A stretch of DNA of 64,000 bases from NCBI RefSeq assembly GCF_036226365.1, contig NZ_CP108462.1, positions 5,595,501 to 5,659,500 of the forward strand, in the 5' to 3' direction. The translations under genes and the position numbers were made by a program. Shown one piece after another: positions 1 to 64,000 of the stretch (the stretch's first letter is position 1; every line of letters begins with the position of its first letter). A model generated the notes under the pieces. That model saw only the letters and a program-made list of their open reading frames with translations, had not been told where the DNA came from and did no database searches. The stretch is from Streptomyces sp. NBC_01262 (GTDB taxonomy: Bacteria; Actinomycetota; Actinomycetes; Streptomycetales; Streptomycetaceae).

Positions 1-5
1 GCGGA

Positions 6-977
6 TCAGGCGAACGCGGGCAGTACCTCGCGCTCGAACAGGCGCAGGCTCGACCAGGCCGGTTCCATCGGCATCCCCCCGCACAGCGGGTGGAACTGGG
101 CGAACGGGAACGCCGACGCCTTCTGCTCCGCCACGAACTGCTCGGGCGTCAGGACCCGGTACTGGCCGGTGGCCCGCAGCCGCGCGCTGTCGGCGACGCT
201 GTGGAACGGCGAGGCGACGTCGTCCCGGGCCTGCCAGGCGCCGTAGGCGTTCGTCTCGTGGAGGAAGTACGGGGCCATCTGCTCCCAGCCCTTCTCGGGG
301 TCCTCGGCGAGCGCCACGACGCGGTTCTCGCCGATGGGGCTGGGACCAGGGTCGGGCCGGCCGAGCTTTTGGACCTCGTCCCGGTAGAACTCCCACACCT
401 CGGGCACCGAGGGTACGAATCCGTCGGCGATGCGGGCGGCCCGCCGCGCGGCCGGCTCGCTGCTGCCGCCCAGCAGGACGCCCGGCCCGCCCGGGCGGAA
501 CGGCGCGGGCGTCAGATGGACCGTGCGGCCCCGGTACGTGAAGGGCTCCCCGGTGAACGCCGCTTTCAGGGTGCTCACGGCCTCGGTCACGCGCCTGGCC
601 CGCTCGCCCATCGGGACGTCGAACAGGGCGAACTCCTCGTGCACATAGCCGCCCGCGGCGATCAGGTCGACCCGTCCCCGGCTCAGGTTGTCGAGCACGA
701 TCAGGTCCTCGGCCAGGCGCAGCGGGTCGTGGAACGGGACGATCAGCGCGGCGATGAGAAAGCGCACATCGGTCGTGCGGGCCGCCATCGCCGCGAGCAT
801 CGGGATCGGGCTGGGGAGATACCCGTCCGGCGAGCTGTGGTGCTCGGAGACGGTGATCCTCGTGCACCCGAGGCGGTCGGCCCATTCGGCCATGTCGAGA
901 GCAGCCGCGTAGCGGTCGGCCATGGTCGTGCCGGACATCACCGGATTGCGGAAGTCGAACCGAAGGGCAAACTTCAT
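6..977 (-). CDS. LLM-class flavin-dependent monooxygenase
   Basis: A 323-aa protein of the bacterial luciferase-like (F420- or FMN-dependent) oxidoreductase superfamily. It opens with MKFALRFDFRNP, carries an early SEHHSSPDGYLPSP segment and the LSRGRVDLIAAGGY stretch that in this family lies at the flavin pocket. Its length is normal for a single TIM-barrel enzyme. The substrate cannot be read from sequence. It lies downstream of hypE on the same strand but behind a strong hairpin and with its own promoter-like sequence, so it is probably a separate transcript and not a hydrogenase gene. A TATAAC box ends about 8 nt before the ATG, suggesting a leaderless message. Confidence 0.85.
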   Translation of the reverse strand: MKFALRFDFRNPVMSGTTMADRYAAALDMAEWADRLGCTRITVSEHHSSPDGYLPSPIPMLAAMAARTTDVRFLIAALIVPFHDPLRLAEDLIVLDNLSRGRVDLIAAGGYVHEEFALFDVPMGERARRVTEAVSTLKAAFTGEPFTYRGRTVHLTPAPFRPGGPGVLLGGSSEPAARRAARIADGFVPSVPEVWEFYRDEVQKLGRPDPGPSPIGENRVVALAEDPEKGWEQMAPYFLHETNAYGAWQARDDVASPFHSVADSARLRATGQYRVLTPEQFVAEQKASAFPFAQFHPLCGGMPMEPAWSSLRLFEREVLPAFA

Positions 978-997
978 GGCCCGATGTTATAGCGCGG

Positions 998-1023
998 TTC
1001 TCGAAATAGAGAAGGCCGTTCTC
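998..1023. promoter_or_regulatory. Inverted-repeat operator candidate before the LLM gene
   Basis: Three alternating arms are visible: TTCTC (998-1002), GAGAA (1009-1013) and TTCTC (1019-1023). The first two form TTCTCGAAATAGAGAA, a 5-bp inverted repeat with a 6-nt spacer. They sit just upstream of the TATAAC box (986-991, minus strand), about where the -35 would be. A repressor site is inferred, but no cognate regulator is adjacent. Confidence 0.35.
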
Positions 1024-1087
1024 AGTCCTGGTTCCACCAGGCGGACAGGTCGGCCGGGGGTTCGTCGAAACCAGATTCTCAGCGGCA

Positions 1088-1120
1088 CGGGGCCGGGACA
1101 GCGCAACTGTCCCGGCCCCG
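1088..1120 (-). terminator. Hairpin after hypE
   Basis: A perfect 14-bp stem (CGGGGCCGGGACAG and its complement) with loop CGCAA lies 20 bases beyond the hypE stop on the minus strand. There is no long T-run, as is usual for Streptomyces. It probably ends the hydrogenase operon. Confidence 0.7.
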
Positions 1121-1140
1121 CCCGGCTTTGCCCGCGGGCC

Positions 1141-2208
1141 TCAGCAGATGCGGGGCAGTTGCTCGCCGATGGGGAGGTCCACCACCCGCGTGCCGCCGAG
1201 CCCCGTGCGGGCGACGACCATGCCGGGGTGGGAGTCGACGCATTCGCCGATGACGGCGGCGTGGGCGCCGAGGGGGTGGGCGTGCATGGCGGCGAGGACG
1301 GCTTCCGCTTCCGCGCGGGGGACGAAGGCGACGAGCTTGCCCTCGTTGGCGACGTAGAGGGGGTCGAGGCCGAGGATGGCGCAGGCGTTGGCGACCTCGG
1401 CGGGGACGGGGACGGCGCGCTCCTGGAGGAGGACGCCGACGGAGGCGGCGCGGGCGATCTCGTTGAGGGCGGCGGCGAGGCCGCCCCGGGTCGGGTCGCG
1501 CAGGACGTGCAGGTCGGGGGTGACGGCGAGCATCGCCTCGACCAGGCCGCCCAGCGCGGCGCAGTCGCTCTCGATCTCGGTCCCGAACTCCAGGCCCTCG
1601 CGGACGCTCATGACGGCGACGCCGTGGACGCCGATCGGCCCGCTGACGATCACGACATCACCGGGCTCGGCCCGCTGCGGGCGGATGTCGACGCCGTCCG
1701 GGACGAGCCCGATGCCGGCCGTGTTGATGTAGACGCCGTCCCCGTGCCCGGACTCCACCACCTTGGTGTCGCCGGTCGCGATCTCCACACCCGCCGCCCG
1801 CGCGGCAGCCCCCAGCGCCTCGGCGACCCTGGCGACCTGGGACATCTCGACGCCCTCTTCGAGGATGAAGCCGCAGGACAGATACGCCGCCCGCGCCCCG
1901 CTCATCGCCAGGTCGTTGACGGTGCCGTTGACGGCCAGGTCGCCGATGCTGCCGCCGGGGAAGAACAGCGGCCGGACGACATAGGAGTCGGTGGAGAAGG
2001 CGAGCCGGGCCCCGCCGAGGGTGACGGTCGCGGAGTCGGCGAGGTCGGCCAGGACCCGGCCGCCGAAGGCGGGGGCGAAGATGTGCTCGACCAGTTCGGC
2101 GGAGAGCTGCCCGCCGCCCCCGTGGCCCATGACGATCCGGGGGTGGTCGCGCAGCGGGGCCGGGCAGGTCCACCCGGAGAAGTCCACTGGAGCAAGGGTG
2201 TCAGCCAA
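1141..2208 (-). CDS. hypE: Hydrogenase maturation protein HypE
   Basis: HypE is an ATP-dependent dehydratase that converts the thiocarbamate on its C-terminal cysteine to thiocyanate, which becomes the cyanide ligand of the NiFe site. The 355-aa protein has the PurM-like glycine-rich [10 protein letters not shown] near residue 27 and ends in PRIC, so the essential terminal Cys is present. The start used is TTG, overlapping the end of hypD by 8 nt; a GTG at VDFSG a few codons in is an alternative. It is the last gene of the hyp operon, with a hairpin 20 bases beyond its stop. Confidence 0.95.
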
Positions 2209-3352
2209 CGGGGCTCGCCTCCATCGGCGTCGTCGGGGTGCTCGGCGTGCTCGGCGTGCTCGGCGTGCTGAGGCGGCGGTAGAGGTAGTACGCGGCGCAG
2301 GCGCCCTCGCTGGAGACCATGGTCGCGCCGAGCGGGCTGCGCGGGGTGCAGGTGGTGCCGAAGGCCTCGCACTCGTGCGGCTTGATCAGGCCCTGGAGCA
2401 CCTCGCCGCTGCGGCAGGCGGCGGGCTCCTGGGTGTTGATCGCGGTGACGGAGAAGCGGTGCTCGGCGTCGTACTCGCGATAGCGCTCCGCCAGCCGCCA
2501 GCCACTCGCCGGGATCACGCCGATGCCCCGCCAGGCCCGGTCGGTGACCTCGAAGATGTCGGCCAGCATGGCCTTGGCGGCCGGGTTGCCCTCGTCGCGT
2601 ACGGCACGGGGATAGGCGTTCTCCATGCGGTGCTCGCCGCGCTCAAGCTGGCGTACGGCCCGGCGTACGCCCTCCAGGATGTCCAGCGGCTCGAATCCGG
2701 TGACGACGATCGGCACCTTGTAGCGCTCGGCCAGCTCGGGGTACTCCCCGGTGCCCATGACGCTGCACACGTGCCCGGCGGCCAGAAAGGCCTGCACGCG
2801 GCATTGGGGGGACTGCATCAGCGAGGCGATGGCGGGCGGGACGCGGACGTGGGAGACGAGCAGGCTGAAGTTGCGGATGCCGAGCTTGCGGGCCTGATGG
2901 ACGGTCATGGCGTTGGGCGGGGCGGTGGTCTCGAAGCCGATCCCGAAGAAGACCACCTCGCGCCCCGGATTGTCCTGGGCGATCTTCAGGGCGTCGAGCG
3001 GGGAGTACACGACCCGTACGTCGCCGCCCTCGCTGCGGACCTGGAAGAGGTCGCGGCCGGTGCCGGGGACCCGGAGCATGTCGCCGAAGGAGCAGAAGAT
3101 CACGTCCGGGCGGGAGGCGATTTCCAGGGCCTTGTCGATGACCTCCAGCGGGGTGACGCAGACCGGACAGCCGGGGCCGTGGATCAACTCGACCTGGTCG
3201 GGGAGGAGCTGGTCGAGCCCGTGCCGGATGATGCTGTGCGTCTGGCCGCCGCACACCTCCATCAGCGCCCAGGGGCGGGTGACGGTGGCGTGGATGTCGT
3301 CCAGCAGCCGCCGGGCGAGGTCGGGGTCCTGAAACTCGTCGAGGTACTTCAC
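2201..3352 (-). CDS. hypD: Hydrogenase maturation protein HypD
   Basis: HypD is the [4Fe-4S] scaffold that, with HypC, assembles the Fe(CN)2CO group. The 383-aa protein has the family cysteine motifs [13 protein letters not shown] and, near the C-terminus, [12 protein letters not shown] with a following GACAAYY. The GTG start chosen overlaps the hypC stop as GTGA and gives MKYLDEF, the usual HypD N-terminus; a longer open frame upstream only runs through hypC. The C-terminus ends in a low-complexity STP-type repeat that is not part of the fold. Confidence 0.96.
2238..2270. repeat. 9-bp tandem repeat in hypD 3' end
   Basis: GTGCTCGGC is repeated three times and followed by a degenerate GTGCTG copy. 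On the coding strand it encodes consecutive Ser-Thr-Pro units at the HypD tail. The unit length is a multiple of three, so copy-number change would preserve frame. Confidence 0.7.
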
Positions 3353-3642
3353 TTCTGTCCGTCCTCCGTGTTCGCGCCGCCGGCGGCCTGCTCCCAGGGA
3401 TCGCCGAACTCCTCCACCAGTAGCCCGAGTTCGGCGAAGAGGGCGAGCGTCTGCCGGGCCGACTCCTCGTCCAGTCGCTGCAGCGCGAAGCCGACATGGA
3501 CGATGGCGTACTCGCCGACCCGCAGATCGGGCAGGTACTCCAGGCACACGTCCTTCACCACGCCGCCGAAGTCGACACTCGCCATCCGGGTGCCGTCACG
3601 ATCCTCGATGTCCAGCACTTTGCCGGGTACCGCCAGGCACAT
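3349..3642 (-). CDS. hypC: Hydrogenase maturation chaperone HypC
   Basis: A small 97-aa chaperone that carries the iron group from HypD to the hydrogenase large-subunit precursor. It starts MCLAVPG, so the invariant Cys2 is exposed after Met removal. A GAGGAGAGG ribosome site precedes the ATG. The stop overlaps the hypD GTG start as GTGA, which implies translational coupling of the two partners. Confidence 0.96.
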
Positions 3643-3655
3643 GGGCCTCTCCTCG

Positions 3656-6112
3656 CTATGGGTGTGGCTGTGGGTGTGTACGTGCGGCGATCACGAGCTG
3701 GCCGAGCGCCAGCCCGCCGTCGTTGGGCGGGACCAGGCGGTGCCGCAGCACCGTGAAGCCGTCCTGCCGCAGCCCCCGGGCGCAGGCGGCGGACAGCACG
3801 GCGTTGGCGAACACCCCGCCGGTGAGCGCCACCGTCTCCAGGCCGTGCCGTTCGCGGGCGGCGGCGCAGACCCGGCGGACCAGGTCGGCCACGGCGGCGT
3901 GGAAGCGTGCGGAGACGGCCTCCACGGGTGCGCCGACGCGCAGGTCGGCGACCACGGCGGCCAGCACGGGCGCGGGGTCGGCGATCAGCGCCGGGTCCGT
4001 CCGGCTGCCGGTTCCGTCCTCAATCGCCGGACGGGCTGAATTCAGCCCGTCCGGCGATTGAGGACAAGCGCAGCCGGCGGGCTGCGCAACCCCGTGAACG
4101 TTCGCGGTCACAGCCTTCCCGAGCGCGAACGCGTAGCCGTTCTGCGGCAGTTCGCCGTACGCGACCGCCGCCGCCTCCAGCTCCACCGCCGCCTGCGCCT
4201 CGTACCCGGCCTCGTGGCAGACCCCCGCCAGCGAGGACACCGCGTCGAAGAGCCGCCCCATGCTGGACGTCGGCACGCAGTTCAGCCCCCGCTCCAACTG
4301 CCGGGCCAGCACAGGTAGTTCGTCCTCCGCGCAGGCGGCGACGCACGGCAGGCCGGCCGTCCAGGGCAGCCCCGCCGCGTACAGGTGGGCCAGCGCCATC
4401 CGGTAGGGGCGGCGGACGGCGGCGTCGCCCCCGGGGAGCGGTACGTAGCCGAGGTGGGCGAAGCGGCGGTAGCCGTCGTAGTCGGCGAGCAGGAACTCGC
4501 CGCCCCACACGGCGCCGTCGTCCCCGTACCCCGTGCCGTCGAAGGCGACGCCGATCACCGGTCGGCGCCCGTCCAGTCCGGCTTCCGCCATGGCGGCGGC
4601 GACGTGGGCGTGGTGGTGCTGCACCCGGTGGACGGGCCGGCCGGCGGCCGTGCGCGCGGCCCAGCCCGCCGAGCGGTAGCCGGGGTGGCGGTCGGCGGCC
4701 AGCAGGCCGGGGGCGACGCCGGTGACGGCGGTCAACTGCCGCACCGCACCGTCGAAGGCGGTGAGGGTCGCGAGGTCGTCCATGTCGCCGATGTGCGCCG
4801 ACATCCAGGCGTGGCGCCCCTCACCGAGGCAGAAGGTGTTCTTCAGGTCGCCGCCGACCGCGAGCGCGGCCGTGACCGGCACGGGCAGGGCGATCGGGAA
4901 GGGCGTGTAGCCGCGCGAACGCCGCACCGGCAGCTCCTCGCCGTCGCAGACGCGGACCACGGAGTCGTCGCACGGGACATGGATGGGCCGGTCGTGGACG
5001 AGCCAGCCGTCGGCGAGCGGGGCGAGCCGGGCCAGGGCCTCGGCGTCGTCGGTGACGATGGGCTCGCCGCCCAGGTTGCCGCTGGTCATCACCAGCAGGC
5101 GCGGCCCCGGCGGGTCGCCCGGCAGCCCGAGCAGCAGGTGGTGCAGCGGGGTGTACGGCAGCATGAAGCCGAGGTCCGCGCAGCGCGGGGCGACGGCCTC
5201 CGCCAACCCGGACCCGTCACCGCCGCTGCGGCGGCGCAGCAGCACGATCGGCCGCCGGCCGCCGGTCAGCAGCTCCCGCTCGGCCGGACCGAGATGCGCC
5301 AGCCGCTCGACGTCGGCGATGTCCCGTGCCATCAGCGCGAACGGCTTGTCGCCCCGCCCCTTGCGGAGCCGCAGCCGCCGGACCGCCTCCTCGTCGCCCG
5401 CGTCGCAGGCCAGGTGATAGCCGCCGAGCCCCTTGACGGCGAGGATCGCGCCCCGCGCCAGCATGCCCCGGGCCCGCGCCACCGGCTCGGGCACATCGGG
5501 CAGGCCCGGCACCACCAGCCGCAGCCTCGGCCCGCAGTCGTGGCAGGAGACCGGCTGGGCGTGGAAGCGGCGGTCGGCCGGGTCGGTGTACTCCCGCTCG
5601 CACCGGGCGCACAGCGGGAAGCCGGCCATCGTGGTGTTCGCCCGGTCGTACGGCAGGGCCGTGACGATGGTGAAGCGCGGCCCGCAGTGCGTACAGGTGA
5701 TGAAGGGGTGCCGGTAGCGGCGGTCGGCCGGGTCGGACAGCTCGGCCAGGCAGTCGGCGCAGGTGGCGGTGTCCGGCGAGACCAGGGTGCGGGCCGCGCC
5801 GCCCGCGCGGGACGGGGCGATGGTGAACCCGGTGAAGGGGACGCGGTCCGCGACCGCCACCGCCAGGTGCGTCACCGACTCGACGACGGCCAGCGGCGGC
5901 GCGTCCGAGCCGATCCGCTCGCAGAACACCCCGACCGCGCCCGGATGCCCCTCGACCTCGGCGACCACGCCCTGGCCGGTGTTGGTGACGTACCCCGACA
6001 GCCCAAGCTCGCGCGCCAGACCGTAGACGAAGGGCCGGAAGCCGACGCCCTGGACCACGCCGCGCACGGTGACGCGACGGCGGTCCACGGCGGTCTCCTC
6101 CGGGGCGGTCAT
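3656..6112 (-). CDS. hypF: Carbamoyltransferase HypF
   Basis: HypF turns carbamoyl phosphate into the carbamoyl group passed to HypE. The 818-aa protein has, in order, an acylphosphatase domain (VQGVGFRPFVYG near residue 20), paired zinc fingers (CADC, CTHCGPRF, CARC, CHDCGPRL), a YrdC-like domain (AVKGLGGYHLACDAG) and a Kae1-like domain (HHHAHVAAAMAE). The start is an ATG sharing one base with the hypB stop (TGATG). The C-terminal domain contains an extra stretch of about 35-40 residues, including QSPDGLNSARPAIED. That stretch is encoded by a 50-bp perfect palindrome and stays in frame. Whether the enzyme tolerates it is unknown. Confidence 0.95.
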   Translation of the reverse strand: MTAPEETAVDRRRVTVRGVVQGVGFRPFVYGLARELGLSGYVTNTGQGVVAEVEGHPGAVGVFCERIGSDAPPLAVVESVTHLAVAVADRVPFTGFTIAPSRAGGAARTLVSPDTATCADCLAELSDPADRRYRHPFITCTHCGPRFTIVTALPYDRANTTMAGFPLCARCEREYTDPADRRFHAQPVSCHDCGPRLRLVVPGLPDVPEPVARARGMLARGAILAVKGLGGYHLACDAGDEEAVRRLRLRKGRGDKPFALMARDIADVERLAHLGPAERELLTGGRRPIVLLRRRSGGDGSGLAEAVAPRCADLGFMLPYTPLHHLLLGLPGDPPGPRLLVMTSGNLGGEPIVTDDAEALARLAPLADGWLVHDRPIHVPCDDSVVRVCDGEELPVRRSRGYTPFPIALPVPVTAALAVGGDLKNTFCLGEGRHAWMSAHIGDMDDLATLTAFDGAVRQLTAVTGVAPGLLAADRHPGYRSAGWAARTAAGRPVHRVQHHHAHVAAAMAEAGLDGRRPVIGVAFDGTGYGDDGAVWGGEFLLADYDGYRRFAHLGYVPLPGGDAAVRRPYRMALAHLYAAGLPWTAGLPCVAACAEDELPVLARQLERGLNCVPTSSMGRLFDAVSSLAGVCHEAGYEAQAAVELEAAAVAYGELPQNGYAFALGKAVTANVHGVAQPAGCACPQSPDGLNSARPAIEDGTGSRTDPALIADPAPVLAAVVADLRVGAPVEAVSARFHAAVADLVRRVCAAARERHGLETVALTGGVFANAVLSAACARGLRQDGFTVLRHRLVPPNDGGLALGQLVIAARTHPQPHP
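4016..4065. repeat. Perfect 50-bp palindrome inside hypF
   Basis: Two 25-base arms are exact reverse complements with no loop, centred on GAATTC at 4038-4043. The arms contain AGCCCGTCCGGCGATTGAGG, a Streptomyces intergenic repeat core that recurs once more here at 31768-31789 with one mismatch. Here it lies wholly inside hypF coding sequence, read without a stop. Confidence 0.9.
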
Positions 6113-6846
6113 CAGTGGGAGTGGCTGTGGGAATGCCCGTGGGCGACCGCCTGGCGGGCCATCACCGGCCGGTGGACGGCGGCGCCCGCCTGCACGGCCA
6201 TCGCCCGCTCCAGCAGCCCGCCGGTGCCCTCGCCGGTCCGCGCGGAGGTGCGGATCACCTCGACCCCCGGGTTGACCTGCCGTACGTTGCCCAGGAAGGC
6301 GGCCTCGTCGAATTCGACGGCCTCGGCGATGTCGGTCTTCGTCACGATCACCAGCTGCGCCAGCCCGAAGGCGGACGGGTACTTCAGCGGCTTGTCCTCC
6401 CCCTCGGTGACCGAGGCCAGCGCCACCCGCAGCGACTCCCCGAGGTCGTAGGAGGCCGGGCAGACCAGATTGCCGACGTTCTCGACGAAGAGCAGCCGGG
6501 TGTCGTCCGGCAGCCACCCCTCGACGTGCGAGCGCAGCATGTCCGCCTCCAGGTGGCACAGCCCGTCGGTGAGCACCTGCTTCACCGGAACGCCCGAACG
6601 GGCCAGCCGGGTCGCGTCGTTCTCGGTCGCCAGGTCGGCCGTGATGGCGGCCACCGGCACCCCGCGCCGCCGGGCGAGGGTCAGCTCGGCCTCCAGCAGG
6701 GCGGTCTTCCCACTGCCCGGACTGGACAGCAGATTGACGATGACGGTCCCGCGAGCCGCGAGCTCCGTACGCAGCGCCTCGGCGCCCCGGTCGTTCTTGG
6801 CGAGCACCGCCCGCTGAAGGTCCTCGACACGGCACATCGCTCTCAC
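6112..6846 (-). CDS. hypB: Nickel-insertion GTPase HypB
   Basis: HypB is the GTPase that, with HypA, inserts nickel into the large subunit. The 244-aa protein has the P-loop SSPGSGKT near residue 41, FVENVGNLVCP and the NKxD-like TKTD motif. The N-terminal CxxCGC high-affinity nickel motif of E. coli HypB is absent. A histidine-rich tail (HGHSHSHSH) is present and may store metal. The start may be the GTG that overlaps the hypA stop as GTGA, or an ATG three codons later. Confidence 0.95.
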   Translation of the reverse strand: MRAMCRVEDLQRAVLAKNDRGAEALRTELAARGTVIVNLLSSPGSGKTALLEAELTLARRRGVPVAAITADLATENDATRLARSGVPVKQVLTDGLCHLEADMLRSHVEGWLPDDTRLLFVENVGNLVCPASYDLGESLRVALASVTEGEDKPLKYPSAFGLAQLVIVTKTDIAEAVEFDEAAFLGNVRQVNPGVEVIRTSARTGEGTGGLLERAMAVQAGAAVHRPVMARQAVAHGHSHSHSH

Positions 6847-7247
6847 TCCCTATCGACAGCAGGTTGGGGCTGGGGCTCGGGCTGGGACTCTGGCTGGGGC
6901 TCGGGCGCCCAGCGCACCTCGGTGATCCGCAGTTCGCGCCCCGACACCAGCTCGGCCGCCGCTCCGTCGCACTCCGGACAGCACAGGTGCGGTGGCATCC
7001 CGGTGTCCCACTCCCGGGCGCACGGCTCGCACCGGGCGCGCCCCGGCACGGGGTCGAAGGACAGCTCGGCCCCGTCCAGGACGGTCCCGGCGCAGACGAG
7101 TTCGAAGCAGAACCGGAGGGCGTCGGGTACGACCCCCGCCAGCTCGCCGACCTGGAGCCGTACGGATTCCACGGCCCGGACCCCGCCGGGGCCCGCCGCT
7201 TCCTCCACCTGCCCCACCACTGCCATGGCGATGGACATCTCGTGCAT
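6843..7247 (-). CDS. hypA: Nickel chaperone HypA
   Basis: HypA delivers nickel together with HypB. The start at the ATG giving MHEMSIA was chosen because His2 binds nickel; an upstream ATG would add three residues and bury it. Two zinc pairs are visible, CEPC and CPEC, about 16 residues apart. The C-terminus is an unusual proline/glutamine/glutamate tail (PEPQPESQPEPQPQP) absent from the folded domain. An 89-bp gap to the gene before it is the only sizeable break within the accessory part of the operon. Confidence 0.94.
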   Translation of the reverse strand: MHEMSIAMAVVGQVEEAAGPGGVRAVESVRLQVGELAGVVPDALRFCFELVCAGTVLDGAELSFDPVPGRARCEPCAREWDTGMPPHLCCPECDGAAAELVSGRELRITEVRWAPEPQPESQPEPQPQPAVDRE

Positions 7248-7336
7248 CGTCCTCATTAGAGGAAGCGGGCGGGGCGCCGCCGGTCCGCCACGCCGCCGGG
7301 GGTGTCGGCGTACGCCCGTCCGGCCTCACCGGGCCC

Positions 7337-7471
7337 TCACATCGTCGAGATCTTCAGATACCGCCTGAGGTCGGGCAGGTTCGAGACGAGGACGTAGCCG
7401 GCCGCTGCCGCCGCCGCACCGAGCAGGATCTTGGTCACCATGGTCATGTGCTCCTTCGTCGTCTTCGTCAT
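7337..7471 (-). CDS. 44-aa small protein of the hydrogenase operon (DUF6893-like)
   Basis: The ATG overlaps the stop of the maturation protease gene as ATGA, the same junction type as the five before it in this operon, which strongly argues that this short frame is translated. The peptide has a charged N-terminus, a short Ala-rich hydrophobic segment (KILLGAAAAAAGYVLV) and the ending LPDLRRYLKISTM. It resembles small DUF6893 proteins that I recall beside actinobacterial hydrogenases. It may be a single-pass membrane peptide; its role is unknown. Confidence 0.75.
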   Translation of the reverse strand: MTKTTKEHMTMVTKILLGAAAAAAGYVLVSNLPDLRRYLKISTM

Positions 7472-7947
7472 TGGTCGAGCAGGTCCAGCACGAGCTTCAC
7501 GGCCTCGTCCACGGCGGCGGCGACGGGCGCGCTGAGCCCGATGCCGTCGTCCAGGCAGGCCGGTTCGCAGCCCACGACGAGCACCCGGCGCGGTCTGCCG
7601 CCGCCGGTGCTCGCGCTGAGGTTGTCCAGCAGGGCCAGCACGGTGTCCGGTGTCATCCGGTGACCGTCCATCAGCAGCCCCGTCCCGGCCTCCGCTTCCG
7701 CCTCGATGAGGTAGACGGTGCCGGGCGGGCCGCCGCGCTGGCAGGCGTCCAGGAGGACGGCGGTGTCGTAGCCCTCCAGGAGCTGGTACGCCAGGTGCAC
7801 CCCGCGTACGCCGGTGTCGGAGAGCTCGACGTGGCCCGGGAGGTCGAGCTCGGACAGCCGGCGGACCGCCTCGACGCCGAAGCCGTCGTCCCCGGCGAAG
7901 ATGTTGCCGATGCCCGCCACGAGGACGCGGTCCACAATCGTGGTCAT
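7468..7947 (-). CDS. Hydrogenase maturation endopeptidase (HupD/HycI family)
   Basis: This nickel-dependent protease removes the C-terminal tail of the large subunit after nickel insertion. The 159-aa protein shows the family signatures GIGNIFAGDDGFG at residues 12-24 and, around residue 64, an aspartate in the LLDACQRG segment. Its substrate is probably the large subunit encoded at 11102-12886, which still carries a tail to be cleaved. The start overlaps the preceding gene as ATGA. Confidence 0.93.
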   Translation of the reverse strand: MTTIVDRVLVAGIGNIFAGDDGFGVEAVRRLSELDLPGHVELSDTGVRGVHLAYQLLEGYDTAVLLDACQRGGPPGTVYLIEAEAEAGTGLLMDGHRMTPDTVLALLDNLSASTGGGRPRRVLVVGCEPACLDDGIGLSAPVAAAVDEAVKLVLDLLDQ

Positions 7948-9314
7948 GAGGCCTCCACCGGGTCCACCGGGGCCAGCTCGTCCGGCTGGAAGTACAGGAA
8001 GCGGCCCTGCTCCCGGCGTACTTCCGCGCCCGGGTCGCCCTCGACGGTCACCGCGAGGTGCACGGCCCCGTCCACGTCGTGCAGGACCGCCTCCACCAGG
8101 GCGGTGCGGCCGTGCAGGAACAGGTCCTGGGCGTCGCTGCGCCGCAGCCCCGGCCGCAGGACGACGCGGCTGCCCGCGCCTACGGACACGCCCTCGACCA
8201 TGACCCGGTCGCGGGCAGGATCCACGGAGGCGTCAGCGCCGGGATCCCACCAGGGGGTGTCCGGCGTGGTCACATTCGGCACGGCCGCCGGGCCGGTGAC
8301 CTCGCGGAGCGCCCGTACGGCCCCGTGGAGCCGCTCCAGCACTTCCGGGGGCATGGAGTCGGCGAGGTCGATGACGGCGGCGGCCCGGTCGTCGGTGCCG
8401 CGCGCCTGGCGCTTCTCGTCGTCGGTGAGGGCGGCGGTGCGCAGAGCGAGGATCTCGTCGATCTCGGTGGCGTCGTAGAGCTGGCCGGGGCTCTCCGGGG
8501 CGATCTGCGGGTGGTCCTCCAGGATGATCGGGGAGGACAGCACGACATCGGCGGCCCCGTCCTCGCCCGCCAGCACCGGCCAGGTGTGCTCGTTGCGGCA
8601 CTCGGCGACGGCGGCCCTGGCCCACTCCGGCGGGTCGGTCATCGAGATGAACGAGCCCGCCGTCAGGGCCAGCATCAGGTGGGCCGAGATCAGCGCGTGC
8701 GACAGGGCGTCCTCGCGGGCGGCGGCCGTGCCGTCGCCGGTATTTTCCACGGTCGCGGTGAGCCGCAGCACCCGGTACGGGCCCGGGAGTTCCTCGGCGG
8801 TGATCCGTACGACGCCCTCCAGCGGCTCCCGGCGGCGTACGATCTGGCCGCCGGCGACCTGCTCGGTCTCGGTGTGCGCGGGACGGGAGAAGGGCAGGGT
8901 CAGGCCGTCCCCGCCGAGCGCGTCGACGTCCACCGACAGCTCGACGCGGTCCTCGACCCCCTCGTCCCACGGCACCAGCACCCGGTCGGGCAGCGACAGT
9001 TCGTCCGTAGCCTCGAACCGCCCGCCGTCCAGGGCCCGTTCGACGGTGCGGCGCTGGGCGTGCAGGAAGCGCAGCTCGGCGTGGAGCACCGCCCCGGCGC
9101 GCGGCTCCATCAGGATCTGGGTGCGCTGCGCGGCCGGTTCGCCGGACGCCGCCGCCCACGCGGGCGGCGCGAGGACGCCGAACTGCCAGCGCATCCGGTT
9201 CTTCGCCGCCGACGCCCGGTACGGGTAGAGGACGTACCCCTCGAAGAGCACGGCGTCCGCGACCTGGCGGGCGGTGCCGAACAGGGGCCCGGCGGAAGTC
9301 GTCGGGGCCGTCAT
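7944..9314 (-). CDS. Conserved hydrogenase-cluster protein, unknown function (456 aa)
   Basis: A soluble 456-aa protein without signal peptide or membrane segments. An early motif, VLFEGYVLYPYRASAAKN, is the most distinctive part. The middle holds an SHALISAHLMLAL segment, and the C-terminal half has LILRTAALTDDEK-type charged stretches and an SH3-like end with GSRVVLRP. I know such genes only as hypothetical members of group 1h hydrogenase clusters. Its place between DUF6084 and the protease, with ATGA overlaps on both sides, implies a hydrogenase role, possibly assembly or electron-transfer scaffolding. No cofactor motif was recognised. Confidence 0.85.
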   Translation of the reverse strand: MTAPTTSAGPLFGTARQVADAVLFEGYVLYPYRASAAKNRMRWQFGVLAPPAWAAASGEPAAQRTQILMEPRAGAVLHAELRFLHAQRRTVERALDGGRFEATDELSLPDRVLVPWDEGVEDRVELSVDVDALGGDGLTLPFSRPAHTETEQVAGGQIVRRREPLEGVVRITAEELPGPYRVLRLTATVENTGDGTAAAREDALSHALISAHLMLALTAGSFISMTDPPEWARAAVAECRNEHTWPVLAGEDGAADVVLSSPIILEDHPQIAPESPGQLYDATEIDEILALRTAALTDDEKRQARGTDDRAAAVIDLADSMPPEVLERLHGAVRALREVTGPAAVPNVTTPDTPWWDPGADASVDPARDRVMVEGVSVGAGSRVVLRPGLRRSDAQDLFLHGRTALVEAVLHDVDGAVHLAVTVEGDPGAEVRREQGRFLYFQPDELAPVDPVEAS

Positions 9315-9970
9315 GACGCCGTCCCCTCAAGAACCTCACGAGAGGACCCGGCGGCCAGCAGCGCCTCGACCGTCGCCTCCCACGAGGGCAGCGCGTGCCG
9401 CGAACGGTAGGCGAGCAGCGCCTCCATCCCGGCGCGCGGCACCCGGATCCAGCCGCAGCCCGGGAAGTGCTGCTCCATCATCTCCCGCCACACCGCCACC
9501 GGCAGCCGGCAGGACGCCTCCTTGTCCCACGGCACCGGCCGCACCGAAAAGCCCCCGGCGCCGCAGAAGGCCGTGCCCGAGAAGAGCAGCAGCAGCGGCA
9601 CCTCGCCGTCCGACAGCGCGGCGAAGTACCTGGCCGACGCGATGTCCATGTCGTACGTACAGGGCACCGGCACATCCACCTCGGTCTCCCCGCTGAAGCC
9701 CGGGACCACGACCGACACCTGTGCGAACTGCACCGGCTGCATCGAGCTGTGCCAGCGCGACCGCTCACCGAACAGGTCGCCCAGCCGGTCCGCCTCCTCC
9801 GGCGCGTAACCGCGCTGCGCGGGCTCGATCCGCATCTGGCAGCGCAGCGCGATGGCGTGCACGCGCTCGCCGCCGCTCGCGGTGACCCGCAGCCGGAAGA
9901 CCAACGTGGGGCCCGCCGCGTACGGATCGGCCCGGACGCCGACGCACTCGAAGGCCAACTGCTCGCTCAT
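9311..9970 (-). CDS. DUF6084-like hydrogenase-cluster protein
   Basis: A 219-aa soluble protein beginning MSEQLAFECVGVRADPYAAG. It is predicted to be beta-rich, with a VPCTYDMDIASARYF segment and a tryptophan-containing WREMMEQHFPGCGWIRV motif in the C-terminal half. It matches my memory of DUF6084, a family of unknown function found with actinobacterial high-affinity hydrogenases. It is translationally coupled to DUF5947 upstream and the 456-aa gene downstream by ATGA overlaps. No catalytic or metal site is evident. Confidence 0.8.
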   Translation of the reverse strand: MSEQLAFECVGVRADPYAAGPTLVFRLRVTASGGERVHAIALRCQMRIEPAQRGYAPEEADRLGDLFGERSRWHSSMQPVQFAQVSVVVPGFSGETEVDVPVPCTYDMDIASARYFAALSDGEVPLLLLFSGTAFCGAGGFSVRPVPWDKEASCRLPVAVWREMMEQHFPGCGWIRVPRAGMEALLAYRSRHALPSWEATVEALLAAGSSREVLEGTAS

Positions 9971-10599
9971 GGGCGTCCGTTCGTCTGGGGCGCGGGGGTG
10001 GCCCGGCGCTGGAGGTCGTCGAAGAACGCGGTGATCTCGGCTCTGGCCCGGGGGCCGCCGTCGAAGCCCTGCCAGTGCAGGCGCAGCCGGCCCACCAGCT
10101 CGTACGCCATGTCCACCGGCACCAGGAAGCAGTGCCTCTCGCCTTCGCGTTCCTCATGGCGTACGAGCAGCGCCTCCACGTCGGGCGTCATGAGCCGGGC
10201 GAGCGCCGAGCCGCCCAGGACCCGCTCCCACACCGCCGGATCCAGGTCGCTCTCCGTGGCCCCGGCCGGGCTCGGGTACAGCGCGACCGGACGGCCCAGC
10301 CCGGAGTGCTGGAAGAAGAAGGCGACGCCCACCGGGATTCCCAGCGCGGCCCACGCCTGGGCGTCCAGGCCCGTTCCTCCGTCGCTGAGAATCCGGTCCG
10401 GCACCGTCCGGAACCGGCCCTCGCCCGCCCCCGGCCGGTCGAAGAGCAGAGCGCACCCGGTGCACACACAGGCCAGCGAGCGCTTCTCCGCGTCGGCCAT
10501 GTGCCGGTGCTCCTCCGGCAGCCCGGCACCGCACAGCTCGCACACCTCGGGCACGGGCGGTGCGGGTTCGAGGAAGCGGCGCAGGGACAGCGCGCTCAT
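9967..10599 (-). CDS. DUF5947-like protein with paired cysteine motifs
   Basis: The start was set at the ATG overlapping the NifU-like stop (ATGA), giving 210 aa. An N-terminal CELCGAG and a later CVCTGC form a possible zinc ribbon or iron-sulfur site within the first 55 residues, between which lies HRHMAD. The rest is a globular domain with VAFFFQHS and tryptophan-rich segments. It resembles DUF5947, a conserved neighbour of group 1h hydrogenase genes. A redox or assembly role is inferred from the cysteines and operon position only. Confidence 0.82.
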   Translation of the reverse strand: MSALSLRRFLEPAPPVPEVCELCGAGLPEEHRHMADAEKRSLACVCTGCALLFDRPGAGEGRFRTVPDRILSDGGTGLDAQAWAALGIPVGVAFFFQHSGLGRPVALYPSPAGATESDLDPAVWERVLGGSALARLMTPDVEALLVRHEEREGERHCFLVPVDMAYELVGRLRLHWQGFDGGPRARAEITAFFDDLQRRATPAPQTNGRP

Positions 10600-11105
10600 G
10601 ACGCCCCCGGCCCACGGCCGATCTGGAGCAGCACCGGCTCCCGGGCGGCGGGTTCCGCCTGTTCCACTTCGATATGCGTGATCTCGGGGGCGTAGGCGCT
10701 GACGGCGTCGTCGATGCGCTGCTGGGTGCTGTCGGCGCTGCCGCAACCGCAGCCGCCGCCCGACTCGGCCCCGGTGCGCAGCCGCAGCGTGCCCGAGGCC
10801 TCGTCGAGGTGCAGGACGGTGGCGTCCGCCGCCCCCGCCGCCGTGAGGGCGCGGCCGACCCGGGTGCGGGTGTCCTCGGGGTGGAGGTCGTGCAGGACGA
10901 GCAGGCCGGTGACCAGTTCGTCGGCGAGAAGGGCATCAAGAGTCTCGTCGCCTACGAGTTCGACGACGCGGGCCAGCCCGGTGCCGTACAGGTCCATCAG
11001 GACCCGCACCAGCTCCTCGGCGGCCTGGTTCACGGCGGCGTCGCCGCTCGCGCCGAGGCGGTCCAGGACCTCCTCGACGCGACGGCCGGTCGCTTCGGCG
11101 CTCAT
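10596..11105 (-). CDS. NifU-like iron-sulfur protein
   Basis: A 169-aa protein with a helical N-terminal half and a C-terminal Nfu-like domain. Where NifU/NfuA proteins carry CxxC, this has GGGCGCGSADS, a CxC pair, followed by the usual amphipathic segment (QQRIDDAVSAYAPEITHIEV). It lies directly after the large-subunit gene, the position of the iron-sulfur protein gene hhyE in mycobacterial group 1h clusters. An electron-relay or cluster-delivery role is therefore likely. It overlaps both neighbours as ATGA. Confidence 0.83.
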   Translation of the reverse strand: MSAEATGRRVEEVLDRLGASGDAAVNQAAEELVRVLMDLYGTGLARVVELVGDETLDALLADELVTGLLVLHDLHPEDTRTRVGRALTAAGAADATVLHLDEASGTLRLRTGAESGGGCGCGSADSTQQRIDDAVSAYAPEITHIEVEQAEPAAREPVLLQIGRGPGAS

Positions 11106-12886
11106 CCGCCCATGCCGCTCAGGCCGGTGGGGACGTGCAGCTTCTCCACCGTCTTGCCGCCGCCGACGTACATGTGGACGCCGCAGGGGAGACAGGGGTC
11201 GAAGCTGCGGACGGCGCGCATGATGTCGATGCCCTTGAAGTTCTCGGGCGGGTTCTCCTCGAAGATCGGGGTGTTCTGCACGGCGTCCTCGTAGGGCCCG
11301 GGGGTGCCGAAGGAGTCGCGGACGCTGGCGTTCCACGGGGTCGGCGGGTAGGGGTGGTAGTTGGCGATCTTGCCGTCGCGGATCACCATGTGGTGGGAGA
11401 GGACGCCGCGTACGGCCTCGGTGAAGCCGACGCCGATGGCCTCGTCGGGGACCTCGAACTTCTCCCAGGTCTGGGTGCGTCCGGCGCGGACCTCCGCGAG
11501 GCCCTTCTCGGCGAAGTGCAGCGCGACGGCGGCGGCGTAGGCCTGGAAGTAGGTGCGGGCGCGGTTGCGTTCGAGGGCGTTGCTCCACTTCGGGATCTTC
11601 CACTCGAAGGTGGTCTCCGGCTTGGTGAGGGAGCGCGGCAGGTTGATGACGACCGAGTGCCCGGTGGCCTTGACGTAGCCGATGTCGACCAGCCCGGACA
11701 GCGCGGTGGACCACAGCCGGGCCAGCGGGCCGCCGCCGGTGTCGAGGGCGAGGTGGTCCTTGCCGTCGAACCAGCGCGGGGACATCACCCAGCTGTACTT
11801 GCCGTCGAAGTCGCGCTTCTGCGGGTCCGGGATGGTGTGCTGGTTCCAGGGGTGGCGCGGGTCCACGGGGTTGCCGAGCGGGTCGTGGGTGACGAACTGC
11901 TCCTGGCCCTCCCAGTCCTGGTAGTACGAGCTGCCGAGCAGGATCCGGATGCCGAGGTTGATCTCGGTGAGGTCGTTGGTGACCAGCTTGCCGTCCACGA
12001 CGATGCCCGGGGTGACGAACATCTTGCGTCCCCAGTCCGTCATGTTGGCGTACGTGAAGTCGCAGTGGTCGGGGTCGTTGAGCGCGCCCCAGCAGCCGAG
12101 CATGATGCGGCGGCGGCCGACCTCCTCGTAGCCGGGCAGCGCCTCGTAGAAGAAGTCGAAGAGGTCGTCGTGGAGCGGGACGACGCGCTTCATGAACTCC
12201 ACGTAGCGCATCAGCCGGCTGAGGTAGTCGGTGAAGAGCTGTACGGAGGCGATGGTGCCGACGCCGCCCGCGTAGAGGGTGGAGGGGTGGACGTGCCGGC
12301 CCTCCATCAGGCAGAACATCTCCCGGGTGTAGCGGGAGACCTGGAGCGCCTCGCGGTAGAACTCGCCCTCAAGGGGGTTGAGGGAGCGCATGATGTCGGC
12401 GATGGTGCGGTAGCCGTGCTCTCCGGCGTGCGGGGCCTGCGTGCGCTCGGCCAGCTCCAGGACGCCGGGGTTGGTCTCGCGGACCATCTTCTCGCAGTAG
12501 TCGACCCCGACCAGGTTCTCCTGGAAGATGTTGTGGTCGAACATGTACTCGGCGGACTCGCCGAGGTTGATGATCCACTCGCCGAGGTGCGGCGGCTTGA
12601 CCCCGTACGCCATGTTCTGCGCGTACACCGAGCAGGTGGCGTGGTTGTCGCCGCAGATGCCGCAGATGCGGCTGGTGATGAAGTGCGAGTCGCGGGGGTC
12701 CTTGCCGCGCATGAAGACGCTGTAGCCGCGGAAGACCGACGAGGTGCTGTAGCACTCGGCGACCCGCTTCTGCTTGAAGTCGATCTTCGTGTGGATGCCG
12801 AGGCTGCCCACGATCCGGGTGATCGGATCCCAGGACATCTCCATCAGGCCGCTGCCGTCTCCGGACGCCTTCGTCTTCGGTGCCAT
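11102..12886 (-). CDS. hhyL: [NiFe]-hydrogenase large subunit, group 1h
   Basis: The catalytic subunit that oxidises hydrogen at trace concentration. The 594-aa protein has the N-terminal NiFe ligand motif SRICGICGDNHATC near residue 72 and the C-terminal motif DPCLPCGVH. After that histidine a 23-residue tail remains, ending GLSGMGG, which the operon protease should remove. The sequence is of the high-affinity actinobacterial type once called group 5. It lies 37 bp downstream of the small-subunit gene and is translationally coupled to the NifU-like gene. Confidence 0.95.
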   Translation of the reverse strand: MAPKTKASGDGSGLMEMSWDPITRIVGSLGIHTKIDFKQKRVAECYSTSSVFRGYSVFMRGKDPRDSHFITSRICGICGDNHATCSVYAQNMAYGVKPPHLGEWIINLGESAEYMFDHNIFQENLVGVDYCEKMVRETNPGVLELAERTQAPHAGEHGYRTIADIMRSLNPLEGEFYREALQVSRYTREMFCLMEGRHVHPSTLYAGGVGTIASVQLFTDYLSRLMRYVEFMKRVVPLHDDLFDFFYEALPGYEEVGRRRIMLGCWGALNDPDHCDFTYANMTDWGRKMFVTPGIVVDGKLVTNDLTEINLGIRILLGSSYYQDWEGQEQFVTHDPLGNPVDPRHPWNQHTIPDPQKRDFDGKYSWVMSPRWFDGKDHLALDTGGGPLARLWSTALSGLVDIGYVKATGHSVVINLPRSLTKPETTFEWKIPKWSNALERNRARTYFQAYAAAVALHFAEKGLAEVRAGRTQTWEKFEVPDEAIGVGFTEAVRGVLSHHMVIRDGKIANYHPYPPTPWNASVRDSFGTPGPYEDAVQNTPIFEENPPENFKGIDIMRAVRSFDPCLPCGVHMYVGGGKTVEKLHVPTGLSGMGG

Positions 12887-12923
12887 CGGTTCTGCCGTGC
12901 CCTTCGTCAGGAGGTTCGGTTGG

Positions 12924-14000
12924 TCAGGGCTTGTGGTAGCCGGTGGTGAGCTTGGTGCCGGTGTGGCGCCACTTCGGCTCCTTGTCCACGGTCTTCGCCG
13001 TGATGCTCCGCAGCCTGCGGATGGCCGCGCCGTACGCGCCGCTGACCGTGCTGGAGACCTTCGCGCCGGGCGGCTCGTCCATGAACGGCATGAACTTGTC
13101 GGGGAAGCCCGGCATGGTGCAGGCGATGCAGATGCCGCCGACGTTGGGGCAGCCGCCGATGCCGTCCATCCAGCCCCGCTTGGGGACGTTGCACTTCACC
13201 ACCGGCCCCCAGCAGCCGATCTTCACGAGGCACTTGGGAGAGTCGTAGGTCTCCGCGAACTCGCCCTGCTCGTAGTACCCGGCGCGGTCGCAGCCCTCGT
13301 GCACGGTCGCGCCGAACAGCCAGGTCGGCCGGAGCTTGTCGTCCAGCGGGATCATGGGGGCGTTCCCGGCGGCCTGGTGCAGCAGGTACGTGAGCGTCTC
13401 GGCGAAGTTGTCCGGCTGGATCGGGCAGCCGGGGACGCACACGATGGGGATGCCGGCCTTGGACTTCCAGCCCCAGCCGAGATAGTCGGGCACGCCCATG
13501 GCGCCGGTGGGGTTGCCCTCCATCGCGTGGATGCCGCCGTAGGTGGCGCAGGTGCCGATGGCGACCACGGCCAGCGCCTTGGGCGCGAGGCGGTCGATCC
13601 ACTCGCTGGTGGTGATCGGCTGGCCGGTCTCGGGGTCGTCGCCGAAACCGCACCAGTAGCCCTCGGCCTTGATCGCCTCGTTGGGGATCGAGCCCTCGAC
13701 GACCAGCACGAACGGCTCGATCTCGCCGCGGTCCGCCTTGAAGAACCACTCGATGAACGCGTCGGCGCCCTGCACCGGACCACACTCGAAGTCGATCAGC
13801 GGCCAGTGCACGGCGATCTTCGGCAGGCCGGGCAGGGCCCGCAGTGCGATGTCCTCGATGCTCGGGTTGGTCGCGGCGGTCAGGGACACCGAGTCGCCGT
13901 CACAACTGAGCCCGGCGTTGATCCACAGGATGTGGATCGGCGCCTCGTCCTCGTCGTTGGCGACGGCGGTCCGGCCGGTTGCTGCGGTTGTCGCATCCAT
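12924..14000 (-). CDS. hhyS: [NiFe]-hydrogenase small subunit, group 1h
   Basis: The electron-transfer subunit, 358 aa from the ATG preceded by AGGAGG with 7-nt spacing. There is no Tat signal, so it should face the cytoplasm. The proximal cluster motif reads CDGD (Cys33, Asp36) where most hydrogenases have CxxC, matching the 3Cys-1Asp cluster known from the oxygen-insensitive Ralstonia actinobacterial-type enzyme. Further cluster cysteines lie in GTCATYGG, CVPGCP, EGCDRAG, PKCLVKIGCWG and GGICIACTMPGFPDKF. It forms a heterodimer with the large subunit. Confidence 0.95.
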   Translation of the reverse strand: MDATTAATGRTAVANDEDEAPIHILWINAGLSCDGDSVSLTAATNPSIEDIALRALPGLPKIAVHWPLIDFECGPVQGADAFIEWFFKADRGEIEPFVLVVEGSIPNEAIKAEGYWCGFGDDPETGQPITTSEWIDRLAPKALAVVAIGTCATYGGIHAMEGNPTGAMGVPDYLGWGWKSKAGIPIVCVPGCPIQPDNFAETLTYLLHQAAGNAPMIPLDDKLRPTWLFGATVHEGCDRAGYYEQGEFAETYDSPKCLVKIGCWGPVVKCNVPKRGWMDGIGGCPNVGGICIACTMPGFPDKFMPFMDEPPGAKVSSTVSGAYGAAIRRLRSITAKTVDKEPKWRHTGTKLTTGYHKP

Positions 14001-14046
14001 CGGGATGCCTCCTGGGGGGAGGGGGGCAAAGGCCACATAACGACCT

Positions 14047-15744
14047 CTACGGTCCTTGGTAACCGGCACCGCGCCGCAGTGCGACATCGGATTGGGCCGT
14101 CCCGGTGACTCTCCCCAGGGGTTCCTTGCGCACGAATGCCCGCCGCAGCGCGTGGTACGGCGCCTGCGGATCGAAGAAGATGCGGCGCATCCGCTCCAGC
14201 TCCTCGGCCCGGTACGCGGCCAGCGGCCTGACCGCCTCCCGGCGCTCCAGGTCGGCCTTCTTGGCGGCGATCCGGCTCTGCAGCCCCGGCGTGCCGGCCA
14301 GCAGTGCCGCCAGCCGGTCCACCTCGGCGCCGAAGGCCTCGGGGCCGCACTCCACCAGCCGGTCCGCCAGCCCGAGCCCGACGGCCGAGGCGGCGCTCAC
14401 CGGCAGCGCCCGCCGGGTCAGCTCGCGGGCGGTGCCGGTGCCCACGCGGCGGGGGAGGCTGTACGTCCAGTACTCGGATCCGTAGAGCCCCATCAGCCGG
14501 TAGTGCGGGTTCAGCACGACGCCCCGGCGGCACCAGACCTCGTCGGCGGCCAGCGCGGCCATCACCCCGCCCGCCGCCGCGTTGCCGCCGAGCGCGGCGA
14601 CCACGAGGCGGTCGGTGGTGGTCAGCACCGCCTCGACCAGGTCGTCCATCGCGTTGATGTTGGCCCAGGACTCCGCCGCCGGGTCCGCCGCCGCCTCGAT
14701 GACGCCCAGGTGGATGCCGTTGGAGAAGAAGTCCCGCGCCCCGCCGAGCACCAGCACCGAGGTCGGACGGGCGCACGCGGTCCGGTACGCCTCCAGCAGG
14801 CGGCGGCACTGCGAGGTGCTCATCGCGCCGCCGGGGAAGGAGAACCGCAGCACCCCGACCGGGCCGCTCTCCGCGTAACGGATGTCGGTCCAGGTCTCCG
14901 GCCCCTGTTCGGGCAGCGGCGCGATGCTCCGGAGCCGGTCGCCCAGGGCCAGCGTCGCCGGCAGCGTGATGCCCCGGCCGCCCTCCGGCGGGCGGTGCCG
15001 TAGCTGAGGGATCCACACGGCCCCGTCCGCCGTGGCCCGGCACACCGCGCCCGCCCGGGTCGCCAGCAGCTCCCCGGGACGTCCCCGCAGCCGGTCCTCG
15101 CGGTGTCCGCCGTGCAGGAACCACTCGGCGCCGAGCAACTCGTCCCGTACGCCAGGCTGCGAGTCCGCCGCCCGCAGCTTGCGCAGGACCGTTTCCGTGG
15201 GGTCGTTCGCCCAGTCGATCCGACGCTCCTTCTGCCCGAGGTACGGGCGGATGCGCGACGGCCCCCGGTGCGGCTGCGGGGCGTACGTGCCGGACGCGAA
15301 GCGGTCCACCGCGAGCAGCACCGCCTCCATGGCGGCGTCCGACACCTCGTTGCGGTACAGGTCGCTCTTGCCCACGGCGGGCACGGGGCAGGGCACGGAC
15401 GCCCACACCGGCCCGGCGTCCATCTCCTCCTCCGCCTGGAGGACGGTGACGCCCCAGCGCCCGGCGCCCTCGTGGATCGCCCGGTCAAGGGACGACGGGC
15501 CGCGGTCGCCCTCGGGGCCCGGGTGGACGATCAGGCAGGTGTGCGCCGACCAGATGTCGCGGGGGATCGCCGCCTTGAGCATCGGCGCGATGACCAGCTC
15601 GGGCGGGTGCCGCCGCACCGCGGCCCGCATCTGGTCCTCGTCCGCCACGGGCTCCACGGCCACCGTGTGGCCCAGGTCGCCCAGCTCGGCGAACACGCGC
15701 TGGGTCAGGCTGTTGAAGGCTGTCGCCAGCAGCAGGATCCGCAT
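14047..15744 (-). CDS. hypX: HypX, CO-ligand biosynthesis protein
   Basis: HypX makes the CO ligand of the NiFe site from a formyl donor under aerobic conditions. The 565-aa protein has an N-terminal formyl-THF transferase-like domain (MRILLLATAFNSLTQR, HPGPEGDRGPSSLD) and a C-terminal enoyl-CoA hydratase-like domain (FFSNGIHLGVIE, then GGNAAAGGVMAAL). The ATG before RILLLA was chosen; an upstream GTG would add 22 residues of basic, unstructured sequence. It is the first gene of the operon. Its presence fits a hydrogenase matured in air. Confidence 0.92.
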   Translation of the reverse strand: MRILLLATAFNSLTQRVFAELGDLGHTVAVEPVADEDQMRAAVRRHPPELVIAPMLKAAIPRDIWSAHTCLIVHPGPEGDRGPSSLDRAIHEGAGRWGVTVLQAEEEMDAGPVWASVPCPVPAVGKSDLYRNEVSDAAMEAVLLAVDRFASGTYAPQPHRGPSRIRPYLGQKERRIDWANDPTETVLRKLRAADSQPGVRDELLGAEWFLHGGHREDRLRGRPGELLATRAGAVCRATADGAVWIPQLRHRPPEGGRGITLPATLALGDRLRSIAPLPEQGPETWTDIRYAESGPVGVLRFSFPGGAMSTSQCRRLLEAYRTACARPTSVLVLGGARDFFSNGIHLGVIEAAADPAAESWANINAMDDLVEAVLTTTDRLVVAALGGNAAAGGVMAALAADEVWCRRGVVLNPHYRLMGLYGSEYWTYSLPRRVGTGTARELTRRALPVSAASAVGLGLADRLVECGPEAFGAEVDRLAALLAGTPGLQSRIAAKKADLERREAVRPLAAYRAEELERMRRIFFDPQAPYHALRRAFVRKEPLGRVTGTAQSDVALRRGAGYQGP

Positions 15745-15763
15745 CCGGCGATGATGCCGCCGG

Positions 15764-15795
15764 GCGACGGCCGGCCGGGGGCGGCTGGCCGTCGC
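15764..15795 (-). terminator. Hairpin between the GH30 gene and hypX
   Basis: A 9-bp perfect stem (GCGACGGCC with GGCCGTCGC) and 14-nt GC-rich loop lies in the 103-bp gap. It could end the GH30 transcript, or fold in the leader of the hydrogenase operon. Confidence 0.45.
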
Positions 15796-15847
15796 GGGGT
15801 CATCGGTCACCCGTTCGCTGCGGGCCTGGCGGTCAGACGGTCATGTT

Positions 15848-17320
15848 TCAGATGGTCACGTTGTCGATCCGGAAGGTCTGGATCGAACCGGCCGCGAACG
15901 CCGCGCTGAAGGTCTTGCCGGACAGGTAGGTGTCGGAGTGGGCGGTGTAGAGATCGCCGGTGCCCGCGGTGACGGTGTTCCAGCGGGGCACGACGCCGCT
16001 GGTGCCGCCGGAGACGGTGGTGAAGCCGGAGAGGTTGAAGGTGATCGTCTGGGCGGCGCCGGTGTTGACGGCGACGATGACGAGCCGCTTGTTGGTGGCG
16101 TCATAGGCGGCCACCGAGTTGTCGACGCCGGTGGCGAGGATCTTCATACCGGGCCGGATGTGCCGGGTGAACTGGGCGAGGGAGTAGTACTTCGTCTGGA
16201 CGGCGCCGGCCTGCAGGGTGCTGGCGTCGTAGGCGATGAGCGCCCAGCTCGCGGTGGGGTCCATGACCTGCCAGTAGACCCAGGCGGTGGGGTGCAGCCA
16301 GCGGAAGTCCAGGCAGAGGTTGGAGGCGAGGGTGAGGCCGGTGGCGTCGCCGTCGCCGGTCTCGGAGTTCCACAGGGCCTTGCCGGCGGTGGTGACGACG
16401 TCGGTGTAGAGCAGGTCGCGGCGTCCGCCGGAGCCCTGGTAGCCGTGCACGTTGACCCGGTTGACCAGGGCCTTCGTGGTGGAGCTGAAGGAGTTCCAGG
16501 TGGTGCGGGCGAGGTCGTAGGAGGTCTCGTCGGAGGCCGAGATGAGGGTGCTGGTGAGGCTGCGGCTGTTCAGTTCGCTGCGCAGATAGGCCAGGATCGT
16601 CGCCTGGATACTGGCGTCGATGTGGCAGCCCTCCTGGGTGCCGGTCGCCGTCCACCAGGCGGACGAGGGCTCGTTGAAGGCGTCCACGGAGGCGAAGTTG
16701 ACGCCCCAGTTGTTCTTGGCGTACAGCGCCACGCTCGCGAGGTAGGACGCGTGCTGACGGTAGTTCCAGGACTGGAGGTTGTTGCCGCCGCTCGCGGATC
16801 CCGACGGGTTGTGGTTGGCGCACATCCACCACATCGGGGAGTTGGAGAACAGCTCGCTGATCGCCCCGCGTGAGGTGGCCTTGACCAGCATCGCCCGCTG
16901 CACGGCGTCGGAGGTCCAGTCCCACGAGGAGGTGGTGGGGTCCTCGCTCGCCCAGTCGTGCCAGTAGCCCTCGATCTGCTTGAAGGCGGGGATGTTGGCC
17001 GACGCGACCATCGACGAGCCGTTGTAGGTGTTCGAGCTGCATCCGCCGAGGTTGTAGCGGGCGATGTTCAGGCCGAGCCCGGGAAGGGACTTCCCGTTGT
17101 ACGTCACGGAGTTGGTGGTGAAGAAGATGTCCGCGAAGTCGTCCCGGTCCCCGAACACATTGGCCCACCACGCGAGCGAGGTGCCCCAGCCCTCCCAACT
17201 GCCGTAGGAGGTGCCGGGGGTTACGGTGATGCTGCTGTCGGCCCGCGCCGTGCCGGTGGCCAGGGCGCTGCCGAGCAGTGCACCACCGGCGGCCCCGAGC
17301 AGGGTCCTTCGTCTCACCAT
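15848..17320 (-). CDS. Secreted GH30 glycosidase, probable endo-beta-1,6-galactanase
   Basis: A 490-aa enzyme with a Tat-like signal (MVRRRTLLGAAGGALLG, cleavage near ARADS). The barrel shows the acid/base in DAFNEPSSAWW and the probable nucleophile in WNSETGDGD. WEGWGTSLAWWANVFG near the mature N-terminus is typical of bacterial and fungal endo-beta-1,6-galactanases of GH30. The C-terminal 90 residues form the beta-sandwich usual in this family. It is divergent from a GH43-CBM42 gene, which supports arabinogalactan side chains as target. Substrate assignment is inferred; related glucanases or xylanases of GH30 are the alternative. Confidence 0.8.
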   Translation of the reverse strand: MVRRRTLLGAAGGALLGSALATGTARADSSITVTPGTSYGSWEGWGTSLAWWANVFGDRDDFADIFFTTNSVTYNGKSLPGLGLNIARYNLGGCSSNTYNGSSMVASANIPAFKQIEGYWHDWASEDPTTSSWDWTSDAVQRAMLVKATSRGAISELFSNSPMWWMCANHNPSGSASGGNNLQSWNYRQHASYLASVALYAKNNWGVNFASVDAFNEPSSAWWTATGTQEGCHIDASIQATILAYLRSELNSRSLTSTLISASDETSYDLARTTWNSFSSTTKALVNRVNVHGYQGSGGRRDLLYTDVVTTAGKALWNSETGDGDATGLTLASNLCLDFRWLHPTAWVYWQVMDPTASWALIAYDASTLQAGAVQTKYYSLAQFTRHIRPGMKILATGVDNSVAAYDATNKRLVIVAVNTGAAQTITFNLSGFTTVSGGTSGVVPRWNTVTAGTGDLYTAHSDTYLSGKTFSAAFAAGSIQTFRIDNVTI

Positions 17321-17567
17321 GGTTGTCTCCTGTCGCGCTGGTGTCGTCCCGAGAAGAAGGGTCGGGCCGGGGGCAGGGCTGTGTCGAGACGTACGACACG
17401 GCTTTCTCTACCGGTTTTCCGAAGGGGTGCTCATAGCGGGGCCCGCGGTGGACGGAGTAATTCCCTTTGTCAGAACGATTGACGCGCACTCACCTCCCCC
17501 CTACCTTTTGATCGATTTGCCGAACTACGTTCGATATTTCGGTCAACGGTGACCACTTGGAGAGCAG
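17321..17567. promoter_or_regulatory. Divergent promoter region GH30/GH43
   Basis: A 247-bp gap with an AT-rich core near 17500-17545, unusual for this genome, where both transcripts probably start. GGAGAG precedes the GH43 ATG. No CebR-type palindrome or other known sugar operator was recognised. Confidence 0.5.
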
Positions 17568-18995
17568 ATGAGCGCAATACCCCCCGTCGGATCCCCTGCC
17601 GGACCCCCCACCGGCTCCGGCCCCTCGCGCAGGCTGTTCCTCGGCATGGCGGCGACCGTCCCGCTGGCCGCGACCGGCGTAATGTCCCTCGGAGCCCAGT
17701 CCGCCTACGCCGCGGACTCCGCGTACGCGATGTGCTACTTCACCGAGTCGACCAGCCTCGGCACGGACGGCACCGACTACGGCCTGCACCTCGCCGTCAG
17801 CACGGACTCCCTCAACTGGACCCCGCTCAACCAGAACAACCCCCTCGTCACCCCCACCGCGGGCGACCTCGGCCTGCGCGACCCCTTCATCCTGCGCAAG
17901 CAGGACGGCACCTTCGTCGTCCTCGCCACGGACCTCAAGGGCACCGACTGGACCTACGTCAGCCAGTACGTCCACGTCTGGTTCTCCACGGACCTGCGCA
18001 CCTTCACCGGCTACCACCGCCTCAAGGTGCACAGCATGGACACCCACTCCTGGGCGCCCGAGGCCTTCTGGGACGCGGGCCGGGGCCAGTACGCGCTCAT
18101 CTACTCGGCCGTCAACTCCACCGGCCACAACGTGATCATGGTGAACTACACCTCGGACTTCATCACCGCCTCGGACCCGCAGGTCTTCTTCGACCCCGGC
18201 TACGAGGTCATCGACGGCGACATGGCCGTCGGCGTCAACGGCGTCAACTACCTCTACTTCAAGAAGAACGAGACGCTGGTCGCAGCGAAGTCCACCACCC
18301 TCGACCCGGGCAGCTTCACCGAGTTCAGCGCCGGCGTCGCCCACGGCGGCACCGAGGCCCCCACCCTCGTGAAGTCCCTGACGTCGAGCAACTGGTACCT
18401 GTGGGGCGACACCTACACCCCCAACGGCGTCTTCTACGCCTGGACATCCACCGACCTGTCGGCGGGCACCTGGACCGCGCTCGACCAGAAGACCTACACC
18501 CAGCCGATCAACTCCAAGCACTGCGGCATCACGACCATCAGCACCACCGAGTACAACAACCTGCTCAGCTTCTGGGGCGCGCCCACCTGGAACCGGCTCA
18601 AGTCCTACAACTACCCGGGCCGCTACTGGCGCCACTCCAACTTCGTCGGCCGGATCGACACGTACCCCATCGATCCCCCCTCCGACTCCCAGTGGAAGCT
18701 CGTCGCCGGCCTCGCCGACAGCACCGGCGTCTCCTTCCAGTCGGTCAACTACCCGACGCGCTACCTGCGGCACTACAACTACGCCCTGCAGGTCGACGTC
18801 AACGACGGCACGTCCTCCTTCGCCGGAGACGCGACCTTCTACCGCACGGCGGGCCTGGCCGACTCGACCTGGTCGTCCTTCCGCTCGTACAACTTCCCGA
18901 CCCGCTACATCCGCCACTCCAACTACGTGCTGCGGATCGACCCGATCTCCACCGCCACCGAGCAGCAGGACGCGACCTTCCGCGTCGGCTACTGA
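17568..18995 (+). CDS. Secreted GH43 glycosidase with C-terminal AbfB/CBM42 domain
   Basis: A 475-aa protein with a Tat-type leader (SRRLFLGMAATVPLAA, cleavage near AYAADS). The five-blade propeller includes LRDPFILRKQDGTFVVLATD, HSWAPEAFWD and a later HGGTEAPTLV, which carry the acidic residues expected in GH43. From about residue 340 three AbfB-like repeats follow (YNYPGRYWRHSN, VNYPTRYLRHYN, YNFPTRYIRHSN), which bind arabinofuranose branches. It probably trims arabinogalactan or arabinan outside the cell, together with the divergent GH30 enzyme. Its last codons overlap the convergent HxlR gene by 7 nt. Confidence 0.87.
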   Translation: MSAIPPVGSPAGPPTGSGPSRRLFLGMAATVPLAATGVMSLGAQSAYAADSAYAMCYFTESTSLGTDGTDYGLHLAVSTDSLNWTPLNQNNPLVTPTAGDLGLRDPFILRKQDGTFVVLATDLKGTDWTYVSQYVHVWFSTDLRTFTGYHRLKVHSMDTHSWAPEAFWDAGRGQYALIYSAVNSTGHNVIMVNYTSDFITASDPQVFFDPGYEVIDGDMAVGVNGVNYLYFKKNETLVAAKSTTLDPGSFTEFSAGVAHGGTEAPTLVKSLTSSNWYLWGDTYTPNGVFYAWTSTDLSAGTWTALDQKTYTQPINSKHCGITTISTTEYNNLLSFWGAPTWNRLKSYNYPGRYWRHSNFVGRIDTYPIDPPSDSQWKLVAGLADSTGVSFQSVNYPTRYLRHYNYALQVDVNDGTSSFAGDATFYRTAGLADSTWSSFRSYNFPTRYIRHSNYVLRIDPISTATEQQDATFRVGY

Positions 18996-19423
18996 CGCAC
19001 GCGGACGCCGGTCCCCGGCCCCCGGGAGGGCTCGGGGGCCGGCTGGGTGTCGTAGTCGTGACGGGCCTGCTCGACCTTGTCCAGGTTGCCGGCCGCCCAT
19101 TCGGCGAGATGCGCGAAGAGCGGGGCGAGGGTGCGTCCGAGGTCGCTGATCTCGTACTCGACCCGAGGGGGGACCTCCGGGTGGTACGTGCGCACGACCA
19201 GGCCGTCACGCTCCAGCTGCCTCAGCCGCTGGGTCAGCACCTTCGGTGTGATCCTGGCGATCCGCCGTTCCAGTTCGACGAACCGTTGCCGGCCGTGCGT
19301 GTTGAGGGTCCACAGGATCGGCGTGGTCCACCGGCTGAACACGATGTCCACGACCGGGCCGACCGGACAGGCGAGTTCCGGGTCGATGTCAGCGGGTGGC
19401 TTCCAGGTGGCGTTCTCGAGCAT
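18989..19423 (-). CDS. HxlR-family transcriptional regulator
   Basis: A 144-aa winged-helix regulator. The single Cys in LACPVGPVVDIVFSRW is at the redox-sensing position of YodB/HxlR proteins, followed by the recognition segment RRIARITPKVLTQRLRQLERDGLV. It is divergent from an NAD(P)-binding oxidoreductase gene, with a perfect palindrome between them, which is the usual layout for an HxlR controlling a quinone- or aldehyde-responsive enzyme. Confidence 0.9.
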   Translation of the reverse strand: MLENATWKPPADIDPELACPVGPVVDIVFSRWTTPILWTLNTHGRQRFVELERRIARITPKVLTQRLRQLERDGLVVRTYHPEVPPRVEYEISDLGRTLAPLFAHLAEWAAGNLDKVEQARHDYDTQPAPEPSRGPGTGVRVRQ

Positions 19424-19452
19424 GAGCGGCCCTTCGAGATAGTCACTTTCCT

Positions 19453-19464
19453 GTAGGTACCTAC
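19453..19464. promoter_or_regulatory. Palindromic operator for the HxlR regulator
   Basis: GTAGGTACCTAC is a perfect 12-bp palindrome in the 112-bp divergent gap, 29 bases upstream of the HxlR start and followed by ACTATACGGACGGTG, an AT-rich promoter-like stretch. HxlR binding is inferred. Confidence 0.6.
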
Positions 19465-19535
19465 TATACGGACGGTGTTAGCGTCCCCGTGTTGCTCGCA
19501 GACACAACCATGCTGAATCGACACGGGAGTTGTTC

Positions 19536-20381
19536 ATGATCGTAGTAACGGGTGCGACCGGTAACGTCGGAAGTTCGCTCGTGCGGGCCCTCGCGGCAGC
19601 CGGTGAGCGGGTGACCGCGACCTCCCGGGCCATCTCGGACGCGGACGGGCTGGAGGGCGTACGGCATCAACAGGCAGACCTGATCGATCCTGAGAGCCTT
19701 CGGCCCGTTTTCGAGGGCGCCGACGCGCTGTTCCTGCAAAGCGGTGGTCCCAGCGCGCACCTGCTGAGCCCACGGGACATCCTCGACGTCGCCAAGGCCG
19801 GCGGCATAGGGCGGGTCGTCCTGCTGTCCTCCCAAGGAGTCGCGACCCGGCCGCAGTCGGCCTCCCACGGAGACACCGGACGCTCCATCGAGGACGCCGT
19901 CCGCCAGTCCGGCCTGGACTGGACGGTCCTGCGGCCCGGTGGCTTCGACTCCAACGCCTACGCCTGGGCCGAGTCCGTCCGCGCCCGGCGGGAGATCGCC
20001 GCACCGTTCGCCGACATCGGCCTGCCGGTCATCGACCCGGACGACATCGCGGAGGTCGCCGCGGCAGCCCTGCGCCAGGACGGCCACGCAGGACAGATCT
20101 ACGAGCTGACCGGGCCCGCCCTCAGTACGCCTCGCCAACGAGCCGAGGCGATCGCCGACGCACTCGGCGAACCCGTCCGGTTCACCGAGCAGACCCCCGA
20201 CGAGGCCGCCGCGCAGATGCTGCGGTTCATGCCCGAGCCCGTGGTCGAGACCACCCTGGCCATCCTCGGCGCGCCCACCCCCGCCGAGCAGCGCATCAGC
20301 CCCGACGTCGAGCAGGTCCTCGGCCGCCCGCCCCGCACCTTCGCCGAGTGGGCCCAGGGTCACGTCGCTGCTTTCCGGTAA
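19536..20381 (+). CDS. NAD(P)H-binding (NmrA-like) oxidoreductase
   Basis: A 281-aa atypical short-chain dehydrogenase from the ATG giving MIVVTGATGNVGSSLV, with GGGAG upstream. The Rossmann GxxGxxG sits at the N-terminus. There is no classical YxxxK catalytic pair, which is typical of NmrA/quinone-oxidoreductase-type proteins. Likely a redox sensor or quinone reductase, controlled by the divergent HxlR. Confidence 0.85.
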   Translation: MIVVTGATGNVGSSLVRALAAAGERVTATSRAISDADGLEGVRHQQADLIDPESLRPVFEGADALFLQSGGPSAHLLSPRDILDVAKAGGIGRVVLLSSQGVATRPQSASHGDTGRSIEDAVRQSGLDWTVLRPGGFDSNAYAWAESVRARREIAAPFADIGLPVIDPDDIAEVAAAALRQDGHAGQIYELTGPALSTPRQRAEAIADALGEPVRFTEQTPDEAAAQMLRFMPEPVVETTLAILGAPTPAEQRISPDVEQVLGRPPRTFAEWAQGHVAAFR

Positions 20382-20574
20382 GACCCGCGGTCAGCGATAC
20401 ACGGGCGAAATATCGCTGCGGCACAGTTGTGGCATCGCGTATGTCCGACGTTGTCGGCATGCCAGCCACGGCCGGCGGCTTCATCGCCGGCGGCCGTAGG
20501 GGCGCAGGGGCGGTGACTGTGCCTCGGCCACTGGTAGCCGGTTGCCGTAGCAACCCCGCTCGCGAGGAACAGCC

Positions 20575-21570
20575 ATGTCGTCACCTACTGAATTCACCGG
20601 ACTCACCGAGCTCGACCGGGAGAGCCGTATGGGCGGCGAGGGCACCGAGACCCTCTCCCGTCCGGTCCGGCGCATCGACCTCTCCGACTTCGACGCCCGC
20701 AGGGCACTGATCACCGAGGAGCTGTGGGACGCCGCCGTCGAGGTCGGCTTCTTCCAGATCCACAACCACGGCATCGACCCGGCCGGCGTGGACGCCGCCT
20801 TCGCGGCGGCGCAGCGGTTCTTCGCGCTGCCGGAGGGGACCAAGGGGCAGTACGCCCTGAAGAAGGGGCTCAACTCCGGCTGGGAGAGCGGTAGTCAGAT
20901 CCGCCCGTCGACCGGGACGCCGGACCAGAAGGAGTCGTACCAGGTCACCCGCCCGCACATGGACGGGCTGTGGCCGTCGGAGGCCGAGCTGGCAGGGTTC
21001 CGGGAGACGCTGCTGCGGTTCGAGCGGCAGTGCTGGGAGGTCGCGATGCGCGTGCTGTCCTGTTTCGCGGACAGGCTCGGGTTCGAGCGGGACTTCTTCG
21101 CCGTGTGCCACGACCCGCGGGCGGACACGTACCAGAGCACGCTGCGGCTGCTGCACTACTTCGCGGTGACGGAGGGCGCGCAGGGCGATCCGGTCCGGTG
21201 GCGGGCCGGGGCGCACACGGACTTCGACTGCCTGACCCTGCTGTTCCAGCGCGAGGGCCAGGGCGGCCTGCAGGTGTGCCCCGGCAGGGAGCGCGACGGT
21301 GAGCGATGGACGCCGATCGCCGCCACCGCCGACTCGATCACCTGCAACATCGGCGACATGCTGATGCGCTGGAGCGACGACCGGCTCCCGTCCAACTTCC
21401 ACCGCGTCAGGAGCCCCCGCCCGGACGAGGACCAGGGCCCCCGCCACAGCATCGCCTTCTTCGCCCAGGCCAACCGTGACGCGGTGATCGAGGGCCCGCG
21501 GGCCGCCTATCCGCCCATCACCGCGGGGGAGTACCTGCGGCAGCGCATCAACGCCAACTTCGCCCGCTAA
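20575..21570 (+). CDS. 2-oxoglutarate/Fe(II) oxygenase, isopenicillin N synthase family
   Basis: A 331-aa enzyme with the double-stranded beta-helix. The iron ligands are in AGAHTDFDCLT (HxD) and SNFHRV (distal His), and the 2-oxoglutarate-binding arginine is in RHSIAFF. The N-terminal segment DLSDFDARRALITEELWDAA is typical of the family. GAGGAA precedes the ATG. It runs towards an amidohydrolase gene 7 bp away on the opposite strand. The substrate is not evident. Confidence 0.87.
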   Translation: MSSPTEFTGLTELDRESRMGGEGTETLSRPVRRIDLSDFDARRALITEELWDAAVEVGFFQIHNHGIDPAGVDAAFAAAQRFFALPEGTKGQYALKKGLNSGWESGSQIRPSTGTPDQKESYQVTRPHMDGLWPSEAELAGFRETLLRFERQCWEVAMRVLSCFADRLGFERDFFAVCHDPRADTYQSTLRLLHYFAVTEGAQGDPVRWRAGAHTDFDCLTLLFQREGQGGLQVCPGRERDGERWTPIAATADSITCNIGDMLMRWSDDRLPSNFHRVRSPRPDEDQGPRHSIAFFAQANRDAVIEGPRAAYPPITAGEYLRQRINANFAR

Positions 21571-21577
21571 GGGCCCG

Positions 21578-22921
21578 CTAGGGAGTGCTGCGCGCCGCCA
21601 GCGTGGCGCGCAGCTCCGCCTCGTCCACCCGGGTGCTGCGGCCGTCGCGGATCACGGCCTCTCCGGCGACCAGGACGGTGTCCACCACCCGGTGGCTGCC
21701 GGTGGTCAGGAGGGTCGCACCGGGGTCGCGGACGGGGAGGCAGCCGAAGTCGCGGTCGAAGCGCAGCAGGGTGAGGTCGGCCTGGCCGCCGGGCAGGACG
21801 CCGTCGGGTCGGGGCTCCAGGCCGAGCACGGCGTTGGCGCCGTCGGCGGCCATGGTGAGCATGTCGGCGAAGCCGAGGAGGTCGGCCCGGCGGTGGGCGG
21901 CCCGCTGGAGGTAGGAGCCGATGCGCATGGCTTCCAGCAGGTCCTGGGTGTCGTTGCTGGCGGCGCCGTCCACGCCCAGGCCGACGGCGAGGCCGGCGGC
22001 GAGCATGGCGGGGACCGGGGCGATGCCGCTGCCCAGGCGCATGTTGCTGAGCGGGTTGTAGGAGACGGCGACGCCGTGCCGGGCCAGGGCCGCCTGCCCG
22101 GCCGCGTCCAGCTCGACGCAGTGGACGGCGAGCAGCCGCTCCCACAGGAAGCCGCTCTCGGCGAGGAACTCCACCGCGCCGAGCCCTGTGCGCTCCCGGC
22201 ACATCTGCTCGTCGGTGGCGGTCTCCAGCAGATGGATGGAGACCGGGAGCCCGCGCTCGTGCGCGTAGGCGCGGACGGCCCGCATGCCCTCGGGGGTGAG
22301 CGAACGCGGATTGGGCACGGCCAGCCCGAGGGCGATACGGCTGCCCCGGACGGCGGCGGCGAGCTTGTCCGTATGGGCGAAGAGGCCGTCGAGCGGCTGG
22401 AGCAGCCGGGGATCGATGCCCCAGCGCCGGGTGGCGTCCGGGCGGTCGGCGACGCCCCGGCACAGCACGGCCCGCACCCCGGTGTCCCGCAGGGCCCGGA
22501 TCACCGCGTCGTGGACCTCGGCCGACCTGTGCGGCCACATGTGCTCGACCAGGGTGGTCGTGCCGCTGCGCAGCGCCTCCAGGCTCGCCGCGACGGCCGC
22601 GGTGTACGCGGCCTCGGGGGTCAGCGCGACCGTCTCCTCCCCGACCAGGCGCAGCCAGGACAGCAACGGCTCGCCCTCCCCGATGCCGCGCATCAGCGCC
22701 TGGTGCAGATGCGTGTGGGTGTTGACCAGCCCGGGGATGAGATGTGCCCCCTCGGCGTCCAGGACCGCCGACTCCCGCTCCGCCGGTACGGTGCCGTGCG
22801 GGACGAGAGCGGTGATCCGGCCGTCGGCGAGGTGGACGTCCTGACCGGGGAGCCAGGCGCCACGGCTCCAGACGGTTGCGCGCGTAATGGTGCCGATGTG
22901 CTGGGACGGGCCGACGGCCAT
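21578..22921 (-). CDS. Amidohydrolase (aminohydrolase of the ATZ/TRZ, SAH/MTA deaminase type)
   Basis: A 447-aa metal-dependent hydrolase. The metal sites are NTHTHLHQ, VSIHLLET, AVHCVEL and LGVDGAASND. The ATG was chosen because GGAGGAAAG stands 4 nt before it; an upstream GTG would add 13 residues of poor quality. Members deaminate guanine-like or adenosine-derived compounds or triazines, so the substrate stays open. An inverted repeat GTCCGC-CGATC-GCGGAC at 22961-22977 lies just upstream and may be an operator. Confidence 0.87.
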   Translation of the reverse strand: MAVGPSQHIGTITRATVWSRGAWLPGQDVHLADGRITALVPHGTVPAERESAVLDAEGAHLIPGLVNTHTHLHQALMRGIGEGEPLLSWLRLVGEETVALTPEAAYTAAVAASLEALRSGTTTLVEHMWPHRSAEVHDAVIRALRDTGVRAVLCRGVADRPDATRRWGIDPRLLQPLDGLFAHTDKLAAAVRGSRIALGLAVPNPRSLTPEGMRAVRAYAHERGLPVSIHLLETATDEQMCRERTGLGAVEFLAESGFLWERLLAVHCVELDAAGQAALARHGVAVSYNPLSNMRLGSGIAPVPAMLAAGLAVGLGVDGAASNDTQDLLEAMRIGSYLQRAAHRRADLLGFADMLTMAADGANAVLGLEPRPDGVLPGGQADLTLLRFDRDFGCLPVRDPGATLLTTGSHRVVDTVLVAGEAVIRDGRSTRVDEAELRATLAARSTP

Positions 22922-23081
22922 CTTTCCTCCGGAGATCACGGTGAAAGGTGGCTGGTTCACGTCCGCCGATCGCGGACCGTCTCCCGGCCGTTGGCAGCCA
23001 TGACCGGGGTGCGGACGAAGCTAGGCGCTGGAGGTTTCTCTGTCATTGCCCGCAGGAAACGGCCACGTCAGAGCAGGAGGT

Positions 23082-23969
23082 CTACTCCGCAGCGAACAGG
23101 TCCTCGGCCCGGGTGACGTCAAGTGCGCGATCGAACCAGAAGTCGAGCTGGTCGAGGTACTGGCATTCCATGATCGTTTGCCTTGTCTCCGGGGAAACCG
23201 CGATGTTGCGACGCAGTAGGAGATGCACGATCGACTGAGCCTTGCCTTCGGCCTTGCCCTTGGCCTCGCCCTCCAGGAATGCCTTCTCGATCATCGTGCC
23301 GCGTCCGGGGAAGTAGCTACCGATCATCATCAGATCCTTCCAGGTGGCTCGGGCCGGGGACTCGCCCAGGCCGATCTCCAGTAGTTCGGTGTAATAACGG
23401 GCGGAGTCTCGGTCGGCCGAGCCCAGTGCGCGTGCCAGCGCTTCCAGTATGCCGTCGATGTTCCGGCCCCGGGCGTGTGTCATGGCGCAGAAGGTGGCCA
23501 GAGTCAGGTCCCGGGCGGCTTCGTCCGGATCGGTGATCACCGGGACGTTGTCGGGGCCGAGGACCAGTGGGTGCGTGCTGAGTGCCGTCCAGCCGTTGAC
23601 CGTGACGGTGAACGGGCCGGCTGCCCAGTCGGCGGTGGCCTTGTCCTGGCAGACGACGAGGAGCAGGACGGGGCTGTCGTACTTCGCCTGGAGGTGGGCC
23701 AGGTAGTACGTCCAACTCGTCGGCTTGTCGGTGTCGCGACGGCCCTGGGCCTCGATGGCGAGGAGGAAGCCGTCGCATTCGGGCGGCGTGACACGCAGCA
23801 CGCTGTCCACCCGGCGTTCAAGCGGCCGGATCTCGGTGGCGTCGGGCGTCAGTACTTCGACGGACGCCTTCTCGGGCAGCGGCACGCCCAGGATCCGGAA
23901 GACGGGGGCCAGGAGGTTGGGCCGCTCTTGGAAGATGCGGTGCGAGGCTTCGTGTGGAGAACTGACCAT
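23082..23969 (-). CDS. PD-(D/E)XK-like conserved Streptomyces protein (Rpn-like)
   Basis: A 295-aa protein of a large, multi-copy Streptomyces family. The central part, LLAIEAQGRRDTDKPTSW, has the ExQ-type motif of PD-(D/E)XK nuclease-like Rpn proteins, preceded by RRVDSVLRV. A charged EGEAKGKAEGKAQ linker leads to a helical C-terminal tail ending DLFAAE. Rpn proteins are linked to recombination and phage defence, but the nuclease function here is inferred from the fold motif only. It has its own divergent position beside a gene fragment, a common setting for mobile members of this family. Confidence 0.7.
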   Translation of the reverse strand: MVSSPHEASHRIFQERPNLLAPVFRILGVPLPEKASVEVLTPDATEIRPLERRVDSVLRVTPPECDGFLLAIEAQGRRDTDKPTSWTYYLAHLQAKYDSPVLLLVVCQDKATADWAAGPFTVTVNGWTALSTHPLVLGPDNVPVITDPDEAARDLTLATFCAMTHARGRNIDGILEALARALGSADRDSARYYTELLEIGLGESPARATWKDLMMIGSYFPGRGTMIEKAFLEGEAKGKAEGKAQSIVHLLLRRNIAVSPETRQTIMECQYLDQLDFWFDRALDVTRAEDLFAAE

Positions 23970-24001
23970 ATGCGCATGCTAGGAAGGAATGTGCCAGGAG
24001 A

Positions 24002-24652
24002 ATGTGCCAAAGCATATGGTCCATTCATTCGAGCGACTGCGGGGATGGTTTGTTGACGGCGCTCGCCGGGCACCGCGTTCCGTACGCTGCGGCGGCGTAC
24101 GGCCTGACCCAGACGGTCCGCCACCGTGACTACTTCCTGCCGATCAACCGGCTCGGGGTGACGGTCGATGCGGAGGAGCACGCGGACCCGCCCAGCGGGC
24201 GGGCCACGCTGGTCAGCATGGGGCTGCTCTGTGTGGCGCTGGTCGCGGTCGTGGGCCTGGTGAAGGTGGAGTCGCCCACGATCGAGGAGGGGGTGCGGGC
24301 CGCCGGGCTGCCCGCCTCCGTGGTGGGCGTACTGATCGCCCTGCTGATCCTGCTGCCGGAGACCATCGCGGCGGTGCGCGCGACCAGGCGCGACCGGGTG
24401 CAGACCAGCCTCAACCTCGCGCTGGGCTCGGCTATGGCCAGCATCGGCCTGACTGTCCCCGCCGTCGCGCTCGCGTCCGTCTGGCTGCCGGGGCCGCTCG
24501 TCCTGGGGCTCGGGCCGAGCGACATGGTGCTGCTGGCCCTCACTGTCGCGGTGGGCACCCTCACCGTGGTGCCGGGCCGGGCCACCCCGTTGCAGGGCGG
24601 CTTGCATCTGTCGGTGTTCGCGGCCTATCTGGTCCTGGCCGTCAACCCCTGA
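24002..24652 (+). pseudogene. 5'-truncated Ca2+/H+ antiporter (ChaA-like) remnant
   Basis: From about 24098 the frame reads as the C-terminal half of a ChaA-type cation antiporter (QTVRHRDYFLP, then LLILLPETIAAVRATRRDR and LNLALGSAMASIG), with about five membrane segments and a natural end. The N-terminal half with the first exchanger domain is missing: such proteins are about 360 aa, and the codons before 24098 show no homology or ribosome site. A functional half-protein is unlikely. Confidence 0.72.
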
Positions 24653-25277
24653 CCCGGAGCAGGAAGGCGTCGACGAGGCGGTCGGTGAAGTCCTCGGCGA
24701 GCGGCTCGGCGGTCACCAGGACGCGGTAGTAGAGGGGCCCCACGAGCTGGTCGGCCTCGGCGGCCAGGTCCAGGTCGGGGGGCAACTGGCCGCGCTGGAG
24801 GGCGCGTTCGAGCGGCAGGCGGTCGCGGCGGCGCTGCGCGTCGAGGTATCGGGCGCGAAAAGCCGCGGCGAACACGGGATCGTGCTGGGCCTGGGCGATC
24901 AGCGCCCTGAAGACGGCGCCGGCGTCGGAGTGGCCGAGGAAATGGGCGAGTTGGCGCAGGTGGGCGCGGAGGTCGAGGGCGAGGTCGCCGTGATCGGGCA
25001 GTGGCTGGTCCTCGGCCGCGTCCTGGATGAAGGCGTCCATGAGGACGTCGGTCTTGGTGTTCCACCAGCGGTAGATGGTCTGTTTGGCGACCCCGGCCCG
25101 GGTCGCGATGCCCTCCATCGTGACGCCGGCGAAGCCCTTCTCGACGAGCAGGTCGTCGGCCGCCTCCAGCACCGCCTGGCGGGCCTGCTCGCTGCGGCCG
25201 TGCCGGTTGCCGTGGTGCCGGGCCGACCGGTCGGGCCGGTCCGGCACCGGGCCGGCGGTTTCTGTCGCGGATCCCAT
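24642..25277 (-). CDS. TetR-family repressor
   Basis: A 211-aa regulator with a basic N-terminal extension and a TetR HTH at about residues 32-78 (GVTMEGIATRAGVAKQTIYRWW). The C-terminal ligand domain is of the TetR_C type seen in small-ligand repressors. It is divergent from a methyltransferase gene with a 16-bp palindrome between the two starts, so autoregulation and control of that gene are likely. Its tail overlaps the antiporter remnant by 11 nt. Confidence 0.9.
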   Translation of the reverse strand: MGSATETAGPVPDRPDRSARHHGNRHGRSEQARQAVLEAADDLLVEKGFAGVTMEGIATRAGVAKQTIYRWWNTKTDVLMDAFIQDAAEDQPLPDHGDLALDLRAHLRQLAHFLGHSDAGAVFRALIAQAQHDPVFAAAFRARYLDAQRRRDRLPLERALQRGQLPPDLDLAAEADQLVGPLYYRVLVTAEPLAEDFTDRLVDAFLLRVRG

Positions 25278-25303
25278 GCCGTCAAAGTACTCGCTCTAGA
25301 TTT

Positions 25304-25319
25304 GACGCAACGTTGCGTC
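25304..25319. promoter_or_regulatory. TetR operator palindrome
   Basis: GACGCAACGTTGCGTC is a perfect 16-bp palindrome in the 55-bp divergent gap, ending 13 bases before the methyltransferase ATG. It is placed to block both promoters. Confidence 0.75.
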
Positions 25320-25332
25320 TACTCTAAACCGC

Positions 25333-25977
25333 ATGACATTAACCGACACCCTCGCCGACTCCCGGGTCGAAACCGCCCTCAGCCGGATGTTCGCGCTCGC
25401 CGCGCACGACGAGGACGCGGCTCCCGTCAGCGGTTTCGCGGCGAAGACCCCGCAGGAACGGGCCGACGCCACGGCCGGGATCTACATGCCGATCTCCGCC
25501 ACGGGCGGACAGCTGCTCTACAACCTGGTCCGGGCCGTCCGTCCGGCCACCGTGGTCGAGTTCGGCATGTCCTTCGGGATCTCCGCGCTGTACCTGGCCG
25601 CCGCCGTACGGGACAACGGCACCGGACGCGTCATCACCACGGAGCTGGGCAAGGACAAGATCACCTCCGCCCGCCGCACCTTCGCCGGGGCCGGCCTGGA
25701 CGACCTGATCACCGTGCTGGAGGGAGACGCCCTGGAAACCCTCAAAGGCCTCGACGGGCCCGCCGGTTTCGTTCTGCTCGACGGCTGGAAGGACCTGTGC
25801 CTGCCGGTGCTGCGGCTGCTCGAACCGCACCTGGAGCCCGGCACCCTCGTCGTGGCCGACGACGTCGGACTGAGCGGCCTGCGGCCCTATCTCGACCACG
25901 TACGCGACCCGGCGAACGGCTACCGGAGCGTAACCTTCCCCGTCGAGGACGGAATGGAGATCAGCTGCCGTCTGTGA
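25333..25977 (+). CDS. O-methyltransferase-type SAM-dependent methyltransferase
   Basis: A 214-aa class I methyltransferase of the COMT-like (PF01596) type. Motif I is VVEFGMSFGISALYLA, followed by an acidic ribose-binding position in ITTELGKDK and a DGWKDLCLPVLRLLEP segment with a probable metal-binding Asp. The substrate is unknown. Control by the adjacent TetR is inferred from the shared 55-bp region. Confidence 0.85.
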   Translation: MTLTDTLADSRVETALSRMFALAAHDEDAAPVSGFAAKTPQERADATAGIYMPISATGGQLLYNLVRAVRPATVVEFGMSFGISALYLAAAVRDNGTGRVITTELGKDKITSARRTFAGAGLDDLITVLEGDALETLKGLDGPAGFVLLDGWKDLCLPVLRLLEPHLEPGTLVVADDVGLSGLRPYLDHVRDPANGYRSVTFPVEDGMEISCRL

Positions 25978-26080
25978 CCTGGGGATTGCGTGTGCTTCGC
26001 CGTCAAGTCCCGTGAGGCGGAAGGAATTTAGGCTACTGTCGCGCTCGTACAGCTGCGCGAGAGAGAACCGGGATCTCGAT

Positions 26081-28003
26081 GTGAAGGCCGTGGAATCGCC
26101 CCCGTTGGTCCCGCTGCGCGATGGCGACCCGCGACAGGTCGGGCCCTACGCCATGATGTCCGTCCTCGGCAGCGGCGGGATGGGGCGGGTCTACCTCGGC
26201 CGGGACACGACCGGCGGGCGCGGCCTGGCCGCAGTCAAGGTGATCCGGCCCGAGTACGCGGACGACCCGCAGTTCCGGAAGCGGTTCGAGCGGGAGGCCC
26301 ACGCGCTGGCCCGGGTCCAGGGGCCGTACACCGCACAGCTGCTGGGCACCGGTATCGACGCCGAGCTGGTGTGGATGGCCACCGAGTACATAGCCGGGCC
26401 CAGCCTGTCCACGGCCGTCGACGAGGGCGGGCCGATGGACGCGGCGACGGCCTGGCGGCTCATCGCCGACCTGGCTCAGGCGGTCCAGGCCATCGCGCGG
26501 GCCGGGATCGTGCACCGCGACCTCAAGCCGTCCAATGTGATCCTGGCGCCCACCGGCGCCCGCGTGATCGACTTCGGCGTCGTCCAGGCCGCCGACGCCA
26601 GCTCCATCACCACCACGGGCCATTTCGTGGGCACCGCCTCCTTCATGTCCCCGGAGCAGGCACGGGGCAGACAGGTGACCACCGCCTCCGACATCTTCTC
26701 GCTGGCCTCGACCGTGGCCTTCGCACTTTCCGGCAGCGCGCCCTTCGGCGACGGCACAGGCATCGACGTCATGCACCGGGTCGCGTACGAACCGCCCCGG
26801 GACGACGTCCTGTCCAGGGTCATCAGCCTCGATCCGGGCCTGGCCGCGCTCATCGTCGCCTGCCTGGACAAGGAGCCCGAAGGCCGTCCGACCCCCGAGT
26901 CGGTCTTCGCGACGGCCATCGCCCACCAACTGCCCAGCCCCGATCCCCGCTCGGCCCCGGGCCGCTCCCGCCCCCGCCCCCGGGCTCACGCCCGTGTGAC
27001 TCCGCCCCCGGCGGCCGTGCCGGCCACGGCACCCGGCTCGCGCAGGGGCCGCAAGAGCAGCAAGCGCCCCGTCGTCCTGGCCTGCGTCGCCGCCGCCGTG
27101 GCCCTCGCGGTCGTCGGCGGGACGGCGGCGCTGGCGGGCCTGGGCCGGGGCGTCGCCCCGGCATCGTCGGCCTCCGGGACCGCCCCCGTCCCCGACGAGA
27201 CGGTCAGCGGGTCCACCGCCCCCTCCACCTCGCCGGAGCCGACACCCTCGCTGTCGCCCTCGACGGCGCCCACGCCCTCACCGTCGCCGCCGCCCGCGTT
27301 AGACGCGTCGAGTGTCGACATCCGCACCTCCGCCTGCCCCGCGAAGATCACCTCGGGTACCACCGGCCCCTGTGTCGCCGCCCTGCGCCTCCTCCTGAGC
27401 GGCTGGGGCCTGAACGTCCCCGCCGGCCAGCGCTTCGACCTCCAGACCCTCATCGCCGTCAGGGTCTTCCAGACCGAGGCAGGACTCCCCGCCACCGGCG
27501 CCGTCGACGCCCGCACCAAGACCCTCCTCTACAGCGCCGACCGAGGCCCCGTCCAGGCCGGGCCGTTCACCGTCACCGAGTCCGTCAACGCCGTCGACGT
27601 CGCGCGCTGCCTCGACTCCGGCTTCGGCTCCGTCGGCACGCTGGTCCAGGTCTGGAACTGCGACAGCTCCGACCACCAGCAGTGGGCCCTGTACCGCGTG
27701 CCCGGCCACGACAGCCAGTACACCGTCGTCCACCGCGCCGACCACGCCTGCCTCACCGCCGACGCCGCCACCGCCGGCCAGAACGGCCAGAAGATCAACA
27801 CCCGCACCTGCAACGGTCTCGGCGCCCAGCGCTGGACACTCGGCGCCACCATCGACCCCTTCGGGCACGGCGGCCGCACCCTCGTCAGCGTCCCCGACGG
27901 CTTCTGCCTCGACGCCGACGCCCAACTGGACGGCAAGAACGGCCAGACCGCCCAGGGCTGGGCCTGCGCGGGCAGCAGCAACCAGGTCTGGACCTGGCGC
28001 TGA
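26081..28003 (+). CDS. Transmembrane Ser/Thr kinase with PG-binding and ricin-lectin domains
   Basis: A 640-aa Hanks-type kinase. The kinase domain (about 22-280) has GSGGMGRVYLG, AAVKVI, IVHRDLKPSNV, VIDFGVV and SPEQA, so it looks active. A Pro/Arg/Ser linker leads to one membrane helix (RPVVLACVAAAVALAVV), an extracellular Ser/Thr/Pro stalk, a peptidoglycan-binding-type repeat (VAALRLLLSGWGLNV) and a ricin-B-type domain with QVW and QRW repeats. The outside therefore reads cell-wall or carbohydrate. GTG was chosen as start; longer frames lack support. It ends 8 bp from the convergent GH31 gene. Confidence 0.88.
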   Translation: MKAVESPPLVPLRDGDPRQVGPYAMMSVLGSGGMGRVYLGRDTTGGRGLAAVKVIRPEYADDPQFRKRFEREAHALARVQGPYTAQLLGTGIDAELVWMATEYIAGPSLSTAVDEGGPMDAATAWRLIADLAQAVQAIARAGIVHRDLKPSNVILAPTGARVIDFGVVQAADASSITTTGHFVGTASFMSPEQARGRQVTTASDIFSLASTVAFALSGSAPFGDGTGIDVMHRVAYEPPRDDVLSRVISLDPGLAALIVACLDKEPEGRPTPESVFATAIAHQLPSPDPRSAPGRSRPRPRAHARVTPPPAAVPATAPGSRRGRKSSKRPVVLACVAAAVALAVVGGTAALAGLGRGVAPASSASGTAPVPDETVSGSTAPSTSPEPTPSLSPSTAPTPSPSPPPALDASSVDIRTSACPAKITSGTTGPCVAALRLLLSGWGLNVPAGQRFDLQTLIAVRVFQTEAGLPATGAVDARTKTLLYSADRGPVQAGPFTVTESVNAVDVARCLDSGFGSVGTLVQVWNCDSSDHQQWALYRVPGHDSQYTVVHRADHACLTADAATAGQNGQKINTRTCNGLGAQRWTLGATIDPFGHGGRTLVSVPDGFCLDADAQLDGKNGQTAQGWACAGSSNQVWTWR

Positions 28004-28011
28004 GGGCCCGT

Positions 28012-30069
28012 TCAGATATCCCCTGACGGCAGTGCGGTGCCGACGCGCACCCACAACGGCGCCGTGGCCAGCGGCAGTTCGACCTCCTGCCAGCCCGGGC
28101 CGCCGATCGCGGCGCCGCCGGCGTAGGGCAGCCAGGCGCCCGGCGGGAACCAGACCTGGCGTCGGCCGCCGGGGGCGTGGAGCGGGGCGACCAGCAGGTC
28201 CGGGCCGAGCAGGTACTGCAGGTCGGCGGCGTGGGCGTCGGGGCGGCCGGGGTGGTCCAGCGCCATGGGGCGGGCCAGGGGCTCGCCGGTGCGTACGCAG
28301 TCGGCGGCGGCCGAGAGCAGGTGGGGGAGCAGGCGGGTACGCAGCCGGGCGGCGTGCAGGACGGCCGCGTACGCCTCCGGGCCGAAGGCCCAGGGGAGGC
28401 GGGAGGTCATGCCGTGGAAGCGGCTCAGTGGTGACAGCAGGCCGAACTGGGCCCAGCGGACGAAGAGTTCGGGGCTCGGGGTGCCCTGGAAGCCGCCGAT
28501 GTCGTGGCTCCAGAAGGGGTGGCCGGTGAAGCTGAGGGACAGGCCCGCCCGGAGCGTGGCGGCCAGATCCTGCCAGGTCGAGTCGGCGTCGCCGGTCCAC
28601 TTGGCGCCGTGCCGCTGGCCGCCGGTCCAGGAGGAGCGCCCCCAGGTCAGGCCGGGGCCGCCGGCGACGGCGCGGGTGGCCTCGGCGACCAGGTCGTTGT
28701 AGAGCAGCGGGTACAGGTTGTGCAGGCGCTCGCCGGTCATGCCGTTGAAGGCGACGGCGTCCGCCGGGACCGCCTCGCCGAAGTCCGTCTTGAGGACCGA
28801 CGCGCCGCTCGCCAGCGCGTCCCGCACCCGCCCCGCGAACCACGCCACGGCCTCGGGGTGGGTGAGGTCCAGCAGCGAGACATCGGGGTGGTGGCCGCCC
28901 CAGAGCTGGCCGGTCCAGCTCGTCCCGTCCGCCGTGCGCAGGAACCAGCGCTCGCGCTCGGCCTCCTCGTAGTACGGGCTGCCGACCCCGATGTACGGAT
29001 TCATCCACAGCGAGGTGTGGAAGCCCTGCCCGGCCAGCTCCTCCACCAGCCCTCGCGGGTCCGGGAAGGCGTCGCGGTCCCAGCGCATGTCGGACCAGGA
29101 GCCGTGCGGCTGCCAGTAGGTGTCGATGTGCAGTACGTCGCAGGGGAAGCCGCGCTCGCGGATCTCCCTGGCCCGCTCGCGCACCGAGGCCGCGGTGTCG
29201 TGCGTGAAGCCGCCGGAGATCCACGGCCCGAAGGCCCAGCCGGGCGGCAGCATGGCCGGGCCGGTGAGGTCGCGGTAAGCGGCGAGGCACTCGGCCGGGG
29301 TGCCGGTGACCAGGTAGTAGTCGAGCACCTCGTCGGGGACGGTCACCGACCAGGCGGCCGTGTTGCTGTGGGCGAGGTCGAAGGACGCGGCGGCGGTGGT
29401 GTCGACGAGCACGGCGTAGCCCCGGCTGGACAGCAGCCAGGGGACGGCCTTGTAGGAGCGGGCGCCGGTGCAGCCCATGGAGTCCTGGATCCAGCAGTCG
29501 ACCCGCTGACCGCGCAGGTCCGGGCCGGTGAAGCGTTCGCCGAGGCCGTAGAAGTGCTCGTCCGGCTCGGCGGTCCAGCTGTCGTGGTACGCCAGGCCGC
29601 CGCCGGCCAGCTCGGTGACGCCCATGGGCAGCACGGTCAGGGCGCCTCCGGAGTGCCGCCGGCCGCCGGCCTGGCGGACCAGCACCCGGCCCTCCCGGTC
29701 GGTGGCCTCCAGCCCGAACGGCGCGAGCCGCACCCGGACCCGCAGCTCCCCGAGGTCCAGCGCCACCTCCCCCTCCGGGTGCTCCACGCCGTAATGGACG
29801 CCGGCCGGCTCCCGCACCACGGACACCCGGGGCTCGGCCGGCACCTCGGCCATGCGCAGGGTGATCCGTACGCAGGACCGCGTCGCGGGGCGCAGCATGA
29901 GCGTGCCGGTGCGGCCGGCCGCGGTGATCACGTCCAGCAGCACCCCGTCGGTGCCGATGTGGCCGACCGAGGCGCCGGTGAGCGGGTCGAGCGCGTCGGG
30001 CCCGGCCGGGACGAGCGGCACGGGCGGGGCGACGTAGGGGAGGTAGTCCCGGGGGTGGAGTGAGGTCAT
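28012..30069 (-). CDS. GH31 glycosidase, alpha-xylosidase/alpha-glucosidase
   Basis: A 685-aa cytoplasmic GH31 enzyme, YicI-like. The catalytic nucleophile is the Asp of VLKTDFGEA, and WMNPYIGVGSPYYEEAE and the SHDIGGFQG segment are family marks. There is no signal peptide. It starts 1 nt after the stop of the inner-membrane permease gene, making it the last gene of the sugar-import operon. It therefore hydrolyses imported alpha-linked oligosaccharides; alpha-xylosidase is favoured over alpha-glucosidase but not proven. Confidence 0.88.
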   Translation of the reverse strand: MTSLHPRDYLPYVAPPVPLVPAGPDALDPLTGASVGHIGTDGVLLDVITAAGRTGTLMLRPATRSCVRITLRMAEVPAEPRVSVVREPAGVHYGVEHPEGEVALDLGELRVRVRLAPFGLEATDREGRVLVRQAGGRRHSGGALTVLPMGVTELAGGGLAYHDSWTAEPDEHFYGLGERFTGPDLRGQRVDCWIQDSMGCTGARSYKAVPWLLSSRGYAVLVDTTAAASFDLAHSNTAAWSVTVPDEVLDYYLVTGTPAECLAAYRDLTGPAMLPPGWAFGPWISGGFTHDTAASVRERAREIRERGFPCDVLHIDTYWQPHGSWSDMRWDRDAFPDPRGLVEELAGQGFHTSLWMNPYIGVGSPYYEEAERERWFLRTADGTSWTGQLWGGHHPDVSLLDLTHPEAVAWFAGRVRDALASGASVLKTDFGEAVPADAVAFNGMTGERLHNLYPLLYNDLVAEATRAVAGGPGLTWGRSSWTGGQRHGAKWTGDADSTWQDLAATLRAGLSLSFTGHPFWSHDIGGFQGTPSPELFVRWAQFGLLSPLSRFHGMTSRLPWAFGPEAYAAVLHAARLRTRLLPHLLSAAADCVRTGEPLARPMALDHPGRPDAHAADLQYLLGPDLLVAPLHAPGGRRQVWFPPGAWLPYAGGAAIGGPGWQEVELPLATAPLWVRVGTALPSGDI

Positions 30070-30070
30070 G

Positions 30071-30907
30071 TCAGGCCTTGACGCTTCCTGCGGTGAGCCC
30101 GCCGACGATGAAACGCTGGAAGATCGCGAACACGCACACCACGGGCACCGCGATGATCGTCGCGGTGGCCATCAGCGGCCCCCACGAGGTGCCGTACTGG
30201 CCGACGAAGCTGTTCAGCACGACGGTGACCGGCTGTACGTCCGGCTGCTTCGCCAGCGTGAGGCCGAAGATGAACTCGCCCCAGCCGAGCAGGAAGGACA
30301 GCCCCGCCACCGCGATCAGCCCCGGCACCATCACCGGAACGACGATACGCAGCAGCACACCGAGCCGCCCGCACCCGTCGACCAGCGCGGCCTCCTCCAG
30401 CTCGACCGGCACCGCGCGCAGCAGCGGGCGCAGCACGATCACGGCGAAGGGCAGGGTGAGCGTGGTGTCGGCGGCGATCAGGCCCAGGTAGGTGTTGTCC
30501 AGCCCGGCGCGGCGCTCCAGGATGAACAGCGGGGCCGCCAGCACGATGCTGGGCAGCAGCTGGGCGATGAGCAGCGCGAGCACCACGGTCCCCGCGCCGC
30601 GCATCCGGAGCCGGGCGAGCGCGTAACCGAGCGGCACACCGAGCACCAGGGTCAGGGCGACCACGCCGCAGGAGATCACCAGGCTGTTGAGCAGGGCCCT
30701 GGGCAGCGTGTCGTTCGAGAACGCCGTCGCGTAGTTCTCCGTCGTGAACGGCGCCGGGATCCACTGCGGGTGCGCCACCAGGATCCGGTCCGGCTTCTTC
30801 AGGCTGGTGCCGGCCATCCACAGCACCGGCAGCAGGAACACCGCCGTGATCAGCGCCGCGATCGCGGTGAGCAGCCAGGGGCGGCCGGTGCGCCGGGTCG
30901 TTCTCAT
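30071..30907 (-). CDS. Sugar ABC transporter permease (MalG type)
   Basis: A 278-aa inner-membrane subunit with six predicted helices. The ATP-binding-protein contact loop EEAALVDGCGRLGVLLRIVVP is present, shortened from the usual EAAxxDGA form. The ATG overlaps the MalF-type stop as ATGA. No ATPase gene is in the operon, so a shared MsiK-type ATPase elsewhere is expected, as is usual in Streptomyces. Confidence 0.92.
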   Translation of the reverse strand: MRTTRRTGRPWLLTAIAALITAVFLLPVLWMAGTSLKKPDRILVAHPQWIPAPFTTENYATAFSNDTLPRALLNSLVISCGVVALTLVLGVPLGYALARLRMRGAGTVVLALLIAQLLPSIVLAAPLFILERRAGLDNTYLGLIAADTTLTLPFAVIVLRPLLRAVPVELEEAALVDGCGRLGVLLRIVVPVMVPGLIAVAGLSFLLGWGEFIFGLTLAKQPDVQPVTVVLNSFVGQYGTSWGPLMATATIIAVPVVCVFAIFQRFIVGGLTAGSVKA

Positions 30908-31815
30908 GCTCCCGCCCTCTCCTCGTGGCGCAGCCGGCGTACGTAGAGCCCCGCCGCGAGCAGCGGCACGGCGAGCAGCAGCAGCCCGGCGGCGGCGCCC
31001 TGGCCGAACCGGAAGTAAGCGAAGAAGACCTGGTAGACGTAGAGCGACAGCACGTCGGTGGCGTCGACCGGGCCGCCTCCCGTCATCACGAAGACCAGGT
31101 CGAAGACCTTGAAGGTGTAGATCAGGCCGAGCAGCAGCACCGTCACCGACACCGGCCGCATCAGCGGGAGGGTGATCAGCCGGAAGCGCTGCCAGGCGCT
31201 CGCGCCGTCGATGGCGGCCGCCTCGTGCAGCTCGCGGTCGATGCCCTGCAGCCCGACCAGGAGCAGCAGCATGTTGAAGGGCACCCCCACCCAGATGTTG
31301 GCGAAGATCACCCCGCCCAGCGCGGTGCCCGGGTCGCTGAGCCAGTCGTGTGCGAGCGCCCCCAGGCCCGTCGAGCGCAGCAGCGCGTTGTACGCGCCGG
31401 AGTCGCCGTCGAGCATCCACTTGAACAGCGTGCCGCTGACCACCGGCGGCAGCAGCCAGGCCATCAGCAGCAGTGACCGCAGCAGCCCGTTCAGCGGGAA
31501 CGGCCGGGCGAAGAGCAGGGCCAGCGCGAAGCCGATCGTGAACTGGAACACCAGCGACCCCGCGGTGAACACCAGCGACACGCGCACGGCATGCCAGAAC
31601 GCCGGGTCGTCCACGGTGGCCCGGTAGTTGGCCAGCCCGTCGAAGGGCGCCGGCCCGCCGAGCAGGCTGACCAGGCCCACGTCGTGGACGGAGGTCCAGG
31701 CGTTGTAGAGCAGCGGGTAGGCCAGGAAGAGGGCCAGGAAGACAAGCCCGGGCAGCGAGAGCCATCTAGCCCGTCCGGCGTTTGAGGACACGCCCGAAGG
31801 GCGTTTGGGGGTCAC
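30904..31815 (-). CDS. Sugar ABC transporter permease (MalF type)
   Basis: A 303-aa permease with six helices and the EAA loop LHEAAAIDGASAWQRFRLI. The GTG overlaps the binding-protein stop (GTGA). The first 20 or so residues are encoded by a Streptomyces repeat element (31768-31810), so the N-terminus is not conserved sequence; a GTG inside that element could be the true start. Pairs with the MalG-type subunit. Confidence 0.92.
   Translation of the reverse strand: MTPKRPSGVSSNAGRARWLSLPGLVFLALFLAYPLLYNAWTSVHDVGLVSLLGGPAPFDGLANYRATVDDPAFWHAVRVSLVFTAGSLVFQFTIGFALALLFARPFPLNGLLRSLLLMAWLLPPVVSGTLFKWMLDGDSGAYNALLRSTGLGALAHDWLSDPGTALGGVIFANIWVGVPFNMLLLLVGLQGIDRELHEAAAIDGASAWQRFRLITLPLMRPVSVTVLLLGLIYTFKVFDLVFVMTGGGPVDATDVLSLYVYQVFFAYFRFGQGAAAGLLLLAVPLLAAGLYVRRLRHEERAGA
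31768..31810. repeat. Intergenic-type repeat at the SBP/permease junction
   Basis: The stretch shares the AGCCCGTCCGGCG-TTGAGGAC core with the hypF palindrome (one mismatch in 22 bases) and then holds a hairpin, ACGCCC-GAA-GGGCGT (31790-31804). It lies within the 5' end of the permease coding region. Confidence 0.75.
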
Positions 31816-33059
31816 GACCGACCCAGCGCTCTGTTGATCTTCACGGCCGCCGCGGCTGCTGCTGCGCCCGGGGTCGACGACCCCGTAAGCACCGCCTGCT
31901 CCGCCTCGACGACAGCCGTGGACGCGTCCGTGTAGTGCGCCCCGTACAGCCGGCCCCGGGCGATGGGGAGCTGGCTGATGAAGAGCTCCAGCGCGGGGTC
32001 GGAGGCCCAGGTCCCGCTGTGCGCCACATCGCTGCGCGCGGGCAGGTCGCCGAAGGCCTCCAGGTAGGGCACCAGGGCGGAGGGCTTCTGGCTGTACTTC
32101 ACGACCTCCCAGGCGGCGTCCTGGTGCTTGCCGCCGGCCATGAGCACCCAGTTCTCGCCGCCGAGGCAGGTGGCGGAGGTCTTGTCGGAGGGCAGGGGGA
32201 CGACATTCCACTCCAGGTCGGCCTTCTTGAGGGTGGGGACCTGCCAGGGGCCGTTGATCTGCATGGCGGCGCGTCCGGTGATGAACCGGGCGTTGGCGTC
32301 CTGCTGGGTCCAGCCCACGCAGTTGCGGGACAGCGAGCCCTTTTCGACCAGGTCGCCGAGGAAGGACAGCGCGGTGGCGCCGTAGGTGGAGAAGGTGTTC
32401 AGGTCGCCGCCGGCCTGCCACAGGAAGGGCAGGAACTGGAAGGTGCCCTCCTCGGTCCTGATCGCGCTGATCGCCAGTCCGAAGCGGTCCCCGGAGGTCA
32501 GCCGTCGCGCGGTGTCGGCCAGTTCGTCCCAGGTGGCGGGGGGCTTCACACCGGCGGCCCGCAGCAGGTCGGTGTTGTAGTAGAGGGCCAGGCAGTTGCT
32601 GTTGTTGGGGATCCCCAGGGTCTTCCCGCCGATCTGGCAGCCGGCCCAGGGGCCGTGGTAGTACTCCGACGCCTGGCCCCAGGCCTTGACCCGGTCGGTG
32701 AGGTCGGCGAGCAGCCCGCTGTTGCCGAAGGAGTTCATGGCGACGTTGTCGATGATGGCGATGTCCGGGAGGTCGCCGGAGACCGCGCCGAGGGTGAGGG
32801 CGGTGTTGAGGTCGGCGAACGGGAAGGCCCGGCGCCGGATCTTCACGCCGGGGATGGCGGCCTCGATGTCGGCGATGAGCGCGTTGGAGCCGGCCTGGAA
32901 GTGCGGCGCGGTGAAGTAGTCCCACCAGGTGAGGGTGACCGTGCCCTTCTGTCCGGAACCGCAGGAGGCCAGGGCGCCGCCGAGGCCGACGGCGGCGGCT
33001 CCCGCACCGGCCGCACCGGCCGCACGAAGGAAGGCACGACGGCCGACGGTCTGCGACAT
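31812..33059 (-). CDS. Sugar ABC transporter substrate-binding lipoprotein
   Basis: A 415-aa exported solute-binding protein. RRAFLRAAGAAGAGAAAVG plus LASCGSG indicates a Tat-like lipoprotein signal with the lipid anchor on the Cys at about residue 33. TWWDYFTAPHF starts the mature type-I lobe and WQAGGDL lies in the second lobe. An ATG was chosen over an upstream TTG. It gives the ligand specificity for the operon with two permeases and GH31, probably an alpha-linked di- or oligosaccharide. Confidence 0.9.
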   Translation of the reverse strand: MSQTVGRRAFLRAAGAAGAGAAAVGLGGALASCGSGQKGTVTLTWWDYFTAPHFQAGSNALIADIEAAIPGVKIRRRAFPFADLNTALTLGAVSGDLPDIAIIDNVAMNSFGNSGLLADLTDRVKAWGQASEYYHGPWAGCQIGGKTLGIPNNSNCLALYYNTDLLRAAGVKPPATWDELADTARRLTSGDRFGLAISAIRTEEGTFQFLPFLWQAGGDLNTFSTYGATALSFLGDLVEKGSLSRNCVGWTQQDANARFITGRAAMQINGPWQVPTLKKADLEWNVVPLPSDKTSATCLGGENWVLMAGGKHQDAAWEVVKYSQKPSALVPYLEAFGDLPARSDVAHSGTWASDPALELFISQLPIARGRLYGAHYTDASTAVVEAEQAVLTGSSTPGAAAAAAAVKINRALGRS

Positions 33060-33074
33060 GCGTGGCTCCAATGC

Positions 33075-33998
33075 TCAGAAGTCGAGGTCGTCCAGGTCGT
33101 CCGGACCGGGTTCGTGCCCGGGGGCCGGGCGGAAGGGGCCGGTGCTGGCCCGCAGTGAGATCAGAGGCCTGAGCAGGACGTGCCGGGGAGGAGCCCCCGG
33201 CGAGGCGAGCCGTTCCACCATCAGCTCCACCGAGACCCGGCACATGTCGCGGGCGGGCACCTCGGCCGCCGTCAGGGCGGGGGTCACCCGCTCCGCCCAG
33301 GTGCCGGCCACCACGCCGACGACCGAGAAGTCCCGCGGCACGCTCCGGCCGTTGCGGATGAGCCCGAGGTACAGGCCCCCGAGGGCGGCCTCGTTCATGG
33401 TGACCAGCGAGCTGGTGTCCGGGTCGTCCCGCAGGATCTGCTCCAGGCAGCTCTCGCCCGAGGCGAAGTCGTCGCCGCACTGGTACGTGTTCCCGGTCAG
33501 GCCCAGCTCCGCCATGGCCTTGGTGAAGCCCTCCTGCCCGAAGCGAGAGGGGCCGTACCCGATCCGGAAGAGCTGTTCGGACCGGTTGACGAAGGCGATC
33601 CTCTCGTGGCCCAGGTCGCACAGGTGCCGTACGCAGCCGGCGGCCAGCCCGGCGAAGTCCAGGTCGACCCAGCTCATCTCGTCCGACCTGCGGTTGCGCC
33701 CCATGGTGACGAAGGGCAGGGACGCCTTCAGCAGGTGGTCCACCCGGTCGTCGTCCCGCCGGACCTCCAGGACGATCACGCCGTCCACCCGCCGGCCGCC
33801 GACCATCCGCCGGAACGAGGCGTCGCTCTCCGTGCCGCTGGGGGAGAGCAGCAGGTCGTAGTCGTGTCTCGCCGCGTACTCGGCGATGATCCCGATGAAC
33901 GTGAGCTGCATCCCGGTGTAGTCGCGGTCGGCCCCGGCCGGCGGGTAGACGAGCCCGAGGGCGTGCGTACGCCGTTCCGTCTCCATCCGGGGTCCCAT
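33075..33998 (-). CDS. LacI/GalR-type ligand-binding protein without HTH domain
   Basis: A 307-aa protein that starts [20 protein letters not shown] and goes straight into the periplasmic-binding-protein-like sensor domain of LacI regulators ([49 protein letters not shown]). The usual 55-60-residue N-terminal HTH is absent: the bases before it are the end of the SpoIIE phosphatase gene, 2 nt away, and no alternative frame there resembles an HTH. It may be a deletion product or a non-DNA-binding sensor. Its place upstream of the sugar operon fits a lost or unusual regulator. Confidence 0.85.
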
Positions 33999-34000
33999 CG

Positions 34001-36004
34001 TCAGCCGACCGGCAGGGATTGCTCGGCCCAGATGGTCTTTCCGGTGAGGGTCTGGCGGGTGCCCCAGCCCTGGGTGAGCTGGGCGACCATGTGCAGCCCT
34101 CGCCCGCCCTCGTCGTAGATCCGGGCGCGGCGCAGATGGGGGGCGGTGCTGCTGGCGTCGGAGACCTCGCAGATCAGCGTGCGGTCGCGGATCAGCCGCA
34201 GCCCGATGGGGACGCCGCCGTACCGGATGGCGTTGGTGACCAGCTCGCTCACCACCAGCTCGGTGATGTACGAGGACTCCTGCAGCCCCCAGGCGGCGAG
34301 CTGGCGGGAGGCCTGGGCGCGGGCGTCGGCGACGATCGCGGGGTTGGCGGGCAGCGCCCAGGTGGCGACCTGGTCGGTGTGCAGGACGCGGGTACGGGCC
34401 AGGAGCAGGGCGACGTCGTCGGAGGGGCTGTCGGGGAGCAGCGCCTTCAGCACGGCGTCGCAGGTGATCTCCAGCGTGGGGCTGCGGATGGCCATCGCCT
34501 GGCACAGCAGGTCCAGGCCGGCGCCGATGTCGCGCTCGCGGCTCTCGATCAGGCCGTCGGTGTAGAAGGCCAGCAGACTGCCCTCGGGCAGCTCCAGCTC
34601 GGTCGCCTCGAACGGCAGCCCGCCCACGCCCAGCGGGGGCCCGGGGGACAGCCGGACCACGCTGACCGTGCCGTCGGGCAGCAGCACGACCGGCGGGGGA
34701 TGCCCGGCGCTGGCGATGGTGCAGGTACGGGAGACCGGGTCGTAGACGGCGTACAGGCAGGTGGCGCCCCGGTCACCGGTCAGGTCCGCCTCGTCCGAGC
34801 CGAGGTGGGCGACCAGGTCGTCCAGATGGGTGAGCAGCTCGTCCGGCGGGAGGTCCACGTCGGCCAGGGTGCGCACCGCCGTGCGCAGCCGGCCCATGGT
34901 GGCGGAGGCGTGGATGCCGTGGCCCACGACATCGCCGACCACCAGGGCCACCCGGGTGCCGGACAGCGGGATCACGTCGAACCAGTCGCCCCCCACCCCG
35001 GCCTGCGAGCCGGCCGGCAGATAGCGGAACGCGACCTCGACCGCGGCCTGCCCGGGGAACCCGCGCGGCAGGAGGCTGCGCTGGAGCGCCAGCGCCGTGT
35101 TGTGCTCGCGGGTGTAGCGGCGCGCGTTGTCGATGCAGACGGCGGCCCGCCCGGCCAGTTCCTCGGCGAGCACCAGGTCGTCCTGCTCGAAGTGCTCCGA
35201 CGGGGTCTTGCGGACGAAGACGGCCACCCCGAGCGTGATCCCCCGGGCCCGCAGCGGGACCGACATGCTGGAGTGGAAGCCGTGGCTGCGGACGGTGGCG
35301 TTGCGGGCCGTGTGGCTCGCGAGCCACCTCACGATGTCGGGATCCTCCAGGCTGCTGAGCAGCGGCCGGCCGGTGGCCAGGGCCTGGGCCGGTGCGGAGT
35401 ATCCGGGGTAGGTGTCCACCTCCCCCAGGCCGATGACGGCCTCGGGGGCGCCCTGGGTCGCCGACTCGTGCGCGACCCGGCGCAGCACCACCTCCGTGCC
35501 GACCGGCCCGGCGACCGGCTCCTCGCCCTGGAGCACCGAGTCCAGCAGGTCCACGCTCACGAAGTCCGCCAGCATCGGCACCGCCAGCTGCGCGAGCTCC
35601 CGCGCCGTGCGCACCACGTCCAGCGTGGTCCCGATCCGGGTGCCCGCCTCGTTCAGCAGCGCCAGCCGCTGCCGGGCCGCCTCCTGCCCCCTGCGGTCGC
35701 CTCCCGGCCCGGCCGACACCACCCACGCCTGGGCCCGGCCGTCACCCCCCAGCGACGGACACGCGCTCAGCCCCAGCTCCACGCGCCGCCCGTCCCGGTG
35801 CCGCAGCGCCGCCACACCGCTCCACTCCCGGGAGAACGCGGGCACGGGCGCGCCGTCCGCCAGCAGCCCGGCCGCGGCACGCCCCACGACTTCTGCCGCC
35901 GCATAGCCCAGCAGCCGCCTGGCTCCCTCGCTCCAGCCGGTCACGATCCCCTGGAGGCTGACGGTGGCCGTGGCGGCGTGGGAAACGGCCTGTCCGTTCT
36001 CCAT
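34001..36004 (-). CDS. PAS-GAF-SpoIIE phosphatase with C-terminal anti-sigma-type kinase domain
   Basis: A 667-aa signalling protein. It has a PAS-like segment (about 1-95), a GAF domain (about 125-285), a PP2C/SpoIIE domain with [21 protein letters not shown] and TDGLIESR, and an RsbW-like ATPase domain ([16 protein letters not shown], then [13 protein letters not shown]). The combination suits partner-switching control of sigma factors. The start ATG follows a GGGGGG stretch. Its stop is 2 nt before the HTH-less LacI-like gene. Confidence 0.88.
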
Positions 36005-36133
36005 ACCCCCCAGGGTGCCCGTCGCGCCAGATTCGGACAAATCGACACATGCCCGCCTGGCGTTATTCGATGGCCCGGCTCTCCCCCGCTTCCTGCAGTG
36101 GCGGGAGCCCAATGTCGTCGCGGGGAGTGGATC

Positions 36134-36879
36134 ATGCGCGTGCACTATCCCCGTACGCCGCATCTGCCATGGTCCCCGGGCGCCGCGCCGGACGATGTGC
36201 GCACCGGTGATCTCGCGGGGCTGCGGGCCACGCCGTGCACCAGCGCTCCCTACGGAGTGCAGGCGGAACTGACCTTCGTGGGGGCCGCCGGTCCGGCCCT
36301 CGATGTCCTCGACGTGCCGCCCACGCCCCGTACGGCGGTGGCCCGGATACCGCCCCGGGAGCTGTGGCCCGCGATCCAGGACATCCGCCGCGCCCACGAT
36401 CCCGGGTTCGATCGCCGGCCGCCCCGCTGCTCGCCGCCGTGGCGGCCGGGACCCCCGCCTTCACCGCCCGGCTGGACGGCGTCCACACCTTCGGCCACCG
36501 CGACGACGCCACCGTATGGCTCGACCCGGCGGCGGACGGCGGGGAGCCCTGGGCGGCGCTGCGGCTCGCGCTGGAGCGGCGCTTCCCGCGCTGCCGGGGC
36601 CGCTCCGAAGGCTTCACCCCTCATCTGACGCTGGGCCGGACCGGGGATCCCCAGGCGTTCGCTGTGCGATGGGCGGCGGCGCGGGCGACGGTCGGGGAGC
36701 TGGTGCTGCTGTCCCGCCGGGGCGACGAGCCGATGCGGCCACGGGCCACGGTCGCCCTGGGCACGGGCGAGGTGCGCTGGCTGCCCGAGGCCCCCGAAGG
36801 CGCCGGTCGGTGGGCCGCGAACCTGCCGGGGGTCGGTGCCGAGGTCGTCGAAGGCGGCGCTGTACCGACCCTGAACTGA
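36134..36879 (+). pseudogene. Chimeric remnant of an RNA-repair locus (RNA ligase start joined to 2'-5' RNA ligase-like end)
   Basis: The first 30 or so codons ([29 protein letters not shown]) read like the start of Streptomyces RNA ligases. The following frame ([35 protein letters not shown]) reads like the end of an endonuclease/2'-5' ligase-like multidomain protein. Near 36415 the frame is lost and a different frame continues with [31 protein letters not shown], holding the second HxT motif. Two deletions explain this: one fusing the genes and one removing the first HxT region. Confidence 0.72.
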
Positions 36880-36880
36880 C

Positions 36881-36912
36881 AAGGGGGGCCGGGCAGTTGC
36901 CCGGACCCCCTT
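36881..36912. terminator. Convergent-transcript hairpin
   Basis: A 15-bp stem with a single mismatch (AAGGGGGGCCGGGCA against TGCCCGGACCCCCTT) and a 2-nt loop, followed by TTCTT. It lies between the RNA-ligase remnant and the S53 peptidase gene and may serve both strands. Confidence 0.7.
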
Positions 36913-36929
36913 CTTGCGTCCTACAAGCC

Positions 36930-38597
36930 CTAGCCCAGCTCGGCCGCGATGAACTTCGCGCCGTTGTACGAGCCCCAGCCGGTGACCTTGTCGTAGCCGG
37001 TGCCGGCGCTGAAGGCGCCGTTGCTGCCGCTGGTCACGTCATGGAAGGCGGTGCTGTAGCTGGAGGAGGAGGCCAGGTCGTAGATGGTGGAGTTGGCGTA
37101 GCCGAAGGGCACGGACACCTCGCTGTTGTAGACGGCGGTGAAGGCTGCCCAGTTCGGGGCCGCGCCGCTGGTGCCGCCGATGACGCCCCACGAGCCGCCG
37201 CTGTACACGGCCCAGCCGCTGGCCGGGTCGGCGTCGGCCGCGACGTCCGGCACGGTGCGCTTGGAGCCGGTGTTGACGGAGGACTGGAAGCTCGGGGTGG
37301 CGAAGAGGGTCGAGACACCACCGCCGCTGCCGGTCCAGCCGGTCTCCTTGGTGTACGTACCGGTGGAGGTGATGGTCAGCTTGGTGCCGCCGGTGCCGGT
37401 GACGTACGGGTCGGAGGCGGGGAAGTCCACCGAGGTGCCGCCGTCGCCGGCGTCGTCGGAGCCGTCGTCGCCGGAGGCGGCGTAGACGGACTGGCCCTGG
37501 GCGGCGGCCTCCTTGAAGTCGGTGTTGAGGGCGGTGCGGTTGGAGGAGGTCTCACCGGCCTCGTTGATGCCCCAGCTGATGGAGATGACCGGCACGTTGT
37601 CGCTGACCAGCTTCGCGTACAGGGCCGTCTCGCCCGCGTCGCTGTTCGGGGCCTCGTAGACCTTGATCGCCGCGCCGGGCGCCAGGGCCTGGACGACCTC
37701 GATGTCCAGGTCGACCTCGTCCTGGCCGGACTTGTCGGTGGTGCCGCCGCCGGCCTTGACGACCGTCGGGGTGGACGGGCTCAGCGAGAACTGGCTGTCG
37801 TAGGCGTTGATGTCGGACTGGCTGAAGGCGGAGAACTCCACCAGGCCGACGGTCGAGCCCGTGCCGTCGTATCCGGCACTGATGGTGGAGGTCAGGTTGT
37901 ACGCCTTGCGGGCCTTCACCGGCGTGAGGCCCGAGACCGCCTTGCTGGTGGCCTTCGGCCGGACCGTGTTCCTGTGGTACTTCGCGTAGTCGTTGAGGCC
38001 CGCGACGTCGGCTATCTGCGCCGCTATGTCGCGCGGCAGGGTGGGGGCCGCGGTGTTGGCGAAGTACGTGTGCTTGCTCCCCTTCTCGCGGAAGTTCGCG
38101 AGGTGGGTGCCGAAGGCCTTCTCGACCTTCGCCGCGCTGCCGCTCACCCCGACGGAGAGGCGGTTGGCGGAGACCGCGCCGACCGTCAGCCCTTGCGACT
38201 TCAGGTACTTGGTGGTCTTGGCCACGGTCGCCGTCGTAGCCCCGTACCGGGCGGCGAACTGGCTGACCGTCAGGTAGTGCTTGTACTCCTTGGCCTTCGG
38301 GTCCGACACCTTCGCCAGGAAGCTGTTGAGCCCCGCCTGGTCGCGCGGCGTGAAGCTGACGGTCGCGCTGACGCTCTTGCCCGCCGCCACCTTCCCCGTC
38401 TGCGCCGAGTGCCCGACCGCCGGCACCACATCGCTGGCGAGGGCGACCCGCGCGCTCACCCGTACGCTCACCGGCGAGGCGAACGCGGCGCTGAAGCCGT
38501 ACGCGGCGCCCACGGCGGGCACCGTCATGGCGACCAGTACGGCCACCGTCTTCTTACGGGACTTGCGATGCTTGTGCGACGTCACGGCTGACCTCAT
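36930..38597 (-). CDS. Secreted S53 (sedolisin-type) serine-carboxyl peptidase
   Basis: A 555-aa acid-active peptidase. A basic N-terminus and hydrophobic signal (TVAVLVAMTVPAVGAAYG) are followed by the S53 prodomain (to about residue 210) and catalytic domain. The Glu/Asp pair lies in QDEVDLDIEVV, the oxyanion Asp in AASGDDGSDD and the nucleophile in GGTSGAAPNW. A C-terminal Asp/Gly-rich calcium site is suggested by FHDVTSGSNG. It is separated from its neighbours by a hairpin and a long gap. Confidence 0.93.
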   Translation of the reverse strand: MRSAVTSHKHRKSRKKTVAVLVAMTVPAVGAAYGFSAAFASPVSVRVSARVALASDVVPAVGHSAQTGKVAAGKSVSATVSFTPRDQAGLNSFLAKVSDPKAKEYKHYLTVSQFAARYGATTATVAKTTKYLKSQGLTVGAVSANRLSVGVSGSAAKVEKAFGTHLANFREKGSKHTYFANTAAPTLPRDIAAQIADVAGLNDYAKYHRNTVRPKATSKAVSGLTPVKARKAYNLTSTISAGYDGTGSTVGLVEFSAFSQSDINAYDSQFSLSPSTPTVVKAGGGTTDKSGQDEVDLDIEVVQALAPGAAIKVYEAPNSDAGETALYAKLVSDNVPVISISWGINEAGETSSNRTALNTDFKEAAAQGQSVYAASGDDGSDDAGDGGTSVDFPASDPYVTGTGGTKLTITSTGTYTKETGWTGSGGGVSTLFATPSFQSSVNTGSKRTVPDVAADADPASGWAVYSGGSWGVIGGTSGAAPNWAAFTAVYNSEVSVPFGYANSTIYDLASSSSYSTAFHDVTSGSNGAFSAGTGYDKVTGWGSYNGAKFIAAELG

Positions 38598-38908
38598 GTC
38601 ATGGGGCGTGGGGGTACGCCAGGCACCGCTCCGGAGCCCGGGATGCCGCCAAACATAGGGAGGCCGGGCACCCCGCCGTAAGCGGGGAAACCCTTGCTGG
38701 AGCTGTTAATTCCGCTTACCGGGATCCCCCTGACCGCCCCTCGGCACCCCCGGTCCGGACAGGGTCGGGGCAGTGTGTTACCATGCAACCAGCACTCGTG
38801 TACGCCTAATTCTGTGGCGCCGGTGCTCGTTCATCTCCCTCCCTCGCATCGCCTGATGACTCGGCGGTCGCGTTTCTTTCCTCGCGTGTTCGCGAAAGGA
38901 CCCTCTGT
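38598..38908 (+). promoter_or_regulatory. 311-bp leader region upstream of the second rho gene
   Basis: No gene was found here. An 8-bp inverted repeat GTAAGCGG/CCGCTTAC (38678-38685, 38712-38719) and a TTACCAT box near 38778 may mark a promoter. From about 38828 to 38862 the plus strand is rich in C and poor in G (CATCTCCCTCCCTCGCATCG), a rut-like composition. AAAGGA precedes the rho ATG. Confidence 0.45.
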
Positions 38909-40045
38909 ATGCCCAGCACTACCACCCAAATTATCGAACAAACATCCGGTGTCCTTGACATCGTGAATGGCGCCAACGGATTCCTGCGCGCCTCCGAATT
39001 CCTCCCGTCCCCCCACGACATGGCCGTTCCGGCCGCCCGGATCCGCCAGTACGGCCTGCGCAAGGGCGACTTCGTCGAGGGCTCGCCCGGCCTCGCCGAC
39101 ATCGAGCGGGTCAACGGCCGCCCGGCCGACGCCGTGGCGTTGCGCGCACGGCCGCAGTTCGCCCACCTGACGCCGCTGCACCCGAGGGAGCGGCTCCGCC
39201 TGGAAACGACGCCGGCCGGGCTGGCCACGCGGCTCGTCGACCTGGTCGCCCCCGTCGGCAAGGGGCAGCGCGGCCTGATCGTCGCGCCGCCCAAGACCGG
39301 CAAGACGGTGATCCTGCAGAAGCTGGCCGACGCCATCGCCGACAACCACCCCGAGTGCCACCTCATGGTGGTCCTCCTGGACGAACGGCCCGAGGAAGTC
39401 ACCGACATGCGCCGGTCCGTACGCGGCGAGGTCCTCGCCTCGACCTTCGACCGCCCGCCCGCGCAGCACATCGCCCTCGCCGAACTCGCCATCGAGCGGG
39501 CCAAGCGGCTGGTCGAGCTCGGTGAGGACGTAGTCGTCCTCCTGGACTCCCTTACGCGGCTGTGCCGGGCGTACAACAACAACGCCGGGGCCAAGGGCGG
39601 TTCGAAGAGCAGCGGCCGCACCCTGAGCGGCGGCGTGGACGCCGCGGCGCTGGTCGGCCCGAAGAAGCTGTTCGGCACGGCCCGGTTGGCCGAGGAGGGC
39701 GGCTCGCTCACCATCCTGGCGACGGCGCTCGTCGACACCGGCTCCCGCGCCGACGACTACTTCTTCGAGGAGCTCAAGAGCACCGGCAACATGGAACTGC
39801 GCCTGGACCGCACCCTCGCCGACCAGCGGATCTTCCCGGCCGTCGACGTGACCCCCTCGGGCACCCGGCGCGAGGAGCTGCTGCTGCCGCCCTCCGAACT
39901 GGCCGCGGTGCGCGGGCTGCGCCGCGCCCTGCAGGAACGGGACACCCGCGCGACGCTGGAGGTGCTGCTCGACCGGATGAAGCAGACGCCGAGCAATGCC
40001 GCGTTCCTGCGGCAGCTGCGGGAGACGCTGCCCCGGAGCGCGTAA
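38909..40045 (+). CDS. rho: Short Rho transcription terminator (second Rho paralogue)
   Basis: A 378-aa RNA-dependent ATPase with the OB-fold start (GVLDIVNGANGFLRASEF), Walker A APPKTGKT, Walker B VVVLLDSLTRL, and the Q/R loop KGGSKSSGRTLSGGVD, plus FGTARLAEEGGSLTI. The main Streptomyces Rho is much longer because of an N-terminal insertion that is absent here. The catalytic residues appear intact, so it may terminate specific transcripts or regulate the neighbouring conservon. A C-rich leader suggests autoregulation. Confidence 0.9.
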   Translation: MPSTTTQIIEQTSGVLDIVNGANGFLRASEFLPSPHDMAVPAARIRQYGLRKGDFVEGSPGLADIERVNGRPADAVALRARPQFAHLTPLHPRERLRLETTPAGLATRLVDLVAPVGKGQRGLIVAPPKTGKTVILQKLADAIADNHPECHLMVVLLDERPEEVTDMRRSVRGEVLASTFDRPPAQHIALAELAIERAKRLVELGEDVVVLLDSLTRLCRAYNNNAGAKGGSKSSGRTLSGGVDAAALVGPKKLFGTARLAEEGGSLTILATALVDTGSRADDYFFEELKSTGNMELRLDRTLADQRIFPAVDVTPSGTRREELLLPPSELAAVRGLRRALQERDTRATLEVLLDRMKQTPSNAAFLRQLRETLPRSA

Positions 40046-40421
40046 TCCGATGGGCTGAATCCGAAGCGGGCGGGCCGCGCCCGCGCCGGGGTGAGCCGGG
40101 GTGAGCCGGGGTCAAAGAAGAGGACCATGGCGCCACTTGGTGTCCTTTGGTGCCTTAAGGGCGCATTAAACGGTCACTTTCAGGACGGGGCTTACCCTCG
40201 GTAGGGGTAAGGCCGGGGGTTGTCCGAACTGTCGTTCTTAGAAAGCATTTTGGGGACAGCGGCATATGCTCGGGTGCGGCTTCCCCGGTCAGCGGAACCG
40301 GCTATGCTACTTGCGGCTCAGCGTGTTGTCGCAATTACGCCAGGTCAGGCCTGCCTGCTCAGACTCCGCTGACGCCCTCCCGTTCAACATTCCCGTAGTC
40401 TCGCGATCGCTGAGGATGCTG
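40046..40421 (+). promoter_or_regulatory. 376-bp gap between rho and the conservon
   Basis: No gene was seen. It holds a near-perfect hairpin CTTACCCT-CGGT-AGGGGTAAG near 40191-40212 and several TATGCT-like boxes (for example at 40302-40307), which are promoter candidates for the conservon. The 10-bp unit GCCGGGGTGA repeats two and a half times at 40085-40112. Confidence 0.4.
40085..40112. repeat. Short tandem repeat after rho
   Basis: GCCGGGGTGA occurs twice, then GCCGGGGT. Confidence 0.6.
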
Positions 40422-42005
40422 ATGGTTCGTGCAGGTTCGTCTCCCGGAGACCGGCGATCCGCCCCTGCCCTCGTGGGATTACTGCCCGCCGGGGTGACAG
40501 CCGCAGTAGCGGCGATCGCCGTGGCGGTCGCACCTGGTGGCGCACGGACATCCGTCGCCTGGACCGGAGTTGTGGCAGTGGTGGCGGTGGCCGTGGTCGC
40601 CACGGAGGCGGTCCGGCGCGGTCGTGCCCTCGAATCGCTGCGTGAAACGGCGCTGCGCCAGGTGGCGGAATTGCGCCACAGCCTCGCCCGCCAGGAAGAG
40701 GAGACCATAAGGCTCGCGCGGCAGCAGTTGCCGCACGCGGTCGACCGGCTCCAGCGCGGCGAGTTCGTCGAGGACGTGCTCAAGGACGTCGAGTACTTCG
40801 ACGAGGGGCTCACGCCCGAGTTCGCGGCCGCCCGCGCGGCGATGCTGCGCTCGGCGCTGGAAGCGGTCTCGGCGGAGGAAGATGTCCGCGAGTCCTCCCA
40901 GCGCGCGTTCGTCAACATCGCCCGTCGTGTACAGGCGATCACCAACCAGCAGGCCAGCGACCTGCGTTCGATGGAGGACCGGCACGGCGGTTCGCCCGCC
41001 GTCTTCGGCGACCTGCTGAAGCTCGACCACGGCACCGCGCTGGTCGGCCGCCTCGCCGACAGCATCTCGGTGCTGGGCGGTGCCCGGCCGGGCCGTCAGT
41101 GGACCAAGGTCGTCGCGCTGTTCAGCGTGATGCGCGGCGCCATGTCGCGGATCACCGACTACCAGCGCATCGATCTGCACAAGATCGCGCAGGTCGGCAT
41201 CGTCGGCCCCGGCGTCGAGCCGCTGATCCACGCGCTGTCCGAGATCTTGGACAACGCGACCCGCTACTCGCCGCCGCAGACCCGGGTGCACGTGTCCGCG
41301 GTCGAGGTGCAGACCGGTATCGCCATCGAGATCGAGGACGGCGGCGTCGGCCTGAGCGAGGAGGCCCGCGAGCGGGCCGAGCAGGCCATCGCCGAGGCGC
41401 AGGCCGGTATCGACCTCAAGGACCTGGGCGAGACCCCGCGGCTCGGCTTCGCGGTGGTCGGCCGTCTCTGCCGTGACTACGGCTTCCAGATCTCGCTGCG
41501 CAACTCCGCGTACGGCGGTGTGCGGGCCGTACTGATCGTGCCGTCCGAGCTGATCACCACCGCCCCCGCGACCGGTATCGCGCACGGCATCGGCGCGGCG
41601 TCCAACTCGCAGTCGAACGTGAAGGCCGACCCCAGCCGGATGCCGGTGGACATCAGGCCCGTCGGGCCGCTCGTTCCCAGCTCGGGTCCGAAGGCCTCAC
41701 TGCCCGCTGCGTCCATGACGGATGACGACGACGTCACCGTGGTGACCGAACGGACCCCGAGCGGGCTGCCGCAGCGGCGCCGCCGCGCCACCTACGTGGA
41801 ATCCGCTCCCGCGGCACAGGCACGGTCGCAGCAGCCGCCCGCCACCGTCACTGCTTCTTCCGACCAGGCGAAGACCGAGGATCCGGTGCAGCCCGGTCTG
41901 TGGCTGGCCGCTTTCACGAGCGGAGTCAACGGCGAGACACCGCCGCCCGCCCCTGCGAGCAAGAACAGTGACGAGACGTCGTTAGATGAGAGTGAGAAGC
42001 CGTGA
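40422..42005 (+). CDS. cvnA: Conservon histidine-kinase-like protein (CvnA/RarA type)
   Basis: A 527-aa membrane protein with two N-terminal helices almost without an outside loop, so it does not sense through a large external domain. The ATPase part has LSEILDNATRYSPP and EIEDGGVGLSEEA (N and G boxes). A classical phosphorylated His motif is not obvious, as in other conservon kinases. The C-terminus is a long unstructured tail rich in Pro, Ser and Ala. GAGG stands 6 nt before the chosen ATG. It heads an overlapping five-gene unit. Confidence 0.92.
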   Translation: MVRAGSSPGDRRSAPALVGLLPAGVTAAVAAIAVAVAPGGARTSVAWTGVVAVVAVAVVATEAVRRGRALESLRETALRQVAELRHSLARQEEETIRLARQQLPHAVDRLQRGEFVEDVLKDVEYFDEGLTPEFAAARAAMLRSALEAVSAEEDVRESSQRAFVNIARRVQAITNQQASDLRSMEDRHGGSPAVFGDLLKLDHGTALVGRLADSISVLGGARPGRQWTKVVALFSVMRGAMSRITDYQRIDLHKIAQVGIVGPGVEPLIHALSEILDNATRYSPPQTRVHVSAVEVQTGIAIEIEDGGVGLSEEARERAEQAIAEAQAGIDLKDLGETPRLGFAVVGRLCRDYGFQISLRNSAYGGVRAVLIVPSELITTAPATGIAHGIGAASNSQSNVKADPSRMPVDIRPVGPLVPSSGPKASLPAASMTDDDDVTVVTERTPSGLPQRRRRATYVESAPAAQARSQQPPATVTASSDQAKTEDPVQPGLWLAAFTSGVNGETPPPAPASKNSDETSLDESEKP

Positions 42006-42409
42006 TTCAGCAGCGGGCCAACATGGACTGGATGCTCAAGGATCTCGCAGAGGGCGTTCCGGGGACGCTGCATGTGATCGTGCTGTCCTCCGACGGCCTG
42101 CGGATGGCCCAGCACGGCGGCGACCCGGACGCCGCCGACCGCCTGGCGGCAGCCTGCGCCGGTCTGCAGAGCCTCGCGGCCGCCGTGGGCACCGAGTTCC
42201 CCCGCGGTGACGGGCGGATGCGGTTGGTCGTCATCGAGATGTCGGGTGGCTTCTTCTACATGATGGCGGCCGGCCCCGGGGCGTACCTTGCCGTCCTCGC
42301 GGACGAGGAGGTGGATGCCGGCCTGATGGGGCAGCAGATGCGTGATCTTGTCGCGCGCATCGGTGCGCATTTGACCAGCCCGCCCCGCAACGACGGCCGG
42401 ACGGCATGA
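42002..42409 (+). CDS. cvnB: Roadblock/LC7 protein CvnB
   Basis: A 135-aa roadblock domain protein (MIQQRANMDWMLKDLAEGV, then IVLSSDGLRMAQHGG). In conservons it bridges the kinase-like protein and the GTPase. The GTG overlaps the cvnA stop as GTGA, and the stop overlaps the next ATG as ATGA. Confidence 0.95.
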   Translation: MIQQRANMDWMLKDLAEGVPGTLHVIVLSSDGLRMAQHGGDPDAADRLAAACAGLQSLAAAVGTEFPRGDGRMRLVVIEMSGGFFYMMAAGPGAYLAVLADEEVDAGLMGQQMRDLVARIGAHLTSPPRNDGRTA

Positions 42410-42777
42410 GCGAAGCCGACCAGGATCCCGAGTCGGAGGACAACGGGCTCGATCCGGGGCGCATGTACGTGGTCACCGGCGGACGCACCGGAACCGGTGC
42501 GAGGGCGGCTCTCGACCTGGTCACGCTGATCGTGACCAAGTCGGAGCCGCAGCCGACGACTCAGCCGGAGGCAGCGGGGATTCTGCGGATGTGCGAGTCC
42601 CCGCTCTCCGTCGCGGAGATCTCCGCGTACACCAGCCTGCCGATCAGCCTGGTCACCGTCATCCTGGCGGATCTCCTGGAGGACAAGCACGTCGAGGCAC
42701 GTGCACCGGTCCCCAAGGCCCTTCTTCCCGAACGCGCACTAATTGAGGCGGTGATGCATGGACTTCAACAGCTCTGA
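42406..42777 (+). CDS. cvnC: DUF742 protein CvnC
   Basis: A 123-aa DUF742 protein with a winged-helix-like core (ILRMCESPLSVAEISAYTSLPISLVTVILADLLED). Its function is unclear; in conservons it lies between roadblock and GTPase. Its end overlaps the cvnD start by 20 nt. Confidence 0.94.
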   Translation: MSEADQDPESEDNGLDPGRMYVVTGGRTGTGARAALDLVTLIVTKSEPQPTTQPEAAGILRMCESPLSVAEISAYTSLPISLVTVILADLLEDKHVEARAPVPKALLPERALIEAVMHGLQQL

Positions 42778-43378
42778 CGCGGTCGCGGGGCCGCGGAGCG
42801 AGGACATATTGCCGTCATCGGTCTCAACCGCCGTCAAGGTCGTGATCGTCGGCGGCTTCGGGGTCGGCAAGACGACCCTGGTCGGATCCGTGAGCGAGAT
42901 CCGTCCGCTGACCACGGAAGAGACAATGACCCAGGCCGGGGTCGGCGTCGACGACCCCACCGGGGTCCCGCGCAAGTCCGAGACCACGGTCGCGATGGAC
43001 TTCGGCCGGATCAGCATCAACAGCGAGCTTGTGCTGTACCTGTTCGGCACACCGGGCCAGCAGCGCTTCTGGTTCCTGTGGAACGGCCTGTTCGAGGGCG
43101 CCCTCGGCGCCGTGGTCCTGGTCGACACCCGTCGCCTCGAAGTCAGCTTCGATGTGATCGGACGGCTTGAGGAGCGCGGAGTCCCCTTTGTCGTCGCGAT
43201 AAACACCTTCCCGGAGGCTCCCGGCTACCCGGTCGAGGAGCTCCGCGCCGCTCTGGACCTGCCGGACGATGTCCCGATCGTCGGCTGCGACGCCCGCAAG
43301 CGCGACTCCAGCCGGGACGTCCTCATGGCCCTGATGCGCTACCTGTACTCCCTCGCCGTGAAAACGGAGGCATCATGA
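42758..43378 (+). CDS. cvnD: Conservon GTPase CvnD
   Basis: A 206-aa Ras-like GTPase with P-loop GGFGVGKTT and the switch-II motif GTPGQQRFW, and NTFP in place of NKxD, which is normal in CvnD proteins. An eukaryote-like G-protein unit with CvnA and CvnB at the membrane. GAGG precedes the ATG inside cvnC, and its stop overlaps the next gene as ATGA. Confidence 0.95.
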   Translation: MDFNSSDAVAGPRSEDILPSSVSTAVKVVIVGGFGVGKTTLVGSVSEIRPLTTEETMTQAGVGVDDPTGVPRKSETTVAMDFGRISINSELVLYLFGTPGQQRFWFLWNGLFEGALGAVVLVDTRRLEVSFDVIGRLEERGVPFVVAINTFPEAPGYPVEELRAALDLPDDVPIVGCDARKRDSSRDVLMALMRYLYSLAVKTEAS

Positions 43379-44805
43379 CCACCCCACCCCCCGAGTGCCC
43401 TGCCCATGCCCATGCGGCAGCGGGCACATCCGCGACAGCCGCCCCAGGCGGTCTGACCCGCCTCTACGGTGCCGAGGTCGACGCGGACCCGCACGGCGTG
43501 TACGAGAAGCTGCGCGCCGAGTACGGACCGGTGGCCCCGGTCCTGTTGCAGGGGGACCTGCCCGCCTGGCTGGTCCTGGGCCACGCGGAGAATCTCGAAG
43601 TGCTCCGCAATCCCTCCCGGTTCTCCAGGGACTCGCGGATCTGGAACCAGTTCACGGACGGCAAGGTCGCCCCGGACTGGCCGCTGATGCCGCTGGTCGT
43701 CTGGCAGCCGGTGTGTGTCTACGCCGACGGCGCCGAGCACGACCGGCTGCGCGGAGCGGTCACCACCAGCCTTGGCCGTCTCAACCGCCGGGGTATCCGC
43801 CAGTACATCACCCGCTTCGCCAACCAACTGGTCGACGAGTTCTGCCAGTCCGGGCGCGGCGAGCTGGTCTCGCAGTTCGCCGAGCAGTTGCCGATGCTCG
43901 TCATGACGCAGCTGATGGGCATGCCGGAGGAGGAAGGCCCCAAGCTGGTCAGGGCCCTTCGGGACATGCTGATGGGCACCGATACGGCCATCGCCAGCAA
44001 CGACTACGTCATGCAGTTGTGTGAGCAGCTCGTGGCGCGCAAGCGGGCGGACCCGGGAGCGGACCTCACTTCGTGGCTGGGACGTGACGACGCGCAGCTG
44101 ACCGACGAGGAGATCACGGCACATCTGCGGCTCATCCTGGTCGCCGCCAACGAGACGACAGCCAACCTGATCGCCAGCGGTCTGAAGATGGTGCTCACCG
44201 ACCCGCGCTTCCGCGCCCACCTCAACGGTGGTCAGATGACGCTGCCGGACGCGCTGGAACAGGTGCTCTGGGACGAACCGCCGCTCGCGGCGATGCTGGC
44301 CCGGTGGGCCACGGGTGACTGCGACCTGGCCGGGCAGCCGATCAAGGCCGGCGACATGATCATGTTCGGTCTGGCAGCAGGCAACCTGGACCCCAAGATT
44401 CGCCCCGACCCGACCGCCTCCCTGTACGGCAACCGCTCCCACCTGGCCTTCAGCAGCGGCCCGCACGAGTGCCCCGGGCAGGAGATCGGCCGTGCCATCG
44501 CCGACACCGGCATCGACACCCTGATGGCGCGGCTGCCCGACCTGCAACTGGCCGTGGAGGAGAACGAACTGCGCTCCCGGGCCGCGTTCCTGGCCCGTCA
44601 CCTGGTTGATCTTCCCGTACGGTTCACTCCGGCCAAGCCGCTGGGCGAGCAGTTCCCGACGCCACGCACTTCGGAGCCGCGGGTGGCGGCCGAGATGCCC
44701 CCTCCCCAGCCGGAGCCGGTCGTCGCCGCACCGACCGCAACTCCGTTGCCGGCGCCCAGGCGTTCGTGGTGGGACTCGCTGACCGGGTGGCTGCGCGGCA
44801 AGTGA
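43375..44805 (+). CDS. Conservon P450, CYP157-type, ExxR-less (RarE-like)
   Basis: A 476-aa cytochrome P450 at the end of the conservon, the arrangement of rarABCDE/cvn9. The haem Cys is residue 366 in FSSGPHECPGQE. Where nearly all P450s have ExxR, this protein has EQVLW at 295-299, the EQxLW form reported for CYP157 enzymes. The I-helix has LVAANETTANLI with Asn-Glu before the threonines. A Pro/Ala-rich tail of about 50 residues ending WLRGK follows the fold and may contact partner proteins or the membrane. Its ATG overlaps cvnD. Confidence 0.93.
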   Translation: MTTPPPECPAHAHAAAGTSATAAPGGLTRLYGAEVDADPHGVYEKLRAEYGPVAPVLLQGDLPAWLVLGHAENLEVLRNPSRFSRDSRIWNQFTDGKVAPDWPLMPLVVWQPVCVYADGAEHDRLRGAVTTSLGRLNRRGIRQYITRFANQLVDEFCQSGRGELVSQFAEQLPMLVMTQLMGMPEEEGPKLVRALRDMLMGTDTAIASNDYVMQLCEQLVARKRADPGADLTSWLGRDDAQLTDEEITAHLRLILVAANETTANLIASGLKMVLTDPRFRAHLNGGQMTLPDALEQVLWDEPPLAAMLARWATGDCDLAGQPIKAGDMIMFGLAAGNLDPKIRPDPTASLYGNRSHLAFSSGPHECPGQEIGRAIADTGIDTLMARLPDLQLAVEENELRSRAAFLARHLVDLPVRFTPAKPLGEQFPTPRTSEPRVAAEMPPPQPEPVVAAPTATPLPAPRRSWWDSLTGWLRGK

Positions 44806-44829
44806 CGTAATCTTCGTCTCATTCTTTGA

Positions 44830-44883
44830 CCGGCGCAGGTTGGGCGCACGGGCCAGTGCGCCTGTGCGCCCAACCTGCGCCGG
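44830..44883 (+). terminator. 20-bp hairpin terminator after the conservon
   Basis: CCGGCGCAGGTTGGGCGCAC and its exact complement flank a 14-nt loop, 24 bases after the P450 stop. It separates the conservon from the terpene genes. Confidence 0.85.
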
Positions 44884-45128
44884 TGGCCGTTCGGTAGCTA
44901 TTGACGCCCTGGTCAGTGCCGGGTCATGCGCCGGGCGCACGAGGGGCGCACGACCGGCGCGACCGGACGGAGCGCCAACTGCTGTTCGTATGGCGAGATT
45001 CGGTGCCTTGACGCCGGGGCCATATGCCGGAGTAATTGGCGCTGTAAATGATCGCTCACGTTCGCTTTCGAGCATGGCTCGACCGGCGAGCGCACATCAG
45101 CATGCGCACATCTGAAAGGCGGCCGCCC
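44884..45128 (+). promoter_or_regulatory. Upstream region of the terpene-synthase gene
   Basis: Together with the hairpin this makes a 323-bp gap without genes. It is more AT-rich towards its end (GCTGTAAATGATCGCTC near 45041-45057), a likely promoter. GAAAGGCGG precedes the ATG. Confidence 0.45.
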
Positions 45129-46271
45129 ATGGAGCCCGATCTGGCAGTCCCGCCTATCTACTCCCCGCTCCGGTCAGCCATCCACCCCCGGCACGTGGCC
45201 ATCGACGCCCACACCGCCGCATGGGCCGAGACCTTCAGCATCGGATCCCCGGAACTGCGCAGCCAGCTGGTCAAATCGGACATCGGTACGTTCGCCGCAC
45301 GGATTTTCCCGGAGGGCCGAGAGGAAGTCATCACCATCGCGGGGGACTTCATGCTCTGGATCTTCGGCGTCGACGACGGCTACTGCGAGGAAGGGGAACT
45401 CGGCACCCGGCCGGGAGAGCTCCTCGGCGCGCTCGCACGGCTCATACGGGTCGCCCAGAACCCCGAAGCCCCGATGCTTGTCGACGATCCGCTGGCCCTG
45501 GGCCTGCGTGACCTCCGCTACCGGATGGATCGGTACGGCACCCCCGTACAGGTCACCCGCTGGGTGGAGGCACTCGGCGACTACTTCCAGGCCGTGGTCT
45601 GGGAGTCCTTCCACCGCGTCCAGGGCACGGTCCCGAGCCTCAACGACTACACGATGATGCGCATGTACGACGGCGCGACCCCGATCATCCTCCCCATGCT
45701 GGAGATGGGGTACGGATACGAGCTCCAGCCCAACGAGCGGGACCACACGTCCGTACGGGCCCTCGCCGAGATGGCGCATTTCATCATCGGCTGGGACAAC
45801 GACATCCTGTCCCATCACAAGGAGCACCGCGCCGGCGGCTACTACCTCAACGCCGTACGTGTACTGGCGCACGAATACGCCATCGGTGCCGGGCAGGCGC
45901 TGGCCACCGCCATCGCCTATCGCGACCGCGTGATGGTCCTCTTCCTGCGTATGGCCGAGTACCTGAAGGTGACCGGCAGCCCGCAACTGCGGCAGTACAT
46001 CGACAGCCTGGGGGACTTCATACGCGGCGCCCAGGAATGGGAGGTCACGTCGGTCCGCTACACAACACCCGATGATCCGGCCAACCTCCCCTCGACCTTC
46101 CGAGACACCCCGACCGACGACAACCCGGAACCTCTCGACATTCCGGCGATCTCCTGGTGGTGGGATCTCGTCCCCGACCTCCTGGACACAACGGTGTCTC
46201 AGGGGGCCGCGTACGGCCCATCAACATCACTGCACTCCTTCCTACACCCGATGACACAGCGCACGGCATGA
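45129..46271 (+). CDS. Sesquiterpene cyclase, selina-4(15),7(11)-diene synthase-like
   Basis: A 380-aa class I terpene synthase. Asp82-Asp83 start the metal motif DDGYCEE, and N224-S228-E232 (NDILSHHKE) form the NSE triad. Positions and surroundings match what I recall of selinadiene synthase from Streptomyces pristinaespiralis (DDGHCEE, N224/S228/E232), including the N-terminus MEPxLxVPP and the RGAQEWEVTSVRYTTPDD segment. The ATG with a Shine-Dalgarno-like AAAGGCGG fixes the start. Its stop overlaps the P450 start as ATGA, so the two probably make an oxidised sesquiterpene. Confidence 0.9.
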   Translation: MEPDLAVPPIYSPLRSAIHPRHVAIDAHTAAWAETFSIGSPELRSQLVKSDIGTFAARIFPEGREEVITIAGDFMLWIFGVDDGYCEEGELGTRPGELLGALARLIRVAQNPEAPMLVDDPLALGLRDLRYRMDRYGTPVQVTRWVEALGDYFQAVVWESFHRVQGTVPSLNDYTMMRMYDGATPIILPMLEMGYGYELQPNERDHTSVRALAEMAHFIIGWDNDILSHHKEHRAGGYYLNAVRVLAHEYAIGAGQALATAIAYRDRVMVLFLRMAEYLKVTGSPQLRQYIDSLGDFIRGAQEWEVTSVRYTTPDDPANLPSTFRDTPTDDNPEPLDIPAISWWWDLVPDLLDTTVSQGAAYGPSTSLHSFLHPMTQRTA

Positions 46272-47662
46272 GTTCAGCGAAAAGAAATGGGGTTTCCGGA
46301 GTGAACGCAGTCCTGAAGTCGGTGCCACGCGCTCCCGGTGCGTTTCCGCTCCTGGGCCACGTATGGCCGCTGTGGCGGGATCCGCTGGCGTTCGTGAAGA
46401 ACCTGCGGGCGGTCGGCGAACTCGTACGGGTCGATCTCGGCACGATGCCGGTGTACTTCGTCACCAGCGCCTCACTTGCCCACGAGGTCCTGGTCCGCAA
46501 GGGCCGCAGCTTCGAGAAGGGCAGGCTCTACGACCGGCTGCGTCCCGCGCTGGGCACCGGGCTGGCCACCGCGCCCGTTGATGTGCACCGCAGGCACCGC
46601 AGGCTGATGCAGCCGATGTTCCATCACGCCAAGGTCGCCCGGTACGGCGAGATCATGAGCGAGCACGCCCGTGCCCTGGTCGACTCGCTGGAGCCGGGCC
46701 GGACCATACCGGTGCTGGAGGTGGTGTCGGAGTACGCGACCGGCACGCTCATGGCGACCATGTTCTCCTCGGCAGCCGACACCGGCGGGCGCGCGGCTCA
46801 GGTCGTCCTGCGCAACATGCCGGTCATCCTCAAGTACATGCTGCTGCGGGCGGTTTCGCCCAAGGCGCTGGACCGGCTGCCGATCCCGGCCAACCGGGAC
46901 TTCGACGCGGCGACCGGCGAGATGCGCTCGGTCATCGACCAGGTGATCTCGACGGCCCGTGCGCAGGAGGAGTACGACGAGCCGGACCTGCTGTCCATGC
47001 TGCTCGCCGCCCGGGACGCCGACACCGGTGAGTCCCTCACGGACGAGGAGGTCCGCGACGAGTTGGTGACCATCTTCCTCGCGGGTGCCGAGACCGTGGC
47101 CACCATCCTTTCCTGGGCGTTTCACGAGATAGCGCACGACCGGGAGGTGGAGGAGCGGCTGCTCGCCGAGATAGACACCGTCGTCGGCGACCGGCCGGTC
47201 ACCTTCGAGGACGTCGGCAGGCTGGAGTACACCCGCCGGGTGATCGACGAGACGATGCGCCTGCACGCGGTCACGATGATCATGCGCCGGTCCATGGAGT
47301 CCGTCGAGATCGGCGGCGTCGAGGTCCCACCGGGCACCGAGTTCGCCATCAGCCTGTACGCCGTGCACCGCGACCCCGCGGTGTATCCCGACCCGGGCCG
47401 CTTCGACCCCGACCGCTGGCTGCCCGAGCAGCGCCGTGACCTGCCCAGGGAGGCCTACTTCCCCTTCGGGGCCGGGTCGCGCAAGTGCATCGGCGACGGG
47501 GTCGCGCTCGCCGAGATGGTCATCACCCTCGCCACCGTCCTGCGGTCCCGGCGGCTGCGCCCGGTCCCCGGCAAGGGCCCGCGCGAGGCCGTCTCGGCTA
47601 TGCCGCACCCCGTCGGTCTGTCGATGGAGGTCGAGCTGCGCGCTGCCCCGGTCAGGGCCTAG
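46268..47662 (+). CDS. Cytochrome P450 coupled to the terpene synthase
   Basis: A 464-aa P450, normal in its motifs: AGAETVAT in the I-helix, ETMR as ExxR and FPFGAGSRKCIGDG at the haem. The wording is closer to eukaryote-like P450s such as CYP170/CYP183 that act on bacterial sesquiterpenes than to the conservon P450. The ATG overlapping the cyclase stop was chosen; a GTG 11 codons later is possible. It should hydroxylate or further oxidise the cyclase product. It runs into the convergent S8 protease gene (4-nt overlap). Confidence 0.9.
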   Translation: MSSAKRNGVSGVNAVLKSVPRAPGAFPLLGHVWPLWRDPLAFVKNLRAVGELVRVDLGTMPVYFVTSASLAHEVLVRKGRSFEKGRLYDRLRPALGTGLATAPVDVHRRHRRLMQPMFHHAKVARYGEIMSEHARALVDSLEPGRTIPVLEVVSEYATGTLMATMFSSAADTGGRAAQVVLRNMPVILKYMLLRAVSPKALDRLPIPANRDFDAATGEMRSVIDQVISTARAQEEYDEPDLLSMLLAARDADTGESLTDEEVRDELVTIFLAGAETVATILSWAFHEIAHDREVEERLLAEIDTVVGDRPVTFEDVGRLEYTRRVIDETMRLHAVTMIMRRSMESVEIGGVEVPPGTEFAISLYAVHRDPAVYPDPGRFDPDRWLPEQRRDLPREAYFPFGAGSRKCIGDGVALAEMVITLATVLRSRRLRPVPGKGPREAVSAMPHPVGLSMEVELRAAPVRA

Positions 47663-48867
47663 AGCCCGCCCGTGTAGGCCAGTAGCCTCGGCGTCCCCCA
47701 GGGGGCGCCGATCGGCACGTTCGGGGTGGCGTTGTCGGTGAGCCACTTGGAGAGGGTGGCGAAGTCGGTGTCGCCGTAGGTGTCCTTGTAGAGGACGGCG
47801 ATGCCGGTGACGTGCGGGGTGGCCATGGAGGTGCCGCTCATGTCGGCGTAGGTGCCGTTGAGGGAGGTCGAGGTGATGCCGGTGCCGGGGGCGTTGATGT
47901 TGACGCAGGAGCCGTAGTTGCTGAAGGTCGCCTTGCGGTCGTACTGGTCGATGGCGGCGACGGTGAAGGCCTGGGCGGCGCTCGCGGGGGAGATGACGCA
48001 GGCGTTGGCGTCGCCGTTGCCGGCGGCGACGACGGGGAAGACGCCGGACTTGGCAAGGCCGTTGAGGCTGGCGTTCATGGTGGCGGAGTAGTTGCCGCCG
48101 AGGGAGAGGTTGGCGACGGCGGGCTTCTTCGCGTTGGCGACGACCCAGTTGATGCCCGCGATGATGCCGGAATTCGGGCCCCGGGCCTCGCAGTTGAGCA
48201 CGCGTACGGCCACCAGGTTCACCTGCTTCGCGACGCCCGTGTGCTCACCGCCCACGGTGCCGGCCACATGTGTGCCGTGCCCGGCGCAGTCGACGCCGTT
48301 GCGTCCGTCGGCGATCTGGTCGATGCCGAGGGTGGCCCGGCCGCCGAACTCCGGGTGGGCGAAGTCGATTCCGCTGTCGATGATGTACGCCGTGACCTTG
48401 GCGCCGGTCGCCTTCACGTTGAAGCCCGAGCCGCCCGGGGCCCGCGCGTTGATCCGCTCCAGCCCCCACGGGATCCCGGTGCCCGCCCGCTGTCCCGGCA
48501 CCGGTTTGGGCACCTGGACCGGCCGCTGCTCGACCGGCGACACCGTCACCGTCGAGTCCTGCTCGACGGCCGTCACCGCCGGCAGCGCCCGTACCTGGGT
48601 GAGCTGCGCATCGGTGAGCGGGGCCGCGAAGCCGGTCAGGGCGTCCCGGTAGACGTGCTTGGGCTTCACCCCGATCCGGTCCGTGACGGTGGCCGGGTCC
48701 GTGCCCGGGGTCAGGCTCACGATGTAGTCCCCCGGGATGGCGTTGCGGACCGTACGCAGCGGTGCCGGGCTCGACGCGTGCGAGGCCGGTGAGGCTGCGG
48801 CGGCGGTGAGCACGGGTACGGCTGCCAGCAGGGCGGCGGCAATGGTCCGACGCAGGGACAGGCGCAT
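47659..48867 (-). CDS. Secreted S8 subtilisin-type protease
   Basis: A 402-aa secreted proteinase with a signal (MRLSLRRTIAAALLAAVPVL), an inhibitor-I9 prodomain (YIVSLTPGTDPATVTD to VTAVEQD) and the catalytic Asp in IIDSGID, His in GHGTHVAGT and Ser in GTSMATPHV. It belongs to the proteinase-K-like group. Longer frames upstream are out of context. Confidence 0.95.
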   Translation of the reverse strand: MRLSLRRTIAAALLAAVPVLTAAAASPASHASSPAPLRTVRNAIPGDYIVSLTPGTDPATVTDRIGVKPKHVYRDALTGFAAPLTDAQLTQVRALPAVTAVEQDSTVTVSPVEQRPVQVPKPVPGQRAGTGIPWGLERINARAPGGSGFNVKATGAKVTAYIIDSGIDFAHPEFGGRATLGIDQIADGRNGVDCAGHGTHVAGTVGGEHTGVAKQVNLVAVRVLNCEARGPNSGIIAGINWVVANAKKPAVANLSLGGNYSATMNASLNGLAKSGVFPVVAAGNGDANACVISPASAAQAFTVAAIDQYDRKATFSNYGSCVNINAPGTGITSTSLNGTYADMSGTSMATPHVTGIAVLYKDTYGDTDFATLSKWLTDNATPNVPIGAPWGTPRLLAYTGGL

Positions 48868-48975
48868 ACGGTGGGCTCCTCGGCTTCGGTCTCCCGGTAT
48901 CCGGGCGTTCGCTGCTTCCTGCCTATCAGCGGTGATCGGCGGCGGGCGCGCGGTGATCCGCCGGTTGGGTGACAT

Positions 48976-50046
48976 GTGACCATTGCTGCCGTGGGAGATC
49001 TGAGAGCGGCGGTCGAGGCCGCCTGCGCGAACGCGGATACCGACGCCGGGGCCTCGGCGCTCGCGGCGGGGGAGTGGGCGGCGGTCAGCCGCGAGGTGGT
49101 CGCGCTGGCCGGGCGGCTGACGCAGGCCTGCCGCAGGCGCGGCTGGGAGGACCCGGACCTGGTCCGGATGGCCCGCCGGGAGCTGGGCGCCGAGCACGTA
49201 CGGCTGGCGGAGGCGCTGGCGGAGGCGATCGCGGAGGTTGCGGAGCCGGACGGCTTCCTGGAGGCGTACGGGCGGCGCGAGCGGCTCGACCGCTTCGGCA
49301 CGGCCACCGTCGTCCTGGAGCTGCTGGGCCTGTACGGGCGGCTGCCCGCGATCACGCCCCTGGCCGCCCCCACCGGCGCCCATCCCAGGCCCGCCACCGG
49401 CGGTCACCGCATGCTGGGCCGGATCCGGGCCCTGCTTGCCAAGGCCGAGTCGACCGAGTTCCCCGAGGAGGCCGAGGCCCTCAGCGCCAAGGCCCAGCAC
49501 CTCATGGCCCGGCACAGCATCGACGAGGCCCTGCTGCCCGCCGCCGCGGCCGACGGTCCCACCGCCCGCCGTATCGGCGTGGACCGCCCGTACGAGGGCG
49601 CCAAGGCGCTGCTGCTGGACGCCGTCGCCGAGGCCAACCGCTGCCAGGCCGTCTGGTCCTCCGCCTTCGGCTTCTCCACGGTCGTCGGCTACGAGGCGGA
49701 CCTCGAAGCCGTGGAGCTGCTCTACACCTCGCTCCTCGTCCAGGCCGACGCCGCGATGCACCGCGGCGGCTCGAAGTCCAAGAGCTTCCGCCAGTCCTTC
49801 CTCATCGCCTACGCCGGCCGCATCCGGACCCGCCTCGCCGCCGCCACCGACGAGGAGGCCGCCGCGACCCCCGAGGTCCTCCCCGTACTCGCCACCCGCG
49901 AGGTCGCCGTCGCCTCCGCCGCCGAACGCATGTTCCCGTCCACCACCACCCACCGCCTCAAGGGCCGCGACGCCGAGGGCTGGGAGCGCGGCACGGCCGC
50001 CGCCGACCGGGCGGCGCTCGCGCCCAAGCCCAAGCTCAGGCCCTAG
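48976..50046 (+). CDS. DUF2786-domain protein
   Basis: A 356-aa soluble protein. The DUF2786 signature is RIRALLAKAESTEFPEEAEALSAKAQHLMARHSID near residue 145. Its function is unknown; such proteins are common in actinobacteria. The start used is GTG, with weak ribosome-site evidence; a GTG five codons in is possible. Its stop overlaps the end of the convergent von Willebrand gene by 4 nt. Confidence 0.88.
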   Translation: MTIAAVGDLRAAVEAACANADTDAGASALAAGEWAAVSREVVALAGRLTQACRRRGWEDPDLVRMARRELGAEHVRLAEALAEAIAEVAEPDGFLEAYGRRERLDRFGTATVVLELLGLYGRLPAITPLAAPTGAHPRPATGGHRMLGRIRALLAKAESTEFPEEAEALSAKAQHLMARHSIDEALLPAAAADGPTARRIGVDRPYEGAKALLLDAVAEANRCQAVWSSAFGFSTVVGYEADLEAVELLYTSLLVQADAAMHRGGSKSKSFRQSFLIAYAGRIRTRLAAATDEEAAATPEVLPVLATREVAVASAAERMFPSTTTHRLKGRDAEGWERGTAAADRAALAPKPKLRP

Positions 50047-51575
50047 GCGCGCAGTTCGCGGGCCTGATCGATCGCGGTGGCGAGGCCGGTGACCGCGGAG
50101 TCCTCGGTCAGCTTCGCCAGCGCGTGCGCGTGCCGCGAGAGCTGGGCCAGGCTCAGCGGATCGGGCAGCTGCTCCTCGCCGGTGTCGTACGTGCGCAGGA
50201 TGTCCGCGAAGTACGCCGCCACCGCGTCCACCCGGAGCCGGGGCGAGGCCTTGCCGGTCCACAGGTCCCCGCTCAGCGCTGCCGTGTCCACCTGCCCGGA
50301 CGCCTCCCGGGGTGCCCGGGTCGACGGGTCCTGCCACCGTACGGTCGCCGTGGCGACATGGCCGTCGGCGCCCTCCTTGAGGCGTACGGCATACAGCGCG
50401 GTGACGGTGTGCCCCGGGCCGATCTCGCCGCCGTCGACCCGGTCGTCGCGGAAGTCGCCGTCGGCCACGGCGCGGTCCTCGTAGCCGATCAGCCGGTACC
50501 CGGCCACCGTCGCCGGGTCGAAGGCCACCTGTGCCTTGGCGTCCCGCGCGCGCAGGCCGACATTGACCGGGAGCTGCTCCACGAAGACCTTCCGGGCCTG
50601 GGCGGTGGTGGACACGTACGAGGTGTGCCCGTCGCCCTTGTCCGCGAGCTGCTCCATCAGCTCGTCCCCGTAGCTGCTGCCGACCCCCACCCCGAACAGG
50701 GTGATCCCGTACTCGCTGCGGGCGTCGCCGATCTGCCGCAGGATCCCGTCCGCCGAGGTGTCCCCAGTGTTCGCCAGCGCGTCGGAGAGCAGCACGACGC
50801 GGTTGGTCGCCCCCTGCCGGGCCGCCCGCTCGGCCTGCGCGTATCCGGTCTTCACCCCGGCGGCGAGGTTGGTGGAGGCGTCCGGGCGCAGGCTGTCGAT
50901 GACCTCGTGGATCCGGCTACGTACCGAGCCGGAGCCGGAGCCGCCGCTCAGCCGGGTCACCGGCAGTGCGACCTTCGCCGTCCCGCTGAAGGTGACGATG
51001 CCCATCGCGTCGTCCGCCCGCAGCGCGTCCACCGTCATCCCAAGTGCCTTGCGCACCAGGTCCAGCCGCCCCGGTTCCCCCATCGACCCCGACACGTCCA
51101 CCACGAACGTCAGTACCGCGGGCGGGCGTTGGCCGTCCTCCGCCTCGCGGGTGGCCAGCCCGACCCGCATCAGCGACCACCCGTCGCCGTCCACGCCGCT
51201 GATGCGGGCCCCGTCCGTCGTCACCGAGAAGCCGTTGCCCTTCGGCTGCGGGTAGTCCTGCCGGAAGCTGTTCACGAACTCCTCGGCCCGGACCGTCTTC
51301 GGATCGGGCAACGCCCCGCCCGCCAGCGTCCGTTGGGCGAACCCGTACGACGCCGTGTCCACATCCAGCGCGAACGTCGACAACTGGTCCGACGCCCCGG
51401 ACGCCTCATCCTCCGGCACCCCCGAGACCGGCGCGGGCGCCGGCGCCGTGTACCCGCCGCTGTTCCTCTCGTGGTCCGGCACCGCGGTCGTCCCGCACCC
51501 GGCCACCAGCACCAGCGCGCCCACGGCCAGCGCCGCCGCGCAGCTCCCGTACCCGTACCGCCCCCGCATCACCAT
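50043..51575 (-). CDS. Von Willebrand factor A lipoprotein (YfbK-like)
   Basis: A 510-aa surface protein. The signal has a lipobox (LVAGC), then an N-terminal domain with FALDVDTASYGF, a vWA domain with the metal site DVSGSMGE, and a C-terminal DUF3520-type region (DAVAAYFADILR). It is of the YfbK type. The start is one of two close ATGs at 51575 and 51569; a longer frame would add residues before the signal. Confidence 0.9.
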   Translation of the reverse strand: MVMRGRYGYGSCAAALAVGALVLVAGCGTTAVPDHERNSGGYTAPAPAPVSGVPEDEASGASDQLSTFALDVDTASYGFAQRTLAGGALPDPKTVRAEEFVNSFRQDYPQPKGNGFSVTTDGARISGVDGDGWSLMRVGLATREAEDGQRPPAVLTFVVDVSGSMGEPGRLDLVRKALGMTVDALRADDAMGIVTFSGTAKVALPVTRLSGGSGSGSVRSRIHEVIDSLRPDASTNLAAGVKTGYAQAERAARQGATNRVVLLSDALANTGDTSADGILRQIGDARSEYGITLFGVGVGSSYGDELMEQLADKGDGHTSYVSTTAQARKVFVEQLPVNVGLRARDAKAQVAFDPATVAGYRLIGYEDRAVADGDFRDDRVDGGEIGPGHTVTALYAVRLKEGADGHVATATVRWQDPSTRAPREASGQVDTAALSGDLWTGKASPRLRVDAVAAYFADILRTYDTGEEQLPDPLSLAQLSRHAHALAKLTEDSAVTGLATAIDQARELRA

Positions 51576-51660
51576 GCATCCGAATGTGCGCCCGGAGCCA
51601 CCGATTCCGGACTTCGGGGCCATTGCGGATGAATCTCAATGGGGCAACGGGACCCGGCCC

Positions 51661-52842
51661 TCAAGAAGAAGCGCGCCGCGCCCCGTAGACCCCCGCCCCC
51701 ACCGCCAGCACCGCCGCCCCCGCGACGACCGACGCCGGCGGCAGGGCGAAGGCCAGCACGGCGCAGCCCACAAGCCCGAGCGCGGGCACGGCGCGATTGC
51801 CGCGGAGCGTCCAGGCGGAGGCGTTGGCGACGGCGTAGTAGGCGAGGACGCCGAAGGAGGAGAAGCCGATGGCGCCGCGCAGGTCGGCCGCGGCGGCCAG
51901 GAGCACCACGACCGCGCCGACGGCGAGTTCGGCGTGGCGGAGGTCGGCCAGTGTGCCGGGGAGGTGGCGGTCGCGGGCCATGGCGAGGGTGGTGCGGGAG
52001 ACGCCGAGGGTGAGGGAGAGCAGGGAGCCCAGGGCGGCGACGGCGGCGGCGGGGCGGACCAGGGGGGCCAGGGCGGGGACGGCGTCGGCGAGCGGGGCGG
52101 TGGCGTGGGCGAGGCGGTCCGGGCCGAGGACGGCGAGGAGGGTGGTGGCCACGGCGGCGTAGACGACGAGGGTGATGCCGAGTGCCAGCGGGATCGCGCG
52201 GGGGATCGTCCGGGCCGGGTCGCGGACCTCCTCGCCCAGGGTGGCGATCCGCGCGTACCCGGCGAAGGCGAAGAAGAGCAGCCCGGCGGCCTGGAGTACG
52301 CCGCCGGGCCCGGCGTCCGCACCGAGGTCCAGGCGGGCGGCGGAGGCGTGGCCGCCGGTGAACGCGGCGACGCAGAAGACCGCCAGCACGGCCAGGACCA
52401 CCGCGACGATGATCCGGGTCAGCCAGGCCGCCTTCTGGACGCCCAGATAGTTGACGGCGGTCAGGGCGAGGACCGCCGCGACGGCGATCGCCCGCTCCTG
52501 CCCCGGCCAGACGTACGAGCCCACGGTCAGTGCCATGGCCGCGCAGGACGCCGTCTTGCCGACGACGAAGCTCCACCCGGCGAGGTATCCCCAGAAGGGC
52601 CCGAGCCGCTCGCGGCCGTAGACGTACGTGCCGCCGGAGGCGGGGTACAGGGCGGCCAGGCGGGCCGAGGAGGAGGCGTTGCAGTACGCCACGAGCGCGG
52701 CGGCCGCGAGGCCGAGCAGGAGTCCGGAACCGGCGGCCCGCGCGGCGGGGCCGAAGGCGGCGAAGACGCCCGCGCCGATCATCGAACCGAGGCCGATCAC
52801 GGTGGCGTCGAAGACGCCGAGGCGCCGGACGAGGGTCGTCAT
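51661..52842 (-). CDS. APC-family amino acid permease
   Basis: A 393-aa membrane protein with about 12 helices, opening with GLGSMIGAGVF, the helix-1 substrate site of APC transporters, and FFAFAGYARIATLGEE in helix 6. The ATG giving MTTLVRRLG was chosen; an upstream start three codons earlier is possible. The substrate is unknown. A hydrolase gene is divergent 101 bp away. Confidence 0.88.
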   Translation of the reverse strand: MTTLVRRLGVFDATVIGLGSMIGAGVFAAFGPAARAAGSGLLLGLAAAALVAYCNASSSARLAALYPASGGTYVYGRERLGPFWGYLAGWSFVVGKTASCAAMALTVGSYVWPGQERAIAVAAVLALTAVNYLGVQKAAWLTRIIVAVVLAVLAVFCVAAFTGGHASAARLDLGADAGPGGVLQAAGLLFFAFAGYARIATLGEEVRDPARTIPRAIPLALGITLVVYAAVATTLLAVLGPDRLAHATAPLADAVPALAPLVRPAAAVAALGSLLSLTLGVSRTTLAMARDRHLPGTLADLRHAELAVGAVVVLLAAAADLRGAIGFSSFGVLAYYAVANASAWTLRGNRAVPALGLVGCAVLAFALPPASVVAGAAVLAVGAGVYGARRASS

Positions 52843-52943
52843 GCGGCACATGATGGCACTGCCGCACTGCTAGACAACACGTCAACAAGGTGGTGCCATA
52901 GGGACCGTCCGCGACCGCCCGCGACATCACGAGGTGAGTCTGA

Positions 52944-53870
52944 GTGGAACCTCCGCAGCAGCACCGGGTCACCGCGACCGCCACCGTCACCGCCTCCGAC
53001 GGCGTGCGGCTCGCGGTCTACGAACACCCCGGCCCCGCCGGCGCCCCCGTCATCCTCTGCGTGCACGGCTTCCCCGACGACCACCGGGTCTGGGACGGGG
53101 CCGCCGCCCGCCTCGCCGAGGAGGGCCGCTTCCGGGTCGTGACGTACGACGTACGAGGCGCCGGCGGCTCCGACGCGCCGCGCCGTACCCGTGCGTACCG
53201 CCTGGAGCAGCTCGCCGCCGACACCACCGCCGTGGCGGACGCGGTCAGCCCGGACGCGCCCGTCCATCTCCTGGCGCACGACTGGGGCTCGGTCCAGAGC
53301 TGGCACACGGTGACCACGCCGCATCTCGCCCACCGCTACGCGTCGATCACCTCGATATCCGGCCCCGACCTGGACCACACCGGCCGCTGGTTCCGCGCGG
53401 CCCGTCCGGGCGGTCTGGGCAAGCGCGCGCTGCAGTCGCTGGCCTGGCAGTACATCGGCTTCTTCCACCTCCCCGGCATCGCCGAACTCGCCTGCCGCAC
53501 CGGCTTCGTCGACTGGACGGCGGGAAGGCTCAGAAGGCGCCTGGAGACCGGCGAGGGCCCCGCGGACTACGGCCCCGGGCTCGCCGCCCGCAACCGGGCG
53601 GGGCTGAAGCTCTACCGGGCGAATGTGCTGCCGCGCATGCTCCGGCCCCGCCGGCGGGCGGCCGCACTGCCCGCGCAGGTGCTGGCGCCGAGCAGGGACG
53701 TGTTCGTACTCACCCCCTGGCAGACGGAGATCGCGGACTGGGCGCCGGGCACGGAGATCCACCGGCCGGAGGGCGGCCACTGGCTGCCGAGCCACCGTCC
53801 GGAGCTGGTGGCGGAGCTGGTGGCGCGCCTGGTGGACCGTACAGAGGGCACGGAGAAGGAGGCGGCATGA
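52944..53870 (+). CDS. Alpha/beta hydrolase (epoxide-hydrolase-like)
   Basis: A 308-aa hydrolase with oxyanion segment HGFPDDHRVW and nucleophile position AHDWGS, an Asp rather than Ser, as in epoxide hydrolases and dehalogenases. The general-base His is in EGGHWLPSH. GAGG precedes the GTG. It is the first gene of a three-gene operon; its stop overlaps the next ATG. Confidence 0.88.
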   Translation: MEPPQQHRVTATATVTASDGVRLAVYEHPGPAGAPVILCVHGFPDDHRVWDGAAARLAEEGRFRVVTYDVRGAGGSDAPRRTRAYRLEQLAADTTAVADAVSPDAPVHLLAHDWGSVQSWHTVTTPHLAHRYASITSISGPDLDHTGRWFRAARPGGLGKRALQSLAWQYIGFFHLPGIAELACRTGFVDWTAGRLRRRLETGEGPADYGPGLAARNRAGLKLYRANVLPRMLRPRRRAAALPAQVLAPSRDVFVLTPWQTEIADWAPGTEIHRPEGGHWLPSHRPELVAELVARLVDRTEGTEKEAA

Positions 53871-54730
53871 GCGACCGCGACCCCGAGCACATCGTCCTCA
53901 AGCCACGGGACGTGCAGTGGGACTGGACCGGCCTGCCCATGCACTATGTGGACGACGACCCCTTCCTCACCCACTTCGCGAACGTGCTCAACATCCTGCT
54001 TCCCGAGGGCGAGGAATGGTTCCTGACGGTCTTTCAGCAGGCCGTCCCGCTGATCAGGGACGACCTGCTGCGCGAGGACGTCATCGGGTTCATCGGCCAG
54101 GAGGCCACCCACGCCGCCGCCCACCAGAGCCTGCTCGCCCACCTCGCGGCCGAGGGGCTGGACACCGACCCCTTCATCGCCCAACTGCGCTGGTTCTTCC
54201 AGGACATGCTCGGCGACCGCGGCCTCACCGGGAAGGCCGCACACGGCTGGCTGGTCGAGCGGGTCGCGATCATCGCCGCCATCGAGCACGTCACCTCCTT
54301 CCTCGGCGACTGGATCCTCAACGCCCACGCCCTGGACCCGGTCAGCCACGCCCCCGCCGTCCTGGACCTCTACCGCTGGCACGGCGCGGAGGAGGTCGAG
54401 CACCGGGCCGTCGCCTTCGACCTGTTCACCCACCTCGACGGCCGCTACCGCACCCGCCTGCGCGCCCACCTCGCCGCCTTCCCGCTGGTCGTCTACTGGT
54501 GGATCCGGGGCCTGACCTGCCTCATGGCGGCCGATCCCCTACGCCCGGGCAAGCCCCGCTGGCGCGACTGGTACCGGGGCGCCCGGCGCGGCCTGCTGCC
54601 CAAGCCCCGCCATGTCCTCCGCCTCTTCTTCGCCTACCTCCGCCCCGGCTACCACCCCTCCCGGTACGGATCGACCGGCCAGGCCGTCGCCTACCTCGCC
54701 TCGTCCCCGGCCGCCCAGGCGGCGCTGTGA
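53867..54730 (+). CDS. PF10118-type metal-dependent hydrolase, ferritin-like
   Basis: A 287-aa helical protein with the metal-binding motifs QEATHAAAH, IEHVTSF and AEEVEHRAVAF, which resemble a di-iron centre. Members are annotated as metal-dependent hydrolases, though the motifs would equally suit an oxygen-using di-iron enzyme. Coupled to the hydrolase upstream and the reductase downstream (GTGA), which suggests reductase-fed oxidation of a lipid-like substrate. Confidence 0.85.
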   Translation: MSDRDPEHIVLKPRDVQWDWTGLPMHYVDDDPFLTHFANVLNILLPEGEEWFLTVFQQAVPLIRDDLLREDVIGFIGQEATHAAAHQSLLAHLAAEGLDTDPFIAQLRWFFQDMLGDRGLTGKAAHGWLVERVAIIAAIEHVTSFLGDWILNAHALDPVSHAPAVLDLYRWHGAEEVEHRAVAFDLFTHLDGRYRTRLRAHLAAFPLVVYWWIRGLTCLMAADPLRPGKPRWRDWYRGARRGLLPKPRHVLRLFFAYLRPGYHPSRYGSTGQAVAYLASSPAAQAAL

Positions 54731-55783
54731 CCGAGCCGCCGCTGACACCGTTCCTCGCCCTGCTGGCCAGGACCACCCCGGTCCTCGTACGCCGCGCCGC
54801 ACACCGCCGCATGCGCGAGCCGCGCGCCACACCGCCGCATGCGCGAGCCGCGCGCCGTCGAGCGCTCCCTCACCCTCGTCGTGAGCGAGGTACGGGTGGA
54901 GGCCGAGGACGTGGTCAGCCTGCGCCTCACCGGTGGGCCGCCGCTTCCCGCCTGGCGGCCCGGCGCCCACCTCGACCTGGACCTGCCGTCCGGGCGCCGC
55001 CGCCAGTACTCGCTGTGCGGCGACCCGGCGGACCGTACGTCCTACCGGATCGCGGTACGCCGCCTGCCCGACAGCGAAGGCGGCTCCCGCGAGATGCACA
55101 CCCTGCGCCCGGGCGCCCGCCTGCGCACCCAGGGCCCGCGCAACGCGTTCCCGCTGTCGCTCCCGGGGCCCGGGCCCGGCGCACCGGTGCTCTTCATCGC
55201 GGGCGGCATCGGCATCACGCCGATCCTCCCCATGGTCAGGGCCGCCGCCCACGCCGGCGCCGACTGGCGGCTGCTCTACACCGGCCGCAGCCGCGCCACC
55301 CTGCCGTTCCTGGACGAGCTGGACTCGCCCCGCGTGACCGTACGCACGGACGACGCGGACGGCGTCCCCACGGCGGAGGACCTGCTCTCGGGCGCGGCCG
55401 GTCCCGTCTACCTCTGCGGCCCGCCCGCCATGATCGCCTCCGTACGCGCCCAGTTCGCCGCCACCGGCGCCACCGGCCTGCACTTCGAGCGCTTCGCCAC
55501 GCCGCCCGTCACCGACGGCGCCCCCTTCGAGGTCCGACTCGGCCCCGGCGGCGAGATCCTGAAGGTCCCCGCCGACCGCTCGGCCCTGTCCGTCATCGCC
55601 GAGGCCCGCCCCGGCACGGCGTACTCCTGCCGCCAGGGCTTCTGCGGCACATGCCGCGTACGGGTCCTGGACGGCGAGGTCGCCCACCACGGCAGCGGCA
55701 CGGCCCGCCGCGCGGACGACGCGATGCTGATCTGCGTATCCCGCGCGGCAGAACCGGGCGGCCGCCTGACGCTCGATCTTTAG
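54727..55783 (+). CDS. PDR/VanB-type ferredoxin reductase, frame-disrupted near the 5' end
   Basis: The reductase proper (from 54839, 314 aa) has a flavin domain (RRQYSLCGDP), an NAD-binding domain (GGIGITPILPM) and a C-terminal 2Fe-2S domain (SCRQGFCGTCRVR, distal Cys in ICVSRA). The natural start is probably the GTG at 54727, which overlaps the upstream stop and gives MTEPPLTPFLALLARTTPVL. A 28-bp tandem duplication at 54801-54856 shifts this frame, so the first 28 residues are cut off. A duplicated ATG at 54839 stands in the right frame and may rescue translation. Confidence 0.85.
54801..54856. repeat. 28-bp tandem duplication
   Basis: Positions 54801-54828 and 54829-54856 are identical. 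Each copy includes CCGCATGCGCGAGCC, so each has an ATG. Twenty-eight is not a multiple of three, hence a frameshift; removal of one copy would restore one uninterrupted gene. Confidence 0.93.
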
Positions 55784-56163
55784 TGCGGCGACGGCGAACG
55801 TTCCGCCGCGCTGCGCTCCACGCAGAACTCGTTGCCCTCGATGTCCGCCAGGGTCGCCCAGCCCGTGCCGTCCGGGCGCCGGTGGTCGCCGACGAGGGTG
55901 GCGCCGAGGCCCAGGAGCCGGTCGACCTCCTCGTCGCGGGTGCGGTCCTGCGGCTGGATGTCCAGGTGCACGCGGTTCTTGCCGGACTTGGGCTCCGGAA
56001 CGGTGATGAACAGCAGCGAGCCCGCGGGGGTCTCGACCAGCGCCTCCGGGTCGCCCGGTTTGTCGTCCTCGTGCAGCGACGCGTCCAGCACGGCGGCCCA
56101 GAAGCCGCCGAGCCGGTACGCGTCGGAACAGTCGATGGTGATGTGCCTGATCAGGGAAGTCAT
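55780..56163 (-). CDS. VOC/glyoxalase-like protein
   Basis: A 127-aa single-domain vicinal-oxygen-chelate protein (RHITIDCSDAYRLGGFWAAVL, then NRVHLDIQ and TLADIEGNEFCV). This pattern is common in actinobacteria, where it usually has no known substrate. It overlaps the reductase stop by 4 nt. Confidence 0.9.
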   Translation of the reverse strand: MTSLIRHITIDCSDAYRLGGFWAAVLDASLHEDDKPGDPEALVETPAGSLLFITVPEPKSGKNRVHLDIQPQDRTRDEEVDRLLGLGATLVGDHRRPDGTGWATLADIEGNEFCVERSAAERSPSPH

Positions 56164-56187
56164 GGCGGCAACTGTGCCGCAACCGCC

Positions 56188-56206
56188 AACTCCCGGCCAG
56201 GGAGTT
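56188..56206. terminator. Small hairpin between a secreted-protein gene and the VOC gene
   Basis: AACTCCC-GGCCA-GGGAGTT, a 7-bp stem, stands 15 bases beyond the stop of the secreted-protein gene on the minus strand. It could end that transcript or bind a regulator of the VOC gene. Confidence 0.45.
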
Positions 56207-56220
56207 AGAGGCGAGGCCTC

Positions 56221-56751
56221 TTAGATCAGGCCCAGGTCGGCGACCGGGCTGCCCTGCACCACCGGGGCGACGATGCCGGCCTTCGGGGCGACCAGGCGCG
56301 GCAGCCGCTGCTCGCCGATCTCGGGTGCGTCGAAGGGCATCCCCAGGACGACGCCGGGCGTCGCGGCCTTCAGCGGCACCGCGGGCGTGGAAAGCCGCTG
56401 GGTGTTCTTGCCCAGCAGGTTGGGCAGCGGCGTCTCGACATCGAGCCGCGGGACCTTGGCGTGGGCCGGCACCGGCGGGATGAGGGTGTCGGGCAACACC
56501 GCGCCCGGGGCCCGGTGCGGCAGGGCGGTGGGGCGCTTGGCGGTGGGTGTGGCCAGCATGCCGTTCACGGTGGGCGCCTTGAACGGCGACAGGGCCTCCA
56601 GCCTGTGCAGCGGGATGTCCACGGGCGTCTCCGCCGGGGCGTTGGGGAGGGCCCCGGGCTGTTCCGCCGCGGCGGCGGCAGGTGCGACCGCCGCGGCGAT
56701 GGCGCATACGGCGAGCACGGCGCCGGCGCCGGCGCCCAAGGTGAGCTTCAT
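56221..56751 (-). CDS. Secreted hypothetical protein
   Basis: A 176-aa protein with a signal (MKLTLGAGAGAVLAVCAIAA, cleavage in the Ala run). The mature part is rich in Pro, Ala and Leu, with repeats of the kind NLLGKN and LPRLVAPK and no Cys. It looks like a short cell-surface protein, but no family was recognised. Confidence 0.75.
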   Translation of the reverse strand: MKLTLGAGAGAVLAVCAIAAAVAPAAAAAEQPGALPNAPAETPVDIPLHRLEALSPFKAPTVNGMLATPTAKRPTALPHRAPGAVLPDTLIPPVPAHAKVPRLDVETPLPNLLGKNTQRLSTPAVPLKAATPGVVLGMPFDAPEIGEQRLPRLVAPKAGIVAPVVQGSPVADLGLI

Positions 56752-56856
56752 ATGGGTGTCTCGTTCCTGATCGACGTCTCCTGCCACAGCAGGAACGAGT
56801 CGGACAGCCGCACCATCACATACGTCACCCGTTTGCCACACCGGCCACCGCAGGGC

Positions 56857-57885
56857 TCACGCGGAGAGCGGATCGATCACCATCGGCACGACCCTGCCCT
56901 CCATCATCGCGCCCACCCCCCGAACCGAGCACACGTCCGGCTGCTCGGCGATGCTCACCGGCATCCCGGTCGCCTGCCGCAGCATCGCGTCCAGCCCCGG
57001 CATCAGCGCGCTGCCGCCGGCCAGCATGATCCCCCGGTCCGTCAGATCGGCCACCAGGTCCGGCGGGCACCGCCGCAGTACGGCGCCGATCCCGTCCACG
57101 ATGGACGCCATCGGCGTGAGGATCGCGTGCCGCACGCTCTCCGTGTCGACGGACACCGTACGGGCCAGGCCGCTCGCCACGTCCCGGCCCTGCACCTCGG
57201 CGCTGCGGATGGTCGGGCCCGGCATGGACAGGATCAGGTGCAGCGGGCGTACGGACTGGCTCGGCAGCATCAGCTCGTGCTGGTTGCGCAGGTGCTGGAC
57301 CACCGCGTGGTCGATCGCGTCACCGCCGACCGAGACCGTCTCCGCCGCCACGATCGCGCCCAGCGACAGCACCGCGATCTGGGTCGTCGACGCCCCGCTC
57401 AGCATGATCATCGTCGCCTCCGGCTGCTCCACCGGCAGCCCGCAGCCCACCGCCGCCGCGATGAGGGAGTCCACCAGCTCCACGCGCCGCGCCCCGAGCC
57501 CGTACAGCGTCTCCGTCGCCGACCGCTGGGCCAGGGTCGAGCAGGCGTGCGGCATGCACACCGCCGCCCGCAGCATCGGCTTGCGCCGCCAGGCCTTGCG
57601 GAGCTGCCCGCCCAGCAGATGGCGCAGCATCCGCTGCGCCATGTCGATGTCGACCACCATCCCCGACTGGATCGGCCGCACCACCCTGATGTGGTCCGGC
57701 GTCCGCCCCGTCATCTGCTGCGCCAGCGCCCCCACCGCGATCAGCGCCCCCGACCGCGCGTCCACCGCCGCCACGCTCGGCTCGTCCACCACGAGCCCCG
57801 AGCCCTTCAGATACACCCGGGTCCTCGCGGCACCCAGATCGACGGCCACAGAACAACGGCGCAACTGCGCGAGGCTGACGGTCAC
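56857..57885 (-). CDS. MreB/actin-like protein
   Basis: A 342-aa actin-fold ATPase of the MreB type. The phosphate loop is SVAVDLGAARTRVYLKG, the linker has VVRPIQSGMVVDID, and ATMIMLSGASTTQIAVLSLG and GIMLAGGSALMPGLDAML bind nucleotide. It is more divergent than the main MreB: the usual EP-rich and GGGG signatures are altered. GGGGAGGA lies 6 nt before the GTG. It may be a second, spore- or development-linked paralogue. It is divergent from a PP2C gene. Confidence 0.88.
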   Translation of the reverse strand: MTVSLAQLRRCSVAVDLGAARTRVYLKGSGLVVDEPSVAAVDARSGALIAVGALAQQMTGRTPDHIRVVRPIQSGMVVDIDMAQRMLRHLLGGQLRKAWRRKPMLRAAVCMPHACSTLAQRSATETLYGLGARRVELVDSLIAAAVGCGLPVEQPEATMIMLSGASTTQIAVLSLGAIVAAETVSVGGDAIDHAVVQHLRNQHELMLPSQSVRPLHLILSMPGPTIRSAEVQGRDVASGLARTVSVDTESVRHAILTPMASIVDGIGAVLRRCPPDLVADLTDRGIMLAGGSALMPGLDAMLRQATGMPVSIAEQPDVCSVRGVGAMMEGRVVPMVIDPLSA

Positions 57886-57903
57886 AGCAGATCCTCCCCG
57901 AAG

Positions 57904-57915
57904 GGTCCGCGGACC
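57904..57915. promoter_or_regulatory. Palindrome in the MreB-like/phosphatase divergent region
   Basis: GGTCCGCGGACC is a perfect 12-bp palindrome 18 bases before the mreB-like start. A regulator site is inferred. Confidence 0.35.
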
Positions 57916-58044
57916 GCTCCGACGGCGGTCCTCATTGTCATCGTCAGCGCGGTTGCGCTTCGGCGCGCGCGGTGCTGCTCCCTCCGGGGTGCGCCCCCGG
58001 TTCCACGGGATGCCGAGGGAGCGGCCGGGGGCGATCATGGAGCC

Positions 58045-59751
58045 GTGAGCGGCAGCGACAGGGAAGCGGTCCCACCGGTCCCACTGGAGGAGGCCGTCCT
58101 GCGCGACGTGCTGGCCGGCACCCCGGCGGGCATCGGCATTCTGGGACCTGACCTGCGGTACCGCTACGTGAACCCGGCGCTGGCGGCCATGAACGGCGTC
58201 CCGGCCGCCGCCCACATCGGACGGACGATCACCGAGCTGCTCCCGGACCTGGACGACCCCGGCGAGACCGTACTGCGCCAGGTCCTGGCCGACGGGCGCC
58301 CCCGGGAGCTGACCTCCAGCGGCCACACGCAGGCAGCGTCCGGCCTGGAGCGCCGCTACTGGCACGGGGCGTACCACCGCCTCCAGGCGGCCGACGGCAC
58401 CGTCACCGGCATCGTGGGCATCGTCCTGGAGGTGAGCGCCTCCCGCCAGGAGCAGCGCGACCTCGAACGCGCCCGGGAACGGCTGACGCTGCTGGACCGC
58501 GCGGCCACCGCGATCGGCACGACGCTGGAAATGGACACGACCTGCGCCGAGCTGGCCGACTTCCTGGTCCCGCTGCTCGCCGATGTCGCCACCGTGGAGG
58601 TGCTGCCCCCGGAGCGGCCGCACGGCGCGGCCGTACGCCCGCCCCCGCACGGGATCCTGCGGCTGCGCCGCGCGGGGATGGCGGCGCTGCCGAACCTCCG
58701 CGAGCAGGTGCGGATCTTCGGCGTGCCGGGGACGTACGTCGACTACCAGCCGACGTCCTCGATCCCGCGCTGCCTGGCCTCCGGCAAGCCGATCCTGGAG
58801 AACCTCCCCACCGACGACGAGCTCGGCGGCATGGCCCCCAGCAGCGAGCGGGTCGCCGCGTACCGGGCCGTGGGCATCCACTCGGCCCTGGTCGTCCCGC
58901 TCGCGGCCCGCGGCCATCCGGTGGGCACCGTGACCATGGTGCGGGCCGGGGACTCGCCCGCCTTCACCGACGAGGACGTGGTGGCCGCCCAGGACCTGGC
59001 CACCCGGGCCGCGATCACCCTGGACAACGCCCGCCGCTACACCCGGGAGCACGGCATCGCGCTGGAGCTGCAGCGCGCTCTGCTGTCGGAGCCGGGCAGC
59101 CCGTACCCGGACGTGGAGGTGGCGTTCCGCTACCAGCCGGCCGGGAGCAGCGCGCTGGTCGGCGGCGACTGGTACGACACCGTACGGCTGCCACTGGGGC
59201 GCACGCTGCTCGCGATGGGCGATGTCATGGGGCACGGCGTCGAGGCCTCGGTCGACATGAGCCAGTACCGCTCGATGCTGCGCTTCGTGTCGTCCGCCGA
59301 CCTCCCGCCGCACCGCATCCTGCGCCGCCTGGACACCCTGATCTCCGAGACCGAGTCCGGCCGCCCCGCCACCTGCCTGCTCGCCCTGATCGACCCGACC
59401 AGGGGCCGCTGCTCCTACGCGAGCGCCGGGCATCTGCCGCCCGCGATCCTCCGCTCCGACGGTGCCACCGAGATCATCGGGCTCCCCGTCGGCCCGCCGC
59501 TGGGCACCGGCCACGGCGGCTACGAGCTGCTGTCGCGGCCGTACACCCCAGGCGATGTCCTGCTGATGTACACGGACGGCCTCCTCGAACGCCGGGGCGA
59601 GGACATCGACGTGTCGCTGGCCCGGCTGGCGGCGCTGCGGCTGCCCACGGACGGCGACATCGGACCGTTGGTCGACAACGTGCTGGCGCTGCTGGTCACG
59701 GAGGAGGCCGAGGACGACATCGCGGTCCTGGCCGCGCGTATCACCAGGTGA
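58045..59751 (+). CDS. PAS-GAF-SpoIIE phosphatase
   Basis: A 568-aa protein with a PAS domain (GILGPDLRYRYVNPALAAMNG), a GAF domain and a PP2C domain with GGDWYDTVRLP, GDVMGHGVEAS and YTDGLLERRGED. The anti-sigma-type kinase domain at the C-terminus of the other SpoIIE protein in this window is absent. It is probably a phosphatase for an anti-anti-sigma factor. The GTG start follows GGAG closely; other starts are out of frame. Confidence 0.88.
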   Translation: MSGSDREAVPPVPLEEAVLRDVLAGTPAGIGILGPDLRYRYVNPALAAMNGVPAAAHIGRTITELLPDLDDPGETVLRQVLADGRPRELTSSGHTQAASGLERRYWHGAYHRLQAADGTVTGIVGIVLEVSASRQEQRDLERARERLTLLDRAATAIGTTLEMDTTCAELADFLVPLLADVATVEVLPPERPHGAAVRPPPHGILRLRRAGMAALPNLREQVRIFGVPGTYVDYQPTSSIPRCLASGKPILENLPTDDELGGMAPSSERVAAYRAVGIHSALVVPLAARGHPVGTVTMVRAGDSPAFTDEDVVAAQDLATRAAITLDNARRYTREHGIALELQRALLSEPGSPYPDVEVAFRYQPAGSSALVGGDWYDTVRLPLGRTLLAMGDVMGHGVEASVDMSQYRSMLRFVSSADLPPHRILRRLDTLISETESGRPATCLLALIDPTRGRCSYASAGHLPPAILRSDGATEIIGLPVGPPLGTGHGGYELLSRPYTPGDVLLMYTDGLLERRGEDIDVSLARLAALRLPTDGDIGPLVDNVLALLVTEEAEDDIAVLAARITR

Positions 59752-59760
59752 CCCGGGCCA

Positions 59761-59794
59761 GGTGACCCCGGACGGGTGACCCCGGACGGGTGAC
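59761..59794. repeat. 14-bp tandem repeat between phosphatase and M23 genes
   Basis: GGTGACCCCGGACG occurs twice in a row and begins a third time (GGTGAC). It fills part of the 94-bp gap. Confidence 0.7.
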
Positions 59795-59845
59795 GCCCGA
59801 GCGTGTCGGCCCGTCACCCGGCATGCGCGTGGCGAGGATCGGGCG

Positions 59846-60940
59846 ATGTGCCGCCGAGCCGCTGTTCACGCCGTCCTGTGTCTCGCGCTGGCCTTATCCG
59901 TCGGCTCCCTCGGCCCCGCGCGGGCCGCCGACAATCCCGCGGTCACCGTCGACCGGCTGTACCACGAGGCCGCCGAGGCGGTGCGCTCGTACGAGACCGT
60001 ACGCGCGGCCGTGGACCGCAAGCGGCGGGAACTGGCCGCACTGCGGCATGCGCAGGCCGAGCTACGGCGCCAACTGGGGCCGCTGCGCGAGCGGATCGGG
60101 GAGATGGCCCGCAGGCAGTACCGCGACGGCGGCCTCCCGCCGTCCGCCCGGCTGTTCCTGTCCGGGGCCCCCGACGAGCTGCTGGAGGGGGCGACGCTGC
60201 TGCGCGAGGGCGACCACGCCACCGCGGGCCTGCTGGACGCCCGCGACCGCGCGCAGCGCCGCCTGCACACCGCCGCGGTGGCCGCCGACCGGGTGCTGGG
60301 CCGGCTCACCGCCGACGCCGCCCGCCAGGCCGCGATCAAGCGGCGCATCGAGGCGAAGCTGACCCGCGCCCAAGCCGTCCTGCGCATGCAGCGGGAACAA
60401 CAGGAGCAGCGGGAACGGCGGCAGGCAACGCCGCATGCGCATGAGCCCCGCCAGGACTGCCCGCGCGCCCCGCGCACCGAGCAGCCCCGCCACCGCCCCT
60501 CACCGCCCGGCGCCCAGGCGCCCGCCACCTGGGTCAGCCCCGTCGAGCACTACCGCCTCACCGCCGGCTTCGCCAGCACCGGCACCCACTGGGCGCACCG
60601 CCACACCGGCCAGGACTTCGCGGTCCCGGTCGGCACCCCCGTACGGGCGGTGGGCGACGGCACCGTCATCCTCGCCGGGTGCGGCGACGGCTTCGGCAAC
60701 CAGATCGTCATCCAGCACCCCTGCGGCTACTACACGCAGTACGCCCACCTCTCCCTCCTGGAGGCCGAGCCCGGCGACCGGGTCCGCGCCGGCGACCGCA
60801 TCGGCCTGTCCGGCACCAGCGGCAACTCCACAGGCCCGCATCTGCACTTCGAGGTGCGGGTCACCCCGCTGCTCGGCTCCGGCGTCGACCCGGTGCCGTG
60901 GATGGCCGAACACGGCGTGATCCTTCAGGACACCCCGTAG
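59846..60940 (+). CDS. Secreted M23 peptidase with coiled coil
   Basis: A 364-aa cell-wall hydrolase, EnvC-like in layout. A signal (AVLCLALALSVGSLG) is followed by a charged coiled coil of about 150 residues (KRRELAALRHAQAELRRQL) and a LytM domain with zinc ligands HTGQDFAV and GPHLHFEV. The zinc site is complete, so it should cleave peptidoglycan crosslinks. Confidence 0.92.
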   Translation: MCRRAAVHAVLCLALALSVGSLGPARAADNPAVTVDRLYHEAAEAVRSYETVRAAVDRKRRELAALRHAQAELRRQLGPLRERIGEMARRQYRDGGLPPSARLFLSGAPDELLEGATLLREGDHATAGLLDARDRAQRRLHTAAVAADRVLGRLTADAARQAAIKRRIEAKLTRAQAVLRMQREQQEQRERRQATPHAHEPRQDCPRAPRTEQPRHRPSPPGAQAPATWVSPVEHYRLTAGFASTGTHWAHRHTGQDFAVPVGTPVRAVGDGTVILAGCGDGFGNQIVIQHPCGYYTQYAHLSLLEAEPGDRVRAGDRIGLSGTSGNSTGPHLHFEVRVTPLLGSGVDPVPWMAEHGVILQDTP

Positions 60941-61034
60941 GCCCCCTGGCTCACAGGAGTGTTACAGGGCCCCGCTAATATGCGCTTTCCGGCGATCTTC
61001 TTTGACGCCGATATGACCTGTGGGGGGTCCCTGT

Positions 61035-62720
61035 ATGCGCACATCGCGCGCGATTCGGCCTGCCGTCTTCCGTACCGCGGCCGCATTCGTCATCACCACC
61101 GCCCTCGCCGCCGGGCCCCTGGCCGCGGCGGCGCCGGCCTTCGCCGCCGACGCGACCGTCGCGTCCGTGGCCACCGCCGACGACGGCACGCTCTCCGTCG
61201 AGCTTCCCGACGCGTCCGCCCTCTGGGTGAAGGTCAGCGTCCGGGCCTCGGCCGACCCCGACCTCGCCCCGGTCTGGACCAGCGACGAACTGTCGTACGG
61301 CGGCGGGCAGGGCTGGCACACGGACAAGCCCGTCAGCCTGCCCGCCGAACTCGCCTACGGCGAGTATCCGGTGGACGTGGACTACCGCCTGCCCGGCGGC
61401 ACCGTCCAGCACTGGAGCGGCGCCGAGCACGGCGCGTCCGGCCTGCTGAGCTACCGGCTGCACACCGGGGTGGCGTCGGTCGCCTACGACCGCGAGTACA
61501 CCGACTTCGACCACCGCAGCCCGGTCGTCAGCGGCACGGTGACCTCGTACGACCCGGTGACCGGCACCACGTCACCGGCCAGGGCCGGCACGACGGTGAA
61601 GGTGAGCTGGTCCGCTTCCGTCGGCGTCGACCAGAAGTCCGGTACGGCGACCGCCGTTTCGGACGACACGGGCGCCTTCCAGGTGGCCGTCACACCGGGC
61701 GGCTCGATCACGTCGGGCAGCGCCACCGTGGTCGAGCCCGCCGCCGACACCGACCCGGACGTGTCCACGGGCCTGCCCGCGCTGCCGGCGCACACCACCA
61801 CGTACCGGATCAGCGCCGACGGCAACCACGCCAGCGTGCACAAGGGCAAGACCTTCACCGTGAAGGGCTCGGTCCTGAAGCTGACCGACGACGGCTGGAA
61901 GCCCTTCGCCGACGCGCCCCTGGTCACCACCCCGCAGCCCCCGGACAGCTACCGCTACACGACGCCCGGGCTGATGGGCACCGGCACGAGCACCGCGACG
62001 GGCACCTTCTCCTACCCGGTGACGGCCACCAAGACCACGTACTACTACTCCTACGTCCAGCCGTCCGCGTACCTGAGTACCCTCCCCTACGCGGAGAACT
62101 ACATCACCGTCCCGACCGCGGGCTCCTTCAAGGACGTCAAGCTGACGGTCGACGCCTACCGCCAGGTGACGGCGAAGGGCAAGCTGCTCGGGTCGTGCGG
62201 GACAGCGGCGCTGACCCTGCAGTACTCGAAGAACGGCAGCAGCGGCTGGAAGACCATCGGCTCCGGCAAGGCCGGGGACCAGTACTCCAGCGGGTGCTCC
62301 TTCTCGCTCAAGGGATACGGCTCCACGGACGGTTACTACCGCGTCCGCCACGCCGAGTCGGACCGCATGCTGGAGGCGATCTCCGCCAAGAAGCGGCTGA
62401 ACCGCGTCGAGACGCGCATCATCGGCTTCGACATGACGCCCAACAGCCCTGCCGTCAACGGCAAGCTGACCGCCAAGGGCACGCTGCAGTACAAGTCGGG
62501 CGGTAAGTGGAAGGCCTACAAGGGCGGAAAGATCGTCGTGGTCTTCCGGCCGAAGGGCGACAGCAACTGGTACTGGACAGTCAAGGGAACGACCGACTCC
62601 AAGGGCCACTTCAGCCTCAGGACGAAGGCCTACCAGGACGGCACCTGGGCCACCTATCTCGCCGCCGACGCCAAGCACTTCTACAGCGAGTCGAAGACGG
62701 AGTACGTCAATGCCCGTTAA
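61035..62720 (+). CDS. Secreted multi-domain beta protein, unknown function
   Basis: A 561-aa exported protein (signal PAVFRTAAAFVITTALAA, cleavage near AFAADA). The N-terminal part is Ig-like. The C-terminal third has a repeat found in several Streptomyces secreted proteins (QVTAKGKLLG, LTLQYSKNGSSGWKTIG, then KLTAKGTLQYKSGGKWKAY). No catalytic motif was seen. A paralogue follows and overlaps its stop. Confidence 0.85.
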   Translation: MRTSRAIRPAVFRTAAAFVITTALAAGPLAAAAPAFAADATVASVATADDGTLSVELPDASALWVKVSVRASADPDLAPVWTSDELSYGGGQGWHTDKPVSLPAELAYGEYPVDVDYRLPGGTVQHWSGAEHGASGLLSYRLHTGVASVAYDREYTDFDHRSPVVSGTVTSYDPVTGTTSPARAGTTVKVSWSASVGVDQKSGTATAVSDDTGAFQVAVTPGGSITSGSATVVEPAADTDPDVSTGLPALPAHTTTYRISADGNHASVHKGKTFTVKGSVLKLTDDGWKPFADAPLVTTPQPPDSYRYTTPGLMGTGTSTATGTFSYPVTATKTTYYYSYVQPSAYLSTLPYAENYITVPTAGSFKDVKLTVDAYRQVTAKGKLLGSCGTAALTLQYSKNGSSGWKTIGSGKAGDQYSSGCSFSLKGYGSTDGYYRVRHAESDRMLEAISAKKRLNRVETRIIGFDMTPNSPAVNGKLTAKGTLQYKSGGKWKAYKGGKIVVVFRPKGDSNWYWTVKGTTDSKGHFSLRTKAYQDGTWATYLAADAKHFYSESKTEYVNAR

Positions 62721-64000
62721 GCCCGCCAAGCGCACCGCATTCGCCCTGGTCGCGGCCTCGGTGGCACTCTCCGTCGCCCTGACAGCCACGCCCGCCCTCG
62801 CCGACCCCGCCTCTCCGCTGGGCATCGGCGTCGCCCGCACCGTCGACAGCCAGCGCGGCACCTTCACCGTGCCGGTGTGGACCGACGCCTCCGGGGCCGC
62901 GGTCACCTCCGTCCAGGCCGTCATACGCGACACCGACGGCTCGGCCGTCGGCGACCCGCTGACCCTGCAGCAGTCCGGCGACGTCTGGGCGGTGGCCTCC
63001 GACGCCCCGCTCAAGCTGACCGAGGACGGCGGCAGCGTCCCGCACCTGGGCCGGTACGCGATCGACGTCACCGCCACCGACGACCAGGGCGACACCGTCA
63101 CCCGCAGCGGCGCCGGCACCCTGGACTTCACCCTGCGCCCCGACTTCACCGGCGCCGGGGAGGGCACCGGGCCGTGGGGCCAGAACACCCTCGTCCTGTC
63201 CCCGTCGACCCTGGACAAGGACCACCGGGCCACCGGCGCCGACGACCACCTCGTCGGCATCCAGCCCGGCAGCGGCGACCTGGTGCCGATCGCCGGCCGC
63301 ACGGTCGCCGTCACCCGCTCCTCCCAGTCCGACGTCAACAGCTACCTGCTCGGCCCCGACGCGGCCTCCGCCACCACCGGCGCCGACGGCCGGTTCACCA
63401 CCGGCCCGCTCCAGGCGGACGGTTCCGTCGCCCTCACCGCCGAGTTCAGCGAGAACAGCGACGAGGTGCACGGCTCGGCCATCCTCACCGGCTATCCCAC
63501 CTACTCCCAGACCACCGGGTACCTCACCGCCGGCGCCAACCTCAAGCGGGCGGCCCCCGGCCAGAAGGTCACCATCAGCGGCTACGTCCGCAGCGGCACC
63601 TCCGCCACCTCCCCGGGCATCGCCGGCGCCCATGTCACCGTCTCGCCCAACGGCTACGCGCCCAGCGGCCAGCCCGGCGAGGTCACCGTCACCACCGACG
63701 CCGCCGGTCACTTCAGCGGGGTCGTGACCGCGGCACCGGACGCCATGAGCGGCTGGAGCGCCGCCCTCGCCGACCGGTTCGTGACCGGTGACAAGGCCAA
63801 CGGCTCGGTCGTCGTGCCGGAGTACTCCTCCTTCGTCAACCTGAAGTCGACGCTCGCCGCGACCGGCAAGGTCACCGTCAAGGGCCGCATCGTGGCCACG
63901 TACGCGCGCAACTCCGCGATCTACCACGGCCAGGTCGTTCACCTGGAGTACTCAAAGGACGGCTCGACCGGCTGGAAGGACCTCGGCACGACCACCCAGG
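62710..64000 (+). CDS. Secreted beta-repeat protein, paralogue of the previous gene, runs off the window
   Basis: An open frame from ATG through the end of the window (430 codons). It has a signal (RTAFALVAASVALSVALTATPA, cleavage near ALADPA) and the same layout as its neighbour: Ig-like modules, a TTGADGRFT-type repeat and the ending LEYSKDGSTGWKDLGTTT, which matches LQYSKNGSSGWKTIGSG. The ATG overlaps the upstream stop by 11 nt. The 3' end lies beyond the window. Confidence 0.85.
   Translation, partial: MPVKPAKRTAFALVAASVALSVALTATPALADPASPLGIGVARTVDSQRGTFTVPVWTDASGAAVTSVQAVIRDTDGSAVGDPLTLQQSGDVWAVASDAPLKLTEDGGSVPHLGRYAIDVTATDDQGDTVTRSGAGTLDFTLRPDFTGAGEGTGPWGQNTLVLSPSTLDKDHRATGADDHLVGIQPGSGDLVPIAGRTVAVTRSSQSDVNSYLLGPDAASATTGADGRFTTGPLQADGSVALTAEFSENSDEVHGSAILTGYPTYSQTTGYLTAGANLKRAAPGQKVTISGYVRSGTSATSPGIAGAHVTVSPNGYAPSGQPGEVTVTTDAAGHFSGVVTAAPDAMSGWSAALADRFVTGDKANGSVVVPEYSSFVNLKSTLAATGKVTVKGRIVATYARNSAIYHGQVVHLEYSKDGSTGWKDLGTTTQ

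Follow-up and report, generated by a model that had tools for sequence, protein, structure and literature searches.

How does a long, perfect hairpin come to lie inside a conserved metallo-enzyme maturation gene and to be translated as part of its product? The question is raised by hypF of Streptomyces sp. NBC_01262, which is found in a 64,000-nucleotide stretch of the chromosome, referred to here as the window. The gene belongs to a hypA-hypB-hypF-hypC-hypD-hypE series located downstream of a maturation protease gene and of the genes for both NiFe-hydrogenase subunits (Table 1). Genes were delimited with a home-made caller based on codon log-odds, for which 7263 codons of the window served as the training set and which can miss or merge short genes. 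The hypF product reaches 747.5 bits against the TIGR00143 equivalog profile, well above the cut-off of 466.1 (profile run on 3656-6103), and contains the acylphosphatase, HypF fingers, Sua5_yciO_yrdC, HypF_C and HypF_C_2 domains of Pfam. It is the single HypF of the genome: a HypF search of the genome gave 14 matches, one being hypF itself and the other 13 being copies of the repeat described below.

Table 1. Features of the hyp locus and of the repeat copy inside hypF; positions are those of the window, except in the first row, which gives contig positions.
Feature	Position	Strand	Basis or remarks
Window	5,595,501-5,659,500		single-contig genome of 9.74 Mb
hypE	1141-2205	minus	TIGR02124
hypD	2201-3352	minus	TIGR00075
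hypC	3349-3642	minus	TIGR00074
hypF (carbamoyltransferase HypF), 818 aa	3656-6112	minus	ATG at 6112; codon-based gene call
Repeat footprint in hypF	3989-4114	minus	126 bp = 42 codons, AVTANVHGVAQPAGCACPQSPDGLNSARPAIEDGTGSRTDPA; 21-copy alignment
Flank of repeat, ending ...GACCCGGCG	3989-4015	minus	21-copy alignment
Perfect 50-bp palindrome, core of repeat	4016-4065	none	RNA hairpin -50.8 kcal/mol
Second, small hairpin of repeat	4068-4087	minus	8-bp stem, 4-nt loop, GCGCAGCCCGCCGGCTGCGC on hypF strand
Remnant of one outer inverted repeat, GCTGTGACCGCG	4103-4114	minus	21-copy alignment
hypB	6112-6837	minus	TIGR00073
hypA	6843-7247	minus	TIGR00100
Hydrogenase maturation protease	7468-7947	minus	TIGR00072
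Nickel-dependent hydrogenase large subunit	11102-12886	minus	PF00374
NiFe hydrogenase small subunit	12924-14000	minus	PF01058, PF14720

The palindrome reported in the first-pass annotation was confirmed. Its two arms of 25 nt each (4016-4040 and 4041-4065) are 100% complementary with a spacer of 0 nt, they lie in the Kae1-like domain (Pfam HypF_C_2, residues 518-802), and the minus-strand translation of hypF runs through them without a stop, as ...AVTANVHGVAQPAGCACPQSPDGLNSARPAIEDGTGSRTDPA... The 50 bp are not the whole unit, as had been proposed, but the core of a repeat of about 130-150 bp. An alignment of 21 genome copies, the one in hypF included, which is oriented as the hypF strand, extends far past the core. 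The footprint delimited in this way amounts to 42 codons and to a net gain of 35 residues over the two nearest orthologues, in agreement with the 35-40 extra residues estimated previously. Compared with full copies, the copy in hypF is incomplete at both ends: it lacks the outermost CTAG(T/C) beyond the remnant of the outer inverted repeat and, on the opposite flank, about 27 bp of the outer end (CGGTCACCGCRCTAG type). Both junctions with hypF preserve the frame. The 126-nt footprint folds as RNA at -91.1 kcal/mol (z -10.1; none of 200 shuffles equally stable). With 96.9% identity to the consensus built from the 20 other copies, joint highest among the 21, the copy in hypF is probably young.

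The presence of this repeat in hypF is not a matter of chance. The 50-mer, with up to 3 mismatches, is found at 17 places in the genome and at 0 in a reversed control, and the 19-nt half-site, with up to 2 mismatches, gives 205 matches against 1 in a control. In the window, where 0.13 matches to the half-site are expected with up to 3 mismatches, there are three, two of them being the arms of the palindrome. At 31767-31785, a half-site with 1 mismatch coincides with the start called for an ABC-transporter permease gene (30904-31791, minus), the true start of which may lie just downstream of the half-site.

The 21 copies share a layout composed of an outer inverted repeat, a hairpin with an 8-bp stem, the central palindrome, the motif GGAACCGG...CCGGACGG.CCCGG, and a second outer repeat. 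Read in the hypF direction, a full copy starts with an outer end of the CTAG-YGCKGTGRCCG type, followed by about 20 bp, the small hairpin (GCGCAGCC-CGCC-GGCTGCGC) and then the palindrome; its last part, GGAACCGG..CCGGACGG.CCCGG, precedes a second outer end, the complement of the first. The small-hairpin motif, with up to 3 mismatches, occurs at 30 places genome-wide and at 0 in the reversed control, accompanied by the palindrome in 20 cases, by half of it in 7, and by neither in 3. Three positions outside the core there is a variable base, at which the two arms agree in 30 of 33 loci of this genome, where shuffling gave a mean of 16.1 and a maximum of 24; for the family the figure is 42 of 51 loci, against a shuffle mean of 19.2 and a maximum of 32. 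The arms change together, either because the hairpin is under selection or because one arm is copied onto the other. Two other classes of structured sequence touch upon the family. Larger repeats of about 400-450 bp with nested inverted repeats (L179-L184 in G000:C1, e.g. 1,359,112-1,359,498) contain the half-site GGTTCCGTCCTCAANCGCCGGACGGGCTG near their ends, which is common to both repeat families, and short hairpins that have the CGCCGGACGGGCT core in common with the long repeat, but not its flanks, stand where genes end (L145, L149, L151, L155, L159, L160, L167, L170, L174 and L176 in G000). The CGCCGGACGGGCT core may also be a generic gene-end hairpin.

At least one frame is open over the hypF footprint in all 21 copies. 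In 16 of them frames +0 and -2 are open together; in 14 of these 16, hypF included, no other frame is open, and in the remaining 2 others are open too. As the core of the repeat is a palindrome, these two frames mirror each other, and there is therefore, as a rule, one readable frame per strand; hypF uses +0.

The position of the copies relative to genes agrees with the earlier view of a dispersed repeat that normally resides outside genes. Gene calls at the 30 small-hairpin places put 29 outside called genes, 14 being convergent, 14 co-directional and 1 divergent with respect to their neighbors, and leave hypF as the sole exception. For the 34 palindrome loci of the genome the corresponding figures are 18 convergent, 15 co-directional and 1 inside; 21 of these loci are the long repeat, and the other 13 are mainly short hairpins behind stop codons. 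Among further half-site places with enough flank, 37 of 38 lie between genes and the remaining one (L188) in the tail of an open reading frame. Since called genes cover about 93% of the window, yet the copies lie outside them, the repeat strongly avoids genes. This pattern fits repeats that are filtered rather than aimed, the survivor being one that landed in the right frame and in a variable loop.

Some copies do make contact with genes. A called open reading frame of a truncated gene crosses half of the palindrome in 2 of the 29 non-hypF copies. The copy at L166 abuts an MFS-type (MFS_1) N-terminus that stops at profile position 70 of 347, that at L165 a HIT-domain N-terminus that stops at position 40 of 98, and that at L146 a DUF805 C-terminus that begins at position 53 of 111; in the first two of these, the frame of the truncated gene stays open up to the repeat and stops inside it. 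In-frame spanning of the repeat at L146, L149, L166 and L173, which came from a stop-to-stop screen based on GC only, is unsupported by codon-based calls with starts. At L188 (3001-3945; G000:C1 near 7,347,909-7,348,853), a glycosyltransferase-like frame takes its last 25 residues from half a repeat and its stop codon from the CTAG end of the repeat, and this appears to be a second case in which the repeat supplies codons, here for a C-terminal tail. At L146, L165, L166 and L188, contact with the repeat thus goes with the loss or replacement of a gene end, and hypF is the one gene that stayed whole.

Comparison with orthologues indicates that the extra residues are particular to this HypF. The insert is absent from all 80 named orthologue loci, none of which has its residues, and from all 21 loops that could be extracted from 29 further loci. 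Twelve-base words of the arms occur in 6 of 109 orthologue loci, never paired, and were taken as chance. In the search of relatives, a HypF match was obtained in 45 of 61 genomes, some of the matches being merely weak and acylphosphatase-like. The two nearest orthologues (G001 and G013) are 80-81% identical to this HypF over the first ~660 residues, and their loop region has 67 residues against 102 here. The site itself is variable: between a second pair of anchors, the loop ranges from 47 to 102 residues in 97 usable orthologues, this HypF having 89 (107 orthologues matched the pattern, 10 values of 24 or less were dropped as false early matches, and 2 orthologues were unmatched). In the HypF of G023 (L127) an even longer, unrelated stretch rich in proline and glycine occupies the insert site, and in the solved HypF structure 3vth the two aligned stretches on either side of it are about 16 residues apart. 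Tolerance of the insertion, which had been regarded as unusual, is therefore not surprising here, given how widely the loop length varies at this point and the longer unrelated stretch that G023 carries there. The remainder of the protein is well conserved: among the 286 columns that do not vary in 18 other HypFs, it departs at T400 and S731 and agrees at the other 284.

In an AlphaFold model computed with 19 sequences, which is mediocre (mean pLDDT 61, with other parts also below 50; an earlier model had a mean pLDDT of 49), residues 666-701 have pLDDT below 50 and no secondary structure. They sit between strands 660-663 and 706-709, and the next two blocks of ten residues have pLDDT values of 78 and 97. 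With no aligned relatives for the insert, a low pLDDT is to be expected there, and it constitutes weak evidence for a loop.

Beyond this genome the repeat is patchily distributed. The palindrome, with up to 3 mismatches, is present in 26 of 394 genomes of the family, the richest of which hold 23, 19, 18, 17 and 15 copies; such patchiness, combined with the large number of copies in these few, fits an amplifying repeat. Sixty loci from relatives, drawn mainly by E-value from at least about 100 distinct places among the matches listed (some places were skipped, a few were picked for long open frames, and two on short contigs were omitted), comprise 36 convergent, 22 co-directional and 2 divergent positions, and 0 of the 60 lie inside a called gene. 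Eight of them, without an exact core near the center, were set by approximate position. In the underlying search at most 19 candidates were scored per genome. The hypF loops of three genomes of the same genus (L116, L122 and L125) are identical to those of loci named Actinacidiphila (L066, L044 and L110). The host is thus probably an Actinacidiphila rather than a Streptomyces, so that, of the "Streptomyces intergenic repeat" of the first-pass annotation, the repeat was borne out and the genus probably has to be changed.

The ends of the repeat bear on how it may have spread. In full copies the start lies near CTAGYGCKGTGRCCG and the end near its complement, which gives terminal inverted repeats that are incomplete in hypF; these outer inverted repeats suggest a non-autonomous element. 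Tetramers resembling CTAG are found at the ends of copies, CTAG itself at both ends in L147 alone among the 21, and no clear target-site duplication was seen in these 21 copies. As the outer ends are missing from the hypF copy, simple transposition alone does not explain it. No parent element was recognized in the genome: the pair of inward-facing end motifs (up to 1 mismatch, 0.8-3 kb apart) is absent, in a search that is weak because the motif matches as often in the reversed control (56) as in the genome (50). A mobilizer of the RAYT or IS200 type found no support, with 8 Y1_Tnp matches in the genome, five of them with open frames of 142-148 aa, and 0 with the half-site core within 1.5 kb. 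The DDE_5 profile gives 5 matches. One of these, at L189 (G000:C1:9,539,541-9,545,555), belongs to an insertion that we take to be IS701-like, flanked by CTAG on both sides and located at a CTAGTGCTGTGACCG site that resembles the end of the repeat. This insertion was considered as the parent and discarded, since its own ends (TAGGRCTCCGTTAGG type) differ from those of the repeat. From the CTAGTGCTGTGACCG site of L189 onward, a block of 2343 bp is also present in L194 with 99.9% identity, and the transposase frame that it contains is presumably IS110-like.

We consider it highly probable that a seemingly young, non-autonomous, dispersed palindromic repeat, similar to MITEs or REPs, entered a variable loop of hypF, where it is read in frame and tolerated. 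We infer that it arrived as a mobile element of about 130-150 bp, which would have inserted where a hypervariable loop separates two strands of the second Kae1-like subdomain, and that part of one end (~27 bp) was lost during or after insertion, which would have left 126 bp, a multiple of three. The gene would then read the stop-free frame that the repeat offers on that strand. As a probably disordered loop, the 42 residues would let HypF fold around them and most likely still work, and the insertion would be neutral or nearly so.

A different account, which we regard as rather unlikely, takes the repeat for a terminator or mRNA 3'-end module, which within hypF would act as a partial terminator or attenuator and lower the expression of hypC, hypD and hypE unless covered by ribosomes. 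The great stability of the fold and the covariation of the arms, both in this genome and in the family, speak for it, as does the orientation of neighboring genes: 14 of 29 non-hypF copies are convergent and 1 divergent, whereas the 56 neighboring gene pairs of the window include 8 convergent and 9 divergent ones (a rough yardstick, as many of these pairs have no gap), and of the 60 loci of the family 36 are convergent and 2 divergent. Moreover, weak U tracts and long stable hairpins are frequent in Streptomyces terminators (PMC12207403). The repeat itself, however, has no U run after the palindrome, a location downstream of genes is also expected if insertions in genes and promoters are selected against, and the hairpin in hypF is translated and would presumably tend to stay open. 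In a more specific form, the palindrome would be a translation-coupled attenuator, with ribosomes crossing it allowing transcription into hypCDE and slowed translation allowing the 25-bp hairpin to end the transcript. We hold this to be quite improbable; if true, a mobile element would have turned into an internal regulator of hydrogenase maturation.

It is improbable that the insertion inactivated or weakened HypF and that the hydrogenase system is drifting toward a pseudogene state. The genome has no HypF match other than hypF and the repeat copies, and other copies abut truncated genes (MFS_1, HIT and DUF805, see above), but the frame is full, the invariant columns are kept almost without exception, the length of the insert is divisible by three, and its site varies among orthologues; in addition, hypA to hypE, the protease and both subunits are all recognized by family profiles. 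An assembly artefact, in which the repeat was misjoined into hypF, seems very improbable. The palindrome is repeated exactly elsewhere in the genome, and hairpins are difficult for some sequencing methods; against this, the genome is a single contig, the frame is intact at both junctions with the same conservation of invariant columns, and the copy in hypF carries substitutions and a truncated end that are particular to it. Translational bypassing or removal of the repeat from the RNA comes to mind for a hairpin element inside a gene, and the yeast Magnusiomyces is reported to deal in this way with palindromic elements of its mitochondrial genes (PMC6649704). Nothing requires it here, as the frame is open throughout, and we give it almost no credence.

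The tolerated insertion that we favor has counterparts. RPEs are palindromic elements of 105-146 bp with terminal inverted repeats that lie in frame within 19 reading frames (PMC2229807, PMC10969869), and a guanylate kinase that bears one is active (PMC2229807). The repeat described here resembles them in being palindromic and of similar size (within about 105-150 bp), in its contiguous open frame, and in forming an internal protein segment in a conserved gene. It differs in that a called gene contains the motif in only 1 of its 30 copies, as opposed to those 19 reading frames, and in being a GC-rich repeat from another phylum. Recurrent in-frame insertion in many unrelated genes was not observed, the counts being that 1 of 30 motif copies, 1 of 38 half-sites (the C-terminal tail) and 0 of 60 loci from relatives. 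REPs of the GTAG and CGTC families are found mostly between co-directional and convergent genes, downstream of genes; their ends supply TAG stops, and some copies are inside open reading frames (PMC3733652). The present repeat is likewise extragenic and downstream of genes, and its end supplies a stop codon at L188, but REPs measure 20-40 bp against ~130-150 bp here, although half-sites are dispersed here too, and the link to RAYT tyrosine transposases, near which REPs often lie, was not found in this genome within 1.5 kb. MITEs such as ERIC, Correia/NEMIS and RUP are short and non-autonomous, with outer inverted repeats and open frames able to fuse in frame (PMC2229807); full copies of our repeat share the short length and terminal inverted repeats, whereas a parent insertion sequence was not found in the weak end-motif search described above. 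A long, stable, GC-rich hairpin after genes is also typical of Streptomyces intrinsic terminators (PMC12207403), from which the repeat differs by its copy in a translated gene and by being dispersed with conserved flanks. We recognized no earlier description of this family in Streptomycetaceae among open-access titles and abstract openings, a field that leaves subscription papers mostly outside.

The in-frame insertion had at first been considered unusual. In-frame palindromic insertions are known from RPE, intragenic REP and ERIC, and the hypF case is therefore not unprecedented; by analogy, it would represent a known kind of event, here in another lineage. Outside Rickettsia, it is a clear example of a protein that accommodates a hairpin repeat as one of its internal segments; the host is a GC-rich actinomycete and the protein a conserved metallo-enzyme maturase. 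It also offers a natural test of whether a perfect 25-bp hairpin interferes with transcription or translation when it lies within an operon.
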